Below, piece by piece: positions 1 to 64,000 of a stretch of 64,000 nucleotides of DNA; the stretch's first letter is position 1, and every line of letters starts with the position of its first letter. The position numbers and the translations under genes were made by a program. This DNA is from Asticcacaulis sp. AND118 (GTDB taxonomy: Bacteria > Pseudomonadota > Alphaproteobacteria > Caulobacterales > Caulobacteraceae). The stretch lies in assembly GCF_020535245.1 (NCBI RefSeq), contig NZ_CP084911.1, positions 260,001 through 324,000 on the forward strand, in the 5' to 3' direction. The notes beneath the pieces were generated by a model. It had not been told where the DNA came from. It did not search any database and worked only from the letters and a program-made list of their open reading frames with translations.

Positions 1-137
1 TTACAGATGTGCCACAACTTCACTTACAGACTGTTCACAACCTTCGTCACCCCCCTCATTTTCGTCTTATCCTTTTGCGCCCAGATTTAAGTGCTTCAAA
101 TTTCCGGGGGCCAGATTTCCAGAGGAAAGGAAACGCC

Positions 138-329
138 ATGACCGATAAATCCCCCAGCGGCGAAGAGATCAGCCGCAGCGCCGAGAAGAAGGTTCACGAC
201 AGCGATCCCTTCCCGCCCGAAGGCACCACGGACGAGCATCTGCTGCGTAAGGACAGCCGCCGCCCCATTACCGAAGGCGAACGGGTCAGCGCGACGCGTA
301 AGGCGCTGAGGCGCATCCGCAAGCCGTAA
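138..329 (+). CDS. small charged hypothetical protein (63 aa)
   Basis: The start at 138 is chosen because a good ribosome site (GAGGAAAGG) lies just upstream; an in-frame ATG at 9 has none and would add a basic, unlikely N-terminus. The 63-residue product is very hydrophilic, rich in Lys, Arg, Glu and Ser, with no membrane segment, signal peptide or cysteine, so it is probably a disordered cytoplasmic protein. I do not recognise the family and assign no function. It stands alone, 126 bases before a response-regulator gene on the same strand. Confidence 0.6.
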   Translation: MTDKSPSGEEISRSAEKKVHDSDPFPPEGTTDEHLLRKDSRRPITEGERVSATRKALRRIRKP

Positions 330-455
330 TCCCGCTCTGCGAAACGTGACACTTTCAGGTCAATACTGATTTTTTACGGCATGCCGGACTATGGACACGT
401 CGCGCCGGTTCAGGGGCCGAAGCCGTTAAAATAGCATTGTTCTCAAAGGTTTGTC

Positions 456-878
456 ATGATCGATTGTCAAGAGCGCAAAAGCGCCGGCTCTCACGCACCC
501 ACCCCTCTGAAAGTGCTGGTGGTCGATGACAATCAGGCCTCGGCCCTGACCTTAAGCTGGGCCATCGAATCCTGGGGCGACGAGGTGCGCACCTGCTTCG
601 ACGGCCTGAGCGCGCTGGATACGGCGCGCAGCTTTCACCCGGATGTCATCCTGCTCGATCTGGGTATGCCGGAGATGGACGGTCTGACGGTCGCGCGCAC
701 CCTGCGCGCCGATCCGCGCACGCGCCGCTGCAAGATCATCGCCCAGACCGGCTGGGGAGACACGGCCAAGCGCCGTGAAACCGCCGAGGCGGGCTTCGAC
801 CTGCATCTGGTCAAGCCGATCGACTTCACGGTACTGCAGGAGATGTTCGAGCTGTTCCGTATGATGCCCTCGCGCTAG
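456..878 (+). CDS. single-domain response regulator (CheY-like receiver)
   Basis: The 140-residue protein is a lone receiver domain with no output domain. The acidic pocket is D24-D25, the phospho-acceptor is D68 in the LLDLGMPEMDG stretch, the switch Thr is T98 and the conserved Lys is K120 in LVKP. About 17 unstructured residues precede the fold. Such proteins take phosphate from a histidine kinase and act by protein contact or as phosphate sinks. No kinase gene lies in the window, so the partner is unknown. The neighbouring halogenase gene starts 38 bases later, but nothing shows a functional link. Confidence 0.9.
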   Translation: MIDCQERKSAGSHAPTPLKVLVVDDNQASALTLSWAIESWGDEVRTCFDGLSALDTARSFHPDVILLDLGMPEMDGLTVARTLRADPRTRRCKIIAQTGWGDTAKRRETAEAGFDLHLVKPIDFTVLQEMFELFRMMPSR

Positions 879-916
879 GTTGCGGCCATCGCTAAAGCGT
901 GGGCATACTCCTTCGC

Positions 917-2461
917 ATGACGGGAAAGCGCAGAATACTGATCCTGGGGGGCGGCACAGCCGGATGGCTGGCGGCCGCGTATCTGGCGCGCTATTTCGAC
1001 ATCAAACGTCAGCCGCGCCTTGAAATCGTGCTGGTGGAGTCGCCGGAAATCAGCAGCGTCGGCGTCGGCGAAGGCACCTTCCCCACCATCCGACAAACGC
1101 TGAAATTCATCGGCATCGACGAAGCGCCTTTCATGCGGCGCACCACGGCCACCTTCAAACAGGGCATCCGCTTCGCCGACTGGGTCAAGACGCCGGTCAA
1201 CGGGCGGCACGAGCACTATTTCCATCCCTTCGAAGCCCCCTATTACACAGAGGGCGAGGGTCTGGTGCCCTACTGGCTGTTGCAGGACGAGGCAACGCGC
1301 AAGCCCTTCGCCGAGGCCGTGACCTTTCAGAAGCGCGTGGCCGAGGCGCGGCGCGCCCCCAAACGCCCGCACGAAGGCGATTTCGCCGGCCCGCTCAACT
1401 ACGCCTATCACTTCGATGCGCGCCAGTTAGCCGAGGTGCTGGCCGAGCGCGCCGTGGTGCTGGGCGTCACGCATAAACCGGCGCAACTCGACGGCGTGGT
1501 GCTCGATCACACCGGGCAGATCGACCATATCGTCGCCGACGGCGAGGTGCTGACGGCGGACCTCTATATAGACTGCTCGGGGTTTCGCGCCGAACTGATC
1601 GGCAAGGCTTTGGGGTCACCCTTCCGCTCGGTGCGCGGCACCCTGTTCACCAACAAGGCGCTGGCGTGCAAGACGGCCTATGAGCGGCCCGATACGCCGA
1701 TCGAAAGCTATACGGTGGCCACCGGCCACGCGGCGGGCTGGACCTGGGACATCGGGCTCGATGGTCAGCGCGGCATCGGCTACACCTATTCCACCGACCA
1801 CACCACTGACGACGAGGCCGAGGCCATCCTGCGCCGCTATGTCGGCGGCAAGGCGCCGCTGACCCTCCGCGAAATTCCGTTCGAGCCCGGCTATCGCGAA
1901 CGGCCGTGGATCGGCAACTGCGTTGCGGTGGGCCTGTCCGGCGGCTTCATGGAACCCCTGGAATCGACCGGCATCGTCATGATCGAGGTGGCGGTGGCGA
2001 TGATCGCCGAACTGTTCCCGCTCGCCGGCTCTATTGACGCGCCAGCGAAGCGTTTCAACGCACTGATGACGGCGCGCTATGAGAATGTCGTCACCTTCCT
2101 CAAGCTGCACTACGCCCTCAGCCACCGCAGCGAAGCCTTCTGGCGCGACAATACCGATCCGCAGACCTGGCCGGACCGGCTGCGTGAATTGCTGGACCAA
2201 TGGCGCTACCGCCCGCCCAGCCGCTTCGACTTCCTGATCGATGTCGAAACCTTCGCCTTCTTCAACTATCAGTACATTCTCTACGGCATGGGCTTCCGCA
2301 CCGACCTGAGCGGCGCGCGCGACCACTTCCCGCATGTCGAGGACGCCAACCGCACCTTCGCCAAGATCCACAATTTCGGCGAACGGGCGACGCTGGACCT
2401 GCCGCCGCACCGCACGCTGATCCGGCAGATCTATGCCGAAGGCTTTGCGGAATCGGCATAA
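917..2461 (+). CDS. FAD-dependent tryptophan-halogenase-like enzyme
   Basis: The protein has an N-terminal dinucleotide fold with GGGTAGW at residues 11-17. The Lys that aligns with the catalytic lysine of PrnA is K81 in ATFKQGIRF, and the conserved Glu is E349 in EPLESTGI. The GWxWxIP signature is present as GWTWDIG, so its Pro is replaced by Gly. Length (514 aa) is normal for the family. The family uses FADH2, oxygen and halide to make a lysine-bound chlorinating species. Caulobacterales carry many such genes near TBDRs and most have no known substrate; the substrate here is unknown. ATG 917 is preferred; an in-frame GTG at 899 is possible. Neither has a clear ribosome site. Confidence 0.85.
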   Translation: MTGKRRILILGGGTAGWLAAAYLARYFDIKRQPRLEIVLVESPEISSVGVGEGTFPTIRQTLKFIGIDEAPFMRRTTATFKQGIRFADWVKTPVNGRHEHYFHPFEAPYYTEGEGLVPYWLLQDEATRKPFAEAVTFQKRVAEARRAPKRPHEGDFAGPLNYAYHFDARQLAEVLAERAVVLGVTHKPAQLDGVVLDHTGQIDHIVADGEVLTADLYIDCSGFRAELIGKALGSPFRSVRGTLFTNKALACKTAYERPDTPIESYTVATGHAAGWTWDIGLDGQRGIGYTYSTDHTTDDEAEAILRRYVGGKAPLTLREIPFEPGYRERPWIGNCVAVGLSGGFMEPLESTGIVMIEVAVAMIAELFPLAGSIDAPAKRFNALMTARYENVVTFLKLHYALSHRSEAFWRDNTDPQTWPDRLRELLDQWRYRPPSRFDFLIDVETFAFFNYQYILYGMGFRTDLSGARDHFPHVEDANRTFAKIHNFGERATLDLPPHRTLIRQIYAEGFAESA

Positions 2462-2495
2462 AAAGGCGCCCCGGCGGGATGAAACACCGGGGCGC
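2461..2495 (-). terminator. intrinsic terminator of the antiporter gene
   Basis: A perfect 9-bp stem (GCGCCCCGG at 2466-2474 with CCGGGGCGC at 2487-2495) is followed, reading the minus strand, by C and a run of five T. It lies 20 bases past the antiporter stop. On the plus strand there is no T run, so it acts mainly for the minus-strand gene. Confidence 0.75.
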
Positions 2496-2515
2496 AGTCG
2501 AGGCAACTCTTAAGC

Positions 2516-3877
2516 TCAGTTCGACGCGTTGTCGGGCACGGCGCCCAGTTCGCCGCTTTCCCGCGCCTTGCGGCCATAGACGGCTTCGAACAGGGGCGAG
2601 GCCATGACCGTGGTGACGATTGCCATCAGCACCAGCATCGAGAACAGGGCCGGTCCAATGATGCCCTTTTGCAGGCCGATATTAATGATGATCAGTTCCA
2701 TCAGGCCGCGCGAGTTCATCAGCGCCCCGATGCCCAGCGCCGTGCGGTTGTCTTCACCGGTGAGGCGCGCCGCTGCGTAGCAGGCCCCGAACTTGGCGAG
2801 GATGGATACGGCGAGAATAGCCAGAGCGATCAGCAGCAGTTCGACATTATTGACCATGTCGAGGCGCGTGTTCAGACCCGAATAGGTGAAGAACATCGGC
2901 AGCAGCAGGATGACCGTCAGCGGTTCGACCTTCTTCTTCAGTTCCTCGGTGAATTTGCCGCGCGGCATGACGGTGCCGAGAATGAATCCGCCGAAGATGG
3001 CGTGGATGCCGACGGCGTCCATGACGAAGGCCGAGGTGGCGAAGGCGATCAGGGTGATGGCGAGCACTGTATGGCTCATCTCGCCCTTTTCCTCGACCAT
3101 ACGGCCCAGCGGGGCCAGCAGACGTTTGCCGACGAAGACAACGAACAAAGTCCACAACAGGCCGCCGCCGATGGCGAGCACCGCAATGCCCGGCCCGCCG
3201 CCGAAGGTAGCCAGAACGATGGCCAGCACGCACCACGACACGGCGTCGTCAAACGCACCCGCCGTCAGCGACAAGGTGCCCAGCGACGAATTGGCCAGGC
3301 CACGCTCATTGATGATGCGCGCCAGCATGGGGAAGGCGGTCAGGGCGATACAGGCGCCCATGAACAGGGTGGCGTTGAAACGCGAAATCCCTTCGGCGAA
3401 CAGGCCCGGCACGGTCAGCAGCCACGGCGTGATCAATATGGCCATCAGGAAGGGTACGGTAATGCCCGACAAGGAGACGGCGAAGGCGCTCTTACCCTTT
3501 TGAGCGAAATGGTCGGCGCGGAAGGTGCAGCCGACGAGGAACATGTAAAGCCCGACACCCAGTTGCGCGCCGACATAGAGGACGTTCTTGCTTTCCTTGG
3601 GGAAGATGGCGCCCTGAAGCTCCGGGAACAGAAGCCCCAGCAACGACGGCCCGAGTATAACGCCGGCGATCATTTCGCCGACCACCTGCGGCTGTCCCAG
3701 CAGCTTCTGCCCCAGCCAACCGACCACGCGGCAGGTCAGGATGATAATGCCAATCTGAAGGAAGAAGCGGATGCTGAAATCGGCAGCATTGTAGGTGCCG
3801 TTCGGCCCGTGCGGATTGAGCACGGTGGTAACGGTTTCGAGCGTGTGCGCCCAGATATCGGGCGTGACGGCGGTCAT
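2516..3877 (-). CDS. CPA2-family cation:proton antiporter
   Basis: The protein of 453 residues is almost wholly hydrophobic, with about a dozen membrane helices, and matches the Na_H_Exchanger (Kef/CPA2) fold. The paired aspartates expected in the ion site are D210-D211 in AGAFDDAVSW. There is no C-terminal RCK/TrkA_N nucleotide domain, so it is the short form of the family. It should exchange Na+ or K+ for protons in the inner membrane; the ion cannot be told from sequence. Start 3877 is chosen because AGGGGA precedes it and the helices begin soon after; an upstream ATG at 4006 would add 43 Cys/Arg-rich residues unlike the family. Confidence 0.88.
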   Translation of the reverse strand: MTAVTPDIWAHTLETVTTVLNPHGPNGTYNAADFSIRFFLQIGIIILTCRVVGWLGQKLLGQPQVVGEMIAGVILGPSLLGLLFPELQGAIFPKESKNVLYVGAQLGVGLYMFLVGCTFRADHFAQKGKSAFAVSLSGITVPFLMAILITPWLLTVPGLFAEGISRFNATLFMGACIALTAFPMLARIINERGLANSSLGTLSLTAGAFDDAVSWCVLAIVLATFGGGPGIAVLAIGGGLLWTLFVVFVGKRLLAPLGRMVEEKGEMSHTVLAITLIAFATSAFVMDAVGIHAIFGGFILGTVMPRGKFTEELKKKVEPLTVILLLPMFFTYSGLNTRLDMVNNVELLLIALAILAVSILAKFGACYAAARLTGEDNRTALGIGALMNSRGLMELIIINIGLQKGIIGPALFSMLVLMAIVTTVMASPLFEAVYGRKARESGELGAVPDNASN

Positions 3878-4090
3878 GATATGTGTGTTCCCCTGAACTG
3901 TGTGAGAGCCGCCGTCTTGCTTTTTCTTGGCGCGCAGTTGATTCCGAAAACCGCAGAACACTTTTCGGACTGCGCTAGTGCGCGGCGGTCCGCCACAGAC
4001 AGGCATGGAAACAATGGATTGCGCAACAGGGTGAATGAACGAAAAAACGTTTTGAAATCACGGTTTTGAATTCTGTTGCCAAACCACCAC

Positions 4091-4138
4091 ATTGTAGTAA
4101 CGTCACTACATGACAGCGCGGTCAATTGTAGGAACGTA
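4091..4138 (+). promoter_or_regulatory. probable operator of the toxin-antitoxin operon
   Basis: ATTGTAG(T/G)AACGT occurs twice, at 4091-4103 and 4125-4137, exactly 34 bases apart with one mismatch. The first copy is also the left part of an inverted repeat, TGTAGT-N6-ACTACA at 4093-4110. The pair ends nine bases before the antitoxin start. Phd/YefM antitoxins bind such sites to repress their own operon, so autoregulation is the likely role (inference). Confidence 0.6.
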
Positions 4139-4146
4139 GTCTCAAA

Positions 4147-4395
4147 ATGAGCACATTCTCCAGCCGGGAATTCAATCAGGATGTGGGTGGCGCCAAGCGT
4201 GCGGCCCTGTCCGAACCGGTCTTCATCACCGACCGCGGCAAGCCGACTCACGTGCTGATGAGCTTCGACGCCTATCGCGCGATGTCGGGTCAGACCGAGA
4301 CGCTCGTGGACCTTCTGGCCCTGACCGAAGGGGTGAGCATCGATCTCGACGCCGCCCGCGCCGGCGACGGCTGGGACCGTCAGGGGGGCGCGTAG
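4147..4395 (+). CDS. Phd/YefM-type antitoxin
   Basis: The N-terminal half (MSTFSSREFNQDVGGAKRAA, then VFITDRGKPTHVLMSFDAYRAM) has the layout of the Phd/YefM DNA-binding fold. The last 30 residues are acidic and low in structure, as in antitoxin tails that wrap the toxin. The toxin ATG follows the stop codon directly with no gap, so the genes are translationally coupled. At 82 residues it is of normal size. Expected roles are neutralising the PIN toxin and repressing the operon through the repeats just upstream. Confidence 0.88.
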   Translation: MSTFSSREFNQDVGGAKRAALSEPVFITDRGKPTHVLMSFDAYRAMSGQTETLVDLLALTEGVSIDLDAARAGDGWDRQGGA

Positions 4396-4893
4396 ATGTA
4401 CCTGCTTGACACCCCCATCGTCATGGAGTTGCGCAAGGCCAAGGCCGGCGATACCGATCCCGGCCTGATCCGCTGGGCGTCCGGTGTGGGGCGTCAGCAC
4501 CTGTTCCTGTCGGTATTGAGCCTGCTGGAACTGGAAACCAGCGTCGCGGCGGCGGAACGGCGCGAGCCCGAAAGCGGCCGCCTGCTGCGGCAATGGCTGG
4601 ACGAACAGGTGCCGCGCGCCTTTGAGAACCACATCCTGCCGATCGACGCGGCGGTGGCCAAACGGCGCGCCACCCTGACGCTGAACGATTCGCGCGATGC
4701 CCTGATGGCGGCCACGGCGGCGGTGCATGGCCTGATGCTGGTGACACCCACCCCCGCCGCGTTCCGGGCCGGAAAGGTTAAGACCTTCAATCCGTTCGGC
4801 TATGCGCCGGAAGAGACCGACACCACCGCCGACTGGCGCGAAGCCGCCCGCTCCGGACCTCAGTGGTTCCGCAATCTGTTCGTCAGGTTCTAG
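4396..4893 (+). CDS. vapC: PIN-domain (VapC/FitB-like) toxin, variant active site
   Basis: A PIN ribonuclease fold is shown by D5 (LLDT), E45/E47 (LELE) and D101 (DALMAATA). PIN toxins usually carry LDTN and a late TRN motif; here these read LDTP and VTPTPAAF, so the fourth acidic or polar metal ligand is not obvious. About 25 residues follow the usual end (near NPFG), giving 165 aa against the usual 130-140. It may therefore be a weak or altered nuclease. The 3' end overlaps the convergent membrane-protein gene by 11 bases. Confidence 0.85.
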   Translation: MYLLDTPIVMELRKAKAGDTDPGLIRWASGVGRQHLFLSVLSLLELETSVAAAERREPESGRLLRQWLDEQVPRAFENHILPIDAAVAKRRATLTLNDSRDALMAATAAVHGLMLVTPTPAAFRAGKVKTFNPFGYAPEETDTTADWREAARSGPQWFRNLFVRF

Positions 4894-5428
4894 CGCCAGC
4901 GGCCTTGTGGAACAGCCAGGCCGACAGCAGCCATACGGCGGCAAACCCGCCGTTCAGCACGAATGTGTTGTAGCCGATGACAAAGGCGGCCACGGCTACC
5001 ACCATCTGGGCGACAGCCACGGCGATCATCACGCGCGCCAACCCATGCGGCCGGAAATTGACCACGAAAGCCCCGATCAGGCCGACGGCAAAGACCACCG
5101 CATACATCTGGTTGGCGGGATTGTCCTCGCTGCCGATGATGCCGACGGCCAGATTGACCCACACCAGCAGGAACGCCCCCAACAGCGCAATCCCCGCCGC
5201 CGCCCGGCACGCCAGATTACCCGACACCCGCGTCACCAAATCGAACGCCCCCGCCGCGACGGTCAGCATGACGCCAAACACGGTGAAATCGAAGGCCGTC
5301 CATCGCACTTCGGAGATGACCTGCATGGCGATGAGCGGCGCGAGCCACAACAACAGCGCCGCGCTCCACACGGCTATGCGCCAGCCCCCGCCCGGCGGGG
5401 TAGCATCGGTTTTCGTATTCCCAGTCAT
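4883..5428 (-). CDS. integral membrane protein of unknown function
   Basis: The 181-residue protein has a short polar N-terminus and then about six hydrophobic segments (roughly residues 18-36, 44-60, 70-92, 105-120, 127-148 and 155-172), so it sits in the inner membrane. No catalytic motif, cysteine pair or transporter signature is visible and I do not recognise the family. ATG 5428 gives the complete first helix. It stands alone on the minus strand; its end overlaps the vapC end. Confidence 0.65.
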   Translation of the reverse strand: MTGNTKTDATPPGGGWRIAVWSAALLLWLAPLIAMQVISEVRWTAFDFTVFGVMLTVAAGAFDLVTRVSGNLACRAAAGIALLGAFLLVWVNLAVGIIGSEDNPANQMYAVVFAVGLIGAFVVNFRPHGLARVMIAVAVAQMVVAVAAFVIGYNTFVLNGGFAAVWLLSAWLFHKAAGART

Positions 5429-5531
5429 GACCTTATCTCCTCAGATGTCACGCCCCAGCGTGGACCGGACACAACCTGAGCGGCATGAGGAAATTCTGAG
5501 CATGTGCTGAAAAGCGCTTTAAAACGCCGGT

Positions 5532-6329
5532 CTAAAACGCCGGAATAACCGCGCCATTATAGGTCTTGGCGATAAAGTCCTTCACCGTCTGTGAGGTCAG
5601 GGCTTCGGCCACCGCTTTGATGCGCGGGTCGTCCGTCTTGTCCTCACGTACCACCAGATAGTTGATGTACGGGCTGTCGGCGCCTTCGATGATCAGGGCG
5701 TCCTTCTTTGGATCGAGCTTGGCGTCCAGCGCGTAGTTGGTGTTGATCAGGGCCAGATCAACCTCTGGCAAGACGCGCGGCAGGGACGGCGATTCCAGTT
5801 CCTTGAACACGAAGCCCTTGGGGTTGTCGCCGATGTCTTTCAGCGTCGCATTGATATTCGTCGGGTCTTTCAGCGTGATCAGGCTGTTCTTGTGCAGCAG
5901 AATCAACGCGCGGCCGGTGTTCGAGGCGTCGTTCGGCACGGCGATGACCGCGCCCTGCGGCAGGTCCGCAACGGTCCGGTGCTTGCGCGAATAGCCGCCG
6001 AAGGGTTCGACGTGGACGCCGACCACAGTCACCAGCTTCGTGCCGCGCTCTTTGTTGAACGAGTCGAGATAGGGCAGGGTCTGGAAATAGTTGGCGTCGA
6101 TCAGGCCCTGATCGACCTGCAGGTTCGGCTGGACATAGTCGTTGAAGACCTTGACGTCGAGCGTGATGCCCTTGGCCGCCAGATCGGGCGTGACAACCTT
6201 GAGGATCTCGGCGTGCGGCACGGCGGTCGCGGCGACGCTGAGGACATTCCCCTTAGGCGCAGTCTTGCCACAAGCCGCGAGCGTCGTGGCGGCGAAACCG
6301 GACAGGAGGATATGACGACGAGAAAACAT
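5532..6329 (-). CDS. metQ: methionine ABC transporter substrate-binding lipoprotein MetQ
   Basis: The product is an NlpA/MetQ-type periplasmic binding protein of 265 residues. The N-terminus MFSRRHILLSGF leads to a lipobox ending in ...LAAC with the lipidated Cys at about residue 20. Family features include the opening ATAVPHAEIL, the FNDYVQPN strand and the YFQTLPYLDSFNKE stretch. The start at 6329 has AAGGAA upstream, and the reading frame further upstream only overlaps metI out of frame. It is the last gene of metN-metI-metQ and should deliver methionine, possibly D-methionine or dipeptides, to the permease. Confidence 0.93.
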   Translation of the reverse strand: MFSRRHILLSGFAATTLAACGKTAPKGNVLSVAATAVPHAEILKVVTPDLAAKGITLDVKVFNDYVQPNLQVDQGLIDANYFQTLPYLDSFNKERGTKLVTVVGVHVEPFGGYSRKHRTVADLPQGAVIAVPNDASNTGRALILLHKNSLITLKDPTNINATLKDIGDNPKGFVFKELESPSLPRVLPEVDLALINTNYALDAKLDPKKDALIIEGADSPYINYLVVREDKTDDPRIKAVAEALTSQTVKDFIAKTYNGAVIPAF

Positions 6330-6340
6330 GCGGAGGTTCC

Positions 6341-7012
6341 TTATTTCTTCGAGACACGCGCCACCAGCGCATCGCCCAACATTTGCAGCCCCTGAACCAG
6401 GGCGATGATAAGCACGACCGTGACCACCATGACATCGGTCTGGAAACGCTGATAGCCATAACGCACGGCAAGGTCGCCCAAGCCTCCGGCCCCGACCACG
6501 CCGGCCATGGCCGTGTAGGAAACCAGCGCGATGGCCGTCACGGTCGCGGCGGCGATCAGGCCCGGCAGGGCTTCGGGCAGCAGGGTGCCCAGAACGATCT
6601 GGCGCTTCGACGCCCCCAGCGCCTGCGTCGCCTCGATAACCGAGCGGTCGACTTCGCGCAGGGCGTTCTCGACCAGCCGTGCGAGGAAGGGCGCGGCCCC
6701 CAGCACCAGCGGCGGGATGGCCCCCTTGACGCCCAGCGAGGTGCCGACCAGCACCAAAGTCACCGGGATCAGCAGGATGAACAGGATAACGAACGGGATC
6801 GACCGCAGCACATTGACCACGAAACTCAGCACCCCATAGAGGACGGCATTGGGCGCCAAACCCTGACGGCTGGTCACCGACAGCCACACACCCAGCGGCA
6901 AACCGAGCGCGATGCTAAGGGCCAATGACGCCACGACCATGCCGAGCGTCTCGCCGCTGGCGCGCAAAATCTCCGAAGCGTCGATATTGACGAAGAACTC
7001 GGCTAAATTCAT
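6341..7012 (-). CDS. metI: methionine ABC transporter permease MetI
   Basis: The 223-residue protein has five or six membrane helices. The EAA loop that contacts the ATPase reads EATQALGASKRQIVLGTLLPEALPGLIAA, matching the BPD_transp_1 family. The start codon overlaps the metN stop as ATGA, so the two are translationally coupled. Length and composition are normal for MetI. Confidence 0.93.
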   Translation of the reverse strand: MNLAEFFVNIDASEILRASGETLGMVVASLALSIALGLPLGVWLSVTSRQGLAPNAVLYGVLSFVVNVLRSIPFVILFILLIPVTLVLVGTSLGVKGAIPPLVLGAAPFLARLVENALREVDRSVIEATQALGASKRQIVLGTLLPEALPGLIAAATVTAIALVSYTAMAGVVGAGGLGDLAVRYGYQRFQTDVMVVTVVLIIALVQGLQMLGDALVARVSKK

Positions 7013-8031
7013 TGCGCGGACTCCGTAACGGTGACGCCCCGCGCCCGCAGGCGGTTGAGCGCCTCGGTGCGGTCAGCACCCGACATGTCGACGATCATAT
7101 GGCCGTAAGGGCCGGATTTCAGGCTCGACACCTGCCCCGACAGGACGCTGAAACGCGCCTCAAGCCCCTGCACGGAGGCGGACAGGGCGTCGGAATAGAC
7201 GACCTCACCGAAATAGGTCAGGGTCACGGCGCTTTTGCCCACGCCTTCGGGTGGCGGCGGCAGGATGTGTTTCGACAGGGCGCGCCCGGCGGCGCTGACC
7301 GGCGCGAACAGCACCTGTTCGACGGCGCCGGCTTCGGCCAATTGCCCGTGGTCGAGAACGGCCACGCGATCACAGACCTGACGCACCACGTCCATCTCGT
7401 GGGTCACCAGCACGATGGTCAGGCCCAGTTCGCTATTAAGCTCGCCGAGTAAGGCCAGAATTCCTTGCGTCGCCTCCGGATCGAGCGCCGAGGTCGCCTC
7501 GTCGCATAAGAGAATGTCCGGGGCATTGGCCAGGGCGCGGGCGATGGCTACGCGCTGCTTCTGGCCGCCGGAAAGCTGGGCCGGATATTTCTGCGCGTGC
7601 GCGCTCAAACCCACGCGATCGAGCAGGTCCAGCGCCCGCTGACGGCGTGTCTCCGCCGTACCGGTCCCGGCCAGTTCCAGCGCATAGGCGACATTCTGCA
7701 GCGCCGTCTTGCTCGACAACAGGCCGAAAGCTTGAAAGATCATGCCCATCTTGTGTCGCAGGGCCGACAGCGCGCGAGCGTCGAGCCCGGCCAGATCGAC
7801 GCCGTTGACGACCACGCGGCCTTCGCTCGGCGTCTCCAGTCGATTGAGCAGACGGATCAGGGTCGATTTGCCCGACCCCGACGGGCCGATAATGCCAAAG
7901 ACCTCACCGCGTGCGATGTCGAGATCGACGCCGTCCAGCGCCGCCTGCACTCCGCCTTTCGACGTGAAGCGTTTGGTCACCCCGCGCAGGGCGATCACTG
8001 CATCCGATTTATGCGCATCTGAAACCATCAC
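7009..8031 (-). CDS. metN: methionine ABC transporter ATP-binding protein MetN
   Basis: The ABC ATPase domain shows Walker A GPSGSGKST (49-57), signature LSGGQKQR (153-160), Walker B ILLCDEA (173-179) and the H-loop VTHEMD. The C-terminal 80 or so residues form a NIL (ACT-like) domain, which binds methionine and inhibits the transporter in E. coli MetN; this separates MetN from generic amino-acid ATPases. It is the first gene of metNIQ. Two adjacent ATGs (8031 and 8028) are possible starts. I looked for a SAM riboswitch in the leader and could not recognise one. Confidence 0.94.
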   Translation of the reverse strand: MMVSDAHKSDAVIALRGVTKRFTSKGGVQAALDGVDLDIARGEVFGIIGPSGSGKSTLIRLLNRLETPSEGRVVVNGVDLAGLDARALSALRHKMGMIFQAFGLLSSKTALQNVAYALELAGTGTAETRRQRALDLLDRVGLSAHAQKYPAQLSGGQKQRVAIARALANAPDILLCDEATSALDPEATQGILALLGELNSELGLTIVLVTHEMDVVRQVCDRVAVLDHGQLAEAGAVEQVLFAPVSAAGRALSKHILPPPPEGVGKSAVTLTYFGEVVYSDALSASVQGLEARFSVLSGQVSSLKSGPYGHMIVDMSGADRTEALNRLRARGVTVTESAQ

Positions 8032-8350
8032 GCGGTCTTAAAGCGGCGGCTTCGACCTGTGAAGCGTGTTTTTCTGCGTGAACGGGTGACGACTTCTAAA
8101 CTGGCGACGCCGCACCTGCGGAGCACGTCTCAAAATTATGATCACTTTTGACGTAATTTGCATATTTCAAATGTGAAAATTTCAAGGCGCGTCATTTTTG
8201 TACTTATGTGTCAATATAAACAAAAAATTACCTTAAGCAAATGAAGTATAAATGAATTACTGGTAAAATAGCATAACGTTTATATGTATTAAAAAAACGA
8301 ATCACAGGAATTATTACAGCTTAACTACCGTTAACCGCTCAAATCTCAAC

Positions 8351-8373
8351 GTCAAAACCGGCCATATTTTGAC
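8351..8373. promoter_or_regulatory. inverted repeat GTCAAAA-N9-TTTTGAC
   Basis: A perfect 7-bp inverted repeat with a 9-base spacer lies 390 bases before the TBDR start. TTTGAC also occurs at 8154-8159 and 8411-8416 in the same region. Repetition of one motif around a perfect palindrome suggests binding by a dimeric repressor or activator, but the regulator cannot be named. Confidence 0.4.
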
Positions 8374-8401
8374 ACATTGTGTTGTATTTTTGCCTATGAA
8401 A

Positions 8402-8436
8402 CGCCGATATTTGACGAAAACATAAAAATATCGGCG
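8402..8436. promoter_or_regulatory. 11-bp perfect inverted repeat upstream of the TBDR gene
   Basis: CGCCGATATTT at 8402-8412 pairs perfectly with AAATATCGGCG at 8426-8436 across a 13-base AT-rich loop. No T run follows on either strand, so it is not a standard terminator. It could be an operator or an RNA hairpin in the receptor leader. Confidence 0.45.
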
Positions 8437-8763
8437 CTATTTAACCGCAAGCTCTTGACTGATTGTTTCTGATCGTAAATGTTCGCGGCGCTGATAAATT
8501 GATCATCGCGCCACGTGACAACGGTCCCGGGCACGCGATGAGGGAGACGCCCACTCCGGAGCCGCCGTGTTTTTGGCTCCTTTTCACCGCCACTCCGGGA
8601 CGTTTACGGATCGCCGCGCCCTGCGCTGCGTCCATGTCGTCGCAGGAAGGCGGGCGGGCGTCTGCTGTATCGATTTGTCCGCCGGTGTCAGAAATCCGCC
8701 GTCCTCCTCCCCGGACGACAAAGCGGAGCCACCGTCCCGCCAAATGCTCAGGAGCCCAAAGGC

Positions 8764-11700
8764 ATGATTCTTCGTCCGTCCACCCGCTTCTTTTCTTCGC
8801 GTCTGAAGTCCGCTACCGCGCTGACCGCCGTCGCCCTGCTCGGCGTGTCCGGCGCCGCCTTCGCGCAGGAAGCAGCGCCCGCCGCCGCGCCCGCCGCTGA
8901 AGAGATCGAAACCGTTGTCGTCACCGGCACCCGCGCTTCGCTGGCCTCGGCTATCAGCCGCAAGAAGCGCGCCGGCACGGTATCGGACTCCATCGTCGCT
9001 GAAGACATCGGCCAGTTCCCGGACAAGAATGTCGGCGAAGCGCTGGGGCGCGTCACCGGCGTGCAGTTGTCACGCGACATGGGCGAAGGCAGCCAGGTCT
9101 CCATCCGCGGCGTCGAGCCCGATCTCAACCGCGTTGAGATCAACGGCATGAGCGTGCTGTCGACCGCCGGCAATCTCAACGTCTACGGGGGCGGCGGCCG
9201 CAGCCCCGACTTCCGCGAACTGCCGTCGGAAATCGTCAAGTCGATCGACGTGTTCAAGGGCTTCACCGCCGATATGACCGAAGGGGGCATCGGCGGCACG
9301 GTCTCCGTCACCACCAACCGCCCGCTCGACTTCCGCAAGCCGACCTTCTCGATCACCGCCTCGTACCAGAACCTCGACACGCTCGACGGCTGGACGCCGC
9401 GCGCCAACCTGTTCGGCACAACGAAGTTCCTCGACGGTCGCCTGGGCGTCATGGCCAATGTCACCTATGACCGCGTCAACACGCGCGGCGATTATTACGA
9501 CGACCATTCGTGGGCGCGCCTGGCCGACTTCGACAACTCGGCCGAAAAAACCTCGAAATACTACAATGCGACCTATGGTCAGTCCGTCAGCGACGCCATT
9601 TCCGGCGTTCAGAACAAGGCCGCCTGCGCCACCCTGACCACCCCGGACGCCAGCAAGCTGACCACCGCACAGGCCCGCACCGCCTGTGAAACCCAGTGGT
9701 ACGATTATAACGCCCGCGTGCCCCGTTACCGCGTGTGGACCCGCGACGACGAACGCGTCTCGGCCGAGCTGCAACTGCAATATAAGATCAGCGACCGCAT
9801 GGACGCCTGGATCGGCTATCAGCACAACCGTCGTTCGCAGACGCTGAACGACATCAATTACGGCACCGATTTCACAGCGCTTAACCGCCTCAACTACGGC
9901 ACGGCCTGCGGCGTGACCGTCGCCAATGCCGGCAGCGTCCCGGGCGTCGTCGTCGATGCGAACCACAACGTGGTCCAGTACACGGTCGGCGACTGTCTTG
10001 CCACGGCCGGCCGCGGCGGCAACAATGCCTTCAGCGTCTCGTCGCGCGACTTCTCTTACAGCGCCACGTCGAAATACCTGCAATACGGCTTCAACTATCG
10101 CGGCGACCGCCTGCGTGTGGAATTCGCCGGCTCGAACGCCGAGACCGAGACGCTCAGCCAGACCAATAATGTCAGCGTATCGTTCAACACGCCGGGCATG
10201 GTCGTCTCGATCGACCCGAACACTTCGGCGCCCAAGTTCACCTTCGCCAAAGGTTTCAGCCCGGCGGACGCTTCGGCCGTCAACCAGTGGCAGATCCAGT
10301 ACCGCCCATCGCAGTCGGCCAACTCCGAAGACCAGTACAAGCTGGACTTCACCTATGACACCGGCTGGAACCTGCTCAAGGGCGTGAAGTTCGGCGGCCG
10401 CTTCACCGACGCCACGACCTCGGGCTACGGCTACGGCGGCTTTATCGTCAACGCAGGCTCCAGCCTCGCCAGCGAAACCGACAACATTGTCATCTACGCC
10501 AACTCGGTGAATTCGACGGCGACCGTCAACAATTCGGCGACAATCGACCAGAGCAACCCGATCAGCGCCAGCTTCCCGTACCGCACCGATTACTGGAACT
10601 CGACCGAAACCTGGTCGCGCGCCTTCTCAAACCAGGTCTTCGCCAGCGCCATGACCCCGCTGCCGAGCAACTTCTACTACGGCGGCACCGGCGGCCTGCC
10701 TGCGGACTGGCTGTACCCGACCTTCAACGGCGTGGCGCAGAACCTGGACACCTCGCACTTCAACCTGAACAATCTGTATTCCACTGTCGGCAATGACGGG
10801 AAGACGTACGACCAGATCCCGTACATCATTCAGGAAAAGACCGACGCCCAGTATGTCCGCTTCGACTACGGCTTCCCGGCCTTCGGTCTGGAGTTCGACG
10901 GTAACTTCGGCGTGCGCCGCGTCCATACCGAGACCACTTCGACCGGTCAGAACACCCGTCGCGAAACCCGCTATACGGATGCGACGCAGACCGCGACGAC
11001 CACCGCTATCGTGTCGAACACCCAGACGTCGATGAGCAAGGATTACACGGTGTGGCTGCCCAGCTTCAACATCAACACCTGGATCATCCCGTCGGAGCTG
11101 AACGTCCGCGCCGGCTTCGCCAAGCTGATGGCCCGCCCGCTGGTCACCTATCTGCAGCCCAGCATCGACTGCACCATCAACTACGCCAATGACGGCACTT
11201 CGGAAGACGGTCCGGACAGCTGCAACGCCGGCAATCCCGGCCTGAAGCCCTACCGCGCCGATCAGTACGACGTCTCGTTCGAATGGTATCCGAACCGCGA
11301 CACCCAGATTTCGACCGGCTTCTTCTACAAGAATATCCGTTCGTTCTATGTCCCGACCCGCACCAATATCGGCCAGCAGGACGTCTTCGGCGACGGCACG
11401 CTCTACTACTACAACACCTATGTGAACGCCGCCGGCGCCAAGATTTCGGGCGTCGAAATCACGGCAAAAACCGCCTTCACCTTCCTCCCGGGCGTGTGGT
11501 CGGGCTTCGGCGTCGACGCCAACTACACCTATCAGAAGGCTGAGGACGTCGGCATCTACAGCCAGCTCGACGGCTCCGAACTGCCCTATCCGGGCCTGTC
11601 CTCGGACAGCTACAACGTCACCTTGTGGTACGACAAGGGCCCGATCAACGCGCGTCTGGCCTATAATTACCGTTCGAAGTACCTCGTGACGGCCTCGGAT

Positions 11701-11910
11701 AGCCAGCAGAACCCGAACTTCAAGGAGCCGACCGGCTATCTGGACGGCAAGGTCACCTGGAAGCCGGACTTCGCCAAGGGCCTCTCCTTCTTCGTCGAAG
11801 GTAAGAACCTGACCGAAGAAGACGAGACCGTCACCGTGGCCGACATCCGCCTGATCAATACCGGCTATTCCGGCCGACGGGTTTTCTTCGGCTTCACGTA
11901 CAAGAATTAG
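8764..11910 (+). CDS. TonB-dependent outer-membrane receptor
   Basis: A signal peptide of about 35 residues ends in GAAFAQ. A short TonB box region (ETVVVTGTR) follows, then a plug domain (about 60-180) with VSIRGVEPDLNRVEINGM and the GGIGGTVSVTT end signature, and a large beta-barrel. Length is 1048 aa, typical of the Caulobacter/Xanthomonas group of carbohydrate-type TBDRs. It should import a large or scarce ligand across the outer membrane using TonB energy. The ligand is unknown; the neighbouring glucuronide genes suggest an oligosaccharide. AGGAG lies 11 bases before the start. A strong terminator follows, so it is a single-gene unit. Confidence 0.92.
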   Translation: MILRPSTRFFSSRLKSATALTAVALLGVSGAAFAQEAAPAAAPAAEEIETVVVTGTRASLASAISRKKRAGTVSDSIVAEDIGQFPDKNVGEALGRVTGVQLSRDMGEGSQVSIRGVEPDLNRVEINGMSVLSTAGNLNVYGGGGRSPDFRELPSEIVKSIDVFKGFTADMTEGGIGGTVSVTTNRPLDFRKPTFSITASYQNLDTLDGWTPRANLFGTTKFLDGRLGVMANVTYDRVNTRGDYYDDHSWARLADFDNSAEKTSKYYNATYGQSVSDAISGVQNKAACATLTTPDASKLTTAQARTACETQWYDYNARVPRYRVWTRDDERVSAELQLQYKISDRMDAWIGYQHNRRSQTLNDINYGTDFTALNRLNYGTACGVTVANAGSVPGVVVDANHNVVQYTVGDCLATAGRGGNNAFSVSSRDFSYSATSKYLQYGFNYRGDRLRVEFAGSNAETETLSQTNNVSVSFNTPGMVVSIDPNTSAPKFTFAKGFSPADASAVNQWQIQYRPSQSANSEDQYKLDFTYDTGWNLLKGVKFGGRFTDATTSGYGYGGFIVNAGSSLASETDNIVIYANSVNSTATVNNSATIDQSNPISASFPYRTDYWNSTETWSRAFSNQVFASAMTPLPSNFYYGGTGGLPADWLYPTFNGVAQNLDTSHFNLNNLYSTVGNDGKTYDQIPYIIQEKTDAQYVRFDYGFPAFGLEFDGNFGVRRVHTETTSTGQNTRRETRYTDATQTATTTAIVSNTQTSMSKDYTVWLPSFNINTWIIPSELNVRAGFAKLMARPLVTYLQPSIDCTINYANDGTSEDGPDSCNAGNPGLKPYRADQYDVSFEWYPNRDTQISTGFFYKNIRSFYVPTRTNIGQQDVFGDGTLYYYNTYVNAAGAKISGVEITAKTAFTFLPGVWSGFGVDANYTYQKAEDVGIYSQLDGSELPYPGLSSDSYNVTLWYDKGPINARLAYNYRSKYLVTASDSQQNPNFKEPTGYLDGKVTWKPDFAKGLSFFVEGKNLTEEDETVTVADIRLINTGYSGRRVFFGFTYKN

Positions 11911-11947
11911 GGGCGACACACCCCTGCAATTCCTCCCTGAAACTGAC

Positions 11948-11980
11948 AACGCCGCCTGTACAAACAGGCGGCGTTTTTTT
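11948..11980 (+). terminator. strong intrinsic terminator after the TBDR gene
   Basis: A perfect 12-bp stem (11948-11959 with 11964-11975) closes an ACAA loop and runs into a stretch of seven T. Confidence 0.92.
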
Positions 11981-12128
11981 GCGCCCGCTTTGAGACGCGC
12001 GAATTAACTCGGCTTGCGGGGTTTTTATACGGCCCCGCCACCGCGGCATTTCCGCCTTATCGTACGCATGACACTTTGCTTCTCAGTACACGGGCCATTC
12101 ACGGCTCATAATATCGAGGAGCACGACC

Positions 12129-12389
12129 ATGAACGAGAATTCCGTAGGCTGGCTGACCGCCCTGATCGTCGGCGCTATCGCCGGGTGGATCGCCGAACAA
12201 CTGATGAAGTCCGAACAGGGCCTGTTTATGAACATCCTGCTGGGCGTGATCGGCGCGGCCGTGGCCAGCGCGCTCCTGTCTATCCTCGGCATCTCGTTCG
12301 GCGGGGTGATCGGCTATCTGATCGCCGGTGTTATCGGCGCCTGTCTGCTCATCGCCGTCAGCCGCATGTTCCGCGGTCGAAGGGCGTAA
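12129..12389 (+). CDS. GlsB/YeaQ/YmgE-family small membrane protein
   Basis: The 86-residue protein has three hydrophobic segments rich in Gly and Ala (about 7-23, 35-52 and 58-78) and the family pattern GAIAGWIAEQLM...NILLGVIGA...GGVIGYLIAGVIGA. Members are small inner-membrane proteins often induced by stress, formerly named transglycosylase-associated; the biochemical role is not known. GAGGAG lies eight bases before the ATG. The gene stands alone between two terminators. Confidence 0.88.
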   Translation: MNENSVGWLTALIVGAIAGWIAEQLMKSEQGLFMNILLGVIGAAVASALLSILGISFGGVIGYLIAGVIGACLLIAVSRMFRGRRA

Positions 12390-12406
12390 CCCCTCCCCAC
12401 ACAAAG

Positions 12407-12437
12407 AAAAAGCCCGGCCAATACGCCGGGCTTTTTT
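12407..12437. terminator. bidirectional intrinsic terminator
   Basis: AAAAAGCCCGGC (12407-12418) pairs with GCCGGGCTTTTT (12425-12436) across CAATAC, leaving T runs on both strands. It ends the GlsB-like gene and also the convergent GntR gene, whose stop codon lies inside the hairpin's T tract at 12436-12438. Confidence 0.88.
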
Positions 12438-13182
12438 ATGCCTTGAGGAAACGCTGAGCCAGCGCCTTGCGTCGGGCCTCGCCCGCTGCCCGGGCCTTTT
12501 CGACCTCCACCAGCTCGGTCGTGGCCAACAGGTGCTCGATCACCCGGTCCATATGTTCGCGCATGGCCTGACGCGCAGCTTCGGGCGAGCGCTTCTCAAG
12601 CGCATCGAGAATCTGGCTGTGTTCGGCGACGCGCGCATTCATACCCAGATTGGCCGTTCGCGCCAGAATGTTGCGCGCCAGCGGCGACCGATAACGCCAG
12701 TCCCACAGATTTTCGACCGATGACACGATAGCCCCATTGCCGGTGACCTGCGCGATCAGCATGTGGAACTCACGATCGGCGCGCTCGGAAATGGCCGGTG
12801 ATGGGTCTTCCATCAGCCGCACCAGCGACTTCAGTTCGTCCAGTTGCTCGTCGGTGACCAGGCTGGCGGCCAGGGCGGCGACCTCGCTTTCGAACAGGCG
12901 ACGCGCCTCGATCAGTTCGAACGCGCCTATTTCCGAATCGGACATGGGCAGGGGATCGGGCGATACGGCCTTGACCACGATGCCGTGGCCCTGACGCGCC
13001 TCGATATAGCCGAGGATTTCCAGCGCGATCATCGCTTCGCGCAAGGTCGGGCGGCTGACCTTGAACTCTACCGCCAGCTCACGCTCGGTCGGCAGGCGGT
13101 CGCCCGCCTTATAGGCGCCGGAGCGGATTTCCTCGGCGATGGCGTCAGCGATGCGTCTATAACGTTTACGATTGTCAGACAT
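12436..13182 (-). CDS. FadR/UxuR-like GntR-family regulator
   Basis: Residues 1-75 form a GntR winged helix (YRRIADAIAEEIRSGAYKAGDRLPTERELA... SRPTLREAMIALEILGYIEARQGHGIVV), and residues 95-220 an all-helical FCD effector domain with the metal-ligand pattern D..FH and late histidines (AEHSQ, REHMD). Length (248 aa) and pattern resemble UxuR/ExuR hexuronate regulators. It is divergent from the second TBDR gene, and the shared 500-base region has ATTGG...GACC sites repeated in front of mannonate dehydratase. It probably represses these genes until a uronate signal is present (inference). Confidence 0.87.
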   Translation of the reverse strand: MSDNRKRYRRIADAIAEEIRSGAYKAGDRLPTERELAVEFKVSRPTLREAMIALEILGYIEARQGHGIVVKAVSPDPLPMSDSEIGAFELIEARRLFESEVAALAASLVTDEQLDELKSLVRLMEDPSPAISERADREFHMLIAQVTGNGAIVSSVENLWDWRYRSPLARNILARTANLGMNARVAEHSQILDALEKRSPEAARQAMREHMDRVIEHLLATTELVEVEKARAAGEARRKALAQRFLKA

Positions 13183-13293
13183 GGGACCAATTTCTGATTT
13201 TACCGGGGACTATGCCCGATACGCGATCAATTTCAATGGAAAAGCCCAAACTGTGCCGCTTAACCCTCCATGCCCGCCGCTAAGAGATCTAAA

Positions 13294-13308
13294 ATTGGAC
13301 TGACCAAT
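13294..13308. promoter_or_regulatory. FadR/UxuR-like operator, site 1
   Basis: ATTGGACTGACCAAT is a near-perfect palindrome (ATTGG-N5-CCAAT). The TGG-N5-CCA layout is that of FadR-family operators. It lies between the divergent GntR and TBDR genes. Confidence 0.6.
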
Positions 13309-13560
13309 ATGTCGACCGCTCCTCATGAACCCGTATACACACTTGTTTCAGGTCTGATTTAACGCATAAACATCGCACAAAATGGCAATTTATCAGATAA
13401 TAAGCTTATTTATCAAACAAATGCCCTTCCCTCTCATTTTCGTTTCTTTTCGTATCCAATCTTAGAGTTACGAATTTTTCTTGTTTAATTTCAATTTGAT
13501 ACAGAGACGTTCAATCGCCGTAGTTAACAATGGCGTAAAAAATGTCACAGTGACACCAAT

Positions 13561-13572
13561 ATTGGCCTGACC
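13561..13572. promoter_or_regulatory. FadR/UxuR-like operator, site 2
   Basis: ATTGGCCTGACC differs from site 1 by a single base over 12. It lies 110 bases before the TBDR start. Confidence 0.55.
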
Positions 13573-13681
13573 TAATTGACAGAGTTAAGCGGACCAATAT
13601 ATCTATGTGAGCGTTACCATAAGGCGGACGAGGCCAGGCCTCGCAGAACAAAACCGCCGGAGACCTACAGGAGGAGCCCCA

Positions 13682-16543
13682 ATGACACGCCGTAACACGC
13701 GCATTTTGCGCGCGACCAGACTTGCCCTTATGTCCGCCACCATCCTCGCCGGTTCCGGCCTTGACATGGCGTACGCCCAAACCAACACCACCGCCGCCGC
13801 CACTGACGACGTTACCGATGTCGTCATCACCGGTTACCGCAAAAGCCTTCAGGACGCCACGCGCGCCAAGCGCAACTCGGTCAACTTCTCGGACTCGATC
13901 TTCGCGCAGGACATCGGCAAGTTCCCCGATCTGAACCTCGCCGAATCGCTGCAGCGCGTGCCAGGCGTGCAGATTTCGCGCAATGGCTATACCGGCGAAG
14001 GCACCCAGGTGAATGTGCGCGGTCTGGGCCCCAGCTTCACCAAGATCGTCCTGAACAATGCCGGCGTGGCCGTGGCGTCCGACGGCGGCATCGACGGAGG
14101 CGCGTCCAACCGCGAAGTCGATCTCGACCTGTTCCCGTCGGAACTGTTCACCCGTCTGACCGTCTCCAAGACCCCGACCGCCAGTCAGCTCGAAGGCGGC
14201 ATGTCGCTGGTCAACATGCAGAACGCCCGCCCCTTCGACAACAAAGGTCAGCACCTGACCGTATCGGCCTCGGCCTCCTATGGTGAGGCTTCGGGCGATT
14301 TCTCGCCGCGCGGCGCCGTCACCTTCTCCAAGACCTGGGACAAGTGGGGCATACTCGTCGGGCTGGCCGGTTCGCGTCAGCGCACCCGCTCGGACGGGTT
14401 CGATTCGGTCGGCTGGAGCAATGCCAACCTTGCCTGCCCGACCGGCAGCACGGGATGCGACAACTCTCAGGGCAACAATTTCAGCTTCGCGACCGTCGTG
14501 CCCGCCAATGCCGGCAACGGCCTGACGCCCGGCGCGACGCTCGATATGAATGCTCTTCTGGCGCTGAACCCCGGCCTGACCGCCAATCAGTTGACCAACG
14601 CCATGCTTCCGCGTCTGGGCCGCCTCAACTATGTCGACGGCCATCGCGACCGCGTCACCCTGATCACCGCCGTCGAATACCGTCCCAGCGACGACCTGCG
14701 CTTTGCGCTCGACATCATGGCCGCCTCCGCCAAAGGCGAGTATGACCGTTCCAGCTTCAACTGGTTCGTGCGCAACTCTTCGACCGCCGCCACAGGCGGC
14801 ATGGTGCCGATCAATCTTAAGGTCGACAGCAACAATGTCGTCACCTCAGGCACCTTCGCCAACTCGGCCATGTTCGTTGAAGCCCGCACCTTCGACGAAG
14901 ACCTCGACTTTGTGAACGTCAACCCCAGCCTGAGCTGGCAGATCTCGCCGAAACTGCGCCTCGACGCCTCGGCCAACTACACCCACTCGGTCTTCTTCCG
15001 CGAAGCCCCCAGCTTCCTGTTCAATACGCCGTTCAATTCGGGCCTGACCATCCAGTACACCAATGATGGCATCATCCCGACGATCAAGCCGAACAAGAAC
15101 ATCGCCGATCCGAACCTTGGCTGGACCTGGAACCGCGTCAACATCCAGAACGTCAAGCGCGCCACCTACACGGCCGGGGCGCACGCCGACATGACCTATG
15201 ATTTCGAAGACGGGTCGTCGCTGAAGTTCGGCGCCGCCTACGACGAGGCCGACCGCAAGATCACAGCCTACGATAACTCGACCGCCTATCAGACCTACGT
15301 CTTCTCCGTCATCCCGCAAAGCGCCATCGCCGGCTATCTGGGCGTCGGCCCGGCCTCGGACTTCACCCACATTCTCGACGGCACGCCGGGCTTCACACAG
15401 CATATCCTGCCCAACCTGGACAAGCTGAAGGCCGACACCAACTACGCCGCCTTCAATGCGGGCGCTCCGGTGGTAAACACCTCGGCCCTGAGCACGCCCA
15501 CCGGCGCGATCAACGAGAAAAACAAGGGCGCCTATATCGAATACAACACGCAGATCCCGCTGGCCGGGCTGGTGTTCAAGCTCAATGCCGGCGTCCGCCG
15601 CGCCGTGACGGATCAGACCGTAACGGGTCCGGTGACGGTCAACGGCGTACGCCAGATCGTGACCGCCGAGACCAGCTACAGCGCCAACCTGCCGTCGCTT
15701 AACGTCACCACCATGGTCACCGAGAACCTGCAACTGCGCGCGGCGGCATCGAAGACCTTGACCCGCGCCAATCCGAACAACCTGCTGCCCGGCGTCACCT
15801 TCTCCGATCCGTCCGCCCAGACGGCCAGCGCGGGCAATCCGGAGCTTCAGCCCTACTATTCGGAAAACCTCGACTTCGGGGCCGAATACTATACGGGCGG
15901 CCTGGGTTACGTCAGCGTCGCGGTGTTCAAGAAGACCGTCAACGGCTACACGGTCGTGCAGCAGACGACGCGCAAGTTCACTGACCTCAACATCCCCTTC
16001 GACTCGCTGACCGCCCAGCAGCAACAGGCGATCAACGACCGCGGCGGCCCGGCCAATGCCGACGTCTTCGTCAACCAGCCGGTCAATGTCAACACCATCA
16101 ACCTGACCGGCATCGAACTGGGCTGGGTGCAGCCGCTCGACTTCCTCGTCAAGGGCATGGGTTTCAGCGCCAACTACACGCATCTGGACGACGAAAAAGA
16201 CGGCGCGGCCGCCCAGCTCTCGCCGCAGACCTTCAACGCCACCGGCTATTACGAAAACGATCTGTTCTCCCTGCGCGCCAGCTATGTCTGGTTCGACGAA
16301 CGCATCGCCGCCGGCGCGCCGCAGAACGGCCTGATGCTGCCGCTCATCGCCACCGATCGCGGTCAGGTCGACCTGTCGGCTAGCTACAATACCGACTGGT
16401 TCGGCCAAAAGGGTCAGTTGACCTTCGAAGCCACCAATATCACCAACGAGCCGTTCCGCACCAATTTCGGTTACGAGAACGCGGCCTACAGCCACTTCAA
16501 CCCCGGCGCCACTTACCACTTCGGCTGGCGCGGGAAGTTCTGA
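13682..16543 (+). CDS. TonB-dependent outer-membrane receptor, candidate glucuronide importer
   Basis: The start at 13682 follows CAGGAGGAG and gives a signal peptide of about 32 residues ending in MAYAQ. A TonB-box-like DVVITGYRKSL follows, then a plug with QVNVRGLGPSFTKIVLNN and the end motif QLEGGMSLV, and a barrel closing in the aromatic terminus GATYHFGWRGKF expected for Bam recognition. Length is 953 aa. It is divergent from a UxuR-like regulator and precedes GH2, mannonate dehydratase and GH67 genes, so glucuronic-acid-bearing oligosaccharides are the best guess for its ligand (inference). A terminator follows. Confidence 0.92.
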   Translation: MTRRNTRILRATRLALMSATILAGSGLDMAYAQTNTTAAATDDVTDVVITGYRKSLQDATRAKRNSVNFSDSIFAQDIGKFPDLNLAESLQRVPGVQISRNGYTGEGTQVNVRGLGPSFTKIVLNNAGVAVASDGGIDGGASNREVDLDLFPSELFTRLTVSKTPTASQLEGGMSLVNMQNARPFDNKGQHLTVSASASYGEASGDFSPRGAVTFSKTWDKWGILVGLAGSRQRTRSDGFDSVGWSNANLACPTGSTGCDNSQGNNFSFATVVPANAGNGLTPGATLDMNALLALNPGLTANQLTNAMLPRLGRLNYVDGHRDRVTLITAVEYRPSDDLRFALDIMAASAKGEYDRSSFNWFVRNSSTAATGGMVPINLKVDSNNVVTSGTFANSAMFVEARTFDEDLDFVNVNPSLSWQISPKLRLDASANYTHSVFFREAPSFLFNTPFNSGLTIQYTNDGIIPTIKPNKNIADPNLGWTWNRVNIQNVKRATYTAGAHADMTYDFEDGSSLKFGAAYDEADRKITAYDNSTAYQTYVFSVIPQSAIAGYLGVGPASDFTHILDGTPGFTQHILPNLDKLKADTNYAAFNAGAPVVNTSALSTPTGAINEKNKGAYIEYNTQIPLAGLVFKLNAGVRRAVTDQTVTGPVTVNGVRQIVTAETSYSANLPSLNVTTMVTENLQLRAAASKTLTRANPNNLLPGVTFSDPSAQTASAGNPELQPYYSENLDFGAEYYTGGLGYVSVAVFKKTVNGYTVVQQTTRKFTDLNIPFDSLTAQQQQAINDRGGPANADVFVNQPVNVNTINLTGIELGWVQPLDFLVKGMGFSANYTHLDDEKDGAAAQLSPQTFNATGYYENDLFSLRASYVWFDERIAAGAPQNGLMLPLIATDRGQVDLSASYNTDWFGQKGQLTFEATNITNEPFRTNFGYENAAYSHFNPGATYHFGWRGKF

Positions 16544-16558
16544 CCTTTTCTCCCCGCT

Positions 16559-16601
16559 GGGCGGACGCGGCGCGAACCGGCGCGTCCGCCCTTTCTTTTT
16601 T
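16559..16601 (+). terminator. intrinsic terminator after the second TBDR gene
   Basis: A perfect 11-bp stem (GGGCGGACGCG at 16559-16569 with CGCGTCCGCCC at 16581-16591) is followed by a T-rich run ending near 16601. Confidence 0.85.
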
Positions 16602-16668
16602 CAGAATGCGATCCTTCGCGACCTGTCGCTTCAGGTTCAGGCATAGATCGAATAAGAGGGAGACAGGC

Positions 16669-19395
16669 ATGACCCGCGCGATTCCGGCGACGCGACGTGC
16701 TTTGCTAACCGCGGCGGCGGCGGCCAGCCTTTTGTCCGCCAATCCCGGCGCGACCCAAACCCGCCCAGACACCCGCAACAGCGGCCGCAAAGGGTCGCGT
16801 GAGCGTCTGTCGCTCAATGACGACTGGCGCTTTACGCCGGGCGATCCGGAGGGCCTCAACGGCGCGCTCGATTACGACATCCGCCCGGAAATCAAGAAGA
16901 GCGAGGACGGTAAGGAAGCCGATGCCAAGCCCGTTGACGCCACCCGGGTCGACGCCACGCGTCCGGTGCTGAAGCCGTGGATTCTGCCCTCGGCCAATCC
17001 CTTCATCCGCGATCCGGCCAAACGCCACAGCCGCCCCGAAGGCCATCCGGGCGCGCAGGTAAGCTGGGTCAAATCCAGCTTCGACGATTCCGGCTGGGAG
17101 GCTGTCACCCTGCCGCACGACTGGGCCATCAAGGGCCCGTTTCTGCAGACCGGTCCCTATGGCGGCATGGGCCGTCTGAAGACCTGGGGGCCCGCCTGGT
17201 ACCGCCGCGCGCTGGATATTTCCGCGTCTGACAAGGGCCGCTCGGTCTTTCTCGATATCGACGGGGCCATGTCCTATGCGACCGTGTGGTGCAATGAGCG
17301 CCTCGTCGGCGGCTGGCCCTATGGCTATAATTCCTTCCGCCTCGACCTGACGCCGCATCTGAATTACGGCGGCCAGAACCGCATCGTCATTCGCCTCGAC
17401 AATCCGCAGGAGTCGGCGCGCTGGTATCCCGGCGCGGGCCTTTACCGCAATGTGTGGCTGGTCAAGACCGGAGCCGTGCACGTCGCTCACTGGGGCACGC
17501 AGGTCACCACGCCGCAGGTGTCGAAAGAGTCGGCGACGGTCGATATCGTCACCACCATCGACAATGACGGCGCGTCCGACGCCGACATCGCGCTCGTCAC
17601 CCGCCTCTACGCGCTGGACGCCCAAGGCAGACAGACGGGCCGCGCCGTCGCCGAAAGCGCGCGCCAGACCCTGCGCGTGCCGGCCAAAGCCAGCGCCGCG
17701 CTGAAAGCCTCGGCCACCGTCGCCAATCCGCGCCTGTGGGGCCCGGCCCCGACCCAGACGCCCAATCGCTACGTCGCCGTGACCACCCTTATTCAGGGCA
17801 GCCGCGAGATCGACCGCTACGAGACGCCCTTCGGTATCCGCACCCTGCGTTTCGATGCGGACAAGGGCCTGTTCGTCAACGACCAGTTCGTCCCCATTCA
17901 GGGCGTCAATAATCACCACGACCTCGGCGCGCTGGGGGCGGCCTTCAACGTCCGCGCCGCCGAGCGTCAACTGGAAATGCTGCTGGAGATGGGCTGCAAC
18001 GCCCTGCGCATGAGCCACAACCCACCGGCGCCCGAACTGCTGGACCTGTGCGACCGCATGGGCATCCTCGTCATGGACGAGGTGTTCGACGCCTGGGAAA
18101 AGCGCAAGACACCGCACGACTTCCACCTGATCTTCCCCGACTGGCAGGAGGCCGATCTGCGCGCGATGCTGAGGCGCGACCGCAATCACCCCTCCATCGT
18201 CATGTGGAGCGTCGGCAACGAGGTCGGCGAGCAGTATTCGGGTGAGGCCGGCGCGCTGATCGCCCGGCGGCTGGTGACCATCGTGCGCGAGGATGACCCG
18301 ACGCGCCCGACGACCAATGCCATGAACTGGGCGCAGGCCGACATGCCCCTGCCCGCCGAGGTCGATGTCATCAGTCTCAACTATCAGGGCGCCGGCATCC
18401 GCAGCCTGCCGAGCAAGTTCCCGGCCTTCCGCGCCAAATTCCCTAACAAGGTCATCCTGCACAGCGAAAGCGCTGCCGCCCTGTCGAGCCGGGGGGAATA
18501 TCAGTTCCCCGTACCCGGCAACAACAGCGGCCCCGTCCGCCCCGGCGTCGGCGGCGACCCCAAGACCAAACAGGTCAGCGCCTACGAGCTGTTCGCCGCC
18601 GATTTTGGTTCGTCCGCCGACCGCAACTGGGCGGCGCAGGACCAGAACCCCTATGTGGCCGGTGAATTTGTGTGGACCGGGTGGGACTATCTGGGCGAAC
18701 CGACCCCTTATTACGACGCGCGCAGCTCCTATTTCGGCATTATCGACCTTGCCGGGTTCAAAAAGGACCGTTTCTGGCTCTATCAGTCGCGCTGGCGGCC
18801 GGAACTCCCCGTGGCGCACCTGCTGCCGCACTGGAACTGGGCGGGCCGCGAAGGCGAGGTCACGCCGGTGCACCTGTTCACCTCCGGCGACGAGGCCGAG
18901 CTGTTCATCAACGGCAAGTCGCAGGGACGTCTCAAAAAGCGTCAGTACGAGTACCGCCTGCGCTGGGACTATGTGACCTATGAACCCGGCGAAATCAGCG
19001 CCGTGGTTTATAAGGGCGGCCAGGAATGGGCGCGGACCCGCCGCCGCACGACGGGCAAGGCTGTCGCGCTCAAGCTGGAGGCCGACCGCAGCGTCATCGA
19101 CGCCGACGGCAAGGATCTGAGTTTCGTCACCCTGCGCATCGTCGATGACATGGGCGAAACCGTGCCCTTCGCCAAGGAGGCGGTGACCTTCACCCTGGAG
19201 GGGCCGGGCGAGATCGTCGCCACCGACAACGGCGACCCGACCGACTTCACCGCCTTCCCGTCGAAACGCCGCCAGGCCTTCAACGGTCTGGCTCTGGCCA
19301 TCGTCCGCGCCCATCCGGGGCAGAAGGGCCGCCTGACCCTGCGCGCGCAGGCAACAGCGCTGAAGGGGACGGAAATCGTCATCGCCACCGGCTAA
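16669..19395 (+). CDS. exported GH2-family glycoside hydrolase (beta-galactosidase/glucuronidase type)
   Basis: The product has the GH2 sugar-binding, immunoglobulin-like and TIM-barrel domains in order, then extra beta domains at the C-terminus. The acid/base Glu is E518 in WSVGNEVGEQY and the nucleophile is E600 in HSESAAALSS; FVPIQGVNNHHDLGALG and MSHNPPAPELLDLCDRMGI are typical of the family. The N-terminus has TRR followed by an Ala-rich stretch, suggesting Tat or Sec export. GAGGGAG precedes ATG 16669; an earlier ATG at 16606 has no ribosome site. Whether it removes galactose, glucuronate or another sugar cannot be told; its neighbours point to a glucuronoxylan-type substrate. Confidence 0.9.
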   Translation: MTRAIPATRRALLTAAAAASLLSANPGATQTRPDTRNSGRKGSRERLSLNDDWRFTPGDPEGLNGALDYDIRPEIKKSEDGKEADAKPVDATRVDATRPVLKPWILPSANPFIRDPAKRHSRPEGHPGAQVSWVKSSFDDSGWEAVTLPHDWAIKGPFLQTGPYGGMGRLKTWGPAWYRRALDISASDKGRSVFLDIDGAMSYATVWCNERLVGGWPYGYNSFRLDLTPHLNYGGQNRIVIRLDNPQESARWYPGAGLYRNVWLVKTGAVHVAHWGTQVTTPQVSKESATVDIVTTIDNDGASDADIALVTRLYALDAQGRQTGRAVAESARQTLRVPAKASAALKASATVANPRLWGPAPTQTPNRYVAVTTLIQGSREIDRYETPFGIRTLRFDADKGLFVNDQFVPIQGVNNHHDLGALGAAFNVRAAERQLEMLLEMGCNALRMSHNPPAPELLDLCDRMGILVMDEVFDAWEKRKTPHDFHLIFPDWQEADLRAMLRRDRNHPSIVMWSVGNEVGEQYSGEAGALIARRLVTIVREDDPTRPTTNAMNWAQADMPLPAEVDVISLNYQGAGIRSLPSKFPAFRAKFPNKVILHSESAAALSSRGEYQFPVPGNNSGPVRPGVGGDPKTKQVSAYELFAADFGSSADRNWAAQDQNPYVAGEFVWTGWDYLGEPTPYYDARSSYFGIIDLAGFKKDRFWLYQSRWRPELPVAHLLPHWNWAGREGEVTPVHLFTSGDEAELFINGKSQGRLKKRQYEYRLRWDYVTYEPGEISAVVYKGGQEWARTRRRTTGKAVALKLEADRSVIDADGKDLSFVTLRIVDDMGETVPFAKEAVTFTLEGPGEIVATDNGDPTDFTAFPSKRRQAFNGLALAIVRAHPGQKGRLTLRAQATALKGTEIVIATG

Positions 19396-19407
19396 GGTCT
19401 TACCAAT
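19396..19407 (-). promoter_or_regulatory. FadR/UxuR-like operator, site 3
   Basis: The minus strand reads ATTGGTAAGACC, matching the two sites at the gntR/TBDR promoters. It begins directly after the GH2 stop codon, 157 bases before manD. Confidence 0.55.
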
Positions 19408-19536
19408 TCAGTTGCGTTTTTTCGCGTGTGCATGTCATGATCCGAACCCGCAAATCGTCTTATACGACAAATGAATATGACGGTTATCCGCACTTTGCGC
19501 TTGCCATGGGCGCGATTGGACGGCAAAAGCGAGATA

Positions 19537-19548
19537 GGTCATACCAAT
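19537..19548 (-). promoter_or_regulatory. FadR/UxuR-like operator, site 4
   Basis: The minus strand reads ATTGGTATGACC, one base different from site 3. It lies 15 bases before the manD ATG, where a bound repressor would block initiation. Confidence 0.6.
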
Positions 19549-19563
19549 TAAGGCGTCAATTCC

Positions 19564-20772
19564 ATGAAAATCGTATCGGCGAAGGTCATCGTCACGTGCC
19601 CCGGGCGCAATTTCGTAACGCTCAAGATCATGACGGACCAAGGCGTCTACGGCATCGGCGACGCGACGCTGAACGGTCGCGAGTTGTCGGTCGTCGCTTA
19701 TCTGGAAGAGCACGTCATCCCCTGCCTGATCGGCCGCGACCCGCAGCAGATCGAGGACATCTGGCAATATCTCTATCGCGGGGCCTACTGGCGTCGCGGT
19801 CCGGTGACCATGTCGGCCATCGCCGCCGTCGATACCGCCCTGTGGGACATCAAGGGCAAGATCGCGGGCCTGCCGGTCTATCAGCTTCTGGGCGGCCGCT
19901 CGCGCACCGGCGTCATGGTTTATGGCCACGCCAACGGCACCAGCATCGAGGACACCATCGAAGTCGCGCAAAGCTACAAGGCGATGGGCTATAAGGCCAT
20001 CCGCCTGCAGTGCGGCGTGCCGGGCCTCGCCTCGACCTACGGCGTGTCGAAGGACAAGATGTTCTACGAACCCGCCGATGCCGATCTTCCGACCGAGAAC
20101 GTCTGGTCGACCGAAGCCTATATGCGCGTGGTCCCCAAGCTGTTCGCCGCCGCGCGTGAGGCGCTGGGTGACGAAGTCCACCTGCTTCACGACGTCCACC
20201 ACCGCCTGACGCCGATCGAGGCCGGGCGTCTGGGCCGTGACCTTGAGCCCTATCGTCCGTTCTGGATGGAGGATTCGGTCGTTGCGGAAAATCAGGACAA
20301 TTTCAGGCTGATCCGTCAACACACCACGACCCCGCTGGCCGTCGGGGAAATCTTCTCGTCGATCTGGGACTGCAAGGACCTGATCCAGAACCAGTTGATC
20401 GACTATATCCGCGCCACGGTCGTCCACGCCGGCGGCCTCTCGCACCTGAAGAAGATCGCCTCGTTCGCCGAGTTGTACAATGTCCGCACGGGCTGCCACG
20501 GGGCAACCGACCTGTCGCCGGTGTGCATGGCGGCGGCCCTGCACTTCGACGTCTCGATCCCCAACTTCGGCATCCAGGAATATATGCGCCATACGCCGGA
20601 AACCGACGCGGTCTTCCCGCACGGCTACCACTTCGAAAAAGGCGACCTGATGGTTTCCGAGGCACCGGGGCTCGGTGTCGATATCGATGAGGAACTGGCG
20701 GCGAAATATCCCTACAAGCGCGCCTACCTGCCGGTGAACCGCCTGCAGGACGGCACGCTGTTTAACTGGTAA
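19564..20772 (+). CDS. manD: D-mannonate dehydratase (enolase superfamily)
   Basis: The 402-residue protein matches the high-activity mannonate dehydratases of the enolase superfamily. Metal ligands fall at D210, E236 and E262, and the catalytic residues at R147, Y159, H212 and H312, the positions I recall for the characterised Novosphingobium aromaticivorans enzyme. It converts D-mannonate to 2-keto-3-deoxy-D-gluconate in glucuronate breakdown and acts in the cytoplasm. Two operator-like sites lie upstream, so it appears to have its own promoter under the GntR regulator rather than relying on readthrough from the GH2 gene. Uronate isomerase and fructuronate reductase are not in the window. 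Confidence 0.93.
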
Positions 20773-20778
20773 AAAGAT

Positions 20779-20846
20779 CATACCTCCCCGGCTTGCCGGG
20801 GAGGGGGACCGCACGACGCGCGCAGCGCTAGATGTGGTGGTGGGGG
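20779..20846. repeat. dispersed intergenic repeat, copy 1
   Basis: A 68-bp stretch beginning CATACCTCC and ending GGTGGTGGGG recurs nearly identically at 35122-35189 and in inverted, diverged form at 35236-35308. Shared blocks include GGGGAGGGGGACCGCACGA and CGCGCAGCGCTAGATG. It is non-coding and sits between two genes of the glucuronate cluster, as REP-like elements do. Confidence 0.7.
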
Positions 20847-20918
20847 CCTTCCGCGCCTGCTAAAATGCATAATCCTTCCGGTAGAGAAGGACGGCATCAA
20901 CGATATCAGGAGGAACCC

Positions 20919-23012
20919 ATGCGGCTTCGGCTCGTCCATGCGCTCTGTGCGCTCATCTGCCTGTTCGCCGCGCCGGCCTTTGCCGAGGACGGCTACGACC
21001 TGTGGCTGCGCTATAAGCCGGTCGCCAGCGCCGACGCCGTCCCCCGCGCCGTTGTCACGCAAAGCGACTCTCCGACTGTTCGCGCGGCCGTTTCCGAGTT
21101 GCAAAAAGGGCTTTCCGACCTGTCCGGACAGACCGTTTCCTTAGCTGGAAATGTTAGCGCTCCCTCGGTCGTCCTGACGCGCAACGCCGCCCCCGACGCA
21201 GCCCTTGGCAACGAAGGCTTCGCCATCCGCAAGGGCACGGAAAACGGCCAGCCCGTGACCCGCATCAGCGCCAACAGCGACATCGGCCTGCTCTACGGCG
21301 CATTCGCCTACCTTCGACAAATCCAGACCGGCAGTATCACCGACACCACCGACGCGCCCAAGGTCAAGCTGCGCCTGCTCAACCACTGGGACAATCTCGA
21401 CGGTACGGTCGAGCGCGGCTATGCGGGCTGGTCCCTGTGGGACTGGTGGCGGCTGCCGGACCTGAAGGACCCGCGCTATGTCGATTACGCCCGCGCAAAT
21501 GCCTCGATCGGCATCAACGGCACGGTGCTCAACAATGTCAACGCCAAGGCCGCCTCGCTGACCGCGCCCTATCTCGACAAGGCGGCGGCGCTGGCCGACA
21601 CCTTCCGCCCCTACGGCATCCGCGTCTACCTGTCGGCGCGCTTTTCGGCCCCTATCGAATTGGGCGGCCTGACCACCGCCGATCCGCTCGATCCGCAGGT
21701 GCGCGCCTGGTGGAAGGCCAAGGCCGACGAAATCTACACCAAGATCCCCGACTTCGGCGGTTTCCTCGTCAAGGCCAATTCCGAAGGCCAGCCCGGCCCG
21801 CAGGACTATGGCCGCACGCAGGAGGACGGCGCCAATATGCTGGCCGAAGCGCTGGGTGACCGGGGCGTCGTCATGTGGCGCGCCTTCGTCTACAAGGCCG
21901 AGGTCGCCGACGACCGCCACAAGCAGGCCTGGAACGAGTTCAAGCCTCATGATGGAAAATTCGCGCCCAATGTGCTGGTGCAGGTGAAGAACGGCGCCAT
22001 CGACTTCCAGCCGCGTGAGCCCTTCCATCCCCTGTTCGGGGCTATGCCGAAGACGCCGCTGATGATGGAGTTCCAGATCACCAAGGAGTATCTGGGCTTC
22101 GCCACCCACCTCGCCTATCTGGGTCAGTATTTTGAAGAAGCGCTGGACGCCGACACCTTCCAGAACGGGCAGAAGGGCTGGACCGTCGCGCGGGTGGTCG
22201 AGGGTGAGAATCACAAATTAAGTGGGATAGCGGGCGTGGCCAATATCGGCACCGACCGCAACTGGTCGGGTTCGGACTTCGATCAGGCCAACTGGTACGC
22301 CTTCGGGCGGCTGGCGTGGAACCCGCAAGGCTCCGCCGGCGACATCGCGGCCGAATGGGCGAAGATGACCTTCACCACCGACGCGCGCTTCGTGAAGCCC
22401 GTAGTCGATATGATGATGACCTCACGCGAGACGGTGGCCGACTATATGACGCCGCTGGGCCTGCATCACCTGATGGATACCGGCCACCACTACGGTCCCG
22501 GCCCCTGGGTCGATAATCTGGAGCGGCCCGACTGGAACCCGGTCTATTACCACAAGGCCGACACCAACGGCATCGGGTTCGACCGCACCAGGACCGGCTC
22601 CAATGCGCTTTCGCAATACGATCCCAAAGCGCAGGCCGCCTGGGCCGATCCCCGGAAAATGGATGAGCGCTACCTTTTGTGGTTTCACCATCTGTCCTGG
22701 GACTACAAGACGAAGTCGGGTCGCCCGCTGTGGGACGAACTGATGCTCACCTACGACAAAGGGGCGAAGGACGCCGCCGCCCTGCAGCAGACCTGGGCGG
22801 CTATGAAGCCCTATGTCGACGCCGAGCGCTATCAGGCCATCGCCAGCACACTGGGGATTCAGGCGCGCGAGGCAAAGTGGTGGCGCGACGCCTCGGTGGC
22901 CTACTTCCAGTCGAAATCGGGGCGCCCCCTGCCGGCCGGCGTCGCCGCACCTGAGAAGACGCTGGAATACTATAAGTCGCTGAAATTCCCGTACGCCCCC
23001 GGTCACCACTGA
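20919..23012 (+). CDS. GH67 alpha-glucuronidase, secreted or periplasmic
   Basis: A signal peptide of about 22 residues (ending PAFA) leads a 697-residue GH67 protein. The three catalytic acids fall at E289 (KANSEGQPGP), D362 (AIDFQPREPFHP) and E390 (ITKEYLG), with the same spacing as E292/D365/E393 of the Cellvibrio japonicus enzyme. It removes (4-O-methyl-)glucuronic acid from the non-reducing end of xylo-oligosaccharides from glucuronoxylan. AGGAGG precedes ATG 20919. Its signal peptide and the TBDR upstream fit import of aldouronic acids to the periplasm, trimming there, and cytoplasmic metabolism of glucuronate through mannonate. Confidence 0.94.
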   Translation: MRLRLVHALCALICLFAAPAFAEDGYDLWLRYKPVASADAVPRAVVTQSDSPTVRAAVSELQKGLSDLSGQTVSLAGNVSAPSVVLTRNAAPDAALGNEGFAIRKGTENGQPVTRISANSDIGLLYGAFAYLRQIQTGSITDTTDAPKVKLRLLNHWDNLDGTVERGYAGWSLWDWWRLPDLKDPRYVDYARANASIGINGTVLNNVNAKAASLTAPYLDKAAALADTFRPYGIRVYLSARFSAPIELGGLTTADPLDPQVRAWWKAKADEIYTKIPDFGGFLVKANSEGQPGPQDYGRTQEDGANMLAEALGDRGVVMWRAFVYKAEVADDRHKQAWNEFKPHDGKFAPNVLVQVKNGAIDFQPREPFHPLFGAMPKTPLMMEFQITKEYLGFATHLAYLGQYFEEALDADTFQNGQKGWTVARVVEGENHKLSGIAGVANIGTDRNWSGSDFDQANWYAFGRLAWNPQGSAGDIAAEWAKMTFTTDARFVKPVVDMMMTSRETVADYMTPLGLHHLMDTGHHYGPGPWVDNLERPDWNPVYYHKADTNGIGFDRTRTGSNALSQYDPKAQAAWADPRKMDERYLLWFHHLSWDYKTKSGRPLWDELMLTYDKGAKDAAALQQTWAAMKPYVDAERYQAIASTLGIQAREAKWWRDASVAYFQSKSGRPLPAGVAAPEKTLEYYKSLKFPYAPGHH

Positions 23013-23019
23013 TGGGCCA

Positions 23020-23952
23020 TCACTGACGATAGCTGCGCGCCGCCTCCGGAACGCCGACCTCGAACGGCGTGACCTCGAAGCCGAAGCGGCGGGTCAGCTT
23101 GCCGCCGTCGATATGGTAAGGCCGGTCGAACAGAAAGCGCATGTCGTGCAGTTCGCGCATGAACGGCGTCACCAGCCCCAGCACGGGAAAGAGGCCGGGT
23201 GGAACGGCCTGTATCTTCGGCTTTTGCCCCAGTGTCCGCGCCCCGATGGTAATGAGGTCGCGCAGGGTCCGTGTCGGCGCGCTGGGCATATGCCAGACCT
23301 GACCGTACTCGGCCTCCGGCAGATCCAGCAACCGTTCCATGGCGCGCGCCACATCGGGTATGTAGGCGAAATCGTGCGGCATGTCGGGCGGGGCGACAAT
23401 CTGCGCGGGCTTGCCCTGCGCCAGACGCCCGAAGACCAGATCGCCCAAGTGGCTGTTGCTGACGCCGGGGCCGTAGAAATCCGGCACGCGCAGGGCGCTC
23501 ATCAGCACCTCGCCTTTGGCCACCGCCGTTTGCCACTGCTCGGAGATAGCGCGGCGCACGGCGGGCTTGCCGCCCCAACGCGCATAGGGCGTGGTCTCTG
23601 AAATCGGCCCGTTCTGCGGCCCGTACATGTACAGGTTGTCGAAGAAAAGGGTCTTTGCCCCGGTCGCCCGTGCGGCCGCCAGCAGATGGGTCATGGCGAT
23701 GGGCCAGCTTTGCCGCCACACGCGGGTTGAATAGGGAAATCCGACGGTGACGACGATATGGCTTGCGCCGCGCGACACGGCCTGCACGGCGGCGGCGTCC
23801 CGCACATCCGTGGCCACGAAGTCCACGCCGGGCGGCAGGTCTTTCGGGCGTGAGCGCTGGGTGACAATGGGCTGGCGACCGGCGGCGATCAGGCGTTCGG
23901 TGAGGCTGCGGCCACCGGGGCCGTAACCGAAGATGACGATTTTTTCGGACAT
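23020..23952 (-). CDS. NAD(P)-binding epimerase/SDR-family protein
   Basis: The 310-residue protein has an N-terminal Rossmann fold with GYGPGG (9-14) and the atypical extended-SDR layout: VATDVRD, then FFDNLYMYGPQNGPI in place of a standard YxxxK, and DFAYIPDVARAMERLL near the C-terminus. Such proteins include nucleotide-sugar epimerases and NmrA-like redox sensors; the substrate is not evident. It is divergent from a LysR gene across 78 bases, which suggests control by that regulator. Its stop lies seven bases from the convergent GH67 gene. Confidence 0.82.
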   Translation of the reverse strand: MSEKIVIFGYGPGGRSLTERLIAAGRQPIVTQRSRPKDLPPGVDFVATDVRDAAAVQAVSRGASHIVVTVGFPYSTRVWRQSWPIAMTHLLAAARATGAKTLFFDNLYMYGPQNGPISETTPYARWGGKPAVRRAISEQWQTAVAKGEVLMSALRVPDFYGPGVSNSHLGDLVFGRLAQGKPAQIVAPPDMPHDFAYIPDVARAMERLLDLPEAEYGQVWHMPSAPTRTLRDLITIGARTLGQKPKIQAVPPGLFPVLGLVTPFMRELHDMRFLFDRPYHIDGGKLTRRFGFEVTPFEVGVPEAARSYRQ

Positions 23953-24030
23953 GAAAGAGGTTCCTTGTAACTGTCCGAAAGGATAAGGCCGATTGCGCTA
24001 TATCAAAAATGCATTATTTATATAAACACT

Positions 24031-24960
24031 ATGCAAAAAATGAATTTATCCGCTGTTGATCTTGACCTGCTGCCGGTGCTCGAAGCCCTGCTGCGCCGGC
24101 GCAATGTCACCCATGCGGCCAACGAGGTCGGCCTCAGCCAGCCCGCCGTCAGTCGTGCGCTGGGGCGATTGCGTGAGCTGTTTGAAGACCCCCTGCTGAT
24201 CCGTTCCGGCGGTGGCCTGACCCTGACGCCGAAGGCCGAGCGTCTGGCGCCGCAGGTGGCCGCCGCGCTCGACGGCCTGCGCGGCCTGTTCCGCGACGAG
24301 GCCTTCGATCCGGCGCAGGAACAGCGCACCGTGCGGCTGGTGGCGTCGGACGTGCATACCCTGCTACTGCTGCCCGCCCTGACGACCCGGCTGGCGCGGG
24401 AGGCCCCCGGCATCGACGTGCAGGTCTCAGCCTATGGCCCGGATACGGTCGCCCTGATGCAGCAGGGCCGTCTGGACCTGGGTTTTGCGCTCGACACGAC
24501 GCCCCTGCCCGTCGGCACCGAGACCCTGCCGCTGGGCTACGACCGGCTGGCGCTGGTAATGCGGCGGGGGCATCCGCTGGCCGATCGCCCTGTTACAGCG
24601 GAAGATTATGAACGCTTTGCGCACGCCGCTATTCGCATTTTCGGCGACGGTCAGTCGGAGCTGGACGCCGCGCTGGCGGCGCGTGGCCTGTCACGCCATA
24701 TCGCCCTGAGCACGCCCTACTTCACGGCAGCCTTGGCCGCCGTGAGCCGGAGCGACCTCCTCACCACCATCTCCGAAGCTCTGGCGCACCGGCTTGCCGA
24801 CACCTTTGGTCTGGTCTGCGTGCCGTCGCCGCTCGCACCGGACCCTCTACGGCTGGTGTTGGTCTGGGACCGGCTGCGCGGCCGCGATCCGGCCCTGATC
24901 TGGTTCCGCGAACGGCTGCGGGAAGTGGCGGCGGAGGTCTATCCGGTCGCACGCGTTTAA
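24031..24960 (+). CDS. LysR-family transcriptional regulator
   Basis: The protein is 309 aa. The N-terminal winged helix (DLDLLPVLEALLRRRNVTHAA, LSQPAVSRALGRLRE, FEDPLLIR) is that of the NodD/NahR-like LysR branch, and residues 95-300 form a periplasmic-binding-like effector domain. Its divergent neighbour is the SDR gene; the 78-base gap is AT-rich with TATA blocks at both ends of a short segment (about 24000-24023), a possible binding site. The inducer is unknown. Confidence 0.9.
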   Translation: MQKMNLSAVDLDLLPVLEALLRRRNVTHAANEVGLSQPAVSRALGRLRELFEDPLLIRSGGGLTLTPKAERLAPQVAAALDGLRGLFRDEAFDPAQEQRTVRLVASDVHTLLLLPALTTRLAREAPGIDVQVSAYGPDTVALMQQGRLDLGFALDTTPLPVGTETLPLGYDRLALVMRRGHPLADRPVTAEDYERFAHAAIRIFGDGQSELDAALAARGLSRHIALSTPYFTAALAAVSRSDLLTTISEALAHRLADTFGLVCVPSPLAPDPLRLVLVWDRLRGRDPALIWFRERLREVAAEVYPVARV

Positions 24961-25122
24961 AGACACTGAAAAGCCTCAATTAGCGCTTAGGGTGTAACCG
25001 TGTCCGGACAGGCGTAGCGCCGTCCCTGACCTCACCCTCCCTTCTCGATCTGGCTGCGCCCGCTTCCACGCCGAGTGCGCTCCCTCTTTTACGAATCCGC
25101 GTGTCTGCGGATATGGATACCT

Positions 25123-25272
25123 ATGTACAATCTTCATACTTCACCGGCCCATAGCGGCCACCAACGTCGTGCGGCCACGCCGCTGCGTCCCGCCTTTTCG
25201 CGGAACGTCCCTGTTATCCCTCTGTTTAGCCCCGAAGAATTGCGTCGCCTCGTTGCCGAGATGATCGACTAA
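25123..25272 (+). CDS. possible 49-aa small protein
   Basis: The product is basic in the first half and ends in PLFSPEELRRLVAEMID, an amphipathic helix of a kind seen at the end of several very small alphaproteobacterial proteins I recall. The ribosome site is weak (GGATA) and no domain is recognised. It lies between a LysR gene and the cold-shock leader. It may instead be non-coding. Confidence 0.4.
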   Translation: MYNLHTSPAHSGHQRRAATPLRPAFSRNVPVIPLFSPEELRRLVAEMID

Positions 25273-25468
25273 AAACCTGTCATATAAAATAAAAATCGTA
25301 CCTGTCGCTTTTAAGGCGAAAATAATTTCAAGCTGTGTTATAGTAAAATATCGAAACACAGACCGCCTTGTCTGATTGCCTTTATTGGCCTCTCCCAAGC
25401 ATTTCTTTTTTCGAACGCTCCGATTTTTGGGGCAGACGGCGCACGTCTATGTGCGAACGGAGGCCAAC

Positions 25469-25672
25469 ATGGCTGTCGGTATTGTAAAGTGGTTCAACCC
25501 CAACAAGGGTTTTGGTTTTATTCAGCCTGAGATCGGCGGCAACGATGTGTTCGTGCACATCTGGGCCATCGAACGCGCAGGCTGGCGGATGCTGGTCGAA
25601 GGCCAGAAGATTGCCTACGAGGTCCAGAGCGACCGGGGCAAGGCCTCCGCAGTCAACCTTCAGGCGGCTTAG
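25469..25672 (+). CDS. cold-shock-domain protein (CspA family)
   Basis: The 67-residue protein is a single OB-fold with RNP1 KGFGFI (13-18) and RNP2 DVFVHI (26-31). It binds single-stranded RNA or DNA and likely melts RNA structure. The usual HISAVE is HIWAIE here, an aromatic change beside RNP2 worth noting. CGGAGG precedes the ATG. The roughly 190-base AT-rich stretch upstream fits the long structured leader typical of csp genes. A terminator follows directly. Confidence 0.93.
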   Translation: MAVGIVKWFNPNKGFGFIQPEIGGNDVFVHIWAIERAGWRMLVEGQKIAYEVQSDRGKASAVNLQAA

Positions 25673-25680
25673 GCCACCCC

Positions 25681-25713
25681 GAAAGCCCGGCGGCATCGCC
25701 GGGCTTTCTTTTT
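25681..25713 (+). terminator. intrinsic terminator after the cold-shock gene
   Basis: A perfect 12-bp stem (GAAAGCCCGGCG at 25681-25692 with its complement at 25697-25708) closes a GCAT loop and is followed by five T. Confidence 0.92.
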
Positions 25714-25742
25714 CCACTCAATCCGACCCTATGGAGCTGATA

Positions 25743-26003
25743 ATGATCCCCACCCGTAAACTTACCGAAAGCTGGGACTCCGTATGGCCGACCTTGGGCG
25801 AAACCGGGTTGATAAACGCTCACGTGCCCACCTGTTTTGAAGTCCGCTTCGACGGTAAAATGTGGCAGGTGCTCAAGGATCGTCAACCGGTCGAACATCA
25901 TCTCGAACGCCGCGACGCCGTTCACGGGGTGCGCCGGGCGATGCAACGTATTTTCGCGTCCGGTAAACCGGCGCAGTGGCGGCTGATCGCCGTCAGCGCC
26001 TGA
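25743..26003 (+). CDS. small hypothetical protein (86 aa)
   Basis: GGAG lies seven bases before ATG 25743, which is preferred over an in-frame ATG at 25731. The protein has a strand-rich middle (CFEVRFDGKMWQVLKDRQPVEHHL) followed by a basic helix (RRDAVHGVRRAMQRIFASG). This alternation loosely resembles the small DUF2188 fold, but I cannot confirm it. It sits just behind the cold-shock terminator and 40 bases before another unknown gene. Confidence 0.6.
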   Translation: MIPTRKLTESWDSVWPTLGETGLINAHVPTCFEVRFDGKMWQVLKDRQPVEHHLERRDAVHGVRRAMQRIFASGKPAQWRLIAVSA

Positions 26004-26043
26004 GCCGATACCTCATATTCACCCTTTCAAAAAAGCGTCCGCC

Positions 26044-26658
26044 ATGTCTTTTCAGTCCGAAGCGACCACCGACACCTTATCCCGCATCGCCGATCTGGTC
26101 GATGCGCTGCTGGTCGAGCCGTGGGAACCGCAGAGGGTGACAAGCCGTCGTCGCGAAGCCTGGGCGCAACTGGCTCCGCTTATCCTCGGCGATATGACGC
26201 TGTCGAAACACGATACGCCCGCTTTCGACCGCCTGATGAATCTTAACATGCCTCTGCTGCGCCACAGCCGCGACCGCGTATGGATAGCGGCGCTGTTCGT
26301 GGTTGGCGGCGCGTTGGCGCGTTCAGACCCAGCCGAATTCAAACGTTTTTTATCAAACCTACCGGTATTGAACGAGATGGCGGGCTTAAACCGCATCATC
26401 GATTACCTGGTGCGGCTTTACGTCGGTTCAACGCCCTTTCGACCGGAACTGCGACGGCAGCTTATCAATCTGATCTTCGAGCCGGTGGAAGACATGGCGC
26501 GCGCCGGCGATCTGAGACAGGTGGTGGACTTCGTTGCCTCCCGATTGGCGGATATCGACGGCTTCCAGCCCGACATTGCCTGCATCAGTCTCGACCTCAT
26601 GGGGGCCGTGCTGGCCGCACGCCGCGGTGTTTACGATCTGCGCCATCAGATTCGTTAG
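26044..26658 (+). CDS. helical hypothetical protein (204 aa)
   Basis: The protein is predicted mostly helical, with leucine-rich stretches but no membrane segment, signal peptide or known motif. The sequence MNLPLLRHSRDRVWIAALFVVGGALARSD may form a buried helix pair. It is 40 bases behind the 86-aa gene and is probably co-transcribed with it. I do not recognise the family. Confidence 0.65.
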   Translation: MSFQSEATTDTLSRIADLVDALLVEPWEPQRVTSRRREAWAQLAPLILGDMTLSKHDTPAFDRLMNLNMPLLRHSRDRVWIAALFVVGGALARSDPAEFKRFLSNLPVLNEMAGLNRIIDYLVRLYVGSTPFRPELRRQLINLIFEPVEDMARAGDLRQVVDFVASRLADIDGFQPDIACISLDLMGAVLAARRGVYDLRHQIR

Positions 26659-26839
26659 AGCGGAATGATTTCTGATGGAATCATTACGCTCAAGCCGCCA
26701 TTGCGGCGGCGGCCAAGGTGGCGGAGCCACCGCCCGGTGAGGGCGTAAACAAAATCTAGATCCTTATGTTTCCATAAGAAAACATAATAATCTAAAACGT
26801 TTTTCCGATCCCCTCCGATCGAAACCCGCTCTGAAAACC
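26659..26839. repeat. intergenic segment with hairpins, probable dispersed element
   Basis: The first 60 bases contain AATGATT and AATCATT as a 7-bp inverted repeat around an eight-base loop, followed by a GCCGC/GCGGC stem. The lead-in AGAGCGGAATGATTTC is, from memory, common between genes in Caulobacterales. The rest (26750-26800) is AT-rich. It separates the convergent 204-aa gene and the GPH symporter gene and may end both transcripts. Confidence 0.4.
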
Positions 26840-28198
26840 CTATTCTTGCGTCAACCCGGCGCGCCGGCGCGCCAGTTCGGCGGACACAGCGCTCATGCTG
26901 GCCTTGTCGAGCTTATACAGCAACAGCACCGCCACCGAGATCAGCGCCGCCACCGCCGGGGCCAGCGACATCAGGGCGGTGATGATGCCTTTGGTTTCCT
27001 CGGTCTGCGGTCCGTTGGCGACGTAATCGACCGCCTTCAGTCCCGCCCCGATCAGGTAGGACGCCAGTGCCCCGCCCAGCTTTTGCGAAAAGGTCGCCGC
27101 CGCATAGGTCATGGCCGTGGCGCGCCGCCCGAAGCGGTATTCGGTATAGTCCGCCGCGTCGGCGTACATGGCGTAGGCCAGCGGCGATTTCGGCCCCAGA
27201 CACAGGCCGATCAGCACCTGAATCACGAACATCAGCGCGATCTGATCCGGCGGGATGACGAAAAAGCTGGCCGACAGCACGGCGACGGCGGCCATCAGGA
27301 TCATCATCAGGCGCGGCTTGTCGATCCATCGGGTCATCAGCGGTGTCAGCAGGGCGCCGGCGGCCAGCGCCACGCCATAGGCGGTCAGGAACGGCCCGAT
27401 CAGGTCCTCCCGCCCGACCACGTACCGCATGTAGTAGGCCGAGGTGGCCATACGCAGCGTGATCGTCACCATGATGACCAGCGCCAGCGCGAACAGGACC
27501 AGCCAAGGCTTGTTGCCGAACAGGTCGCGGATGTCGCGCCACGGGCTTGAGGCCTGCTGCGGCGGCGGACTGATGCGTTCGCGCGTATTCATAACCACCA
27601 GCGCCATGATGACCACCACCACCACGCCGTAGATGGCCATGACCAGCGGCCAGCCCTGGGCCGGATCGGCCCCGCCGAAGGTCTTGACAAGGATCGGCGT
27701 GGCGTAGGTGACGATGGTGCCGCCCAGAAATCCGCCGACAAATCGAAATGAATTGAGCGTGGTGCGCTCCTGCCCGTCGGCGCTCATCACCCCGGACAGG
27801 GCGCTGTAGGGAATATTGGCGATCGTATAGACGATCATCAGCAGATTATAGGTGGCGTAGGCGTAGATCAGCTTGCCGTCGTGATCAAAGGGCGGGGTAA
27901 AGAAACACAGCACCCCCAGCACGGCCATCGGCGCGGCGGCGCCGAATATCCACGGACGGAAGCGGCCCCAACGACTGCGCGTGCGGTCGGCCACCGCCCC
28001 CATTACCGGGTCGGCAAAGGCGTCAAACACGCGACTGATCAAAAGCATGGTCCCTGCCGCCAGCGGATCGAGGCCGAACACATCGGTGAAGAAAATCAGC
28101 CCGAAGGCCGAAATCGTCGTCCAGTAGAAGTTGAAACCCAGGTCGCCCGCGCCGTAAGCGATCTTTTCGCGCAAGGATAGTCGTTCCGCAGCGGCCAT
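26840..28198 (-). CDS. GPH-family sugar:cation symporter (MFS)
   Basis: Twelve membrane helices in 452 residues and the family opening EKIAYGAGDLGFNFYWTTI, then DAFADPVMGAVADRTRSRWGRFRPW, identify a glycoside-pentoside-hexuronide symporter (MelB/XylP/GusB group). It should carry a sugar or glycoside with Na+ or H+ across the inner membrane. It is divergent from a LacI gene across 192 bases. Uptake of xylosides, glucuronides or another oligosaccharide from the periplasm would fit the window, but the substrate is not set by sequence. Confidence 0.9.
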   Translation of the reverse strand: MAAAERLSLREKIAYGAGDLGFNFYWTTISAFGLIFFTDVFGLDPLAAGTMLLISRVFDAFADPVMGAVADRTRSRWGRFRPWIFGAAAPMAVLGVLCFFTPPFDHDGKLIYAYATYNLLMIVYTIANIPYSALSGVMSADGQERTTLNSFRFVGGFLGGTIVTYATPILVKTFGGADPAQGWPLVMAIYGVVVVVIMALVVMNTRERISPPPQQASSPWRDIRDLFGNKPWLVLFALALVIMVTITLRMATSAYYMRYVVGREDLIGPFLTAYGVALAAGALLTPLMTRWIDKPRLMMILMAAVAVLSASFFVIPPDQIALMFVIQVLIGLCLGPKSPLAYAMYADAADYTEYRFGRRATAMTYAAATFSQKLGGALASYLIGAGLKAVDYVANGPQTEETKGIITALMSLAPAVAALISVAVLLLYKLDKASMSAVSAELARRRAGLTQE

Positions 28199-28207
28199 GC
28201 CGTTCCC

Positions 28208-28288
28208 CTGTCCTGCCGCCTTTTCGCGGTCTGAAGACAGGTTTAGGACAGCCTTTCGCCCTCCGCAAGCGGAACTACGTCAACGTTG
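28208..28288. promoter_or_regulatory. candidate LacI operators between symporter and regulator
   Basis: CAACGTTG at 28281-28288 is an 8-bp palindrome with the central CG common to LacI-family operators. CTGTCCT (28208-28214) and AGGACAG (28245-28251) form a second, wider inverted repeat. Both lie in the divergent promoter region of the GPH and LacI genes. Confidence 0.45.
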
Positions 28289-28390
28289 TCATGGGATGCG
28301 GCGTAGACCTCCGGTCCTTCGCCGCTATGGACAGGGCGCGCCATCGCGGTTAAGCCTGTTTTATCATATTTTTACAGACCTCCCCCGCCC

Positions 28391-29404
28391 GTGACCCGCA
28401 TCACCATTGTCGATCTGGCCCGCATGTCGGGCGTTTCCATCAAAACCGTTTCGCGCGTGCTGAACAAGCAGACGGGCGTGCGTCCGGAAAAGCGCGCCGA
28501 AATCGAGAAGCTGATCGCCGATACGGGCTTCAAGCCCAATCCCGCCGCCCGCGCCCTGTCCGGTTCGCGCAGCTATCTGATCGGGTTGATCTTCGAGCGC
28601 CCGGTCACCCACTACTACCAGCACGAGCTTCAGATCGGCGCGCTCGACGCCTGCCGTCAGGCGGGATACCACCTCGTCATCGAGGGCTTGGCCGATCTGC
28701 GCCACCTGCCGCGCGACCAGATGAAGGCGCAACTGGCGACCTCGCGCTTCGATGGCGTGGTGCTGGCCCCGCCGGTATGCGACGACGCCTTTATGCTCGA
28801 CCTGTTCGATGAACTGGAAGTGCCCGTGGTGCGCATCTCGCCGGTTCAACACTTTGAACGCAGCCCTTATGTCTTTATCGACGACGAAGCCGCGGGCTAC
28901 GATCTGACCCGCTGGCTCATTGAACTGGGGCACCGGCGCATCGCCTTCATCGAGAACCTACGGGGGCGCGGCTCAAACGAGGCCCGTAAGGCCGGCTACC
29001 GGCAGGCGCTGGCCGATGCCGGTCTTGAGTCGCATCCGGAGTGGATCGTGCGCGGCGATGTGCGGGTCAATAACGGTTTCGACGAAGCCGAGACCCTGTT
29101 GTCGCGGCCCGACCGTCCCACCGCTATCTTCGCCGCCGCTGACTATATCGCCTTCGGGGCCATGGCCGCCGCCGCCAAATTGAAGCTGTCCGTGCCGGAA
29201 GACCTGTCCATCGTCGGTTTCGACGATGCACCAGGTACGCTAAGCGTCTGGCCGCCGCTGTCCACGGTTCATCAGCCGATGAAGGGGCTGGCCGAAGAGG
29301 CGACGCGGATGCTGCTGGAGCGCATCAACGGACGCGACGTCCCGGCGGCGCACCAACTCGACTATTTCATCGCCAAACGTCAATCCGCCGCCGCGCCGAA
29401 ATAG
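28391..29404 (+). CDS. LacI-family transcriptional regulator
   Basis: The protein is 337 aa and starts at GTG 28391. The LacI helix-turn-helix is complete (ITIVDLARMSGVSIKTVSRVLNKQ, then the hinge NPAARALSGSRSYLIGLIF), and the full two-lobed sugar-binding domain follows to the end (TAIFAAADYIAFGAM, VGFDDAPGTLSVWPPLSTV). It likely controls the divergent GPH symporter in response to a sugar. This is a useful contrast to the half-length LacI protein at 52.9 kb. Confidence 0.92.
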   Translation: MTRITIVDLARMSGVSIKTVSRVLNKQTGVRPEKRAEIEKLIADTGFKPNPAARALSGSRSYLIGLIFERPVTHYYQHELQIGALDACRQAGYHLVIEGLADLRHLPRDQMKAQLATSRFDGVVLAPPVCDDAFMLDLFDELEVPVVRISPVQHFERSPYVFIDDEAAGYDLTRWLIELGHRRIAFIENLRGRGSNEARKAGYRQALADAGLESHPEWIVRGDVRVNNGFDEAETLLSRPDRPTAIFAAADYIAFGAMAAAAKLKLSVPEDLSIVGFDDAPGTLSVWPPLSTVHQPMKGLAEEATRMLLERINGRDVPAAHQLDYFIAKRQSAAAPK

Positions 29405-29464
29405 GCCTCGGCGCGTTACATTGCGGCCTTAATTTGGCTGCATAGCCGTCCCAAAATCCCGGTC

Positions 29465-30172
29465 ATGTCCCTGCATCGTTTTACCCTCGCCGCTCTGCTG
29501 ATCCTCACCCCGCCGGCCGCCGGCGCGGCGGACGACGAGATCGTCGCGACCCACCGCCCCAAGGTGGCGGCCGAGACGCCGGAGACGAAGACCGAGGCCG
29601 TCACCGCCGAGGACACGGCGAAGACTATGCAGGCGCAGGTGCTGTCGACCCTTTCGGACGCGCGTCCTGTTGACCGCATCCAGCCCACCTCGTGGGGACG
29701 CGAAGAAGAAACCGACGCCGGCCCGCGCAAGCGTCAGATCCACGGGGAAGCCGGGGCCTCGATCGGCACGGGCGGTTACAAGAGCGCCTATGTCTCAGCC
29801 CTTATTCCCGTCGGTGACACCGGCACGCTGGGCATCGCCTACAGCCAGACCGACCACGGCAAGAACGGCTACTGGTACGCCGATCCCTATGGCTATGATT
29901 ACGATCCGGGTTATGCGCCGGGTTACGGGCGTTTCGGTGCGTCCCACCGCGACCCTTACGGATATGGCTACGGCCCCGGAACGGGCTATGCGCGCGGCGG
30001 CACGTCGAAATCCCTGTCGATTTCGCTCGACCTGAGCGCGCGGGACAAGGACCGCGAGCGCGACGCAGAATGCGACACCGTGCGCTATGAAAGCAGTCCC
30101 GGCGAATCCATCTGGGGCGGCTACCGTCCGTCGCGCCGCGTCTGCACCAAGACGACCAACTATCCTTATTAG
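29465..30172 (+). CDS. exported Gly/Tyr-rich protein of unknown function
   Basis: A signal peptide of about 23 residues ends in AGAAD. The middle carries a Gly/Tyr/Pro-rich run of short units such as DPYGYDYDPGYAPGYG and DPYGYGYGPGTGYARGG (about residues 140-180), and the C-terminus has two cysteines that could form a disulfide. Two stretches before and after the run (SAYVSALIPVGDTGTLGIAYSQTD and SLSISLDLSARDKD) read like beta strands of an outer-membrane or surface protein. The last four bases overlap the convergent LysR gene. No family recognised. Confidence 0.7.
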   Translation: MSLHRFTLAALLILTPPAAGAADDEIVATHRPKVAAETPETKTEAVTAEDTAKTMQAQVLSTLSDARPVDRIQPTSWGREEETDAGPRKRQIHGEAGASIGTGGYKSAYVSALIPVGDTGTLGIAYSQTDHGKNGYWYADPYGYDYDPGYAPGYGRFGASHRDPYGYGYGPGTGYARGGTSKSLSISLDLSARDKDRERDAECDTVRYESSPGESIWGGYRPSRRVCTKTTNYPY

Positions 30173-31077
30173 GCTTCGGTAGCCACCTCCTTCGCCACCT
30201 CGCTGATCAGGCCCCGCAGCCAGCGGTGCGCCGGGTCGTGGCGATAGCGCACGTGCCAGGCCATCTCCACCGGAAAGATGCCGAGATCGACCGGCGCGCT
30301 CACCGTCTTCAGTCGCTTGTCGTGCGCCAGATGCCGGCAGATCAGACGCGGCAGCGTGGCGCAATAATCCGTCACCGCGATCATTTCCGGCACGGCGAGG
30401 AAGTGCGTCACCGACACCGCCACCTCGCGCTTCACGCCCTGCCGTTCCAGCGCCTGAAACAGACCGGCGCGCAACCGTCCGGGCGGCAGGACGTTGACGT
30501 GCTTCAGCCGCTCGTACTGCTCTCGCGTCAGGCTGTCGTGAATTTCCGGATGCCCGGCCCGCACCACGCAGGCCAGCCCTTCGTCCATCAGGTGCTGCAC
30601 GATCAGATTGTCCGGCGGGTCGATCAGGCGGCCCAGCACCATGGCCGTCGTCCCCGACACCACGCCCGTTTCGGCCAGATCGGTGCCGAAGGGCGTCAGG
30701 CGCAGGCGGATGCCCGGCGCGCGTTGCCTGAGCCGCGCCACCACGGCGGGCATCAGCACGAATTCGACATAGGAGTTGGGCGCCAGCGTGAACAGACGCT
30801 CGGCTTTTGCGGGGTCGAAATCCTGCTGCCCCCGTATGACGTCGTCGATCTGCGCCAGCGCTGCGGCGATCACCGGCGCCAGTTCCTCGGCCTTTTCGGT
30901 CGGCTTCATGCCGTAGCGTTCGCGGATGAATAACGGGTCGCGCAGGGTATCGCGCAGGCGGTTCAGGGCATTCGACAGGGCGGGCTGGGTTATGCCCAGC
31001 CGCTCGGCGGCGCGCGTGACGTTGCGTTCCTCCATCAGGGCCACGAACACCGGCAGCAGGTTCAGATCGTATCGCAT
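30169..31077 (-). CDS. LysR-family regulator of the divergent DJ-1/ABM/AKR operon
   Basis: The 302-residue protein opens RYDLNLLPVFVALMEERNVTRAAERLGITQPALSNALNRLRDTL, a NodD/NahR-like LysR helix-turn-helix, and has a normal effector domain. It is divergent from a DJ-1-family gene across 124 bases that contain CTGAAAT-N11-ATTTCAG, the standard form of a LysR binding site. Control of the operon in response to an electrophile or aromatic compound is a reasonable inference. Confidence 0.91.
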   Translation of the reverse strand: MRYDLNLLPVFVALMEERNVTRAAERLGITQPALSNALNRLRDTLRDPLFIRERYGMKPTEKAEELAPVIAAALAQIDDVIRGQQDFDPAKAERLFTLAPNSYVEFVLMPAVVARLRQRAPGIRLRLTPFGTDLAETGVVSGTTAMVLGRLIDPPDNLIVQHLMDEGLACVVRAGHPEIHDSLTREQYERLKHVNVLPPGRLRAGLFQALERQGVKREVAVSVTHFLAVPEMIAVTDYCATLPRLICRHLAHDKRLKTVSAPVDLGIFPVEMAWHVRYRHDPAHRWLRGLISEVAKEVATEA

Positions 31078-31100
31078 GAGTTATATCGTTATGCACATAT

Positions 31101-31125
31101 CTGAAATCAGGCAAATAAATTTCAG
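31101..31125. promoter_or_regulatory. LysR-type binding site (CTGAAAT-N11-ATTTCAG)
   Basis: A perfect 7-bp inverted repeat with an 11-base spacer contains the T-N11-A core that LysR regulators recognise. It is centred 36 bases from the LysR start and about 90 bases before the DJ-1 gene. Confidence 0.7.
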
Positions 31126-31201
31126 GAATATATCTCCGCGGCGCATATTCGGCCTGTCCACAACGGACCGCACCACACACCCGAACCCAATGGAGATTAA
31201 G

Positions 31202-32002
31202 ATGAGCAAGGGTAAAGTACTTCTGATCGGTTCCAACGCCACCCGCATCGAAACGCAGGGCGGCGGCTTCGGGGCCACGGGTCAGTATCTGAATGAGACC
31301 GTCGTTCCCGCTATGGCCCTCATCGAAGCCGGTTACGACATCGTCCTCGCCACCCCGAACGGCACCAAGCCGTTCATCGATCCGGTTTCCGACGTGGCCG
31401 ATCATTTCGGTGGCGACGAGGCCGCCCTGCAACGCGCCCGCGCCTTCTGGGCCAACGATCCTTCGATGAATACCGTCCGCACCCTGCGCGCGGTGATCGA
31501 AGACGGTCTCGACGACTATGCCGGCGTCTTCGTCCCGGGCGGTCAGGCCCCCGGCGTCGACCTGATGCAGGACGCCGATCTGGGTGAAATCCTGCACCAC
31601 TTCCACGACCGCCAAAAGCCTACCGCCCTGCTCTGCCACGGCCCGATCGCCATCACCTCGGCCATGCCACACGCCCGTGAATTCCGCGCGGCCCTGATCG
31701 CCGGCAGCCCGGCCAAGGCCGCCGAATGGGCCCGCGGCTGGCCCTATGCCGGGTATAAGATGACCGTCTTCTCCAACAGCGAGGAAAAGATCGTCGAGGA
31801 CTATATCCTCAAGGCCAAGCTCTACTTCAACGTCGCAGACGCGCTGGAAATCGCCGGGGGTCAGGTCATCACCACCGCCGTCGATTTCGAGCCGAACGTT
31901 ATCGAAGACCGCGAACTGATCACCGGTCAGAACCCGCATTCGGATCATCCGCTGGCCAAGCGCTTTGTCGCCGCCCTCAACCGTGCCCCGGTTCTGGTGT
32001 AG
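31202..32002 (+). CDS. DJ-1/PfpI-family protein (Hsp31-like)
   Basis: The 266-residue protein has a class I glutamine-amidotransferase-like fold with the nucleophile C145 in LLCHGPIA and the preceding strand YAGVFVPGGQAPGVDL. Members include Hsp31-type glyoxalases, chaperones and stress hydrolases. GGAG eight bases upstream supports start 31202. It leads an operon with an ABM-domain and an aldo-keto reductase gene, a pairing that points to detoxification of reactive carbonyls or quinones (inference). Confidence 0.87.
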   Translation: MSKGKVLLIGSNATRIETQGGGFGATGQYLNETVVPAMALIEAGYDIVLATPNGTKPFIDPVSDVADHFGGDEAALQRARAFWANDPSMNTVRTLRAVIEDGLDDYAGVFVPGGQAPGVDLMQDADLGEILHHFHDRQKPTALLCHGPIAITSAMPHAREFRAALIAGSPAKAAEWARGWPYAGYKMTVFSNSEEKIVEDYILKAKLYFNVADALEIAGGQVITTAVDFEPNVIEDRELITGQNPHSDHPLAKRFVAALNRAPVLV

Positions 32003-32063
32003 CTCTTATATGAACGGCGGGATGCCTCCCCCGTCCCGCCGCTCCCTCCACAGGAGACCTCCC

Positions 32064-32360
32064 ATGTCCGCTCCTATCAAGGTGATCGCCCTCCTCACCG
32101 CCCGTCCAGGTAAGGCCGAGGCCCTGCACACCCTTCTGTCAGGCATGACCGCGCCGTCGCGCGCCGAACCCGGCAATCTGCGCTATGATCTGTGGCAGGA
32201 TCAGGCCGAGCCCACCCGCTTCATCCTCGACGAGTTGTATACCGATGCCGCCGCCGTCGCGGCGCATCGCGCGACACCCCACTTCCAGACCTATCTGGCC
32301 GCCATCAACGATCTGGCCGAACGCACCGCCTTCGTGCTCGACCCTATCCAAATCGCTTAA
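32064..32360 (+). CDS. ABM-domain (antibiotic biosynthesis monooxygenase-like) protein
   Basis: This 98-residue ferredoxin-like fold opens IKVIALLTARPGKAEALHTLLSGM and ends with the family HFQTYLAAINDLAER helix. ABM proteins include YgiN-type quinol monooxygenases. CAGGAG precedes the ATG. It is the second gene of the LysR-controlled operon, 62 bases after the DJ-1 gene. Confidence 0.88.
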   Translation: MSAPIKVIALLTARPGKAEALHTLLSGMTAPSRAEPGNLRYDLWQDQAEPTRFILDELYTDAAAVAAHRATPHFQTYLAAINDLAERTAFVLDPIQIA

Positions 32361-32393
32361 CTTCCAAATCGCCCCATCCAAGGACTCAGTCCC

Positions 32394-33401
32394 ATGACAC
32401 TCAAAGACATCCTGCCGGGTCAGCTCGGCTTCGGCGCCGCGCCTCTCGGCAACATGTTTCGCGACATCCCCGAAACGGAGGCTCAGGCCACCGTCGAAGC
32501 CGCCTGGACCGACGGCATCCGCTATTTCGACAACGCCCCCTTCTACGGCGCGGGTCTCGCTGAAATCCGTATGGGCGAAGCCCTGAAAGACAAGCCGCGC
32601 AGCGAATACGTCATCTCGACCAAGGTGGGCCGGGTCATCCTCGATGAGGTCGAGGACGTCAGCGCCCGCGACCTCGGCGAAAAGGGCGAGGTGTTCAAAT
32701 ACGGTCGCCCCAACCGCATTGTGAACGACTATTCCGCCGACGCCACCCTGCGCTCGATTGAAGACAGCCTCAAGCGCCTCAATACCGACCATATCGACAT
32801 CGCTTTTGTGCACGACGTGGCCCAGGATTTCTACGGCGACGACTGGCTGGACGTCTTCGAGACGGCGCGCAAGGGCGCGTTCAAGGCGCTCGACCGTCTG
32901 CGCGACGAAGGCGTCATCAAGGCCTGGGGCCTTGGCGTCAACCGCGTCGAGCCCATCGAGATCCTGCTGGCGCTGGAAGGCAACCGCCCCGACGGCTTTC
33001 TGCTGGCCGGACGCTACACCCTGCTCGACCACGACAAGGCCCTGCAACGCGTCATGCCGCAGGTCGCCGAAAAGGGCCTCGGCATCGTGGTCGGCGGCCC
33101 CTACAGCTCAGGCGCGCTGGTCGGCGGACCGAACTTCGAATACGCCCCGGCGACGCCGGCCATCCTCGACAAGGTAACGCGCATCAAGGCCATCGCGGAT
33201 CGCTACGGCATCAGCATGAAGGCGGCGGGCCTGCAATTCGCGCTGGCCAATCCGGCGGTCGCCGCCGTCATTCCCGGTGCCAGCCGTCCCGGCCGCATCG
33301 CCGAAGACCGCGCCGCGCTGAACGAGACCATACCCGCGGACTTCTGGCGCGAACTGCGTCAGGCCGGGCTGGTCCATCCGGACGCCCCGCTGCCGGCGTA
33401 A
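32394..33401 (+). CDS. aldo-keto reductase
   Basis: The 335-residue TIM-barrel protein has the catalytic tetrad D46 and Y51 (RYFDNAPFYG), K77 (STKVGR) and H140 (AFVHDV). Its sequence resembles the D-threo-aldose/L-fucose dehydrogenase group rather than the YajO/Tas group. It would use NAD(P)(H) to oxidise sugars or reduce carbonyls. It is the third gene in the operon, 34 bases behind the ABM gene. Confidence 0.9.
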   Translation: MTLKDILPGQLGFGAAPLGNMFRDIPETEAQATVEAAWTDGIRYFDNAPFYGAGLAEIRMGEALKDKPRSEYVISTKVGRVILDEVEDVSARDLGEKGEVFKYGRPNRIVNDYSADATLRSIEDSLKRLNTDHIDIAFVHDVAQDFYGDDWLDVFETARKGAFKALDRLRDEGVIKAWGLGVNRVEPIEILLALEGNRPDGFLLAGRYTLLDHDKALQRVMPQVAEKGLGIVVGGPYSSGALVGGPNFEYAPATPAILDKVTRIKAIADRYGISMKAAGLQFALANPAVAAVIPGASRPGRIAEDRAALNETIPADFWRELRQAGLVHPDAPLPA

Positions 33402-33450
33402 CCGGAGGTTTCCCGGAGTTCATCACGACTTGACGGACTCGGGTAACAGG

Positions 33451-33490
33451 CCATAGCCTGAGGCAACAACGCTGTCGTCTTAGGCTATGG
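33451..33490. repeat. 9-bp inverted repeat before the ThuA-like gene
   Basis: CCATAGCCT (33451-33459) and AGGCTATGG (33482-33490) pair perfectly across 22 bases. The right arm ends 12 bases before the ThuA-like ATG, so an RNA hairpin would cover the ribosome site region. There is no T run. Confidence 0.5.
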
Positions 33491-33502
33491 AAACGCACTC
33501 TG

Positions 33503-34273
33503 ATGAAACGCCTCAGCCTTTTGTTCGCCGCTGTATTCGCCCTGCTGACGCCGTCGCTGAGCCGGGCTGACAGTCAGTTCAGGGTGCTGGTGCTGGCCAT
33601 GCCCAGCAAGTACCACTACGAATACGTCCCGGTCGCCCGCGAAAGCCTTGAACGGCTGGCCAAGCTGCACGCCTTCGAGATCACCTGGGCCAATGCGGGC
33701 GGGGCGCTGGAGCAGGACCTCAGCCCCTATGCCGCCATCCTGCTGCTCAATACGCCGGTCGAAGACCTCAATCCCGCCCAGCGCGGCAAGTTCGAGGCTT
33801 ACATGAACGGCGGCGGCAACGCCATGATCGTACACCGCACCGCCATCGCCCTGCCCGCCGAAAGCTGGCCGTGGTACGAAAAGCTGGTCGGGCGCACGGT
33901 CGGCGTCCACCCCATGCTGCAAACCGGCGTAGTGACGGTGAGCGACGAGGGCTTTCCGGCCACCTACGGACTGCCGGAGCGCTGGGTGTGGAGCGACGAA
34001 TTCTACACCACGACCAATCCGCACAAGGTCACCATCCACCCCGTGCTCAATGTCGATGAGTCGAGCTACGACCCGACCAAGATCTGGCCCGGTCAGGTAG
34101 CGAAGGGCATGGGCAAGGACCACCCGATCGCCTGGTATCACAGCTACCAGAAGGGCCGCGTCTTCGTCACGACGCTGGGGCACAATGTCGAGATGTACCG
34201 CGACGCACAGTACTTGACGCACCTTATGGGGGGCATCTACTGGACGGCGACCGGATTGGGTCAGGCGCAGTAG
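33503..34273 (+). CDS. exported ThuA-domain protein
   Basis: A signal peptide of about 22 residues (ending LSRAD) precedes a ThuA-like glutamine-amidotransferase fold: FRVLVLAMPSKYHYEY, then LLLNTPVEDLNPAQRGKFEAYMNGGGNAMIVHRT, and near the end DHPIAWYHSYQKGRVFVTTLGHN. ThuA-type proteins lie in carbohydrate clusters and their reaction is not settled. Export to the periplasm agrees with the adjacent GH16 and GH20 enzymes. It ends three bases before the convergent GH16 gene. Confidence 0.85.
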   Translation: MKRLSLLFAAVFALLTPSLSRADSQFRVLVLAMPSKYHYEYVPVARESLERLAKLHAFEITWANAGGALEQDLSPYAAILLLNTPVEDLNPAQRGKFEAYMNGGGNAMIVHRTAIALPAESWPWYEKLVGRTVGVHPMLQTGVVTVSDEGFPATYGLPERWVWSDEFYTTTNPHKVTIHPVLNVDESSYDPTKIWPGQVAKGMGKDHPIAWYHSYQKGRVFVTTLGHNVEMYRDAQYLTHLMGGIYWTATGLGQAQ

Positions 34274-34276
34274 CGG

Positions 34277-35104
34277 TTAAGGCTTCTTCCACACCCGCAC
34301 GTAATCGACCTCGAAGGTGCGCGGGAAGATGCTGTCATCGACCTCACCCGCCATGTTCCCGCCGACCGCCAGATTGAGCAGCAGATACTGCGGCCTGTCG
34401 AACGGCCAGGCCCCCGGTTTGTCGCTCTTGGCATAGCTGTGGAAACGCTTGCCATCGACGAAGAAGTCGAGCTTTTCCGGCGTCCACAGAAGCTGGTAAT
34501 TGTGGAAGGCCGTGCAGGCATCGGGCACGTCGATGCCGTTGCCGTCGCCCGACCCGCCGCGCGTATCGATGGTGAAGCGGTTGTGCACCGTGCCGAAGGT
34601 CGTGCCGGGCGTCTTGCCGACGTGCTCCATGATGTCGATTTCGCCGCCGTCGGGCCAGTTGGCCTCGGTCCCCAGCATCCAGATGGCCGGCCATGAGCCC
34701 AGCCCGCACGGCATCTTGGCGCGGATTTCGTAGAAGCCGTAGAGGAAGCTGACCTTGCCCCTGGTGATCAGACGCGCCGAAGAATAGGCCTGCCCGCCGT
34801 AGTCGGCGCGGTCACTCAGGCGTTCCTTGCGCGCGGTGAGGCGCAGGGTGCCGTCCTTGACCTCCGAATTTTCCAGCCGGCCGGCGGCATAGTATTGCTT
34901 TTCGTTATTGTACCAGCCGGTGCGGTTGGCCACCGTGTCGTAGTTCCACGTCTTCGCATCGGGAAGGCCCGGCTTATCGAACTCATCGGCCCAGTGGAGC
35001 GTGTAGCCTGCGGGCACGGCCGAGTCCTCGTCGACATAGCGCACCTGCGCCATGGCCGGGACAGCGGCCAGCGTTGCGGCGGTAACGATAACGGTCTTCA
35101 GCAT
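34277..35104 (-). CDS. secreted GH16 endo-beta-glucanase (laminarinase type)
   Basis: A signal peptide of about 19 residues (ending AMAQ) leads a single GH16 jelly-roll. The catalytic motif ExDxxE is E155-I-D157-I-M-E160 in GGEIDIMEHVG; the Met bulge places it with the beta-1,3(4)-glucanases. LGSWPAIWML and NLAVGGNMAG are also family hallmarks. With 275 residues it has no accessory binding module. It would cut laminarin-like or mixed-linkage glucans outside the cytoplasm. Confidence 0.94.
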   Translation of the reverse strand: MLKTVIVTAATLAAVPAMAQVRYVDEDSAVPAGYTLHWADEFDKPGLPDAKTWNYDTVANRTGWYNNEKQYYAAGRLENSEVKDGTLRLTARKERLSDRADYGGQAYSSARLITRGKVSFLYGFYEIRAKMPCGLGSWPAIWMLGTEANWPDGGEIDIMEHVGKTPGTTFGTVHNRFTIDTRGGSGDGNGIDVPDACTAFHNYQLLWTPEKLDFFVDGKRFHSYAKSDKPGAWPFDRPQYLLLNLAVGGNMAGEVDDSIFPRTFEVDYVRVWKKP

Positions 35105-35121
35105 GGCGTTTCCTCCATATC

Positions 35122-35308
35122 ATACCTCCTTGGCTATGCTGGGGAGGGGGACCGCACGACGCGCGCAGCGCTAGATGCGGTGGTGGGGATTCTTTTTTAA
35201 TTTCAACCGACTGGATAAGCGGACATATCGCAAGATACCCCACCACCACACCTCACCGACTTCGTCGGCTCGTGCGGTCCCCCTCCCAGCCAAAGGCAGG
35301 GAGGTATG
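35122..35308. repeat. two inverted copies of the dispersed intergenic repeat
   Basis: Copy 2 (35122-35189) closely matches 20779-20846. Copy 3 (35236-35308) is its inverted, diverged partner, beginning CCCCACCACCAC and ending GGGAGGTATG. The pair brackets 46 AT-richer bases and could fold into a large hairpin between the GH16 and GH20 genes. Such paired arms resemble REP/BIME or short MITE-like elements. Confidence 0.65.
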
Positions 35309-35314
35309 AATAAA

Positions 35315-37906
35315 TTACTCCACCGTCACCGTCCGGCTCTTGCGGCGGCCATCAGGCGTGGTGACGCGCAGGTCGACCGGACCCGTCACCGCCACAGGGC
35401 CCGTATAGGCTTCCCACGTTCCGCCCTTCACCCGGTACTCGATCAAAGTCGCCGCGATCTCGGCATTGGCCAGCAATTGCCCGCCCTCGATCTTCGCCCC
35501 CGGCGGCGCGAGGCGATAGGTGATCCCCGCCTGATCGAGGAAACGCAAATGCACGCCCAACCGGTCGCGGAAGCCCTGCCATTCGCCCAGCACTGCCTTC
35601 GCATCGACCTTGCCGTCGCCATAGGTGTAGCTCTCGCCGGCCTTGTAGGCGACCTCCCAGCCCGCCTTGTGCCAGGCGCGTTCGGCCAGCGGCAACAGGC
35701 GCGGGAAGAGGCGGTATTCAGCTTCGGCGTCGGTGCGCACCACTTCCGTCCAGAGCTGGCCTTGCAGACCGGTAATGCCCCGCCCCCTGGCGTAGGGCGT
35801 CTTGTCGGCCACAGTGGTCCCCTGCCCGCGAATATCGGTCAGCAGCGAGGCATTGGCCGGCAGGTTTTCCGGCTGGAAGCTGAAGATCTTGAACAGGTCG
35901 GTGTCGCGCGACGCCCAGTCGTAGCCCGGCTCTTCCGGGTGCGGCGCCGGGGGCATGTCGAGATAGGTGATATCCGGCACCGAAATCACCGTTTCCCAGC
36001 CGCGATTGGCATGGTCGTGCGCTTCGGCAGCCGCCGGCCCCAGCAGGCCGCTCCAGATGTTCGACTGAACCACCCTGGGCATCTTCTTCGGGTCGGTGTG
36101 GCCCATGCCGTCGCTCCAGCCCGCCGTCTCTATGCCCTTTTCCGCCAGATAGCCGGCCACGCGCTCGATGAAATAGGGAGTAAGCTGAGCCGGAGTCAGC
36201 TTGTGCTCGGCCATAAAGGCCTTGCACGCCGGCGACTGCGTCCACGCGCCCGCCGTCTCGTCGGCCCCGATATGATAGCGTTTCAGCGGCACGCCCGCGG
36301 CCTTGTGCAGCTTCGCCGTTTCGTCGATCACCTTGTCGATGAAGGCGTAGGTGGCGGGGAGGCACACATTGAGCGTGTTGTCGTTGTAATGCTGGATCGA
36401 GCGGTAGGGCGTCTTATCTTCCGGCTCGACCAGACGGTATTGCACCGCGCCGGCCGCATCGCCGGCGGCGCTCAGGCGACGATAGCGGGCCTCCATGGAC
36501 CGGACCGCCGCGCGGCTGTGACCGGGCATGTCGAAGGACGGGATAACCTCGATGCCGCGCGCCTGCGCCGCCTTGAGTATCTCGATATAGTCGGCCTTGG
36601 TGAAATAGCCGTTGACCGGCGTCTCACGCTCCGGCCCGGCCCCCAGTTGCGGCAGAAGACAGGTGTCTTCCGCCGGATCGTGGCAGCGATAGCCGCCGAC
36701 CTGCGTCAGTTCGGGCAGGCCGTCGATCTCCAGACGCCAGCCCTCGTCCTCACCCAGATGCAGGTGCAGGCGGTTGAACTTATACGCCGCCATCTGCTCC
36801 AGCATGTCGAGCACGAAGGCCTTGGAGTGGAAGTTGCGCGCCACGTCGATATGCAGGCCTCGGAACGGCAGGCGCGGCGCGTCCTCGATGGACATGCGTA
36901 AGGTCTGCCCGCCGCCGAAGGCCGTCTGCTGGGCCAGCGAACGCAGGGCGTGGTTGGCCCCCGCCGTCGATCCGGCGGTGATGGAGACGCTGTGGGTGAC
37001 GTTGAGGCGATAGGCTTCGGGTTTCAGGCGGCGATCGACGGTCACGGCCACGGTCGGGCCTACCCCCTCCCCTGCACCGGCCGCGATCAGGGCCTGAATA
37101 GCCGGTTCGATGTCGGTGCGCTCCAGCCCCTTCAGGCGCAAGGCGAACCCCTTCGACAGGTCGAGCGGCGCGCCCTTTTGCAGCGTCACCTTGGCCGGGG
37201 TCGGCAGGATGACCACGGCCGGACGGGTCATGGCGATATTTCGCGCGGCGTTGCGTTCATAGGCGCGCTCAGGCGTCAGCCACTGCATCTTATCGTCGGG
37301 GCTCTGCGTGGCCAGTTTGGCCTCGTCGGTCATCGGCGCGACGAACGGCAGGGTCTCAAGTCCGGTTTCAGGATCGATCACCACCCGGCTCGCCGCAAGG
37401 GTGCGCGCGGCCAAACCCGGCGCGGCGACATAGACATTCGGCATGACGAAGCCGCGCGAATAAAAATGCCCCGGCGCCCACAGCCTGATCTCGTGCACAG
37501 CCCCGGCCTTCAGCACCGCTCCCGGCTTCGGCGTCACGGCGTAGAGGTCGCCATTGATCAGTTTCACATCGAAGGCATCGCTCTCGTGCGTCTTCAACGG
37601 CGCGACATAGGAGAAATAGAGCGTCCAGCCGCCGGGCAGGTCCGTGTCCTTCGGCAGGGTAAGCGTCAGGGTCGACAGGAAGCACGGCGCCCCGTCGCAG
37701 GTCTGACGGTTATCGACAATGGCGTAGCGATAGCCGAGATCGGCCCCCAGGGCGTCGAGATGGGCCTGAGACAGGGGCTCCGGGCTTTTGGCAGCCACCG
37801 GCGTCGCCACCACGGAGGCGACCGGTTCCGGCGTTGCGGCGCAGCCTGCGCTCAGCAGAAGGACGGCGGCCAGCGCGCTGAGGCTGACGGATTTCGCTAA
37901 GGTCAT
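35315..37906 (-). CDS. GH20 beta-N-acetylhexosaminidase lipoprotein
   Basis: The 863-residue protein begins with a lipoprotein signal (lipobox LSAGC, Cys about 22), then a CHB_HEX carbohydrate-binding domain, a GH20b domain, the GH20 TIM barrel and a C-terminal beta domain. The catalytic pair is D549-E550 in HIGADETAGAW, and FRGLHIDVARNFHSK opens the barrel. It releases terminal GlcNAc or GalNAc from chito-oligosaccharides or glycans and is anchored in a membrane. ATTGGTAGTTACCAAT upstream is a likely operator, similar in core to sites near the aminosugar genes at 48.1 kb. Confidence 0.94.
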   Translation of the reverse strand: MTLAKSVSLSALAAVLLLSAGCAATPEPVASVVATPVAAKSPEPLSQAHLDALGADLGYRYAIVDNRQTCDGAPCFLSTLTLTLPKDTDLPGGWTLYFSYVAPLKTHESDAFDVKLINGDLYAVTPKPGAVLKAGAVHEIRLWAPGHFYSRGFVMPNVYVAAPGLAARTLAASRVVIDPETGLETLPFVAPMTDEAKLATQSPDDKMQWLTPERAYERNAARNIAMTRPAVVILPTPAKVTLQKGAPLDLSKGFALRLKGLERTDIEPAIQALIAAGAGEGVGPTVAVTVDRRLKPEAYRLNVTHSVSITAGSTAGANHALRSLAQQTAFGGGQTLRMSIEDAPRLPFRGLHIDVARNFHSKAFVLDMLEQMAAYKFNRLHLHLGEDEGWRLEIDGLPELTQVGGYRCHDPAEDTCLLPQLGAGPERETPVNGYFTKADYIEILKAAQARGIEVIPSFDMPGHSRAAVRSMEARYRRLSAAGDAAGAVQYRLVEPEDKTPYRSIQHYNDNTLNVCLPATYAFIDKVIDETAKLHKAAGVPLKRYHIGADETAGAWTQSPACKAFMAEHKLTPAQLTPYFIERVAGYLAEKGIETAGWSDGMGHTDPKKMPRVVQSNIWSGLLGPAAAEAHDHANRGWETVISVPDITYLDMPPAPHPEEPGYDWASRDTDLFKIFSFQPENLPANASLLTDIRGQGTTVADKTPYARGRGITGLQGQLWTEVVRTDAEAEYRLFPRLLPLAERAWHKAGWEVAYKAGESYTYGDGKVDAKAVLGEWQGFRDRLGVHLRFLDQAGITYRLAPPGAKIEGGQLLANAEIAATLIEYRVKGGTWEAYTGPVAVTGPVDLRVTTPDGRRKSRTVTVE

Positions 37907-37989
37907 GTCGGGCTCCCCAGATCGATGTTTTCGATATGTGAGGGCGAATTTGAGACGAAATCAAGCTAAAAGTTATGATTTGGTTTTTA

Positions 37990-38005
37990 ATTGGTAGTTA
38001 CCAAT
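37990..38005. promoter_or_regulatory. GntR-type palindromic operator upstream of GH20
   Basis: ATTGGTAGTTACCAAT is a perfect 7-bp inverted repeat (ATTGGTA / TACCAAT) around GT. The TGGTnnnnACCA core fits HutC/NagR-type GntR operators. It lies 84 bases before the GH20 start. Confidence 0.6.
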
Positions 38006-38107
38006 ATAACGGATAGCTAGCGGATATACTATGGTAGCCCCGCCCTACGCCGCTTGACAACAGACCAAAAGCGTGAGAACAAATTAAGAACATAAAAGGA
38101 GGGCGTG

Positions 38108-38317
38108 ATGAGTCGGTTGTATGATGGCGCGTGGGTGCTGGTGGCCGGTCAGGCTTTTGCGCAACCGGCTATCGAGTGTCTCAAGGGCGTATTCCGCGTC
38201 GCCGACGCTCTTTACGACGAGGACGGCAGTGCTCTGGACCGATTGTTCGGGCGGCCCGCCATCCAGATGATTCTCGATCGGGACACGGCGCGTGAAAACG
38301 GGCTGATTCCGGGGTGA
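38108..38317 (+). CDS. small hypothetical protein (69 aa)
   Basis: A strong ribosome site, AGGAGGG, lies four bases before ATG 38108; a GTG at 38105 is too close to it. A TTGACA-like -35 element occurs near 38056. The protein is acidic with a central helix and no known motif, apparently cytoplasmic. The good initiation signals argue that it is real. Confidence 0.6.
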   Translation: MSRLYDGAWVLVAGQAFAQPAIECLKGVFRVADALYDEDGSALDRLFGRPAIQMILDRDTARENGLIPG

Positions 38318-38377
38318 TTTTTAACCCCTGCCCGTGTAAGAGACTATTTCTCCTCCCCTATTCGACCCGTGTGCGCC

Positions 38378-38566
38378 ATGTCCCCCGCTTTTATCGCTGC
38401 CAACGACAACCTGCCGCCCGAGGCCGAGCTGATCGCCGAGACGGTTGCCGCCTATGAGGCTGCCGGGGGTACGAGGGCGCAGGCGTTGTCCGATCTGCGC
38501 CGCGCCGTGCAGGCCTTGCGCCGCAACGGTTTGCGTGAAGCCCGCGCCCTCAAGGGCATGGAATAG
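38378..38566 (+). CDS. small helical hypothetical protein (62 aa)
   Basis: ATG 38378 is favoured; a GTG at 38369 is also in frame. The product opens SPAFIAANDNLPPEAE, where the AANDNLP pattern is one I recall in many tiny alphaproteobacterial proteins, and continues as a helix with basic residues. No function is known. The ribosome site is weak. Confidence 0.5.
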   Translation: MSPAFIAANDNLPPEAELIAETVAAYEAAGGTRAQALSDLRRAVQALRRNGLREARALKGME

Positions 38567-38607
38567 CCCCGGCGCGCGCGGTCAGGCGCGCCGTAAATTC
38601 ACAAAAC

Positions 38608-39006
38608 CTAGCGGAACAGGCCGCCCAGCAACTTGCCGATGCCGTCCTGACCGAGCAGGTTCGGCGCGGCTTCGGCGATGGCTTGCGGCAGTTGACCGCC
38701 TTGCGTCAACTGATCGACCACGCCCGGCAGGACATCGCCCAATTGGGCGGGATCGATTCCCAGTGACCCGGCCAGTTGATTGACCATGTCCGGTCCCAAC
38801 GCCGATTGCAGTTGCTCGAACGAAACCGGCAGGTTGGCGCCGTTCGACACCCACGACTGCACGACTTCAGCCAGACCGCCCTGTTGCAATTGGCCCAGCA
38901 CATCGCCGACCAGCCCCTGCCCGCCGAGTTGTTCCGCCAAACCGGCAATGTCCAGATTGCCCAGATCGAGCTTGCCGCCCAGGGCGCCCAGAATATCGTT
39001 CAACAT
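38608..39006 (-). CDS. YidB-like (DUF937) protein
   Basis: The 132-residue protein is Gly-, Leu- and Gln-rich with repeated LGGQGLVGDVLGQLQQGGLAEVVQSW-type helices, matching the YidB/DUF937 family. VSFEQLQSALGPDMVNQLAGSLGI is the family core. No biochemical role is established. It has no signal peptide or membrane helix. Confidence 0.85.
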   Translation of the reverse strand: MLNDILGALGGKLDLGNLDIAGLAEQLGGQGLVGDVLGQLQQGGLAEVVQSWVSNGANLPVSFEQLQSALGPDMVNQLAGSLGIDPAQLGDVLPGVVDQLTQGGQLPQAIAEAAPNLLGQDGIGKLLGGLFR

Positions 39007-39130
39007 GACCCGCTCCGTTCGTTGATATCATCGCCATCTAGCGCGGCGAATCGGCGGGAGTCGAGTCAAGAGCAGCGGTCACCGATACCCCGATAGGTGC
39101 GCAAACCTTTGCCTCACGCAGATGTTTACC

Positions 39131-40264
39131 TCAGCGCGGGCGCACCGGAATGTCCGTAATCACGTCGTAGAGCGCCTTGAGACACGCAATGCCCAGCGCC
39201 TGCGACCGCGACGGCGACCAAGCCTCGGTCGCGTCCGGGGCGTCGTCATGGTCCTTGAACGGCATTTCCAGCGTCATGGCGATGGCGCCATAGCGTTCGG
39301 CCACCGCATTGGTCGAAATGGCCAGATTGGCCTGACCGCGCGCATCGACGTCATAGCCGAATGTCGTCTGGAAATCGGGCGTGCGCGCCAGAAGGGCGTT
39401 CAGATAGCGGCGATAGAGGGCGTCGCGTTCGGGCGTCCAAGACGGCACGCCCTCGAACCCGGCCATGAAGACGTGCGGAATGGCCTCGTCGCCATGCACA
39501 TCGATGGCGAAATCGACGCCGGTAGCGTCCATGGCGTTGCGGATGGCCAGCACTTCCGGGCTCTTGTCCGCCGAGGGCTCGGCCCACTGACGGTTCAGAT
39601 CGGTGCCCGCGGCATTGGTGCGCAGATGGCCGCGCGCGCTGCCGTCCGGATTGACATTGAGCACGACTTGAAAAGTCGCTGCCGCCCGCAGCGCCACGGC
39701 TTCCGGCGCGTCACCGCAGAGCCAGGGAATGGCCCCCTCCATCCACCATTCGGCCATGGTTTCCCCCGGATGCTGGCGGGCATAGAGCCATACCGCGCGC
39801 GGGCCCTCGCCCAGCGTGAACAGGTCGAGGTCGCGTCCGTCGAGCGTTTGGCCCAAAACCCGGTGACCGACGCCCGGCAGGGTTTTCACGCGTTCGACCA
39901 GCGCGCGATGCCGGTCACTGTCATAGGGCGCGAAATAGGCCACCCACAGGCTGTCGGACACCGCTTTGTGACGGATGGTCAGCACCCCGTCGGCGTAATC
40001 GGTCTCGGCGAGCGTCCAATCGGCCTTGTCGGGGCTCACACGGGCCCTGTAGCCCGTCCAGCCGCCCGTATAGGCCGATCCCCCGGCATTGGTGAGACGC
40101 AGCTCCAGATCGGTCCCTGCGGCGCCGTCAACACGGAAATAGAACCACTGGTAATAGTGCGACTGATGATCCGCGCGGATGCTGAGGTCGAAACGCCCGA
40201 TGCCATAGTCCTGCACGACGTCGATATTGCCGCCGTCGAAGTCGGAATGGATGCTGATCGCCAT
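39131..40264 (-). CDS. M14 zinc carboxypeptidase, cytosolic-carboxypeptidase type
   Basis: Residues 1-110 form the beta-sandwich pro-like domain of CCP/Nna1 enzymes (SHYYQWFYFRV), and the catalytic domain follows. Zinc ligands are the His and Glu in RQHPGETMAEW and the His in DVHGDEAIPH; substrate-binding NVNPDGSARGHLRTNAAGTDLNR and the catalytic Glu in MTLEMPFKD are intact. Eukaryotic relatives trim poly-glutamate side chains; bacterial substrates are poorly known. There is no signal peptide. It is the last gene before the origin region. Confidence 0.92.
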   Translation of the reverse strand: MAISIHSDFDGGNIDVVQDYGIGRFDLSIRADHQSHYYQWFYFRVDGAAGTDLELRLTNAGGSAYTGGWTGYRARVSPDKADWTLAETDYADGVLTIRHKAVSDSLWVAYFAPYDSDRHRALVERVKTLPGVGHRVLGQTLDGRDLDLFTLGEGPRAVWLYARQHPGETMAEWWMEGAIPWLCGDAPEAVALRAAATFQVVLNVNPDGSARGHLRTNAAGTDLNRQWAEPSADKSPEVLAIRNAMDATGVDFAIDVHGDEAIPHVFMAGFEGVPSWTPERDALYRRYLNALLARTPDFQTTFGYDVDARGQANLAISTNAVAERYGAIAMTLEMPFKDHDDAPDATEAWSPSRSQALGIACLKALYDVITDIPVRPR

Positions 40265-40823
40265 GACGGCCTCCGGAAGAGTCTGAAAGCAAAGAAAGTT
40301 TCCATAGCGACCGAATCGGACGCCGTCACGTCATTTCACCGTGAAGCCGCACCGTGAAGCGATGTCACACTATCGGGGGATCAGTGACCCTCTGCCAATC
40401 CCGCAATCCCTTTGACTCCAAGCGATTCCGGGCGCAGTCACGCGGATTTGCGGCCAAAATCAGGTGTTTTGGGTCTCGATACAAGGCTCAACGGGAGGTT
40501 CGGGCGGCTTTTCGTTGGTCACCGGAGCCCCTCGTTTTCGGTGACCCTGCCCCGTTGTCTGTAATCCCGGAAATCCCGGTGACCGGTTTTAGGTGACCCT
40601 TGGGCGGTACTGTCTTAACCCCCTTTCCGTCGAAGTCCGCCTGAGCGACCCCTCAAAGGTCGCACAAGGCGGGCTCGGCACGATCGTTACCCCGCGTTCC
40701 TGAGCCCTGTTAAGAGAGTCTGTTAGTGAATCTAGTTAAATAGGTTAAGCGAAAAAAAAAGCCGAAATTCCCCTTTAAAATCAATAAGGGTACTATTTGT
40801 TAATCTCTGATCCCCCGTGGCTG

Positions 40824-41148
40824 CGTCACTGATCCCCCGCAGGGGCGGTCTTCGTTCCCCCGTGCAACGGGTCACCCTTCCCCCGATGATCGCATAGAGA
40901 AAAAGGAAGTATTTTCCACAGCTTGCCGACAGCTTTTTAACCATGATCCGGGCGAAAATGCGGTCACTAATCCCCCGAAAGCCGTCTTTTGAGGGCAAAA
41001 CCGCCGGAAAAGACCATCCGGTCACTGTTCCCCCGACTCACCTGCAGCGAATCGGTCACCGATCCCCCGTCAAGCTGGTCTTCAATCCCCCGAGAGTTTG
41101 GTCACTGTTCCCCCGACGAATCAGGGCAAAAAAGTCACCGATCCCCCG
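40824..41148 (+). repeat. main iteron array
   Basis: Nine direct near-identical 16-mers, consensus GGTCAC(T/C)(G/A)(A/T)TCCCCCG, in three blocks (40824-40885, 40962-40977, 41020-41148). Two variants (40847 and 41077) have GGTCTTC in place of GGTCACT. Spacing of 22-23 bases within blocks places RepA on one face of the helix. Confidence 0.9.
40937..40944 (+). promoter_or_regulatory. CtrA-like half site in the origin
   Basis: TTAACCAT matches the short CtrA recognition form described for Caulobacter. It lies between iteron blocks beside the DnaA-like box. A single 8-mer could occur by chance. Confidence 0.3.
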
Positions 41149-41158
41149 ATACAAAAGC

Positions 41159-42088
41159 CTAGAACCGTTTGTTCATAAGGCCGTCGATTTCCAGAGCCCG
41201 CTGGTCTTCGGCAGACTGACGCTCCAGCGATTTCAACGCGTCGCGCACCCTCACCCGCTCTTCCATATCGCGCTTGATGAAGTGCACGGCGGGAGACCCG
41301 TCATTGGTCTTGGTCAGGGTCATTTCGTATTCAGGCAGGGCGTTCTTGGCCACGATACGCTTGAGCAGATAGGTGAACTGCTTCAGCGGGCTGTCCGAGC
41401 CGGTTTTTTCGTGCAGGATCGAGATGCGGCAGGTCCAGCCGCTCTCCTGATCGCCGGCGTGCTTGCGCGCCACACGGTACAGGGCGCGTTCCATGCCGCC
41501 GGTGAGCAGGAAATAGTCCTGATGCATGGTCAGGAGCGAGCGTTCGGTGACGATCCCCTGATAAACCCAGTCGGATAAGGTGATGGAAATCCCGCGCGGG
41601 GCCTCGGTTTCCGGGTCGACCTCCAACTGAAAGGCGTCGATCCAGCCGAATTGCGCCTTGTCCTTGCGTTTCGGCGCGCGCAGTGAGGTTTGAATGGTCG
41701 TCGATTCCAGCCTTTGCAGGGCCGCATTCAGTTCCTGATACGACTTGCCGCCCGTATCGCGCTTGATGGCGCGCAGCAGATCATAAGACGTGGTCTTAAG
41801 AGTCCGCGGCAAGTCATTGACTCCCTGCTCTTTCAGCCGGTTCAGCGCCGACGCCGCCCAGATCATGATGTCGGCGTCCCAGATGGTCGCGATGCCGAAT
41901 TCGGCATTCCCGGAAACCTTGACCCAGGTGTCGCCGTCAGGGCTGGTATATTCGATGGGTTTCAGGCGCTTACGCTTGGCCAGACTGAAAAACGGCCGTT
42001 CCATCAGCTCGCGCTGGTCCTTCAGCGACATGTCGCTGACCAGCGGGATGAACAGGTCGAACTGCGATTCAGCGGAACGGCGGGCCAT
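41159..42088 (-). CDS. repA: replication initiator protein RepA (RPA family)
   Basis: The 309-residue protein matches the RPA-type plasmid initiators of alphaproteobacteria: ESQFDLFIPLVSDMSLKDQRELMERPFFSLAKRKRL at the start, then two winged-helix-like domains (ADIMIWAASALNRLKEQG, and the region around FQLEVDPETEAPRGISITLSDW). It would bind the iterons next to its 3' end and open the origin. It is the last gene of parA-small gene-repA on the minus strand, three bases behind the 111-aa gene, so copy control and partition are co-expressed. An initiator plus iterons means this molecule replicates independently of a DnaA-only origin. Confidence 0.92.
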   Translation of the reverse strand: MARRSAESQFDLFIPLVSDMSLKDQRELMERPFFSLAKRKRLKPIEYTSPDGDTWVKVSGNAEFGIATIWDADIMIWAASALNRLKEQGVNDLPRTLKTTSYDLLRAIKRDTGGKSYQELNAALQRLESTTIQTSLRAPKRKDKAQFGWIDAFQLEVDPETEAPRGISITLSDWVYQGIVTERSLLTMHQDYFLLTGGMERALYRVARKHAGDQESGWTCRISILHEKTGSDSPLKQFTYLLKRIVAKNALPEYEMTLTKTNDGSPAVHFIKRDMEERVRVRDALKSLERQSAEDQRALEIDGLMNKRF

Positions 42089-42090
42089 GA

Positions 42091-42426
42091 TCAGAGCTTG
42101 CCCTCGGCCTTCAGCTTGGCTTCCAGCACCTCGACGGCCTGCTCGAACACCTGCCCCAGAACGAGGCCCTGCGCGTCGGCGACGGCGTAGAAACGGCGCA
42201 GCGCCTCGTCCGTCACCTTCAGATTGAGCTGACGGTTACGCCCGGTGCGATAGCGGCGTTGCAGGACGGGTTCGACGGGCGCCGGCGCGGCCACGGCCTC
42301 ACGGCTGGGGAAGCCCCTCGCCTCGGCCACGGCGCGCAGACCTTCCTTGTCCGGCTTAGGTTTCGGTTTCGCATCGAAGGCCGACAGGTCGAGATCGTCA
42401 TCAAAGATCGAAGCGCGTTCTGACAT
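42091..42426 (-). CDS. small partition/stability protein between parA and repA
   Basis: The first 50 residues are charged and disordered. The last 55 (RNRQLNLKVTDEALRRFYAVADAQGLVLGQVFEQAVEVL) have the strand-helix-helix pattern of a ribbon-helix-helix DNA-binding domain. Proteins with this layout lie between parA and rep in related alphaproteobacterial replicons and are called stability/partitioning determinants. It probably replaces ParB as the centromere-binding partner of ParA (inference). It starts four bases after the parA stop. ParB-type HTH and CTPase motifs are absent. Confidence 0.8.
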   Translation of the reverse strand: MSERASIFDDDLDLSAFDAKPKPKPDKEGLRAVAEARGFPSREAVAAPAPVEPVLQRRYRTGRNRQLNLKVTDEALRRFYAVADAQGLVLGQVFEQAVEVLEAKLKAEGKL

Positions 42427-42429
42427 GGA

Positions 42430-43119
42430 TTAAGCGACCTCCTGAGCCGGCGCGACGTCCGGATTTTTAAGCAAATCAATGGCTTCGGCCACAAAGGCGC
42501 GGGCATTGGCCACGGCCTTGTCGATATTGGCGACCTGCAACGGATCGAGCGTCTCCAGCGACCCGCCGAACGAGAACATGGCCTTGAAGGCCTCGCGCTC
42601 GTGCAACTGCGTGTCGAACAGGCGGATGCCGTGCGCCCGCAACTGTTCGTGGATGGCCGACAGCGTGCGCGGCTTGATGACCGGATTGGTGCGCGTCAGA
42701 AGCACGGCGTGCGGGATCGGGCGGCGCGACTGGCGCTCGGTATTCTTGATCAGGCTCAAGGCCTTGGCCGCCTGTTTGGCGTCGAGCTGCGACCCCTGCG
42801 TTGGCACAACCACCAGATCCGAAGCCCCGATGGCATAGGCTACCGTCAGCGACGCCGTACCTTCGCAGTCGACGACCACGAACGGCGCTTCGGCGGCCGC
42901 CTCTTCTATCTTGTCGAGGATGTTTTCCTGATTGGCATCCGACACGATGCGGATATTGGCTGGGCAACCGTTCAGCTGCGACCAGGCGAGGATCGGACGG
43001 TTGGGGTCGGCATCGATGATGATGACCTGCGTCTTGCGCGCCAGTTGCGTCGCCATCAGCGTCGCCGCCGTGGTCTTGCCCACCCCGCCCTTTGGGGAGA
43101 TGAAGGAAATGACCGGCAT
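42430..43119 (-). CDS. parA: ParA-family partition ATPase
   Basis: The deviant Walker A KGGVGKTT is at residues 10-17, with IIIDADPNRP and VVVDCEGTAS as the other nucleotide motifs. At 229 aa it is the short type Ib ParA that lacks an N-terminal DNA-binding domain, the class that works with small RHH partners rather than ParB. It would move the replicon over the nucleoid before division. It heads the par-rep operon. Confidence 0.93.
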   Translation of the reverse strand: MPVISFISPKGGVGKTTAATLMATQLARKTQVIIIDADPNRPILAWSQLNGCPANIRIVSDANQENILDKIEEAAAEAPFVVVDCEGTASLTVAYAIGASDLVVVPTQGSQLDAKQAAKALSLIKNTERQSRRPIPHAVLLTRTNPVIKPRTLSAIHEQLRAHGIRLFDTQLHEREAFKAMFSFGGSLETLDPLQVANIDKAVANARAFVAEAIDLLKNPDVAPAQEVA

Positions 43120-43555
43120 GTCGGGCTCCTTTCGGACGGCTTCCGGCTGGCTATCGGGTAGCTGTCAGCTAACGCGGCCGGCCTTTGCGCAAAGGTTAAT
43201 GGAGTGTTAATAGTTGTGAGTGCGCCGATTCTGACGCGGGGTCCAGCGGGAAGGCATCTGGAAGCTAGGGACAAGCTTGATGAAAGCCCGCCGATAGACA
43301 TCCGCTATCCCGCCGAAAGCCGCCAGACAGATGCCCGTTAGCTTCCTGTTAGCCATAATCTAGCTTCCGAATAGCTAACGGAAAGTTAATAGCTAACGGA
43401 AATCCAGCCGATAGCCTGTGAATAGCCGTCGTAAAGCTATCAGATAGTTGATTGGTATCTTTTGGGTATCTTTGGGTGGTGAATGTGCGACCGGGGATCC
43501 GTAAATGTATGATTTTACTTGGATAACATTCTGGTATCCATTGGGTATCCAAATG
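43120..43555. other. upstream par region with GTTAGC/GCTAAC repeats, candidate centromere
   Basis: AATAGCTAACGGAAA occurs twice, at 43370-43384 and 43388-43402 (18-base step). GTTAGC or GCTAAC cores also occur at 43168, 43337 and 43348, and several GATAGC/GCTATC and GTTAAT words lie between 43150 and 43450. Repeats just upstream of a type Ib parA are where the centromere and operator usually lie. No gene is seen here. Confidence 0.55.
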
Positions 43556-43594
43556 AAGAGCCTCCGGCGGGCAGGGGCGCAGCCCCTGCACCCG
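43556..43594 (+). repeat. 39-bp direct repeat, left copy
   Basis: The 39-bp unit begins AAGAGCCTCCGG and contains the palindrome GCAGGGGC-N3-GCCCCTGC. It matches 44358-44396 at 37 of 39 positions and lies 18 bases before the 248-aa gene. Confidence 0.85.
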
Positions 43595-43612
43595 ATAACG
43601 TTTTGAGGGGAA

Positions 43613-44359
43613 ATGGATAGGGCAATCCGTCAGGCGCTTTGGCGATTTGTCAGGTGCGATACGACAACCACAGACTTTGAAGCCTGGGTCTATGCCTATG
43701 AGGCAACCTTGCTCACCGAATTGGGCGTCGATCTGCATCTGGCGCTACTCGAAATGAACTATGCCGATCGCAATCAGGTCGAGCGCATGCGCGAGCGCCT
43801 TGAAGGCCTACTGCGCCCTGCCCTCGCCTGCGAGTGTGAGGCGGTGGCGGATGAGGACGTCATTCCGATGGGAATGGAAAGGCGCGATGAGCGCTTTTTC
43901 GCCACGGTGGACGAAGCCGCAAGGCATGGCGGTAAAGCGTGGTGGCTTTGGCTGGGCAAGTGCAAGGCTTGCGGCGACCACTGGCTGATCGCTCAGGAAG
44001 AGCGAATATACGATGATTACTTTGTCGATCGCCTCAGTGACGAGGATGCGGCGCACATCCTTGCTGATAAACAATGGCCGGCAAAATATCTGACCTATGA
44101 AGACGTTCTGCGGACGGGCAGGGTGCGCAGCAAGCCCTGCCGGTTCGTCGATAGAATGGCAAACTCACTTGTCTGGACGGTGCAGGAACTCAGGCGCGAT
44201 CGCCCGGAGATAGACGAGAGGGAGATGGCTGATCTTCTGGGGATTGACGCGCTGCACGCCAAAGAATTACTCAAAAAATCAAACACGTTACGTGAGAGCT
44301 ATCTGGTAGCTATCATAAATAAATGGCTTGTTCGATTGAGTGAGAAGCTCAGGAATTAA
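43613..44359 (+). CDS. immunity-like protein with two Cys pairs, flanked by repeats
   Basis: The 248-residue protein starts after GGGGAAATGG. Its N-terminus (FEAWVYAYEATLLTELGVDLHLALLEMNY) resembles, from memory, that of small immunity proteins of polymorphic toxin systems. C73/C75 and C117/C120 (CKACGDHW) may form a split zinc site, and IAQEERIYDDYFVDRL follows. Residues 175-225 are helical and may hold a helix-turn-helix (EREMADLLGIDALHAKELL). No toxin gene is adjacent. Matching 39-bp repeats sit on both sides, the right one overlapping the last two bases of the stop codon, which suggests insertion or shuffling as a cassette. Confidence 0.75.
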   Translation: MDRAIRQALWRFVRCDTTTTDFEAWVYAYEATLLTELGVDLHLALLEMNYADRNQVERMRERLEGLLRPALACECEAVADEDVIPMGMERRDERFFATVDEAARHGGKAWWLWLGKCKACGDHWLIAQEERIYDDYFVDRLSDEDAAHILADKQWPAKYLTYEDVLRTGRVRSKPCRFVDRMANSLVWTVQELRRDRPEIDEREMADLLGIDALHAKELLKKSNTLRESYLVAIINKWLVRLSEKLRN

Positions 44360-44396
44360 GAGCCTCCGGCGGGCAGGGGCACGGCCCCTGCACCCG
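44358..44396 (+). repeat. 39-bp direct repeat, right copy
   Basis: This is the right partner of 43556-43594, with two mismatches and the same internal palindrome. It begins inside the stop codon of the 248-aa gene. Confidence 0.85.
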
Positions 44397-44442
44397 CAGC
44401 GACCTACCCCCTTCACCCGCAGCGACCTACCCCCTTCACCCG
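44392..44442 (+). repeat. 23-bp tandem repeat (2.2 copies)
   Basis: The unit ACCCGCAGCGACCTACCCC plus CTTC is repeated exactly at 44392-44414 and 44415-44437, with five bases of a third copy. It starts inside the right 39-bp repeat. Confidence 0.85.
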
Positions 44443-44534
44443 GTCTCGACAAGCTCGACCACCCTCTCCCCGTGGGGGCGAGGGAAGATTGCGAATCTAT
44501 CCCCGCCGCTCAAACCGTTCGTATCCTTGGGCGC

Positions 44535-45308
44535 ATGACCCATTCGGAGCGCACAGAGGAGCAATTGACGCCAGAACAACGGCGCAAGCGGTTGCGCGCC
44601 TTCGCTGATCGTATGCTGATCGCTCTGGGCGAGGTCGATGATCCCGAAAACGGTGACGATGTCGTCAAGGGCGTCCGGACGGCTTTGATGATCGAGCGTC
44701 TCTATGCCCGCTGCGATGCGTCGGAAGCCGGGGCACACAAACGTGCTGCCGCTTCTATTGAAGATCAGGTGACGCTGCAGAAAAAACTCAAATGGTCGGG
44801 ATATTATTTCGACAAAGTTCCGAACGTACCGTTTGTGACACTGAAGCCGGATATGCTGGCCGGGATGCAATGGCCGCGTCCGGAGCCTGACCCTATGGCG
44901 GAACTCAGGGGCGAACTCAAGGCCGAAATTCAGACGCTGAAAACACCGGCAAAGCCGCAGCCTCAGCCCGTGTCTGAACCGACCAAAGCGCCGGAAACGG
45001 TTATCGAGCCCAAGCCCGCCGCGCCTTCAAACAAGCCCCAAGACACCCTCCTGACGCCGCAGCAAGCGGCTCTGCGCGAGCGAGTGCTGAACACCAAAGC
45101 CATCGAGAAACCCAGGGACGTCGCGTGGTTCGATCACGATTACGGTCTGATTCGCGATGAGGATGTCGAAGTGCTCCACGGGGATCGCCTGCCCTGGATG
45201 TATGAGGCGGGTTGCTCGCGTGAGATGATTTTGAAAACGCTCAAAGCCTATATGCGCGAAGACCTCAATACTCTGTGGCCCGACATCTTCCCGCTGGATA
45301 CGACCTAA
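44535..45308 (+). CDS. hypothetical protein with Pro-rich linker (257 aa)
   Basis: ATG 44535 is chosen because the reading frame upstream crosses the tandem repeats and has no protein-like character. Residues 1-85 are helical and charged. Residues 125-170 are a Pro/Lys/Thr linker (KPQPQPVSEPTKAPETVIEPKP). The C-terminal 75 contain WFDHDYGLIRDEDVEVLHGDRLPWMYEAG and a final helix. This resembles small chromosomal proteins of unknown role in Caulobacterales. There is no signal peptide. Confidence 0.7.
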   Translation: MTHSERTEEQLTPEQRRKRLRAFADRMLIALGEVDDPENGDDVVKGVRTALMIERLYARCDASEAGAHKRAAASIEDQVTLQKKLKWSGYYFDKVPNVPFVTLKPDMLAGMQWPRPEPDPMAELRGELKAEIQTLKTPAKPQPQPVSEPTKAPETVIEPKPAAPSNKPQDTLLTPQQAALRERVLNTKAIEKPRDVAWFDHDYGLIRDEDVEVLHGDRLPWMYEAGCSREMILKTLKAYMREDLNTLWPDIFPLDTT

Positions 45309-45317
45309 GGGTTTAGC

Positions 45318-45464
45318 CCACGGAAAGCACAGAAAGCACGGAAAGGGCTATGGAACTGATCTTGCCCGAAGGGCCCTTCTCCATTGTGCGGCAGGCACAG
45401 TGACGGGCGCTGCGCGCCGAAAGAATGGCAAGTATTCTTTCCGTGCTTTCTGTGTTTTCCGTGG
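45318..45464. repeat. 28-bp inverted repeat bracketing about 90 bases, MITE-like
   Basis: CCACGGAAAGCACAGAAAGC and eight further bases at 45318-45345 are mirrored at 45437-45464 with one mismatch. On the minus strand it can be read as a peptide containing TTENTESTE, a signature I recall from repeat-derived false proteins in many bacteria. I treat it as a non-coding element. Confidence 0.6.
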
Positions 45465-45552
45465 TTAGCCTTCTTCCTCCCCACGCACTCAGTCGATGCC
45501 GTCGCACCCGTTTACGGGGTCCGGGGTCAACTGACCCCGGAATCTTCCGACT

Positions 45553-46224
45553 TTATCCCAATAAACTCGCGGCGATATTGATGCACAGCGCCAGAAGGGT
45601 CGTGTTGTAGAAAAACGCGAACACGGCGTGCCCCAGATTGAGCCGTCGCATGGCTTTCGACGCCACCGATACATCGGCGGTCTGCGCTGCTGTGCCGATG
45701 ATGAAGGCGAAATAGGCGAAGTCGAGATAGTCCGGCTCGCATTTTTCATCCGGAAATTTCAGCGGCGGTTCGGATTCGCGTTCCAACTCGATATAATAAG
45801 CATGGGCGTAGTGCAGGGCGAAGGTTGCGTGCACGAACACCCAGGTCGTGACGATGGTCGCCCCAACCAGCGCGATATCGAGCCCTTTAATGAGGCCGGT
45901 TTCATCGCGCGCGGCGATCAGTTCCGAGGCGATGGCGACGATGCAGACCGCAATCGCGGCCCCGGTCAGGCCCAGTATGCTCCACTTGCCGACGTCCTGC
46001 GTTTCGGCGCGCTGGCGCATGTCGGCGGTGTCGGCGCTCAGCATCAGCCGCGCCAGAACGCCGAGATAGAAGAGGGCGGCGACGTTCCACGCGATCAGCA
46101 CGCTTTGAGACAGGCGCAGTTCGGTCAATGCCCCCAACCCCGTGCCGACCGCACCCGCCAGCAGGGTGGCGCGGCTTAGCCACGGGCGCGAATGGAAAGT
46201 GCGGACAAGCGAAAGGGCGGCCAT
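45553..46224 (-). CDS. DUF1345 integral membrane protein
   Basis: The 223-residue protein has about five membrane helices. The segment FVHATFALHYAHAYYIELERE and the later FPDEKCEPDYLDFAYFAFIIGTAAQTADV form the conserved core of DUF1345. No function is known for the family. Start 46224 gives the first helix after a short basic N-terminus (MAALSLVRTFHSRPW); the frame upstream overlaps the SIS gene out of frame. Confidence 0.87.
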   Translation of the reverse strand: MAALSLVRTFHSRPWLSRATLLAGAVGTGLGALTELRLSQSVLIAWNVAALFYLGVLARLMLSADTADMRQRAETQDVGKWSILGLTGAAIAVCIVAIASELIAARDETGLIKGLDIALVGATIVTTWVFVHATFALHYAHAYYIELERESEPPLKFPDEKCEPDYLDFAYFAFIIGTAAQTADVSVASKAMRRLNLGHAVFAFFYNTTLLALCINIAASLLG

Positions 46225-46262
46225 GCGCACAGCATGACCGCCCTTTGCAGAATGTCCAGCAC

Positions 46263-47315
46263 TTAGACCGTTTTGGTTACCTTGTTCAGGTGCGGCGGCG
46301 TGTCCGGATTGAGCCCCCGCGCCAGCGACAGGCGGTTGGCGAGGCGGTAGAAGCTTTGCAGGCGCAGGATGGGCTCCAGCGCGGGTTCGGCTTCCAGCGC
46401 CGGCAGTATGTACGCGCCGGGCGTCGTGTCGGCCAGCCACACGGCGGCACCGCGATCGGCGAATTCGGCGGCCACGTCGCGCACCCCGTCGCCGGCGAGG
46501 TCCGAGGTGGCGAAGGCCAGCACCGGAAAGCCTGCGTTGACGATGGCCATGGGGCCGTGGCGGACTTCGGCGGCGGAGAAGGCCTCGGCGTGCAGGGCGC
46601 AGGTTTCCTTGAGCTTCAGCGCGGCCTCCTGAGCCACGCCGAAACCATAGCCGCGGCCGATGACGAAGAGGTTGGTGGCCGACGTCAGGGCGGGGAGGGC
46701 GGCGGACCAGTCGAGGTCGAAGGCCTGACGCATCCGGGCGGGGAGGGCGGCCACGGCGGCTTTCAGCGCTGCATCGTCGCTCCATTCGGCGGTCAGCGCC
46801 GCGAACCCGGCCAGCGCGGCCAGGCACGACTTGGTGGCGGCGACCGACAGTTCCGGTCCGGCGCACAGGGGCAGGACCTCGTCGGCCAGCGCGGCCAGTG
46901 GTGCGGTTTCGTCATTGACCAGGGCGATCACATAGGCCCCGGCGGCTTTGTAGGCCTCCACGGCGGTCAAAAGGTCGGGCGAGCGCCCCGACTGCGACAC
47001 GGCGATACACAGGGCTTCGGAGGCCACCACGGGGGCGGCGTAGACCGAGGCCACGGAAAGGGCCGCCGAGGTCACCGGCACGCCGGTCAGGGTCTCGATG
47101 ACGTACTTGCCGTAGGTGCAGGCGTGGTCGGATGAGCCGCGCGCGCAGGTGATGACGGCTTTGAGGGGCGCGGCCTTTAGACGTGCGGCGATGCGGCCCA
47201 GCGCGTCGGCATTGCGTTTGAGGAAGCGTTCGACGGCGTCGCCGCCTTCGGCCGCTTCGCGGAACATCAGGGTCGTGGTTTCACCCAGCGGCGGGACGAC
47301 GGAGGCGAGAGGCAT
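46263..47315 (-). CDS. double-SIS-domain aminosugar deaminase/isomerase
   Basis: The 350-residue protein lacks the glutaminase half of GlmS and has two SIS domains: TCARGSSDHACTYGKYVIE and AVSQSGRSPDLLTAVEAYK in the first, FVIGRGYGFGVAQEAALKLKETC and EVRHGPMAIVNAGFPV in the second. This is the layout of NagB-II/AgaS-type glucosamine-6-phosphate deaminases. It likely feeds GlcNAc-derived sugar into glycolysis, which fits the GH20 enzyme upstream in the window. It is 12 bases behind cutC and probably co-transcribed. Confidence 0.9.
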   Translation of the reverse strand: MPLASVVPPLGETTTLMFREAAEGGDAVERFLKRNADALGRIAARLKAAPLKAVITCARGSSDHACTYGKYVIETLTGVPVTSAALSVASVYAAPVVASEALCIAVSQSGRSPDLLTAVEAYKAAGAYVIALVNDETAPLAALADEVLPLCAGPELSVAATKSCLAALAGFAALTAEWSDDAALKAAVAALPARMRQAFDLDWSAALPALTSATNLFVIGRGYGFGVAQEAALKLKETCALHAEAFSAAEVRHGPMAIVNAGFPVLAFATSDLAGDGVRDVAAEFADRGAAVWLADTTPGAYILPALEAEPALEPILRLQSFYRLANRLSLARGLNPDTPPHLNKVTKTV

Positions 47316-47327
47316 GCGAAGGGTTCC

Positions 47328-48074
47328 TTATGACGAATGGGGGAGGGGCGCGGCCGGAGCGAAGGCGCGCAGGTGGTCTTTGAGGCAGCGGACGGTGTCC
47401 GCGTCGGTATCGCGCGCGCCGGGCGTCAGAAGACCGAGGGAGATTTCGGGCGCGGTAGCGCTGATTTCGCGGCTGGCCGAAGCGTGCAGCCAGTGTGCGC
47501 CGGTGATGCTCAAAATGCGATGGGCATTGGCGACGGAAATCCCGCCGCCGGGCATGATCTCGATACGGTCGCCGGCATGGGCGACCATCACAGCCAGACG
47601 CTCAAGTCCGGCTTCGGCCCGTCGTGCACCGCCGGAACTGAGGAGGGTATGAAATCCCAGTTCGACCGCCAGATCGACCGCGCGGTGCAGGGCCAGATCC
47701 AGTCCGGCAGCGTGGGCGCACAGGACGCGAAGGACGGTATCATCGAGCCGCCCGTCGGGGCGGCTGGCGCCGATGACGACGCCCGCCAGTCCGGCCTCAC
47801 GCACGGCGTCTATATCGTGGCGCATGACGTCCATCTCGTCCGCCGTATAGACAAAGCCGCCGCTCCGGGGGCGGATCATGGCACGCACCGGGCAGGGGGC
47901 CTGTGCCGCCAGGTGCATCAGGCCGGGGGAGGGGGTAAGACCCCCTTCGGGCAAGGCTGCACACAGTTCGATACGGTCCGCGCCACCCGCTATGGCAGCG
48001 CGCAGGCCTGCCGGCGTATCGAGACAGATCTCGAGCCGGACAGGGCTGGCGGGGGAGGGCGGCGTGGGTGTCAT
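47328..48074 (-). CDS. cutC: CutC-family protein
   Basis: This TIM-barrel protein has the CutC motifs LEICLDTPAGLRAAIAGGADRIELC, VRAMIRPRSGGFVYT and IEIMPGGGI. CutC was named for copper handling in E. coli, but its actual activity is unsettled and it often lies beside aminosugar genes, as here. Start 48074 is preferred over 48095 because the longer form would place the operator-like palindrome inside the gene. It heads the cutC-SIS operon. Confidence 0.88.
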   Translation of the reverse strand: MTPTPPSPASPVRLEICLDTPAGLRAAIAGGADRIELCAALPEGGLTPSPGLMHLAAQAPCPVRAMIRPRSGGFVYTADEMDVMRHDIDAVREAGLAGVVIGASRPDGRLDDTVLRVLCAHAAGLDLALHRAVDLAVELGFHTLLSSGGARRAEAGLERLAVMVAHAGDRIEIMPGGGISVANAHRILSITGAHWLHASASREISATAPEISLGLLTPGARDTDADTVRCLKDHLRAFAPAAPLPHSS

Positions 48075-48082
48075 GATTTGAG

Positions 48083-48103
48083 TACCAATGTGCATTATTG
48101 GTA
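48083..48103. promoter_or_regulatory. TACCAAT-N7-ATTGGTA operator candidate at cutC
   Basis: TACCAAT (48083-48089) and ATTGGTA (48097-48103) form a perfect inverted repeat just upstream of cutC. A further TACCAAT lies at 48213-48219. The half site is identical to that in the GH20 operator at 37990-38005. Confidence 0.55.
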
Positions 48104-48431
48104 TTATATGTTTGTGACTATCCTGACAAGCCTATTGGAAAAATATAGCGGTTTCGTCAGAATTTTCGCTGTTTTAACGCGCCGCGAGACTAAATGTGGG
48201 CAAAAAGGACATTACCAATATTGCCACTGGCTATGGATCGTGCCACCCTTCGGCTCAGACCGGTTTTTCCCTCATTTCCGGCGAACTCGGAGTGGTCTGC
48301 CCTTTGGCGGCCACTCTCTTTTTTGCATAGTGCCGTTCTTTCCGGCGCGTGTCAGGCGAAAACGTGTCCGCAAAGACACATGCGGTACGCAGCGAACGGC
48401 ATTAAGGCCGGGTTAAGCCATTCTTACCGGC
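48104..48431. other. intergenic region between cutC and the lipoprotein gene
   Basis: No convincing gene is seen. GAGTGG (48290-48295) and CCACTC (48311-48316), with an inner GCC/GGC pair and a T run at 48319-48324, form a possible plus-strand terminator with no upstream gene. This could end a short untranslated transcript from near the TACCAAT site at 48213. That is speculative. Confidence 0.35.
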
Positions 48432-48487
48432 GTTACATATTTCTGTCACACAAGCTTGGGCGTTCTGTCACATAGCCTGCCTATAAG
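48432..48487 (+). promoter_or_regulatory. PhoB-box-like array and -10 element before the lipoprotein gene
   Basis: Five 7-base units follow at exact 11-base steps: GTTACAT (48432), CTGTCAC (48443), GCTTGGG (48454), CTGTCAC (48465) and CCTGCCT (48476). Two are near-perfect Pho-box halves (consensus CTGTCAT) two steps apart. TATAAG at 48482-48487 begins ten bases after the second perfect unit, the usual distance of a -10 in PhoB promoters. The middle unit is poor, so binding needs testing. Confidence 0.6.
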
Positions 48488-48562
48488 GCCCTCCGATGGC
48501 ATAGGTGCGTTCAGAACGGAGACATCTCCGACGTGCCGCTGCGCTGGTCTGGAGAGATGCAA

Positions 48563-50053
48563 ATGAACAAATCCACGAAATTCCGCCTGGGTCTTCTGGG
48601 CTTCACCGCCGCCGTCGCGCTGGCGGGCTGCTTCGGTGCCGACAACGTGGCTTCGCCGGGTGAAGGCACGCTGGTCGGCGGCGGTTCGTCGTCCTCGTCT
48701 TCGAGCAGTTCTTCGTCGTCTTCGGGCGCGGCTGACTCCTGCCCGACCGGTCTGTCGAATGTCGGCGTGGTCGCCGGCCTGCGCAACTGCCAGCTCCCCG
48801 CGAAAATCACCGGCAACCTTGTCCTGAAGAATCTGCCGGGCGTCATCTACTCCATTTCCGGCCGCGTGGCCGTTGGCGATGATCTGGGCGCCGATCCGAC
48901 TGCGCCTCTGGCCGGCACTTCGGGTATCCTCACGGTTGAACCGGGCGTGCGCGTCTTCGGTTCGGGTGGCCTCGACTACCTCATCATCCAGCGTGGCTCG
49001 CAAATCTTCGCGGAAGGTACCGCGACCAACCCGGTGATCTTCACCTCGCGTCAGTCGATCGAAGGGACCACCTCGCTGGAATCCGACGGCCAATGGGGTG
49101 GCCTGGTGATCGCCGGCCGCGCCCCGACCAATATCTGCCCGACCGGCGTCACGCCGCCGAACGTGGGCTGTAATACGGGTCAGATCGAAGGCACCAACGC
49201 CTTCTACGGCGGTAACTCGGTAGCCGATAATTCGGGCACGCTGAAATATGTCCGCGTCATGCACTCGGGCTTTGAAGTCCTGCCGGGCAACGAACTGAAC
49301 GGCATCACCTTTGCCGGCGTCGGCAATGGCACCAAGGTGGAGTACGTTCAGGTCCACAACTCTTCGGACGACGGCATGGAAATGTTCGGCGGCACGGTCA
49401 ATCTCAAGAACATCGTGCTGACCGGCAACTCGGATGACAGCCTCGACACCGACACCGGCTATCGCGGCAATATCCAGTTCCTGATCGTCAAGCAAAGCCA
49501 GACCCGCGGCGATCGTCTGTTTGAAATGTCGTGTGCTGGCAACGCGGCCTACTGCTCGCATCCGGTCATCTCCAACGCCACCCTGATCCGCCGTTCGTCG
49601 GTGGCGTCGAACGGTCTGGAAATCAATTCGGGCACCGACCTGACCCTGGTCAATTCGGTCATCGTCAACACCTCGTCGACCTCGACCTTCGGCATCCGCA
49701 TCACCGGTGCGACCACCGAAACCGCTGCCCCGACCTTCCACTCGGTCTATATGGGCGGCTTCGCTACGGCCTTCGCCACGACCAACAACACGGCGGCCCT
49801 GTTCAACGGCGGCACCAACAACACGTCGGCCGGCACGATCACCCTGGCCGACTTCGTCAACGGCGCTAACGAAGCGGCTGTCCCGGTTCGCGCCGTATCG
49901 ACGCTGAACTCGACCACAAACGCCACTTCGGTCAACGGTGTGGCCAACGGCAACTTCTTCACGACGGTCGACTATATCGGCGCCGTGAAGAATTCGAGCG
50001 ACACCTGGTACGCGGGCTGGACCTGCGGCCTGACTGCCGGCTCGACCTGCTGA
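48563..50053 (+). CDS. surface or periplasmic lipoprotein with poly-Ser linker and repeat-rich beta domain
   Basis: A lipoprotein signal ends in LAGC (Cys 23), then a Gly-rich stretch, 13 serines in a row (about 41-53) and a roughly 430-residue domain of short Gly/Asn/Thr-rich strands like a right-handed beta-helix. Motifs include DDGMEMFGGTVNLKN and GNSDDSLDTDTGYRG, which I recall in outer-surface proteins of Bacteroidetes and in Caulobacterales. Start 48563 follows GGAGAG; ATG 48533 would hide the signal peptide behind a basic tail. A hairpin and then a TBDR gene follow, so it is probably a capture partner of that receptor. The ligand is unknown. Confidence 0.82.
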   Translation: MNKSTKFRLGLLGFTAAVALAGCFGADNVASPGEGTLVGGGSSSSSSSSSSSSSGAADSCPTGLSNVGVVAGLRNCQLPAKITGNLVLKNLPGVIYSISGRVAVGDDLGADPTAPLAGTSGILTVEPGVRVFGSGGLDYLIIQRGSQIFAEGTATNPVIFTSRQSIEGTTSLESDGQWGGLVIAGRAPTNICPTGVTPPNVGCNTGQIEGTNAFYGGNSVADNSGTLKYVRVMHSGFEVLPGNELNGITFAGVGNGTKVEYVQVHNSSDDGMEMFGGTVNLKNIVLTGNSDDSLDTDTGYRGNIQFLIVKQSQTRGDRLFEMSCAGNAAYCSHPVISNATLIRRSSVASNGLEINSGTDLTLVNSVIVNTSSTSTFGIRITGATTETAAPTFHSVYMGGFATAFATTNNTAALFNGGTNNTSAGTITLADFVNGANEAAVPVRAVSTLNSTTNATSVNGVANGNFFTTVDYIGAVKNSSDTWYAGWTCGLTAGSTC

Positions 50054-50060
50054 TAAACGC

Positions 50061-50094
50061 ACGGGCGGTTCGGGGTTACCCCCGCACCGCCCGT
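50061..50094 (+). terminator. hairpin between lipoprotein and TBDR genes, possible attenuator
   Basis: ACGGGCGGT (50061-50069) pairs with ACCGCCCGT (50086-50094), with an inner CGGGG/CCCCG stem. Only a weak pyrimidine run follows, so it may terminate partly or protect the lipoprotein mRNA, giving more lipoprotein than receptor. Confidence 0.5.
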
Positions 50095-50128
50095 AATCCC
50101 TTCTTCGTATCAGCAAAGGCTAAACGCT

Positions 50129-52807
50129 ATGAAAACCTATACCCAGTCGCTCGGCCTGATGCTGATGACGACCTCGGCCCTGGTGGCGCCCGCCGCCTTC
50201 GCCCAGACTGACCAGACCGCGGTTCCCGCCGACGCCCAGACCGTCGAAGTTACCGAGGCCACCCCGACAGAGGAAGTGACCGAGATCGTCGTGCGCGGGC
50301 GTAACGTGCCGAACACCATGCGCCGCACGGCCGAAGTCACGGCTATCCTGACCAATGAAGATCTGAAGCGCACGGGCGACGATTCCGCCGCCGCTGCTCT
50401 GACACGCGTCACCGGCTTGTCGCTGGTCGAAGGCCGCTTCGTCTATGTACGCGGACTTGGTGAGCGCTATTCATCGGCCCTGCTCAATGGCTCGCCGCTC
50501 CCTTCGCCGGAGCCGCTGCAACGCGTGGTTCCGCTTGACCTCTTCCCGTCTTCGATCCTGCAACGCGTGTCGGTCCAAAAGACCTATTCGGCGGAATATC
50601 CGGGTGAGTTCGGCGGCGGCGTCATCGACCTTCGCACGCTGAACACGCCGAAGACCCCCTTCTTTTCTATGGGCCTGAGCGTCAGCGGCAATTCCGAGAC
50701 GACCTTCCAGGACGGTTATACCCATTATGGTTCGGACACCGATCCGATCGGCTTTGACGACGGCACCCGTTCGCTGCCGCCGGAGCTGCGCACGGCCCTG
50801 CATTCGGGCCGCCGTATCAATGCTGGCAACTACAGCGACGCTTCCGGCTATTACACGCCCGCCCAGTTGCAGAAGATCGGTCAGAGCTTCAGCAACGCAT
50901 CGCTGAACCTCATCCAGCAGACGGATGCCCTGCCGGCGAATTTCAGCTTCAACCTGTCCGGCGGCACCAGCATGGACGTCGCCGGCGGTCAGTTCGGTTT
51001 CATCGGTCTGGTTGATTTCAGCAATGGCTGGAAGGCCCGTAACGGCATTCAGCAGGACGGCCGTATCGAAGGCACCGGCGCGGCGCGTACGGTAGAACTG
51101 GTCGGCGATTACACCTATCAGACCACGGAAAACAATGTCGGCCTGAACGGCTTGATCGGTATGGGCTACAATATCAACGGCCATAGCCTGCAGTGGACCA
51201 ATCTGTTCATCCGCAACACGACCAAGCGGACTCGCGTCCGTGAAGGCAGCGATACGCGCAATACCGACAGCCTGACCCGCCGCGAAGACACGGGCTGGTA
51301 TGCACGTCAACTGGTTATGTCGCAGTTGACCGGCCGCCATCCGCTGGCTGACAAGCTGGCTATGGACTGGCGTCTGGCCTATGCCAAGACCACCCGTGAC
51401 GCGCCCTATGAGCGCGACATCACCTACTGGCAGGACGCTAACGGCGTCTTCTTCCACGCCGGTACGCAGCAGACCAACAATCTGCAATTCTCGAACCTTG
51501 AGGATGTGGCCGTCAGCGGCGGCGCCAGCCTGACCTATGATTTCAGCCTCGGTGAAGCGCGCGATGGCAAGCTGACCGGGGGTGTTGATTTCCTGGACAA
51601 CAAGCGCGAGTCGGAAAACCGCTCGTTCCGCTTCAATCCGGGCACGGAGATCGCGGCAAACAATATCCAGTATTCGCGCGTCGATTATCTGTTCTCCGAC
51701 GTCAATATCAGCCCCAACCGCTGGGTGTTGACCGAAACCACCAACCCGAATGCGGCCTATGACGGTGGTCTGTTCGTTAACGCGGCATACGCCAAGGTGG
51801 ATGTCGAGATCATTCCGCTGGTCCGTCTGGCTGCCGGTTTGCGCTACGAATACGCCAAGCAGCGGGTCACCCTGAACAAGCTTTATGAAACGGACCAGGC
51901 GCCGGTTCAGGTTCCGGCTTTGAAGGAAGAGTATGTTCTGCCGACGGCGACCGTAACGTGGAACTTCCGTGAAAACATGCAGATCCGCGGTGGCGTGTCC
52001 AAGACCATCGGTCGTCCGCAATTCCGCGAACTGGCTCCGGCTCAGTATCTCGACCCGGAACAGGATCGTCTGTTTGTCGGTAACCCGTATCTGCGCGATA
52101 CGGAACTGACCAACTTCGATGCGCGCTATGAGTGGTATTACGACGCCGGTTCGTACTTCACGGCGGGCGCCTTCTACAAGGACATCACCAATCCGGTCGA
52201 AGCCTCGCTTCTGGTTCAGGGCAACAGCCTGTTCCAGACCTATATCAACGCACCGGAAGCCACCCTCTATGGTGCGGAATTCGACTACAAGGGTCTCTTC
52301 GACTCGCCGGTCTCAGGGCCGTTCTTCGACAACAAGCGCTGGCTGCTTCAGGCGAACTACACCTACACCTCGTCCGAGGTGAAGGCCACGGGCTCCCAGT
52401 CGATTATCGACAGCAATGGCCAGACGCAACCCGCGACCAACTTCATCATCTCCGGCTCGCGCATGCAGGGTCAGGCCGAGAACGTGGCCAATCTGCAGTT
52501 CGGCTGGGAAGACTCCGAAGCCAAGTCGCAGGCCACCTTCCTCGTTACCTATGTGTCCGAGCGCATCTCCGCGCGCGGCAACCCCTCGAGCGGCGTCGCC
52601 GATTATATCCAAGAGCCGGGCGCGACGCTCGACTTCGTCTACCGCAAGGGCTTCACGGCTTTTGGTCGTGACCTCAACCTTGGTGTGGAAGTGCGCAACC
52701 TGACAGGAACGAAGTTCCAGGAGTATCAGGAAGAGGTCAAGCGCGTGGACGTCAACAAGTATGATCTGGGTCAAAGCGTCTCGGTCAGCCTGTCGACTCA
52801 GTTCTAA
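50129..52807 (+). CDS. TonB-dependent outer-membrane receptor paired with the lipoprotein
   Basis: A signal peptide of about 26 residues ends in AAFAQ, and EIVVRGRNVPN forms the TonB box region. The plug domain has GRFVYVRGLGERYSSALLNGSPLPSPEP and EYPGEFGGGVIDLRT, and the barrel ends in VSVSLSTQF with the terminal Phe used by the Bam complex. Length is 892 aa. The plug differs clearly from the two carbohydrate-cluster receptors. It follows the lipoprotein gene by 75 bases and shares its Pho-box promoter, so it may import a phosphorus compound (inference). Confidence 0.91.
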   Translation: MKTYTQSLGLMLMTTSALVAPAAFAQTDQTAVPADAQTVEVTEATPTEEVTEIVVRGRNVPNTMRRTAEVTAILTNEDLKRTGDDSAAAALTRVTGLSLVEGRFVYVRGLGERYSSALLNGSPLPSPEPLQRVVPLDLFPSSILQRVSVQKTYSAEYPGEFGGGVIDLRTLNTPKTPFFSMGLSVSGNSETTFQDGYTHYGSDTDPIGFDDGTRSLPPELRTALHSGRRINAGNYSDASGYYTPAQLQKIGQSFSNASLNLIQQTDALPANFSFNLSGGTSMDVAGGQFGFIGLVDFSNGWKARNGIQQDGRIEGTGAARTVELVGDYTYQTTENNVGLNGLIGMGYNINGHSLQWTNLFIRNTTKRTRVREGSDTRNTDSLTRREDTGWYARQLVMSQLTGRHPLADKLAMDWRLAYAKTTRDAPYERDITYWQDANGVFFHAGTQQTNNLQFSNLEDVAVSGGASLTYDFSLGEARDGKLTGGVDFLDNKRESENRSFRFNPGTEIAANNIQYSRVDYLFSDVNISPNRWVLTETTNPNAAYDGGLFVNAAYAKVDVEIIPLVRLAAGLRYEYAKQRVTLNKLYETDQAPVQVPALKEEYVLPTATVTWNFRENMQIRGGVSKTIGRPQFRELAPAQYLDPEQDRLFVGNPYLRDTELTNFDARYEWYYDAGSYFTAGAFYKDITNPVEASLLVQGNSLFQTYINAPEATLYGAEFDYKGLFDSPVSGPFFDNKRWLLQANYTYTSSEVKATGSQSIIDSNGQTQPATNFIISGSRMQGQAENVANLQFGWEDSEAKSQATFLVTYVSERISARGNPSSGVADYIQEPGATLDFVYRKGFTAFGRDLNLGVEVRNLTGTKFQEYQEEVKRVDVNKYDLGQSVSVSLSTQF

Positions 52808-52816
52808 TCGCCTATC

Positions 52817-52891
52817 GCTGCCCGGTTCGCCGGGCAGCCCTTTCTTCATGATCAAACTCAAAAGCCCTCCGGAACGATCCGAAGGGCTTTT
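52817..52891 (+). terminator. two successive intrinsic terminators
   Basis: GCTGCCCGG-TTCG-CCGGGCAGC at 52817-52838 is a perfect 9-bp stem with a stable UUCG-type loop and a pyrimidine tail. A second imperfect stem, AAAGCCCT...AGGGCTTT at 52861-52890, runs into T-rich sequence. They end the TBDR transcript and may also help end the convergent minus-strand unit. Confidence 0.8.
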
Positions 52892-52942
52892 CTTTATCTC
52901 GATAGGGTCACCGAAACCCCGACGCAATCGGGGGAACGAAGA

Positions 52943-53551
52943 CTATTTCGCGGCCCTGGCCTTTTCCTCGTCGCTGAGGCGCTGGAACAGCAGGTCCACC
53001 ATCTCCTCGGCGTTTTCGTCGGTCGCGGTCGAGGCCTCGACGCCGCAGTAGCTCTGATCCGGCAGACGGCCCCAGACGACCAGCGGCGCGTAGTAGCGTG
53101 CGAGGTCGCTCAACGCTTCGTGCTGCTCCTGAGCCGCGGTGTCGGGCAGGACCAGCATGCCGTCAAAGCGCTGCGAACGGACGAGGTCTTTCAGCGCGCC
53201 CTGACGCTTGGCCGGGGTCTTGAGCACCAGAAGCTCGTAGCCGCGCTTGAAAACGGCCTGGGTGAGGGCGCCCATCAGGCTCAGCAGGTGCGGGTCGCGC
53301 AGCTTGCGCTCGCCGTCGTCGGGCAGGACCAGACCGATGGTGCGCGTGCGCTTGAGGCGCAGGTTACGCGCCGCCTGATTGACGACATAGCCATTTTCCT
53401 CGGCGATGGCCGTGATCTTGTCGCGCAAGGGCTTCGGGATCAGCGGACTTCCGGCCAGGGCCCGCGATACCGTGGATACCGAAACCCCGGCCATGCGGGC
53501 GATATCGGCCATCTTGAGCGGGGCGGTGGTCGAAAGAGTATCTGTGGTCAT
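52943..53551 (-). CDS. LacI-type regulator lacking the second half of its effector domain
   Basis: Residues 14-70 are a complete LacI helix-turn-helix and hinge (MADIARMAGVSVSTVSRALAGS, NQAARNLRLKRTRTIGLVLPD). The effector region follows only to about residue 165 (GMLVLPDTAAQEQHEALSDL, PLVVWGRL), then a charged tail of 35 residues (DENAEEMVDLLFQRLSDEEKARAAK) ends the protein at 202 aa against the usual 330-350. Downstream sequence goes straight into terminators, with no sign of a frameshifted remainder. It lies 39 bases behind kduD in the same orientation and probably controls that unit. Confidence 0.8.
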   Translation of the reverse strand: MTTDTLSTTAPLKMADIARMAGVSVSTVSRALAGSPLIPKPLRDKITAIAEENGYVVNQAARNLRLKRTRTIGLVLPDDGERKLRDPHLLSLMGALTQAVFKRGYELLVLKTPAKRQGALKDLVRSQRFDGMLVLPDTAAQEQHEALSDLARYYAPLVVWGRLPDQSYCGVEASTATDENAEEMVDLLFQRLSDEEKARAAK

Positions 53552-53590
53552 TGTCTCCTCAAGGGGTGCGGACGGGCCGGAACGGGCGCA

Positions 53591-54352
53591 TCATCGCGCC
53601 AGCCACCCGCCATCGACGGGGATAATAACCCCGTTTACGTAATTTGACACGCGCGAAGCCAAAAAAACCGTCGCGCCGCCCAAATCTTCGGGTGTACCCC
53701 AGCGCGAAGCCGGGATTCGGTCGAGAATCGCCTTCGCCCGTTCGGGGTCGCTCTGCAGCCCTTCGGTCAGTTCCGTGGCCATGTAACCGGGCGCTATGGC
53801 GTTGACATTGATGCCCTTGGCCGCCCATTCGTTGGCCAGAAGACGGGTGATGCCTGCGACGCCGGACTTCGACGCCGTATAGGACGGCACGCGGATGCCG
53901 CCCTGAAACGACAGCAGCGAGGCGGTGTTGATGATCTTGCCGTGGCCCTGCGCGATCATATGACGGCCGGCGGCCTGACACATGAAGAACAGGGTCTTGA
54001 GGTTGAGGTTCATCACCGCATCCCAGTCTTCTTCACTGAACGCGGTGACGTCGCCACGGCGGATCGAGCCGGCATTGTTGACGAGGACGTCGAGCCCGCC
54101 CATGACCTTCAGGGTTTCGGCGACGATGTCGCCTACCGGCGCGATTGAGGTCAGATCGGCGCGGATGAAGTGAAACCTGCGACCCAATGCCGCCACCTTT
54201 TCCGCCGTGGCGTCCGCGCCAGACGAACCGACGGCGCAGATATCGGCCCCGGCTTCGGCCAGAGCCAGCGCCATGCCCTGACCCAGACCGCGATTGGCGC
54301 CAGTGATCAGGACGGTTTTTCCGGAAAGGTCGAACATGGAGGCAGCGGACAT
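53591..54352 (-). CDS. kduD: KduD-like SDR (2-keto-3-deoxygluconate dehydrogenase type)
   Basis: This classic SDR of 253 aa has TGANRGLG (17-24), NNAGSIRR, the SYTASKSG active site and the family opening MFDLSGKTVLITGANRGLGQGMALAL characteristic of KduD. It interconverts deoxy-keto-uronate intermediates in pectin or uronate breakdown with NAD(H). ATG 54352 is used; an internal ATG at 54337 is possible. It precedes the short LacI gene. Its product links to the same 2-keto-3-deoxygluconate pool made by manD at 19.6 kb. Confidence 0.88.
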   Translation of the reverse strand: MSAASMFDLSGKTVLITGANRGLGQGMALALAEAGADICAVGSSGADATAEKVAALGRRFHFIRADLTSIAPVGDIVAETLKVMGGLDVLVNNAGSIRRGDVTAFSEEDWDAVMNLNLKTLFFMCQAAGRHMIAQGHGKIINTASLLSFQGGIRVPSYTASKSGVAGITRLLANEWAAKGINVNAIAPGYMATELTEGLQSDPERAKAILDRIPASRWGTPEDLGGATVFLASRVSNYVNGVIIPVDGGWLAR

Positions 54353-54494
54353 GAAATTCCCTACGTAAAAATAGCGGTGATTATATTTGATCCATGATGA
54401 TTGAACGGGATCGTTGGCTCATTGTCATCAGGCTTTGCCCCATGCTAGAGCATCAGCCATTGCTTTTCCAATCCTTTGAATCGCTGGGCCTGCC

Positions 54495-55640
54495 ATGATC
54501 ATCTCCGCCTCGACCGATTACCGCGAAGCCGCCCGGCGCCGTCTGCCGCCGTTCCTGTTTCACTATATCGACGGCGGGGCCTATGCCGAGCACACCTTGA
54601 AGCGCAATGTTGCGGACCTGTCGGATGTGGCCCTGCGTCAGCGTGTGCTGAAGGATGTGGCGTCTCTGAGCCTCGAAACCGAGCTGCTGGGGCAGAAGCT
54701 GGCCATGCCGATGGCGCTGGCCCCGGTCGGTCTGACCGGCATGTACGCCCGCCGCGGCGAGGTGCAGGCCGCGCGCGCCGCGCAGAAGGCGGGGATCAAT
54801 CTGACGCTGTCGACCGTCAGCGTCTGCCCGATCGAAGAGGTGCAGGCCAAGTGCGACAACCCGATCTGGTTCCAGCTCTATGTGCTGAAGGATCGGGGCT
54901 TCATGAAAAACGCGCTGGAGCGCGCGCAGGCGGCCGGCATCACCACGCTTGTCTTCACGGTGGACATGCCGGTGCCGGGCGCGCGCTACCGCGACGCCCA
55001 TTCGGGCATGAGCGGCCCGAACGCTGAAATCCGCCGTCTGTGGCAGGCCATGACCCATCCGCACTGGGCCTTCGACGTCGGTCTCATGGGCACGCCGCAC
55101 GATCTGGGCAATGTGTCGAAATATCTGGGCAAGGCGACGGGCCTGGCCGACTATATCGGCTGGCTGGGGGCCAATTTCGATCCGTCAATCTCGTGGAAGG
55201 ATCTGGAGTGGATCCGGGACTTCTGGAAGGGCCCCATGGTCATCAAGGGCATTCTCGACCCCGAGGACGCCAAGGACGCCGTGACGTTCGGGGCCGATGG
55301 TATCGTGGTGTCGAACCACGGCGGTCGTCAACTCGACGGCGTCCTGTCGTCGGCGCGCGCCCTGCCGGCCATTGCCGATGCGGTGAAGGGCGACCTGACC
55401 ATACTGGCCGACTCCGGCATCCGCACGGGCCTCGACGTGGTGCGTATGCTGGCCCTGGGGGCGGACGGCGTGCTGCTGGGCCGGGCCTTCATCTACGCGC
55501 TGGCCGCCGGTGGTGAGGCGGGGGTGACCAATCTGCTCAGCCTGTTCGAGAAGGAGATGCGCGTGGCCATGGCCCTGACCGGCGTCAAGTCGATCAGCCA
55601 GATCAGCCGCGACTGTCTGGTGCGCGAAGGCCTGGCCTGA
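54495..55640 (+). CDS. lldD: FMN-dependent L-lactate dehydrogenase
   Basis: The 381-residue TIM barrel of the alpha-hydroxy-acid oxidase family contains the opening [43 protein letters not shown] and the catalytic [11 protein letters not shown] segment followed by the FMN site [27 protein letters not shown]. These match bacterial LldD, which oxidises L-lactate to pyruvate and passes electrons to the quinone pool at the inner membrane. It is divergent from kduD and stands alone. Confidence 0.93.
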
Positions 55641-55703
55641 GCCTCCGCTCTAGGCACGGACGCCGGACAGGGCTAGGTTTCCCCAACGACAGAGGGAAGA
55701 ACC

Positions 55704-56249
55704 ATGGCGACGTTTGTTCTGGCGATGAATGTCTCGATCGACGGCTATGTCGATGACGAGGGCGGCAATCTGGTCATGGGCCCCCCCAGCCAGACGCATT
55801 TCGACCTGTGGACCGAGACCGTGGAAGCCTATGCCGGCAGCCTCTATGGCCGCCGCATGTACGAACTCATGCGCTACTGGGACGACGACCGGCCCGAATG
55901 GGACGCGTCGCTGCGCAGGTTCGCTTTGGCCTGGCGCAGGCTGCCCAAATGGGTCGTGTCGAGTACGCTCGACTCCGCAGGACCGAACGCCACGCTCATT
56001 TCAGGCGATATCGAAGCCCGTATCCGCGAACTGAAGGCGCAGAAAGAAGGCACGATCAGCGTCACGGGCCCGCAACTGGCGGGTCTGGTGACGCGTATGG
56101 GGCTGATGGACGAGTACCATCTGCACGTGCGTCCGTGCGTGCTCGGTCGGGGCAAGCCGCTGTTTAGCGACGAACCGCCACCGCTGCGGTTGGTATCGAG
56201 CCGGTTGATCGACGAGGATACGGTGCATCTGGTCTACCGGCCGGCGTAG
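55704..56249 (+). CDS. RibD C-terminal/dihydrofolate-reductase-like protein
   Basis: The 181-residue protein has the RibD_C fold: FVLAMNVSIDGYVDDEGG at the start, GRRMYELMRYW in the middle and YHLHVRPCVLGRGKPLF near the end. The family contains small NADPH reductases of unknown substrate alongside true riboflavin enzymes; there is no deaminase domain. GAGGGAAG precedes the ATG. Confidence 0.88.
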   Translation: MATFVLAMNVSIDGYVDDEGGNLVMGPPSQTHFDLWTETVEAYAGSLYGRRMYELMRYWDDDRPEWDASLRRFALAWRRLPKWVVSSTLDSAGPNATLISGDIEARIRELKAQKEGTISVTGPQLAGLVTRMGLMDEYHLHVRPCVLGRGKPLFSDEPPPLRLVSSRLIDEDTVHLVYRPA

Positions 56250-56253
56250 AGAT

Positions 56254-56281
56254 CTATCCCCGCCGGTGAAGGCGGGGATAG
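56254..56281. terminator. 11-bp hairpin between convergent genes
   Basis: CTATCCCCGCC (56254-56264) pairs perfectly with GGCGGGGATAG (56271-56281) across GGTGAA. It lacks a T run on both strands but sits between two converging genes, so it may stabilise or end both messages. Confidence 0.5.
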
Positions 56282-56300
56282 TCTCGCGGTTCAGGCTCGC

Positions 56301-57185
56301 TCAGGCAAAGCGGCGCGCGCCCAGCACGCAGGCCACGATGGCCAGCATGACAACCAGCACTTCCGGCCCGACCGGTTCGTGCAGCACGACGGCGGCGATG
56401 ATCAGGGCCAGAAAGGGCTGCAGCAGTTGCAACTGTCCGATCGAGGCGATGCTGCCCAGCGACAGGCCGCGATACCAGAAGAAGAAGCCGATCAGCATGG
56501 AAAAGATCGACACATAGCCGACGCTGATCCATGCGGGCGCTGAAATGGCGGCGGGATCGGCGGGCAGGGTCAGCAGCATCACCGGGCCCATGACGGGCAG
56601 GGCGATCAGCAGCGCCCAGCAGATAACCTGCCAGCCGCCGAGCCTGCGCCCCAGACGTCCGCCTTCGGCATAGCCCAGCCCGCAGACGACGATGGCGGCC
56701 AGCATCAGCAGGTCGCCTGCGGGGGAAACCGCGAAACCCTGCATCAGGGCAAAGGCGAGGATGCAGGCTGCGCCGAGGCCTGAGAACAGCCAGAACAGAC
56801 GCGACGGGCGCTTTTCGCCCAGAAGCGTAGCGAACAGGGCCGTACACAGCGGCAAAAGCCCGGTGAAGACGATGGAATGCACCGAAGGGATGGATTGCAG
56901 GGCGAGGGCAGTCAGCAGCGGAAAGCCGACGACGGTGCCGCCCGCGACGAGGAGCAGCGGGACGATCTCGCGTTTACGCGGCCATGGGGCGCGGAAGGCC
57001 CACAGGCACACGGCCCCCACCACGGCGGCGATGGTCGCCCGCGCCCCGGTCAGAAACAGAGGCGACATTTCCAGCACGGCGACGCGCGTGGCGGGCAGGG
57101 AACCGGCAAAGGCGACGACGGCGATCAGGCCGCTGATCCAGGCGTCGGTATTGGCGAGAGATTTGGTCTGGGCTGCAGTGGTCAT
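56301..57185 (-). CDS. EamA/DMT-family transporter
   Basis: Ten membrane helices in two EamA repeats of five are visible across 294 residues, with the family start NTDAWISGLIAVVAFAGSLPATRVAVLEMSP and the second-repeat QLLQPFLALIIAAVVLHEP. Members export amino acids or metabolites. ATG 57185 is preferred; a longer frame to 57227 lacks support. It is divergent from a MocR-type regulator with a palindrome between them, a common pairing in which the regulator controls the exporter. Confidence 0.87.
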   Translation of the reverse strand: MTTAAQTKSLANTDAWISGLIAVVAFAGSLPATRVAVLEMSPLFLTGARATIAAVVGAVCLWAFRAPWPRKREIVPLLLVAGGTVVGFPLLTALALQSIPSVHSIVFTGLLPLCTALFATLLGEKRPSRLFWLFSGLGAACILAFALMQGFAVSPAGDLLMLAAIVVCGLGYAEGGRLGRRLGGWQVICWALLIALPVMGPVMLLTLPADPAAISAPAWISVGYVSIFSMLIGFFFWYRGLSLGSIASIGQLQLLQPFLALIIAAVVLHEPVGPEVLVVMLAIVACVLGARRFA

Positions 57186-57248
57186 GGCCGGCTTATGGCC
57201 GCCGGGGACTGGCGCGGACAGATACATTCCGGTAAAGTTCGATCAAAC

Positions 57249-57260
57249 TGTACCGGTACA
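57249..57260. promoter_or_regulatory. MocR operator candidate TGTACCGGTACA
   Basis: This perfect 12-bp palindrome lies in the 88-base divergent region, 13 bases before the regulator start. A related CCGGTA also occurs 24 bases upstream (57229-57234), giving two phased half sites as MocR proteins often need. Confidence 0.65.
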
Positions 57261-57273
57261 AAAGGCAGAACAC

Positions 57274-58659
57274 TTGCCCGACGCCTCTCACGACCTGACC
57301 CTGACCCACCGCGTCATGCGGCTCATCCGCGACCAGATCGCCCGCCGGCAATTGTCGGCAGGGGCGCGGTTGCCGTCGATCCGCGCCTTTGCCGAGGCGC
57401 AGAAGGTGTCCAAATCGACGGTGGTCGAAGCCTATGACCGCCTGCTGGCCGAAGGGGTGATCACCGCCCGGCGCGGGGCAGGCTATTTCGTCGCCGCAGC
57501 CCCTGCGCCCCTGTCTCTGGCCGAGATCGGGCCGCAACTCGACCGCCAGATCGATCCGCTATGGGTGTCGCGGCAGTCTTTGGAAACGAAGGACTACCTC
57601 AAGCCCGGTTGCGGCTGGCTGCCGCCGGAATGGATGCCGGAAGACGATATCCGTCGCGCCTTGCGGGCGCTGGCGCGCAATCCCAAGGCCGACCTGCTCG
57701 ACTATTCGACCCCCGCCGGACACGCGGGCCTGCGGCAACTTCTGTCGCGACGGCTGGCGGAAAAGGATATCGAGGCCGCCCCCGGCCAGATCATCCTGAT
57801 GGATTCGGCGACCCAGGCCATCGAACTTCTGTGCCGTTTTCTGCTGCGGCCCGGCGACACGGTTCTGGTCGACGATCCCTGCTATTTCAACTTTCTGGCC
57901 AAGCTGCGCGCCCATCAGGTGCAGGTCATCGGCGTGCCCTATACGCCGACCGGGCCGGACATGGCGGTGCTGACCGCCGCGCTGGAAACCCATCGCCCGC
58001 GCCTCTACCTGACCAATACGGCCATGCACAATCCCACGGGCGCCAGCCTGTCGCCGGTCAATGCCCACCGCCTGCTCAAGCTGGCCGAGGCGCACGATCT
58101 GACCATTATCGAAGACGATATCTACAGCGACTTCGAACTGGAGCCGGGGCCGCGCCTGTCGGCCTTCGACGGCTTCGAGCGCGTGGTCTATGTCGGCGGC
58201 TTCTCCAAGGCCCTGTCGGCCTCGATCCGGCTGGGCTATGTCGCGGCGCGCGCAGACTGGATCGAAGCGCTGACCGACCTGAAGATCGCCACCCTGTTCT
58301 CCAGCCAGACCTTCGCCGCCGAACTGGTCTGTCAGGTGCTGAGCGACGGCCATTATCGCAAGCATCTGGACGCATTGCGTCAGAGACTGGCCGCCGTGCG
58401 CGGACCGACCGCCGAACGGTTGGAAGGGGTAGGGCTGAAACCGTGGCTGCGGCCGCAGGCGGGCATGTTCCTGTGGTGCGAACTGCCGGAAGGGCAGGAC
58501 GCCTCCGACCTCGCGCGTCGGGCGCTGGCAGAGCGCATCGTGCTGGCGCCCGGCGATGCCTTCAGCGTCAGCCATACCGCTACCCGCTTCCTGCGCTTTA
58601 ATATCGCCCAGTCGCTGGACCCGCGCCTGTTCGCCTTCCTTAAGGCCAATGTCCGTTGA
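57274..58659 (+). CDS. MocR/PdxR-like GntR regulator with aminotransferase domain
   Basis: The GntR winged helix spans about residues 8-78 (MRLIRDQIARRQLSAGARLPSIRAFAEAQKVSKSTVVEAYDRL, ITARRGAGYFV), followed by a class I aminotransferase fold with the PLP lysine K312 in GGFSKALSASIRLGY and IIEDDIYSDF. Such proteins use PLP as a sensor. The start is probably TTG 57274, since no ATG lies near the first domain and AAAGG is about nine bases upstream; frames further upstream cover the exporter gene. It should control the divergent EamA gene. Confidence 0.87.
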   Translation: MPDASHDLTLTHRVMRLIRDQIARRQLSAGARLPSIRAFAEAQKVSKSTVVEAYDRLLAEGVITARRGAGYFVAAAPAPLSLAEIGPQLDRQIDPLWVSRQSLETKDYLKPGCGWLPPEWMPEDDIRRALRALARNPKADLLDYSTPAGHAGLRQLLSRRLAEKDIEAAPGQIILMDSATQAIELLCRFLLRPGDTVLVDDPCYFNFLAKLRAHQVQVIGVPYTPTGPDMAVLTAALETHRPRLYLTNTAMHNPTGASLSPVNAHRLLKLAEAHDLTIIEDDIYSDFELEPGPRLSAFDGFERVVYVGGFSKALSASIRLGYVAARADWIEALTDLKIATLFSSQTFAAELVCQVLSDGHYRKHLDALRQRLAAVRGPTAERLEGVGLKPWLRPQAGMFLWCELPEGQDASDLARRALAERIVLAPGDAFSVSHTATRFLRFNIAQSLDPRLFAFLKANVR

Positions 58660-58689
58660 TCCGTACTATGGATGAGGTAGGGTAAGCGC

Positions 58690-59760
58690 ATGACGACCTA
58701 CCGCTTCGGCCCCTTTCTGCTCGATCCGCGCAACCGCCAGCTCAGCGGTCGTGAGGGCCCGGTGGAGTTGAACGCCCGCTATCTGGACGCGCTGGCCCTG
58801 ATGGTGCGCGAGCCGGGGCAGTTGATCACCAAGGACCGCTTTCTGGACGAGGTGTGGCGCGGTGTGCCGGTCACCGACGAAGCCCTGACCCAGTGCATTC
58901 GTACGCTCAGGCGGCAACTGGGCGACACCGCCGTCAATCCGCGCTTCATCGAGACGGTGACCAAGCACGGCTACCGCTTCATCGCCCCGGTCGAGGTGGC
59001 ACAGGAGGCGGTCGCCGAACCTGCGCCGGCGATGCCAAGGCCCGTGTCGGTCAAGGCGGTTCGCGCGCCGGTCTGGCGCGAAGGACTGGCGGCCGCCGGC
59101 GGGGCCTGCGTCGCCGGTTTGCTCGGCGGACTGATCTACGGTTTTGCCGCGGCGGCTCAGCCGGGGGCGGGCATGGGGGCGGTGTCGGTCCTGCTGGTGG
59201 TGCTGTGTCTGACCCTGATCGTGGCCGGGCTCGGCGGGGCCGGAGTCGGTTTCGGCATCGCCGCCGCCGGGCGGACCTCCGGGCCCGAAGCCGTGCGGCT
59301 GACGCTCGGCGGTGCGGCGGGCGGTCTGGTCGTCGGGGCGGTGGTCAAGCTGATCGGGCTGGACGCCTTCACCCTGTTGTTCGGACACGGCCCCGAAGGC
59401 ATGACCGGCGCGCCGGAAGGCCTGTTGTTGGGGGGCGCGGTCGGTTTCGGCCTGTGGCTGACCGGGCGGATGTCGGGCCTGCGCAAGGGCATGGCTTTGG
59501 CGGCTCTCAGCGGCGCGCTGACGGGCGGGCTTATTCCGGTGATGGGCGGGCGCGGTATGGCGGGCAGTCTGTACGAACTGGGTCAGCGTTTCCCGGACTC
59601 GCGGCTGAGTCTCGATCCGCTGTGGCGGCTGCTCGGGGATGAGGGTTTCGGACCGCTCAGCCAGATCGTCGCCGGCGTGCTGGAAGGCGCACTGTTCGGC
59701 GGCTGCATAGCCGGGGCGATCGGGCTGTATCGGCGCGCAAACGAAAACCCCCGCACCTGA
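58690..59760 (+). CDS. CadC-like regulator: winged helix fused to a membrane domain
   Basis: Residues 1-105 form an OmpR-type winged helix (FGPFLLDPRNRQLSG, GQLITKDRFLDEVWRG, FIETVTKHGYRFIAPV). After a short linker, residues 118-350 hold about six Gly/Ala-rich hydrophobic segments with a repeated GLLLGGAVGFG style. Most CadC-type regulators have one membrane helix and a periplasmic sensor, so a wholly intramembrane sensor region is unusual. Its ligand is unknown. It starts 30 bases behind the MocR gene and may be read with it. Confidence 0.82.
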   Translation: MTTYRFGPFLLDPRNRQLSGREGPVELNARYLDALALMVREPGQLITKDRFLDEVWRGVPVTDEALTQCIRTLRRQLGDTAVNPRFIETVTKHGYRFIAPVEVAQEAVAEPAPAMPRPVSVKAVRAPVWREGLAAAGGACVAGLLGGLIYGFAAAAQPGAGMGAVSVLLVVLCLTLIVAGLGGAGVGFGIAAAGRTSGPEAVRLTLGGAAGGLVVGAVVKLIGLDAFTLLFGHGPEGMTGAPEGLLLGGAVGFGLWLTGRMSGLRKGMALAALSGALTGGLIPVMGGRGMAGSLYELGQRFPDSRLSLDPLWRLLGDEGFGPLSQIVAGVLEGALFGGCIAGAIGLYRRANENPRT

Positions 59761-59770
59761 GATGCGGGGG
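59743..59770 (-). terminator. terminator of the pst operon
   Basis: CCCCCGCA (59748-59755) pairs with TGCGGGGG (59763-59770). Reading the minus strand, the stem is followed by TTTT. It lies 25 bases past the pstB stop and overlaps the end of the convergent CadC-like gene. Confidence 0.75.
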
Positions 59771-59794
59771 CATTAAAGCTGGTAGACCCGGTTT

Positions 59795-60595
59795 TTAGCC
59801 GAAACGGCCGCCGATATAGTCCGAGGTCTTTTCGCACTTCGGCTTGACGAACAGTTCTTCCGTCGGGCCGAACTCGACCATCTTGCCCAGGTACATGAAG
59901 CCCGTATAGTCCGACAGGCGCGCGGCCTGCTGCAGGTTGTGGGTCACGATGATGATGGTCAGGTCGCGCTTCAGCTCTTCAAGCGTGTCCTCCAGCTTGG
60001 CCGTCGAGATGGGGTCGAGCGCCGAGGCTGGTTCGTCGAGCAGCAGGATTTCCGGCTCGACCGCGATGCCGCGGGCCACGCACAGACGCTGCTGCTGACC
60101 GCCCGAAAGCGACAGGCCGGACTTGTTCAGCTTGTCCTTCACTTCGTCCCACAGGGCGGCGCGGCGCAGGGCCTTTTCCACCACTTCGTCCATCTGCGTC
60201 TTGGACTTCTTTTCGTACAGCTTCACGCCGAAGGCCACATTGTCGTAGATCGACATGGGGAAGGGGGTCGGCTTCTGGAACACCATGCCGACGCGGGCGC
60301 GCAGGGCCGTCAGGTCGACCTTGGAGCCCAGAATATTCTCGCCGTCGATCAGGATTTCGCCCTCGGCGCGCTGACCCGGATAGAGGTCGTAGATGCGGTT
60401 CATGGTGCGCAGAAGCGTCGACTTGCCGCAGCCGGACGGACCGATCAGGGCCGTGATGCCGTTGCGCTTGACCGGCATGGACACGCCGAACAACGACTGA
60501 TGCGTGCCGTAGTAGAAGTTGAGGTTCCGCGTTTCCAGCACAAGCTGATCGGCCGGGGGCGGGGTGATGACGCTTTGGAAATCGGTGTCGGACAT
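59795..60595 (-). CDS. pstB: phosphate ABC transporter ATP-binding protein PstB
   Basis: The 266-residue ATPase shows Walker [10 protein letters not shown] (52-60), the PstB-specific [10 protein letters not shown] and [22 protein letters not shown], signature [16 protein letters not shown], Walker [13 protein letters not shown] and [12 protein letters not shown]. It powers PstCA and is the last gene of pstSCAB. No phoU follows before the terminator, which is notable because phoU usually closes this operon. Confidence 0.95.
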
Positions 60596-60604
60596 GACGA
60601 GGCC

Positions 60605-61444
60605 TTACTTGTGATCTTTGTCGCGGGCGAGCCAGCGGCCCAGGATATTGACGCCCAGCACCGCCAGCGTAATCAGCAGCGCGCCGGCCCAGGCGAGCGT
60701 GTTCCACGTCTCGTAGGGGCTCATGGCGAAGGGATAGATAGCGCCGGGCAGGCTGGCGAAGGGCTTCGACATGTCGAAGCTGAGGAACTGGTTGTTGAGC
60801 GCGGTGAACAGCAGCGGCGCGGTTTCGCCGGAGATGCGGGCAAAGCCCAGCAGGCCGCCGGTCAGCATACCCGCGCCGGCCGCCTTCCAGATGATGCTGC
60901 GCACCGTGACCCACTGAGACGCGCCCAGCGCCATGCCGGCTTCGCGCAGGGCATTGGGCTGAAGGTTCAGGATGTCTTCGGTGGTGCGGGTGACGATGGG
61001 CGTGGCGAGGATGCCCAGCGCGATGGCCCCGGCCCAGCCGGAGAAGCCGCCGGTGGGCACGACGACCCACCAGTAGACGAACAGGCCGATCAGGATGGAC
61101 GGGGCCGACAGCAGCACGTCGTTGAGGAAGCGCACGACGTGGCCGTAAGGGGTGTCGCCGCCGATCTCGGCCAGCCAGGTGCCGGCCAGCACGCCGATGA
61201 CGACGGCGATCAGCATGGCGAACCCGCACATCAGCACCGAGCCGACGATGGCGTTACGCAGGCCGCCGGGCGAATCCGGGGCCGGCGTGTCGGCGGTGAA
61301 CAGCATCAGGTCCACGCCGCCGACGCCCTTGGTCAGCAGCGAGAACATGATGAGGGCCAGCGCGCCGAGGGCGACGAGAGCCGCGCCTGTGCAGACGACG
61401 ACGAAGGCCTGATTGGCGAATTTGCGGCGAAGGGCGCGATCCAT
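60605..61444 (-). CDS. pstA: phosphate ABC transporter permease PstA
   Basis: Six membrane helices are seen, with the EAA loop NALREAGMALGASQWVTVRSIIWKAAGAGMLTG. Start 61444 lies seven bases behind AGGAGG; an ATG at 61450 is too close to that site. The remaining features are those of a standard PstA of about 280 aa. pstB starts nine bases after its stop. Confidence 0.93.
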   Translation of the reverse strand: MDRALRRKFANQAFVVVCTGAALVALGALALIMFSLLTKGVGGVDLMLFTADTPAPDSPGGLRNAIVGSVLMCGFAMLIAVVIGVLAGTWLAEIGGDTPYGHVVRFLNDVLLSAPSILIGLFVYWWVVVPTGGFSGWAGAIALGILATPIVTRTTEDILNLQPNALREAGMALGASQWVTVRSIIWKAAGAGMLTGGLLGFARISGETAPLLFTALNNQFLSFDMSKPFASLPGAIYPFAMSPYETWNTLAWAGALLITLAVLGVNILGRWLARDKDHK

Positions 61445-61455
61445 GGTCATGCCTC

Positions 61456-62397
61456 CTAGTAACGCTGCGAGGACAGGAGCGCCCGGGCAATGGCCAGGAC
61501 GGTGAAGGTGATCAGGAACAGCACCAGACCCAGTGCGATCAGCGAGGCCAGGTGTACGCCCGACGCTTCGTTGAACTCGTTGGCGATGGTCGAGGCCAGC
61601 GTCGAGCCCGAGGCGAACAGCGAGTCGGGGAAGCGGTGCGAATTGCCGATGATGAAGGTCACGGCCATGGTCTCACCCAGGGCGCGGCCAAAGCCCAGCA
61701 TGACGACGCCGATCATGCCCTTCTTGACATAGGGGATCAGGACCGAACCGACGACTTCGAACGAGGTGCAGCCGAGGCCGAAGGCGGCTTCGCGGACCTG
61801 CGGCGGGATCGAGCGGAACAGTTCGCGGAACACCGCCGACATATAGGGCAGGATCATGATGGCCAGTACGATGGAGGCCGTGAAGATGTTGGCCCCGTTG
61901 GGCACGCCGGCCAGCAGCTTGCCCCAGAAGCTTTCGGGGTCGAGATTGGTCAGGATGGGCAACTGGATTGTACGCGCAAACCACGGCGCGAAGACGAACA
62001 GGCCCCACATGCCGTAGACGATCGACGGGATGCCGGCCAGCAGTTCAATGGCGGTCGAGATCGGCTGGGCGATGGCCTTGGGGCAATACTGCGTCAGGAA
62101 GACCGACACGCAGACCGCGATGGGTAGGGCGATGGTCAGCGACAGGACGGCGGTGATCAGCGTGCCGACGATGGGGCCCGCCGCGCCGTAGACTTCGGTG
62201 ACCGGGTTCCACGAACTCGAGGTCAGGAAGCCGAAGCCGAACTTCGAGATGGCGGGCCAGCCGCCGATGAACAGGGCGATGATCAGGCCGCCCAGAGTCA
62301 GCAGCAGGGTCGTTGCCGCCGCGAAGGCGAGGCCACGGAAGATCGGGTCCACCGGGTCCGGGTGGCGGGCGGTCTGAAGAGACATGTGGTTTTCCAT
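61456..62397 (-). CDS. pstC: phosphate ABC transporter permease PstC
   Basis: The 313-residue permease carries PstC hallmarks: SSWNPVTEVYGAAGPIVGTLITAVLSLTIALPIAV, ELLAGIPSIVYGMWGLFVFAP and VREAAFGLGCTSFEVV, with six helices. ATG 62397 lies four bases after the pstS stop; an internal ATG at 62385 is also possible. Confidence 0.94.
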   Translation of the reverse strand: MENHMSLQTARHPDPVDPIFRGLAFAAATTLLLTLGGLIIALFIGGWPAISKFGFGFLTSSSWNPVTEVYGAAGPIVGTLITAVLSLTIALPIAVCVSVFLTQYCPKAIAQPISTAIELLAGIPSIVYGMWGLFVFAPWFARTIQLPILTNLDPESFWGKLLAGVPNGANIFTASIVLAIMILPYMSAVFRELFRSIPPQVREAAFGLGCTSFEVVGSVLIPYVKKGMIGVVMLGFGRALGETMAVTFIIGNSHRFPDSLFASGSTLASTIANEFNEASGVHLASLIALGLVLFLITFTVLAIARALLSSQRY

Positions 62398-62401
62398 AAG
62401 C

Positions 62402-63514
62402 TTACTGACCGGAAGTGGCGGAGGCGGCCGCAGCCGGGGCGGCAGGTGCGTAGACCGGCTGGCCGTCTGCGCCCACGATCCGGGTCCACTGGGCGCGCAT
62501 CATCTGCTTCACTTCGGCGGGCAGGGGAACGTAGTGCATCTTGGTCGCCAGCGGGTCGCCGTGGGTGTAGGCCCAGTCGAAGAAGGTCAGGGCGGCGCGG
62601 GCGCTGGCCGGCTTGTCCTGCTTTTTGTGCATGACGATGAAGACGGTGGCGGTGATCGGCCAGGCGTTGGCGCCCGGCTGATCGAGCAGCAGGAGCTGGT
62701 TGCCCGGCGCATTGGCCCAGTCTGCGCCGGCGGCGGCAGCGGCGAAGGCGTCGATCGACGGGGCGATCATGTGGCCGTCGTGATTGCGCATATTGGCAAC
62801 TGCGGTGCCGGTGCGCGCGGCGACGGCGAATTCGACATAACCGATCGAGCCGAGGGTCTGCTTGACGAAGGCCGAGACGCCTTCATTGCCCTTACCGCCC
62901 AGACCCACCGGCCATTCCAGCGCATCGGCCGCGCCGACCTCTTCCTTCCAGGTGGGGCTGACCTTGGCCAGATAGTTGGAGAAGAGGAAGGTGGTGCCCG
63001 AACCATCGGCGCGGTGCACGACCGTGATCGGCAGGTGCGGCAGCTTCAGGCCGGGATTGAGCGCGGCGATGGCCGGGTCGTCCCAGCGCTTGACCTTGCC
63101 CATATAGATGTCGGCGATCAGCGGACCGGTCAGATTGATCTGACCCGTCTTGACGTCGGGCAGGTTCACGATGGGCACGATGCCGCCCATGACGATGGGG
63201 AATTGCAGCAGGCCCGATTCGTCGAGATCGGCGGGCTTCACGGGTTTGTCCGTCGCGCCGAAATCGACCGTCTTGACCTTGATCTGACGAACGCCACCGC
63301 CGGAGCCGATCGACTGATAGTTCAGGCGCACGCCCGTCGTGTCCTTATAGGTTTCGGCCCATTTTGCACCCAGAGGCGCGAAGAAGGTCGAACCGGCGCC
63401 GGTAATGTCGCCCGCCGCCGGCGCGTCCGCACCCTCAGCCGTCGCGGCACCCTTGTCGGAGCACGCGGTCAGCAGAAGCAGCGCGCCGAGCGCCAGGGCG
63501 AAGGGTTTGAACAT
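62402..63514 (-). CDS. pstS: phosphate-binding lipoprotein PstS
   Basis: A lipobox LLTAC (Cys about 18) opens a 370-residue PstS. The phosphate-binding loops ITGAGSTFFAPL, IGSGGGVRQI, VDFGATDKP and HRADGSGTTFLF are intact, as is GSIGYVEFAVA. An Ala/Pro-rich tail ends the protein. Start 63514 gives the lipoprotein signal; the upstream frame to 63577 does not. It heads pstSCAB, 141 bases behind a good Pho box. Confidence 0.95.
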   Translation of the reverse strand: MFKPFALALGALLLLTACSDKGAATAEGADAPAAGDITGAGSTFFAPLGAKWAETYKDTTGVRLNYQSIGSGGGVRQIKVKTVDFGATDKPVKPADLDESGLLQFPIVMGGIVPIVNLPDVKTGQINLTGPLIADIYMGKVKRWDDPAIAALNPGLKLPHLPITVVHRADGSGTTFLFSNYLAKVSPTWKEEVGAADALEWPVGLGGKGNEGVSAFVKQTLGSIGYVEFAVAARTGTAVANMRNHDGHMIAPSIDAFAAAAAGADWANAPGNQLLLLDQPGANAWPITATVFIVMHKKQDKPASARAALTFFDWAYTHGDPLATKMHYVPLPAEVKQMMRAQWTRIVGADGQPVYAPAAPAAAASATSGQ

Positions 63515-63654
63515 ACTCGTCTCCGATGATCCGGCGGACACGCTTCCGGCAAGAAGGTCGTATCCGAATCCAACCACCGGTAAATCACCGCTGCGTTAAA
63601 CTAATATGACGCAGGGGTAAACGGCAGGCGGCGCCGAAAGGCTGAGGCGGCATT

Positions 63655-63683
63655 ACAACAGTTTTATGACGGTTATGTGAAAG
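63655..63683 (-). promoter_or_regulatory. Pho box of the pst operon
   Basis: On the minus strand three 7-base units fall at exact 11-base steps: CTTTCAC, CCGTCAT and CTGTTGT, each joined by four mostly A/T bases. They match the PhoB half-site consensus CTGTCAT at five or more positions. This supports PhoB control of pstSCAB under low phosphate. Confidence 0.8.
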
Positions 63684-63720
63684 TCGCCGACCGTAAGCGC
63701 GCTTTACCGCCGACGTGACC

Positions 63721-64000
63721 TTATTTCAGCACGAACAGCCAGCGCATGACCTCGCGCAGTTCGCTGATCAGTGCGTCGCGCTTGATGTCGGGATTGGAAA
63801 TGGCGCGGATCCTCATGCCGTCGAACAGCATACCGATAATCTCGCTCCGCGCATCCAGCCGGGCCGGATCGCAGTCGGGATTGAGCCGCCGGCACAGTTG
63901 ACGGCCCAGTTCACGCTCCTGCACATCGGCGGCCTGAACGATGGCGGAAACGCGTGGATTGCGGGCGGCTTCGGCCATGACTTCGAGCGCCAGGCCGCTG
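63721..64000 (-). CDS. C-terminal part of a TetR-family regulator (cut by the window edge)
   Basis: Only the last 92 or so residues are visible; the gene enters from beyond the right edge, so the DNA-binding domain is not seen. The sequence ALEVMAEAARNPRVSAIVQAAD and RLDARSEIIGMLFDGMRIRAIS fits the ligand-binding half of TetR proteins. It lies on the minus strand upstream of the pst promoter. An internal ATG at 63978 is probably not the start. Confidence 0.6.
   Translation of the reverse strand, partial: SGLALEVMAEAARNPRVSAIVQAADVQERELGRQLCRRLNPDCDPARLDARSEIIGMLFDGMRIRAISNPDIKRDALISELREVMRWLFVLK

Follow-up and report, generated by a model that had tools for sequence, protein, structure and literature searches.

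The stretch of DNA analysed here (the window, 64,000 nucleotides) is C2:260001-324000 of Asticcacaulis sp. AND118, whose 4.05-Mb genome comprises four contigs of 2,866,373 (C1), 999,145 (C2), 135,095 (C3) and 52,697 (C4) bases. On the minus strand, at 41159-42088, it carries repA, which encodes a 309-aa initiator of the RPA family with two predicted winged-helix domains. The protein matched Pfam PF10134 over the complete profile (1-228 of 228; E 7.4e-75; 251.9 bits, cut-off 27) and is 98% identical to the RepA of A. currens. Upstream of repA and in the same direction lie the gene of a 111-aa protein (42091-42426, minus strand), for which no Pfam or NCBIfam match was obtained, and parA (42430-43119, minus strand), coding for a small partition ATPase that matched Pfam VirC1, AAA_31 and other families; its score with NCBIfam ParA_partition (E 5.5e-35) was under the family cut-off. 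Judged only by its position between parA and repA, the 111-aa protein is probably a small centromere-binding protein. Further upstream, beyond parA, TAGCTA/GATAGC repeats are clustered over 43140-43445, with similar repeats in the alignment. As AGCTA/TAGCT was counted 10 times in 43120-43560, against 0.15 expected from the remaining window, this cluster is probably the centromere. Two frames of 248 and 322 aa (43613-45308), divergent from the par-rep operon, gave no Pfam or NCBIfam matches.

Directly 3' of repA, a 16-mer beginning with GGTCAC and ending in a CCCCCG half is repeated between 40374 and 41148. The first-pass annotation had read there eleven copies, one of them inverted, on the 3' side of repA; the mismatch-tolerant search reproduced this count, with ten copies on the plus strand and one on the minus strand, and the position of repA bore out the location. 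Perfect copies start at 40374 (minus strand), 40962, 41020, 41054 and 41100. One mismatch was found in those at 40824, 40870 and 41133, two in those at 40847 and 41077, and three in that at 40802. The direct copies fall into block A (40802-40885, plus strand; 40802, 40824, 40847 and 40870), which is composed of imperfect copies throughout and adjoins the A/T-rich core, block B (40962-40977, plus strand), a lone perfect copy, and block C (41020-41148, plus strand; 41020, 41054, 41077, 41100 and 41133), where imperfect copies (41077, 41133) also occur. Those at 40847 and 41077 are GGTCTTC variants, and GATC is present in 5 of the 11 copies. Start-to-start spacings of the ten direct iterons are 22, 23, 23, 92, 58, 34, 23, 23 and 33, so that the phasing of 22-23 bases described earlier is true of five out of nine.

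When up to three mismatches were allowed, 17 iteron matches were found in the whole window for 4.9 expected, and at least 17 were reached in 0 of 100 shuffles. The entire C2 replicon contains 63 such matches; its densest 775-bp window is the array itself (11 matches), the best elsewhere holding 2. At the same threshold, no match was found between repA and 52.9 kb, and hence no iterons precede the par-rep operon. In six of the 11 arrays available from the genus, the long spacings (33, 34, 45, 58, 79, 90, 91, 92, 101 and 111) cluster near multiples of 11.25 bp and not of 10.5 bp (R 0.85, matched by 7 of 5000 random sets, which were scored on a coarser grid than the real spacings). This periodicity suggests that the iterons may lie on one face of the helix, a reading to be taken as a hint since related arrays are not independent.

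The most A/T-rich segment, 40710-40799 (67-70% A+T in 30-bp bins), adjoins the array. A lesser A/T-rich patch (40890-40949; 63 and 53% A+T, 30-bp bins) surrounds a DnaA box, and every 30-bp bin of 40380-40709 contains 30-50% A+T. The inverted iteron (40374-40389, minus strand), a perfect match, thus stands about 320 bp past the A/T-rich part. Counting the present sequence, 6 of 11 relatives have it at that position and the other five lack it. The unwinding region had been pictured as bracketed by RepA sites; this picture found no support, the A/T-rich core abutting the array. Beyond the hairpin described below, at 40517-40598, four GGTCACC/GGTGACC heptamers occur without the CCCCCG half, and their conservation is not clear.

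The putative core of the unwinding element (40709-40749, minus strand) consists of four TAAC boxes, 9, 13 and 13 bp apart, and reads CTTAACCTATTTAACTAGATTCACTAACAGACTCTCTTAAC on the repA strand. A 71-base query over this core gave a single match per genome in 8 of the 25 genomes of the genus. In a wider set of 59 RPA loci (58 distinct, L053 and L133 being one contig), a TTAAC core was present beyond the iterons in 44 and absent in 15. Five of these 15 are Caulobacter/Caulobacterales loci, and in two more (L040, L130) the flank was too short. CtrA sites have the form TTAA-N7-TTAA; spacings of 9, 13 and 13, compared by eye, misfit it, and the TTAAC boxes were rejected as CtrA sites. The array encloses one strict DnaA box, TTTTCCACA (40912-40920, plus strand), of which TCCACAG is invariant in 11/11 relatives.

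About 35 bp past the end of the core, a hairpin with a stem of up to 18 pairs (40635-40674, minus strand) displays compensatory changes. In an alignment of eight sequences (three of the 11 relatives were dropped, their segments being identical to others), 84.7% of cells pair, compared with 77.7% in shuffles, and 7 pairs are altered on both sides. Covariation reached 0.242 vs 0.128 in shuffled alignments (0/500), and sliding the partners yielded no more than 0.163; for further pair types, no excess over shuffles was seen (433/500). Counted from the first core base, a strong hairpin begins at 58-75 bp in the eight Asticcacaulis loci with a core. In Sphingomonads and Acetobacteraceae, GGCC-stem hairpins were found at 58-117 bp from that base; since the survey (22 loci tried, 5 of them without core) took the best hairpin of each stretch with no shuffled control, those outside Asticcacaulis are only suggestive. 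Our guess is that the hairpin could act as a single-strand start signal. A search for RNA families in 39000-43700 gave no match up to E 1.

The origin region is also rich in GANTC, the CcrM site. Two such sites lie in the core, at 40716-40720 (in 9/11 relatives, own included) and at 40728-40732 (in 11/11), and two more, at 41035 and 41049 (41035-41053), abut two iterons and are both present in 11/11. Thus, three of these origin sites are invariant in Asticcacaulis and the fourth is kept in nine genomes out of eleven. Over the iteron region, the density amounts to 7 per 775 bp for a C2 mean of 1.22, a value reached by 0.12% of C2 windows. Among the 44 core-bearing loci, the 46-bp core contains two GANTC in 33, one in 3 and none in 8.

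Within the genus, a RepA match was found in 19 of the 25 genomes and none in 6; identity was at least 86% in 11, own included. In all of these 11, the 16-mer recurs beside repA, with 8-10 copies between its 3' end and the core. The slot at 40962 starts with GGTCAC in 11/11, one relative having lost a base in the C-run. The two GGTCTTC copies had been put forward as possibly weaker sites that might serve copy control. Conservation lends some support to weaker sites at 40847, where the slot deviates from GGTCAC in 11/11, but not at 41077, which reads GGTCTT in just 3/11 and GGTCAC in 7/11, and is absent in 1/11. The iteron had further been called unfamiliar for an RPA initiator of Caulobacterales; it is not unique, GGTCAC copies being located 3' of a related repA in four Caulobacter loci and GGTGTG versions in Sphingomonads.

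Wherever RPA loci have GGT-type iterons, these are found past the 3' end of repA, on the strand opposite to it and facing the gene. GGTCAC iterons occur in Asticcacaulis and the four Caulobacter loci, the latter having additional iteron-like copies upstream of repA. Five Asticcacaulis loci carry the GGTGTG...CCCCCG form and 19 further loci, mostly of Sphingomonads, the GGTGTG...CCCACG form. One GGTGGG copy each was seen in L050 and L051 and none in L021 and L037, while the flank of L040 was too short. The eight Acetobacteraceae loci contain no GGT-type iterons; other repeats were present in two that were looked at. On a RepA tree of 40 rows drawn from the 59 loci (15 GGTCAC, 13 GGTGTG and 12 other), each iteron type corresponds to one change. 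Among these sequences, iteron type tracks RepA clade (GGTCAC vs GGTGTG), and independent specificity switches found no support on the tree. Alignment columns that split GGTCAC from GGTGTG RepA number 41, gap columns included, compared with 19 and 13 for two other splits; as there was one change per type, they may simply mirror common descent, and recognition residues cannot be read from them. Both RepA types are present in three genomes (G002, G019 and G022), which fits a compatible coexistence of the two.

Away from the array, an iteron-like site lies at 39077-39092 (plus strand), 2.1 kb from repA and beside GANTC at 39048, 39058 and 39063. It has a counterpart, in matching place and on the same strand, in G004, G006, G007, L013 and L012. 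It sits between YidB-like and M14 carboxypeptidase genes and is immediately preceded by GAGTCGAGTC, as it also is in G004, G006, G007 and L013. A convergent pair of iteron-like sites (52906/52929; 52906-52944) was found 11.7 kb from repA, between convergent genes. One site of the pair reads GGTCACCGAAACCCCG and the other, which is on the minus strand, AGTCTTCGTTCCCCCG; by frame reading, the flanking ends are those of TonB-receptor-like and LacI-like genes. G004 and G007 have the pair at 10.0-11.2 kb from repA and G006 has one arm of it, while it is absent from G001, G013, G022 and G019; G001 and G013 show a single inverted site at 2.4 kb instead. The positions of these distal sites would suit titration or pairing of RepA better than gene control.

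At the level of the replicon, the cumulative GC skew of all C2 has its minimum at C2:301269 (window 41269), inside repA and 110 bp from its 3' end; the precision with which GC skew locates an origin is some hundreds of bases. Read from the origin, the maximum lies at C2:16786, which gives arms of about 715 and 284 kb; on the longer arm, three 25-kb bins before its last stretch are slightly negative. Arms as unequal as these (715 vs 284 kb) indicate strong asymmetry or a past rearrangement. For two related replicons (1,315,949 and 1,079,025 bp), 200-kb stretches around repA were covered, and the skew minimum fell within repA (G007) or 132 bp outside it (G006). Each of the four contigs C1-C4 bears one RPA gene, and repA is the only one of C2. 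The search for initiators on C2 covered the RPA and RP-C families, and no RepC was found there; one match in the genome, on C4, scored 25.6 bits for a cut-off of 24.4. L107 (G000:C1:1401288-1404977), the RPA gene of the main chromosome, is the best match of the genome to the family and is perhaps an integrated plasmid replicator.

C2 also bears tRNA genes. Among five tRNA similarity matches in the genome, tRNA-Arg(ACG), on C2, is the sole carrier of its anticodon, the four weaker ones being Arg(TCT), Lys(TTT) and Arg(CCT) on C1 and Arg(CCG) on C2. By this similarity search, C2 thus has, as a chromid does, a core gene that the main chromosome lacks; its replication and partition genes (repA, parA) are of plasmid type. 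The G+C content of a chromid is expected within about 1 point of that of the main chromosome; C2 has 61.07% and a 100-kb sample of C1 62.27%.

Taken together, the locus is very probably (we estimate about 0.87) the RepA-iteron origin of the second chromosome, a chromid of about 1 Mb, of Asticcacaulis. It has the phased repeats beside an initiator gene, the adjoining A/T-rich core, the DnaA box and the (predicted) tandem winged-helix initiator that characterize iteron origins. An iteron-type origin belonging to repA had been proposed by the first-pass annotation and is strengthened by the skew turn on C2 and two relatives and by the conserved array; that it is probably a second-chromosome origin had gone unremarked. 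With the skew minimum beside the array on C2 and at repA in two related replicons, a bidirectional second-chromosome origin is most likely. The array itself is not specific to second chromosomes, as the same origin type exists on smaller contigs (G022:C3, 570 kb; G019:C4, 81 kb).

Initiation could then proceed as follows. RepA would bind the direct repeats that follow the 3' end of repA, loading on the strong sites and then spreading to the weak sites beside the core. This direction, from strong sites toward the core, is expected because perfect copies are found in the middle block and in that nearest repA, and the four core-side copies are imperfect. RepA, together with DnaA at the 40912 box, would open the TTAAC core (40709-40749), where the helicase would be loaded. 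The hairpin beyond the core may aid the start of synthesis on the exposed strand, and replication would leave the origin both ways. CcrM might limit initiation to once per cell cycle by methylating the core GANTC and those that adjoin two iterons, and the distal sites at 39077 and 52906 may titrate RepA or pair (handcuff) it.

Plasmids often have RPA replicators (1174 plasmid records gave a match) and one RPA gene stands on the main chromosome C1, so the locus might be the remnant of a plasmid replicator that C2 has integrated or carries along, the replicon itself being replicated from another origin. It is nevertheless here that the skew computed over all of C2 is lowest, with minima at repA in the 200-kb stretches of two relatives; repA is the single RPA gene of C2, which has no RepC (RPA and RP-C families searched), and array, core and hairpin are conserved. 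We consider this explanation very improbable. Just as little credit is given to the proposal that the repeats mainly form a copy-control or incompatibility element, acting by handcuffing or titration, with opening taking place elsewhere. The slot at 40847, conserved as degenerate in 11/11, and the distal sites at 39077 and 52906 would accord with it; however, the DnaA box lies within the array, which directly adjoins the segment richest in A/T, and a core of like form is found past the iterons in 44/59 RPA loci.

For the GANTC sites, the choice is far closer. That CcrM methylation gates initiation on C2 is a tentative reading of the sequence, to which we give slightly less than an even chance. 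The odds are about even that these sites reflect the ordinary intergenic enrichment of alphaproteobacteria and have no part in initiation. The latter explanation must accommodate two GANTC per 46-bp core in 33/44 loci (which are related, not independent), three origin sites invariant in 11/11 Asticcacaulis and a GANTC density equalled in just 0.12% of C2 windows. In its favour, all 8 core-bearing loci devoid of core GANTC belong to Acetobacteraceae, which retain the TTAAC core without it (8/8) and yet have a RAMA-type (CcrM-like) methylase domain in 7/8 genomes. These figures led us to reject the idea that GANTC was lost where CcrM is absent. Such a domain is encoded on C1 of the present strain. 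The five Caulobacter/Caulobacterales loci have no TTAAC core and at most one GANTC within 900 bp of repA, and all three of their genomes that were tested carry the methylase domain. In C. crescentus, according to PMC3973325, loss of ccrM left chromosome copy control undisturbed, which likewise favours ordinary enrichment; PMC11514494 describes an effect of CcrM on Agrobacterium ori2. If CcrM does gate C2, Asticcacaulis would offer a direct test of methylation coupling a second chromosome to the cell cycle.

The predicted model of RepA contains two winged helices and a C-terminal helix, and its fold match is to domains 2-3 (II-III) of RctB. The RPA-family RepA is thus predicted to share the two-winged-helix fold of the initiator of Vibrio chromosome 2. 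When the RepA sequence profile was compared with solved structures, the kinship with RctB went undetected, the one hit (E 0.16) being unrelated. RctB carries the extra domains I and IV (passages of PMC11711613), which the 309-aa RepA lacks. Other differences from ori2/RctB are that GANTC stands at the Asticcacaulis origin where Vibrio has GATC, and that the Dam site GATC is not in every iteron (5/11 copies contain it). Among the iteron-like sites compared, no crtS-like chromosome 1 site was found for C2. We regard as possible, though somewhat doubtful, the combined view that an iteron initiator with the RctB fold runs an alphaproteobacterial second chromosome, the paired core GANTC letting CcrM license it once per cycle. 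If true, this would parallel the Vibrio RctB/Dam system, but with another plasmid family as its source and in near relatives of Caulobacter crescentus. Searches of openly licensed papers turned up no account of a fold kinship between RPA and RctB.

Iteron plasmids such as F (RepE), pPS10 and RK2 combine direct repeats phased at 22-23 bp, a DnaA box, an A/T-rich core and a winged-helix Rep. The C2 locus resembles them in its 22-23-bp repeats, DnaA box, A/T-rich core and (predicted) winged-helix Rep; it differs in that the iterons lie 3' of rep and face it, and that the replicon is of 1 Mb. In the RPA loci of Sphingomonads, Caulobacter and Acetobacteraceae, RepA is 61-72% identical in those aligned with a TTAAC or GGT-type layout. 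They too have iterons on the 3' side of repA, and most of them the TTAAC core, which Caulobacter and some others lack, but differ in the GGTGTG...CCCACG repeat of the 19 mostly Sphingomonad loci and in the Acetobacteraceae core without GANTC. Most of them were found on contigs of 3-280 kb. On the RPA-type Sphingobium plasmid pPDL2, passages of PMC3516476 place the iterons upstream of repA. Searches of openly licensed papers turned up no account of a 3' iteron array in the RPA group of this RepA, nor of the origin of the Asticcacaulis second chromosome.

As in the repABC chromids of alphaproteobacteria, partition genes stand beside the initiator on a second replicon, and the C2 origin is also GANTC-rich, like the repABC origin described in passages of PMC6090056. 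C2 differs from them by the absence of RepC and by iterons located outside the initiator gene. A 2018 review divided chromids into repABC chromids, exclusive to alphaproteobacteria, and iteron chromids in beta-/gammaproteobacteria (PMC6090056). Passages of PMC9025767 and PMC3925955 describe Rhodobacterales chromids that are not run by repABC and use DnaA-like or RepB-I initiators, so this division is not absolute. Their initiators differ from RepA, and the word "iteron" occurs 0 times in the texts of PMC9025767 and PMC3925955. The C2 locus brings an iteron origin on a megabase replicon into Caulobacterales, beside the best-studied alphaproteobacterial cell cycle. For RPA loci, of which Sphingomonads have many, it also supplies a concrete anatomy of the origin and a code of iterons.

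Iteron-like sites compared across genomes brought no supporting evidence for a trigger site (crtS-like) on chromosome 1, crtS needing no resemblance to an iteron. With up to two mismatches, the search concerned the main chromosomes of three complete genomes, G000, G006 and G007 (8/8, 14/14 and 14/16 sites on the respective C1); none of the 36 sites compared, out of 38, was common to all three, and six were common to two genomes, in loci 80-92% identical. With at most one mismatch, it considered iteron matches in 25 genomes, some off-array matches being listed without locus. BLAST of 18 loci, two of them distal sites near repA, revealed four alike pairs: L006/L007, in the same genome, and L141/L146, L143/L148 and L145/L155, each in two genomes. 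L006 and L007 are 98% identical over at least 2.4 kb between C1:739 kb and C2:116 kb. L141 and L146, which are 79% identical and lie on G001:C1 and G006:C2, contain perfect 16-mers, with conjugation-type genes according to the frames of L141.
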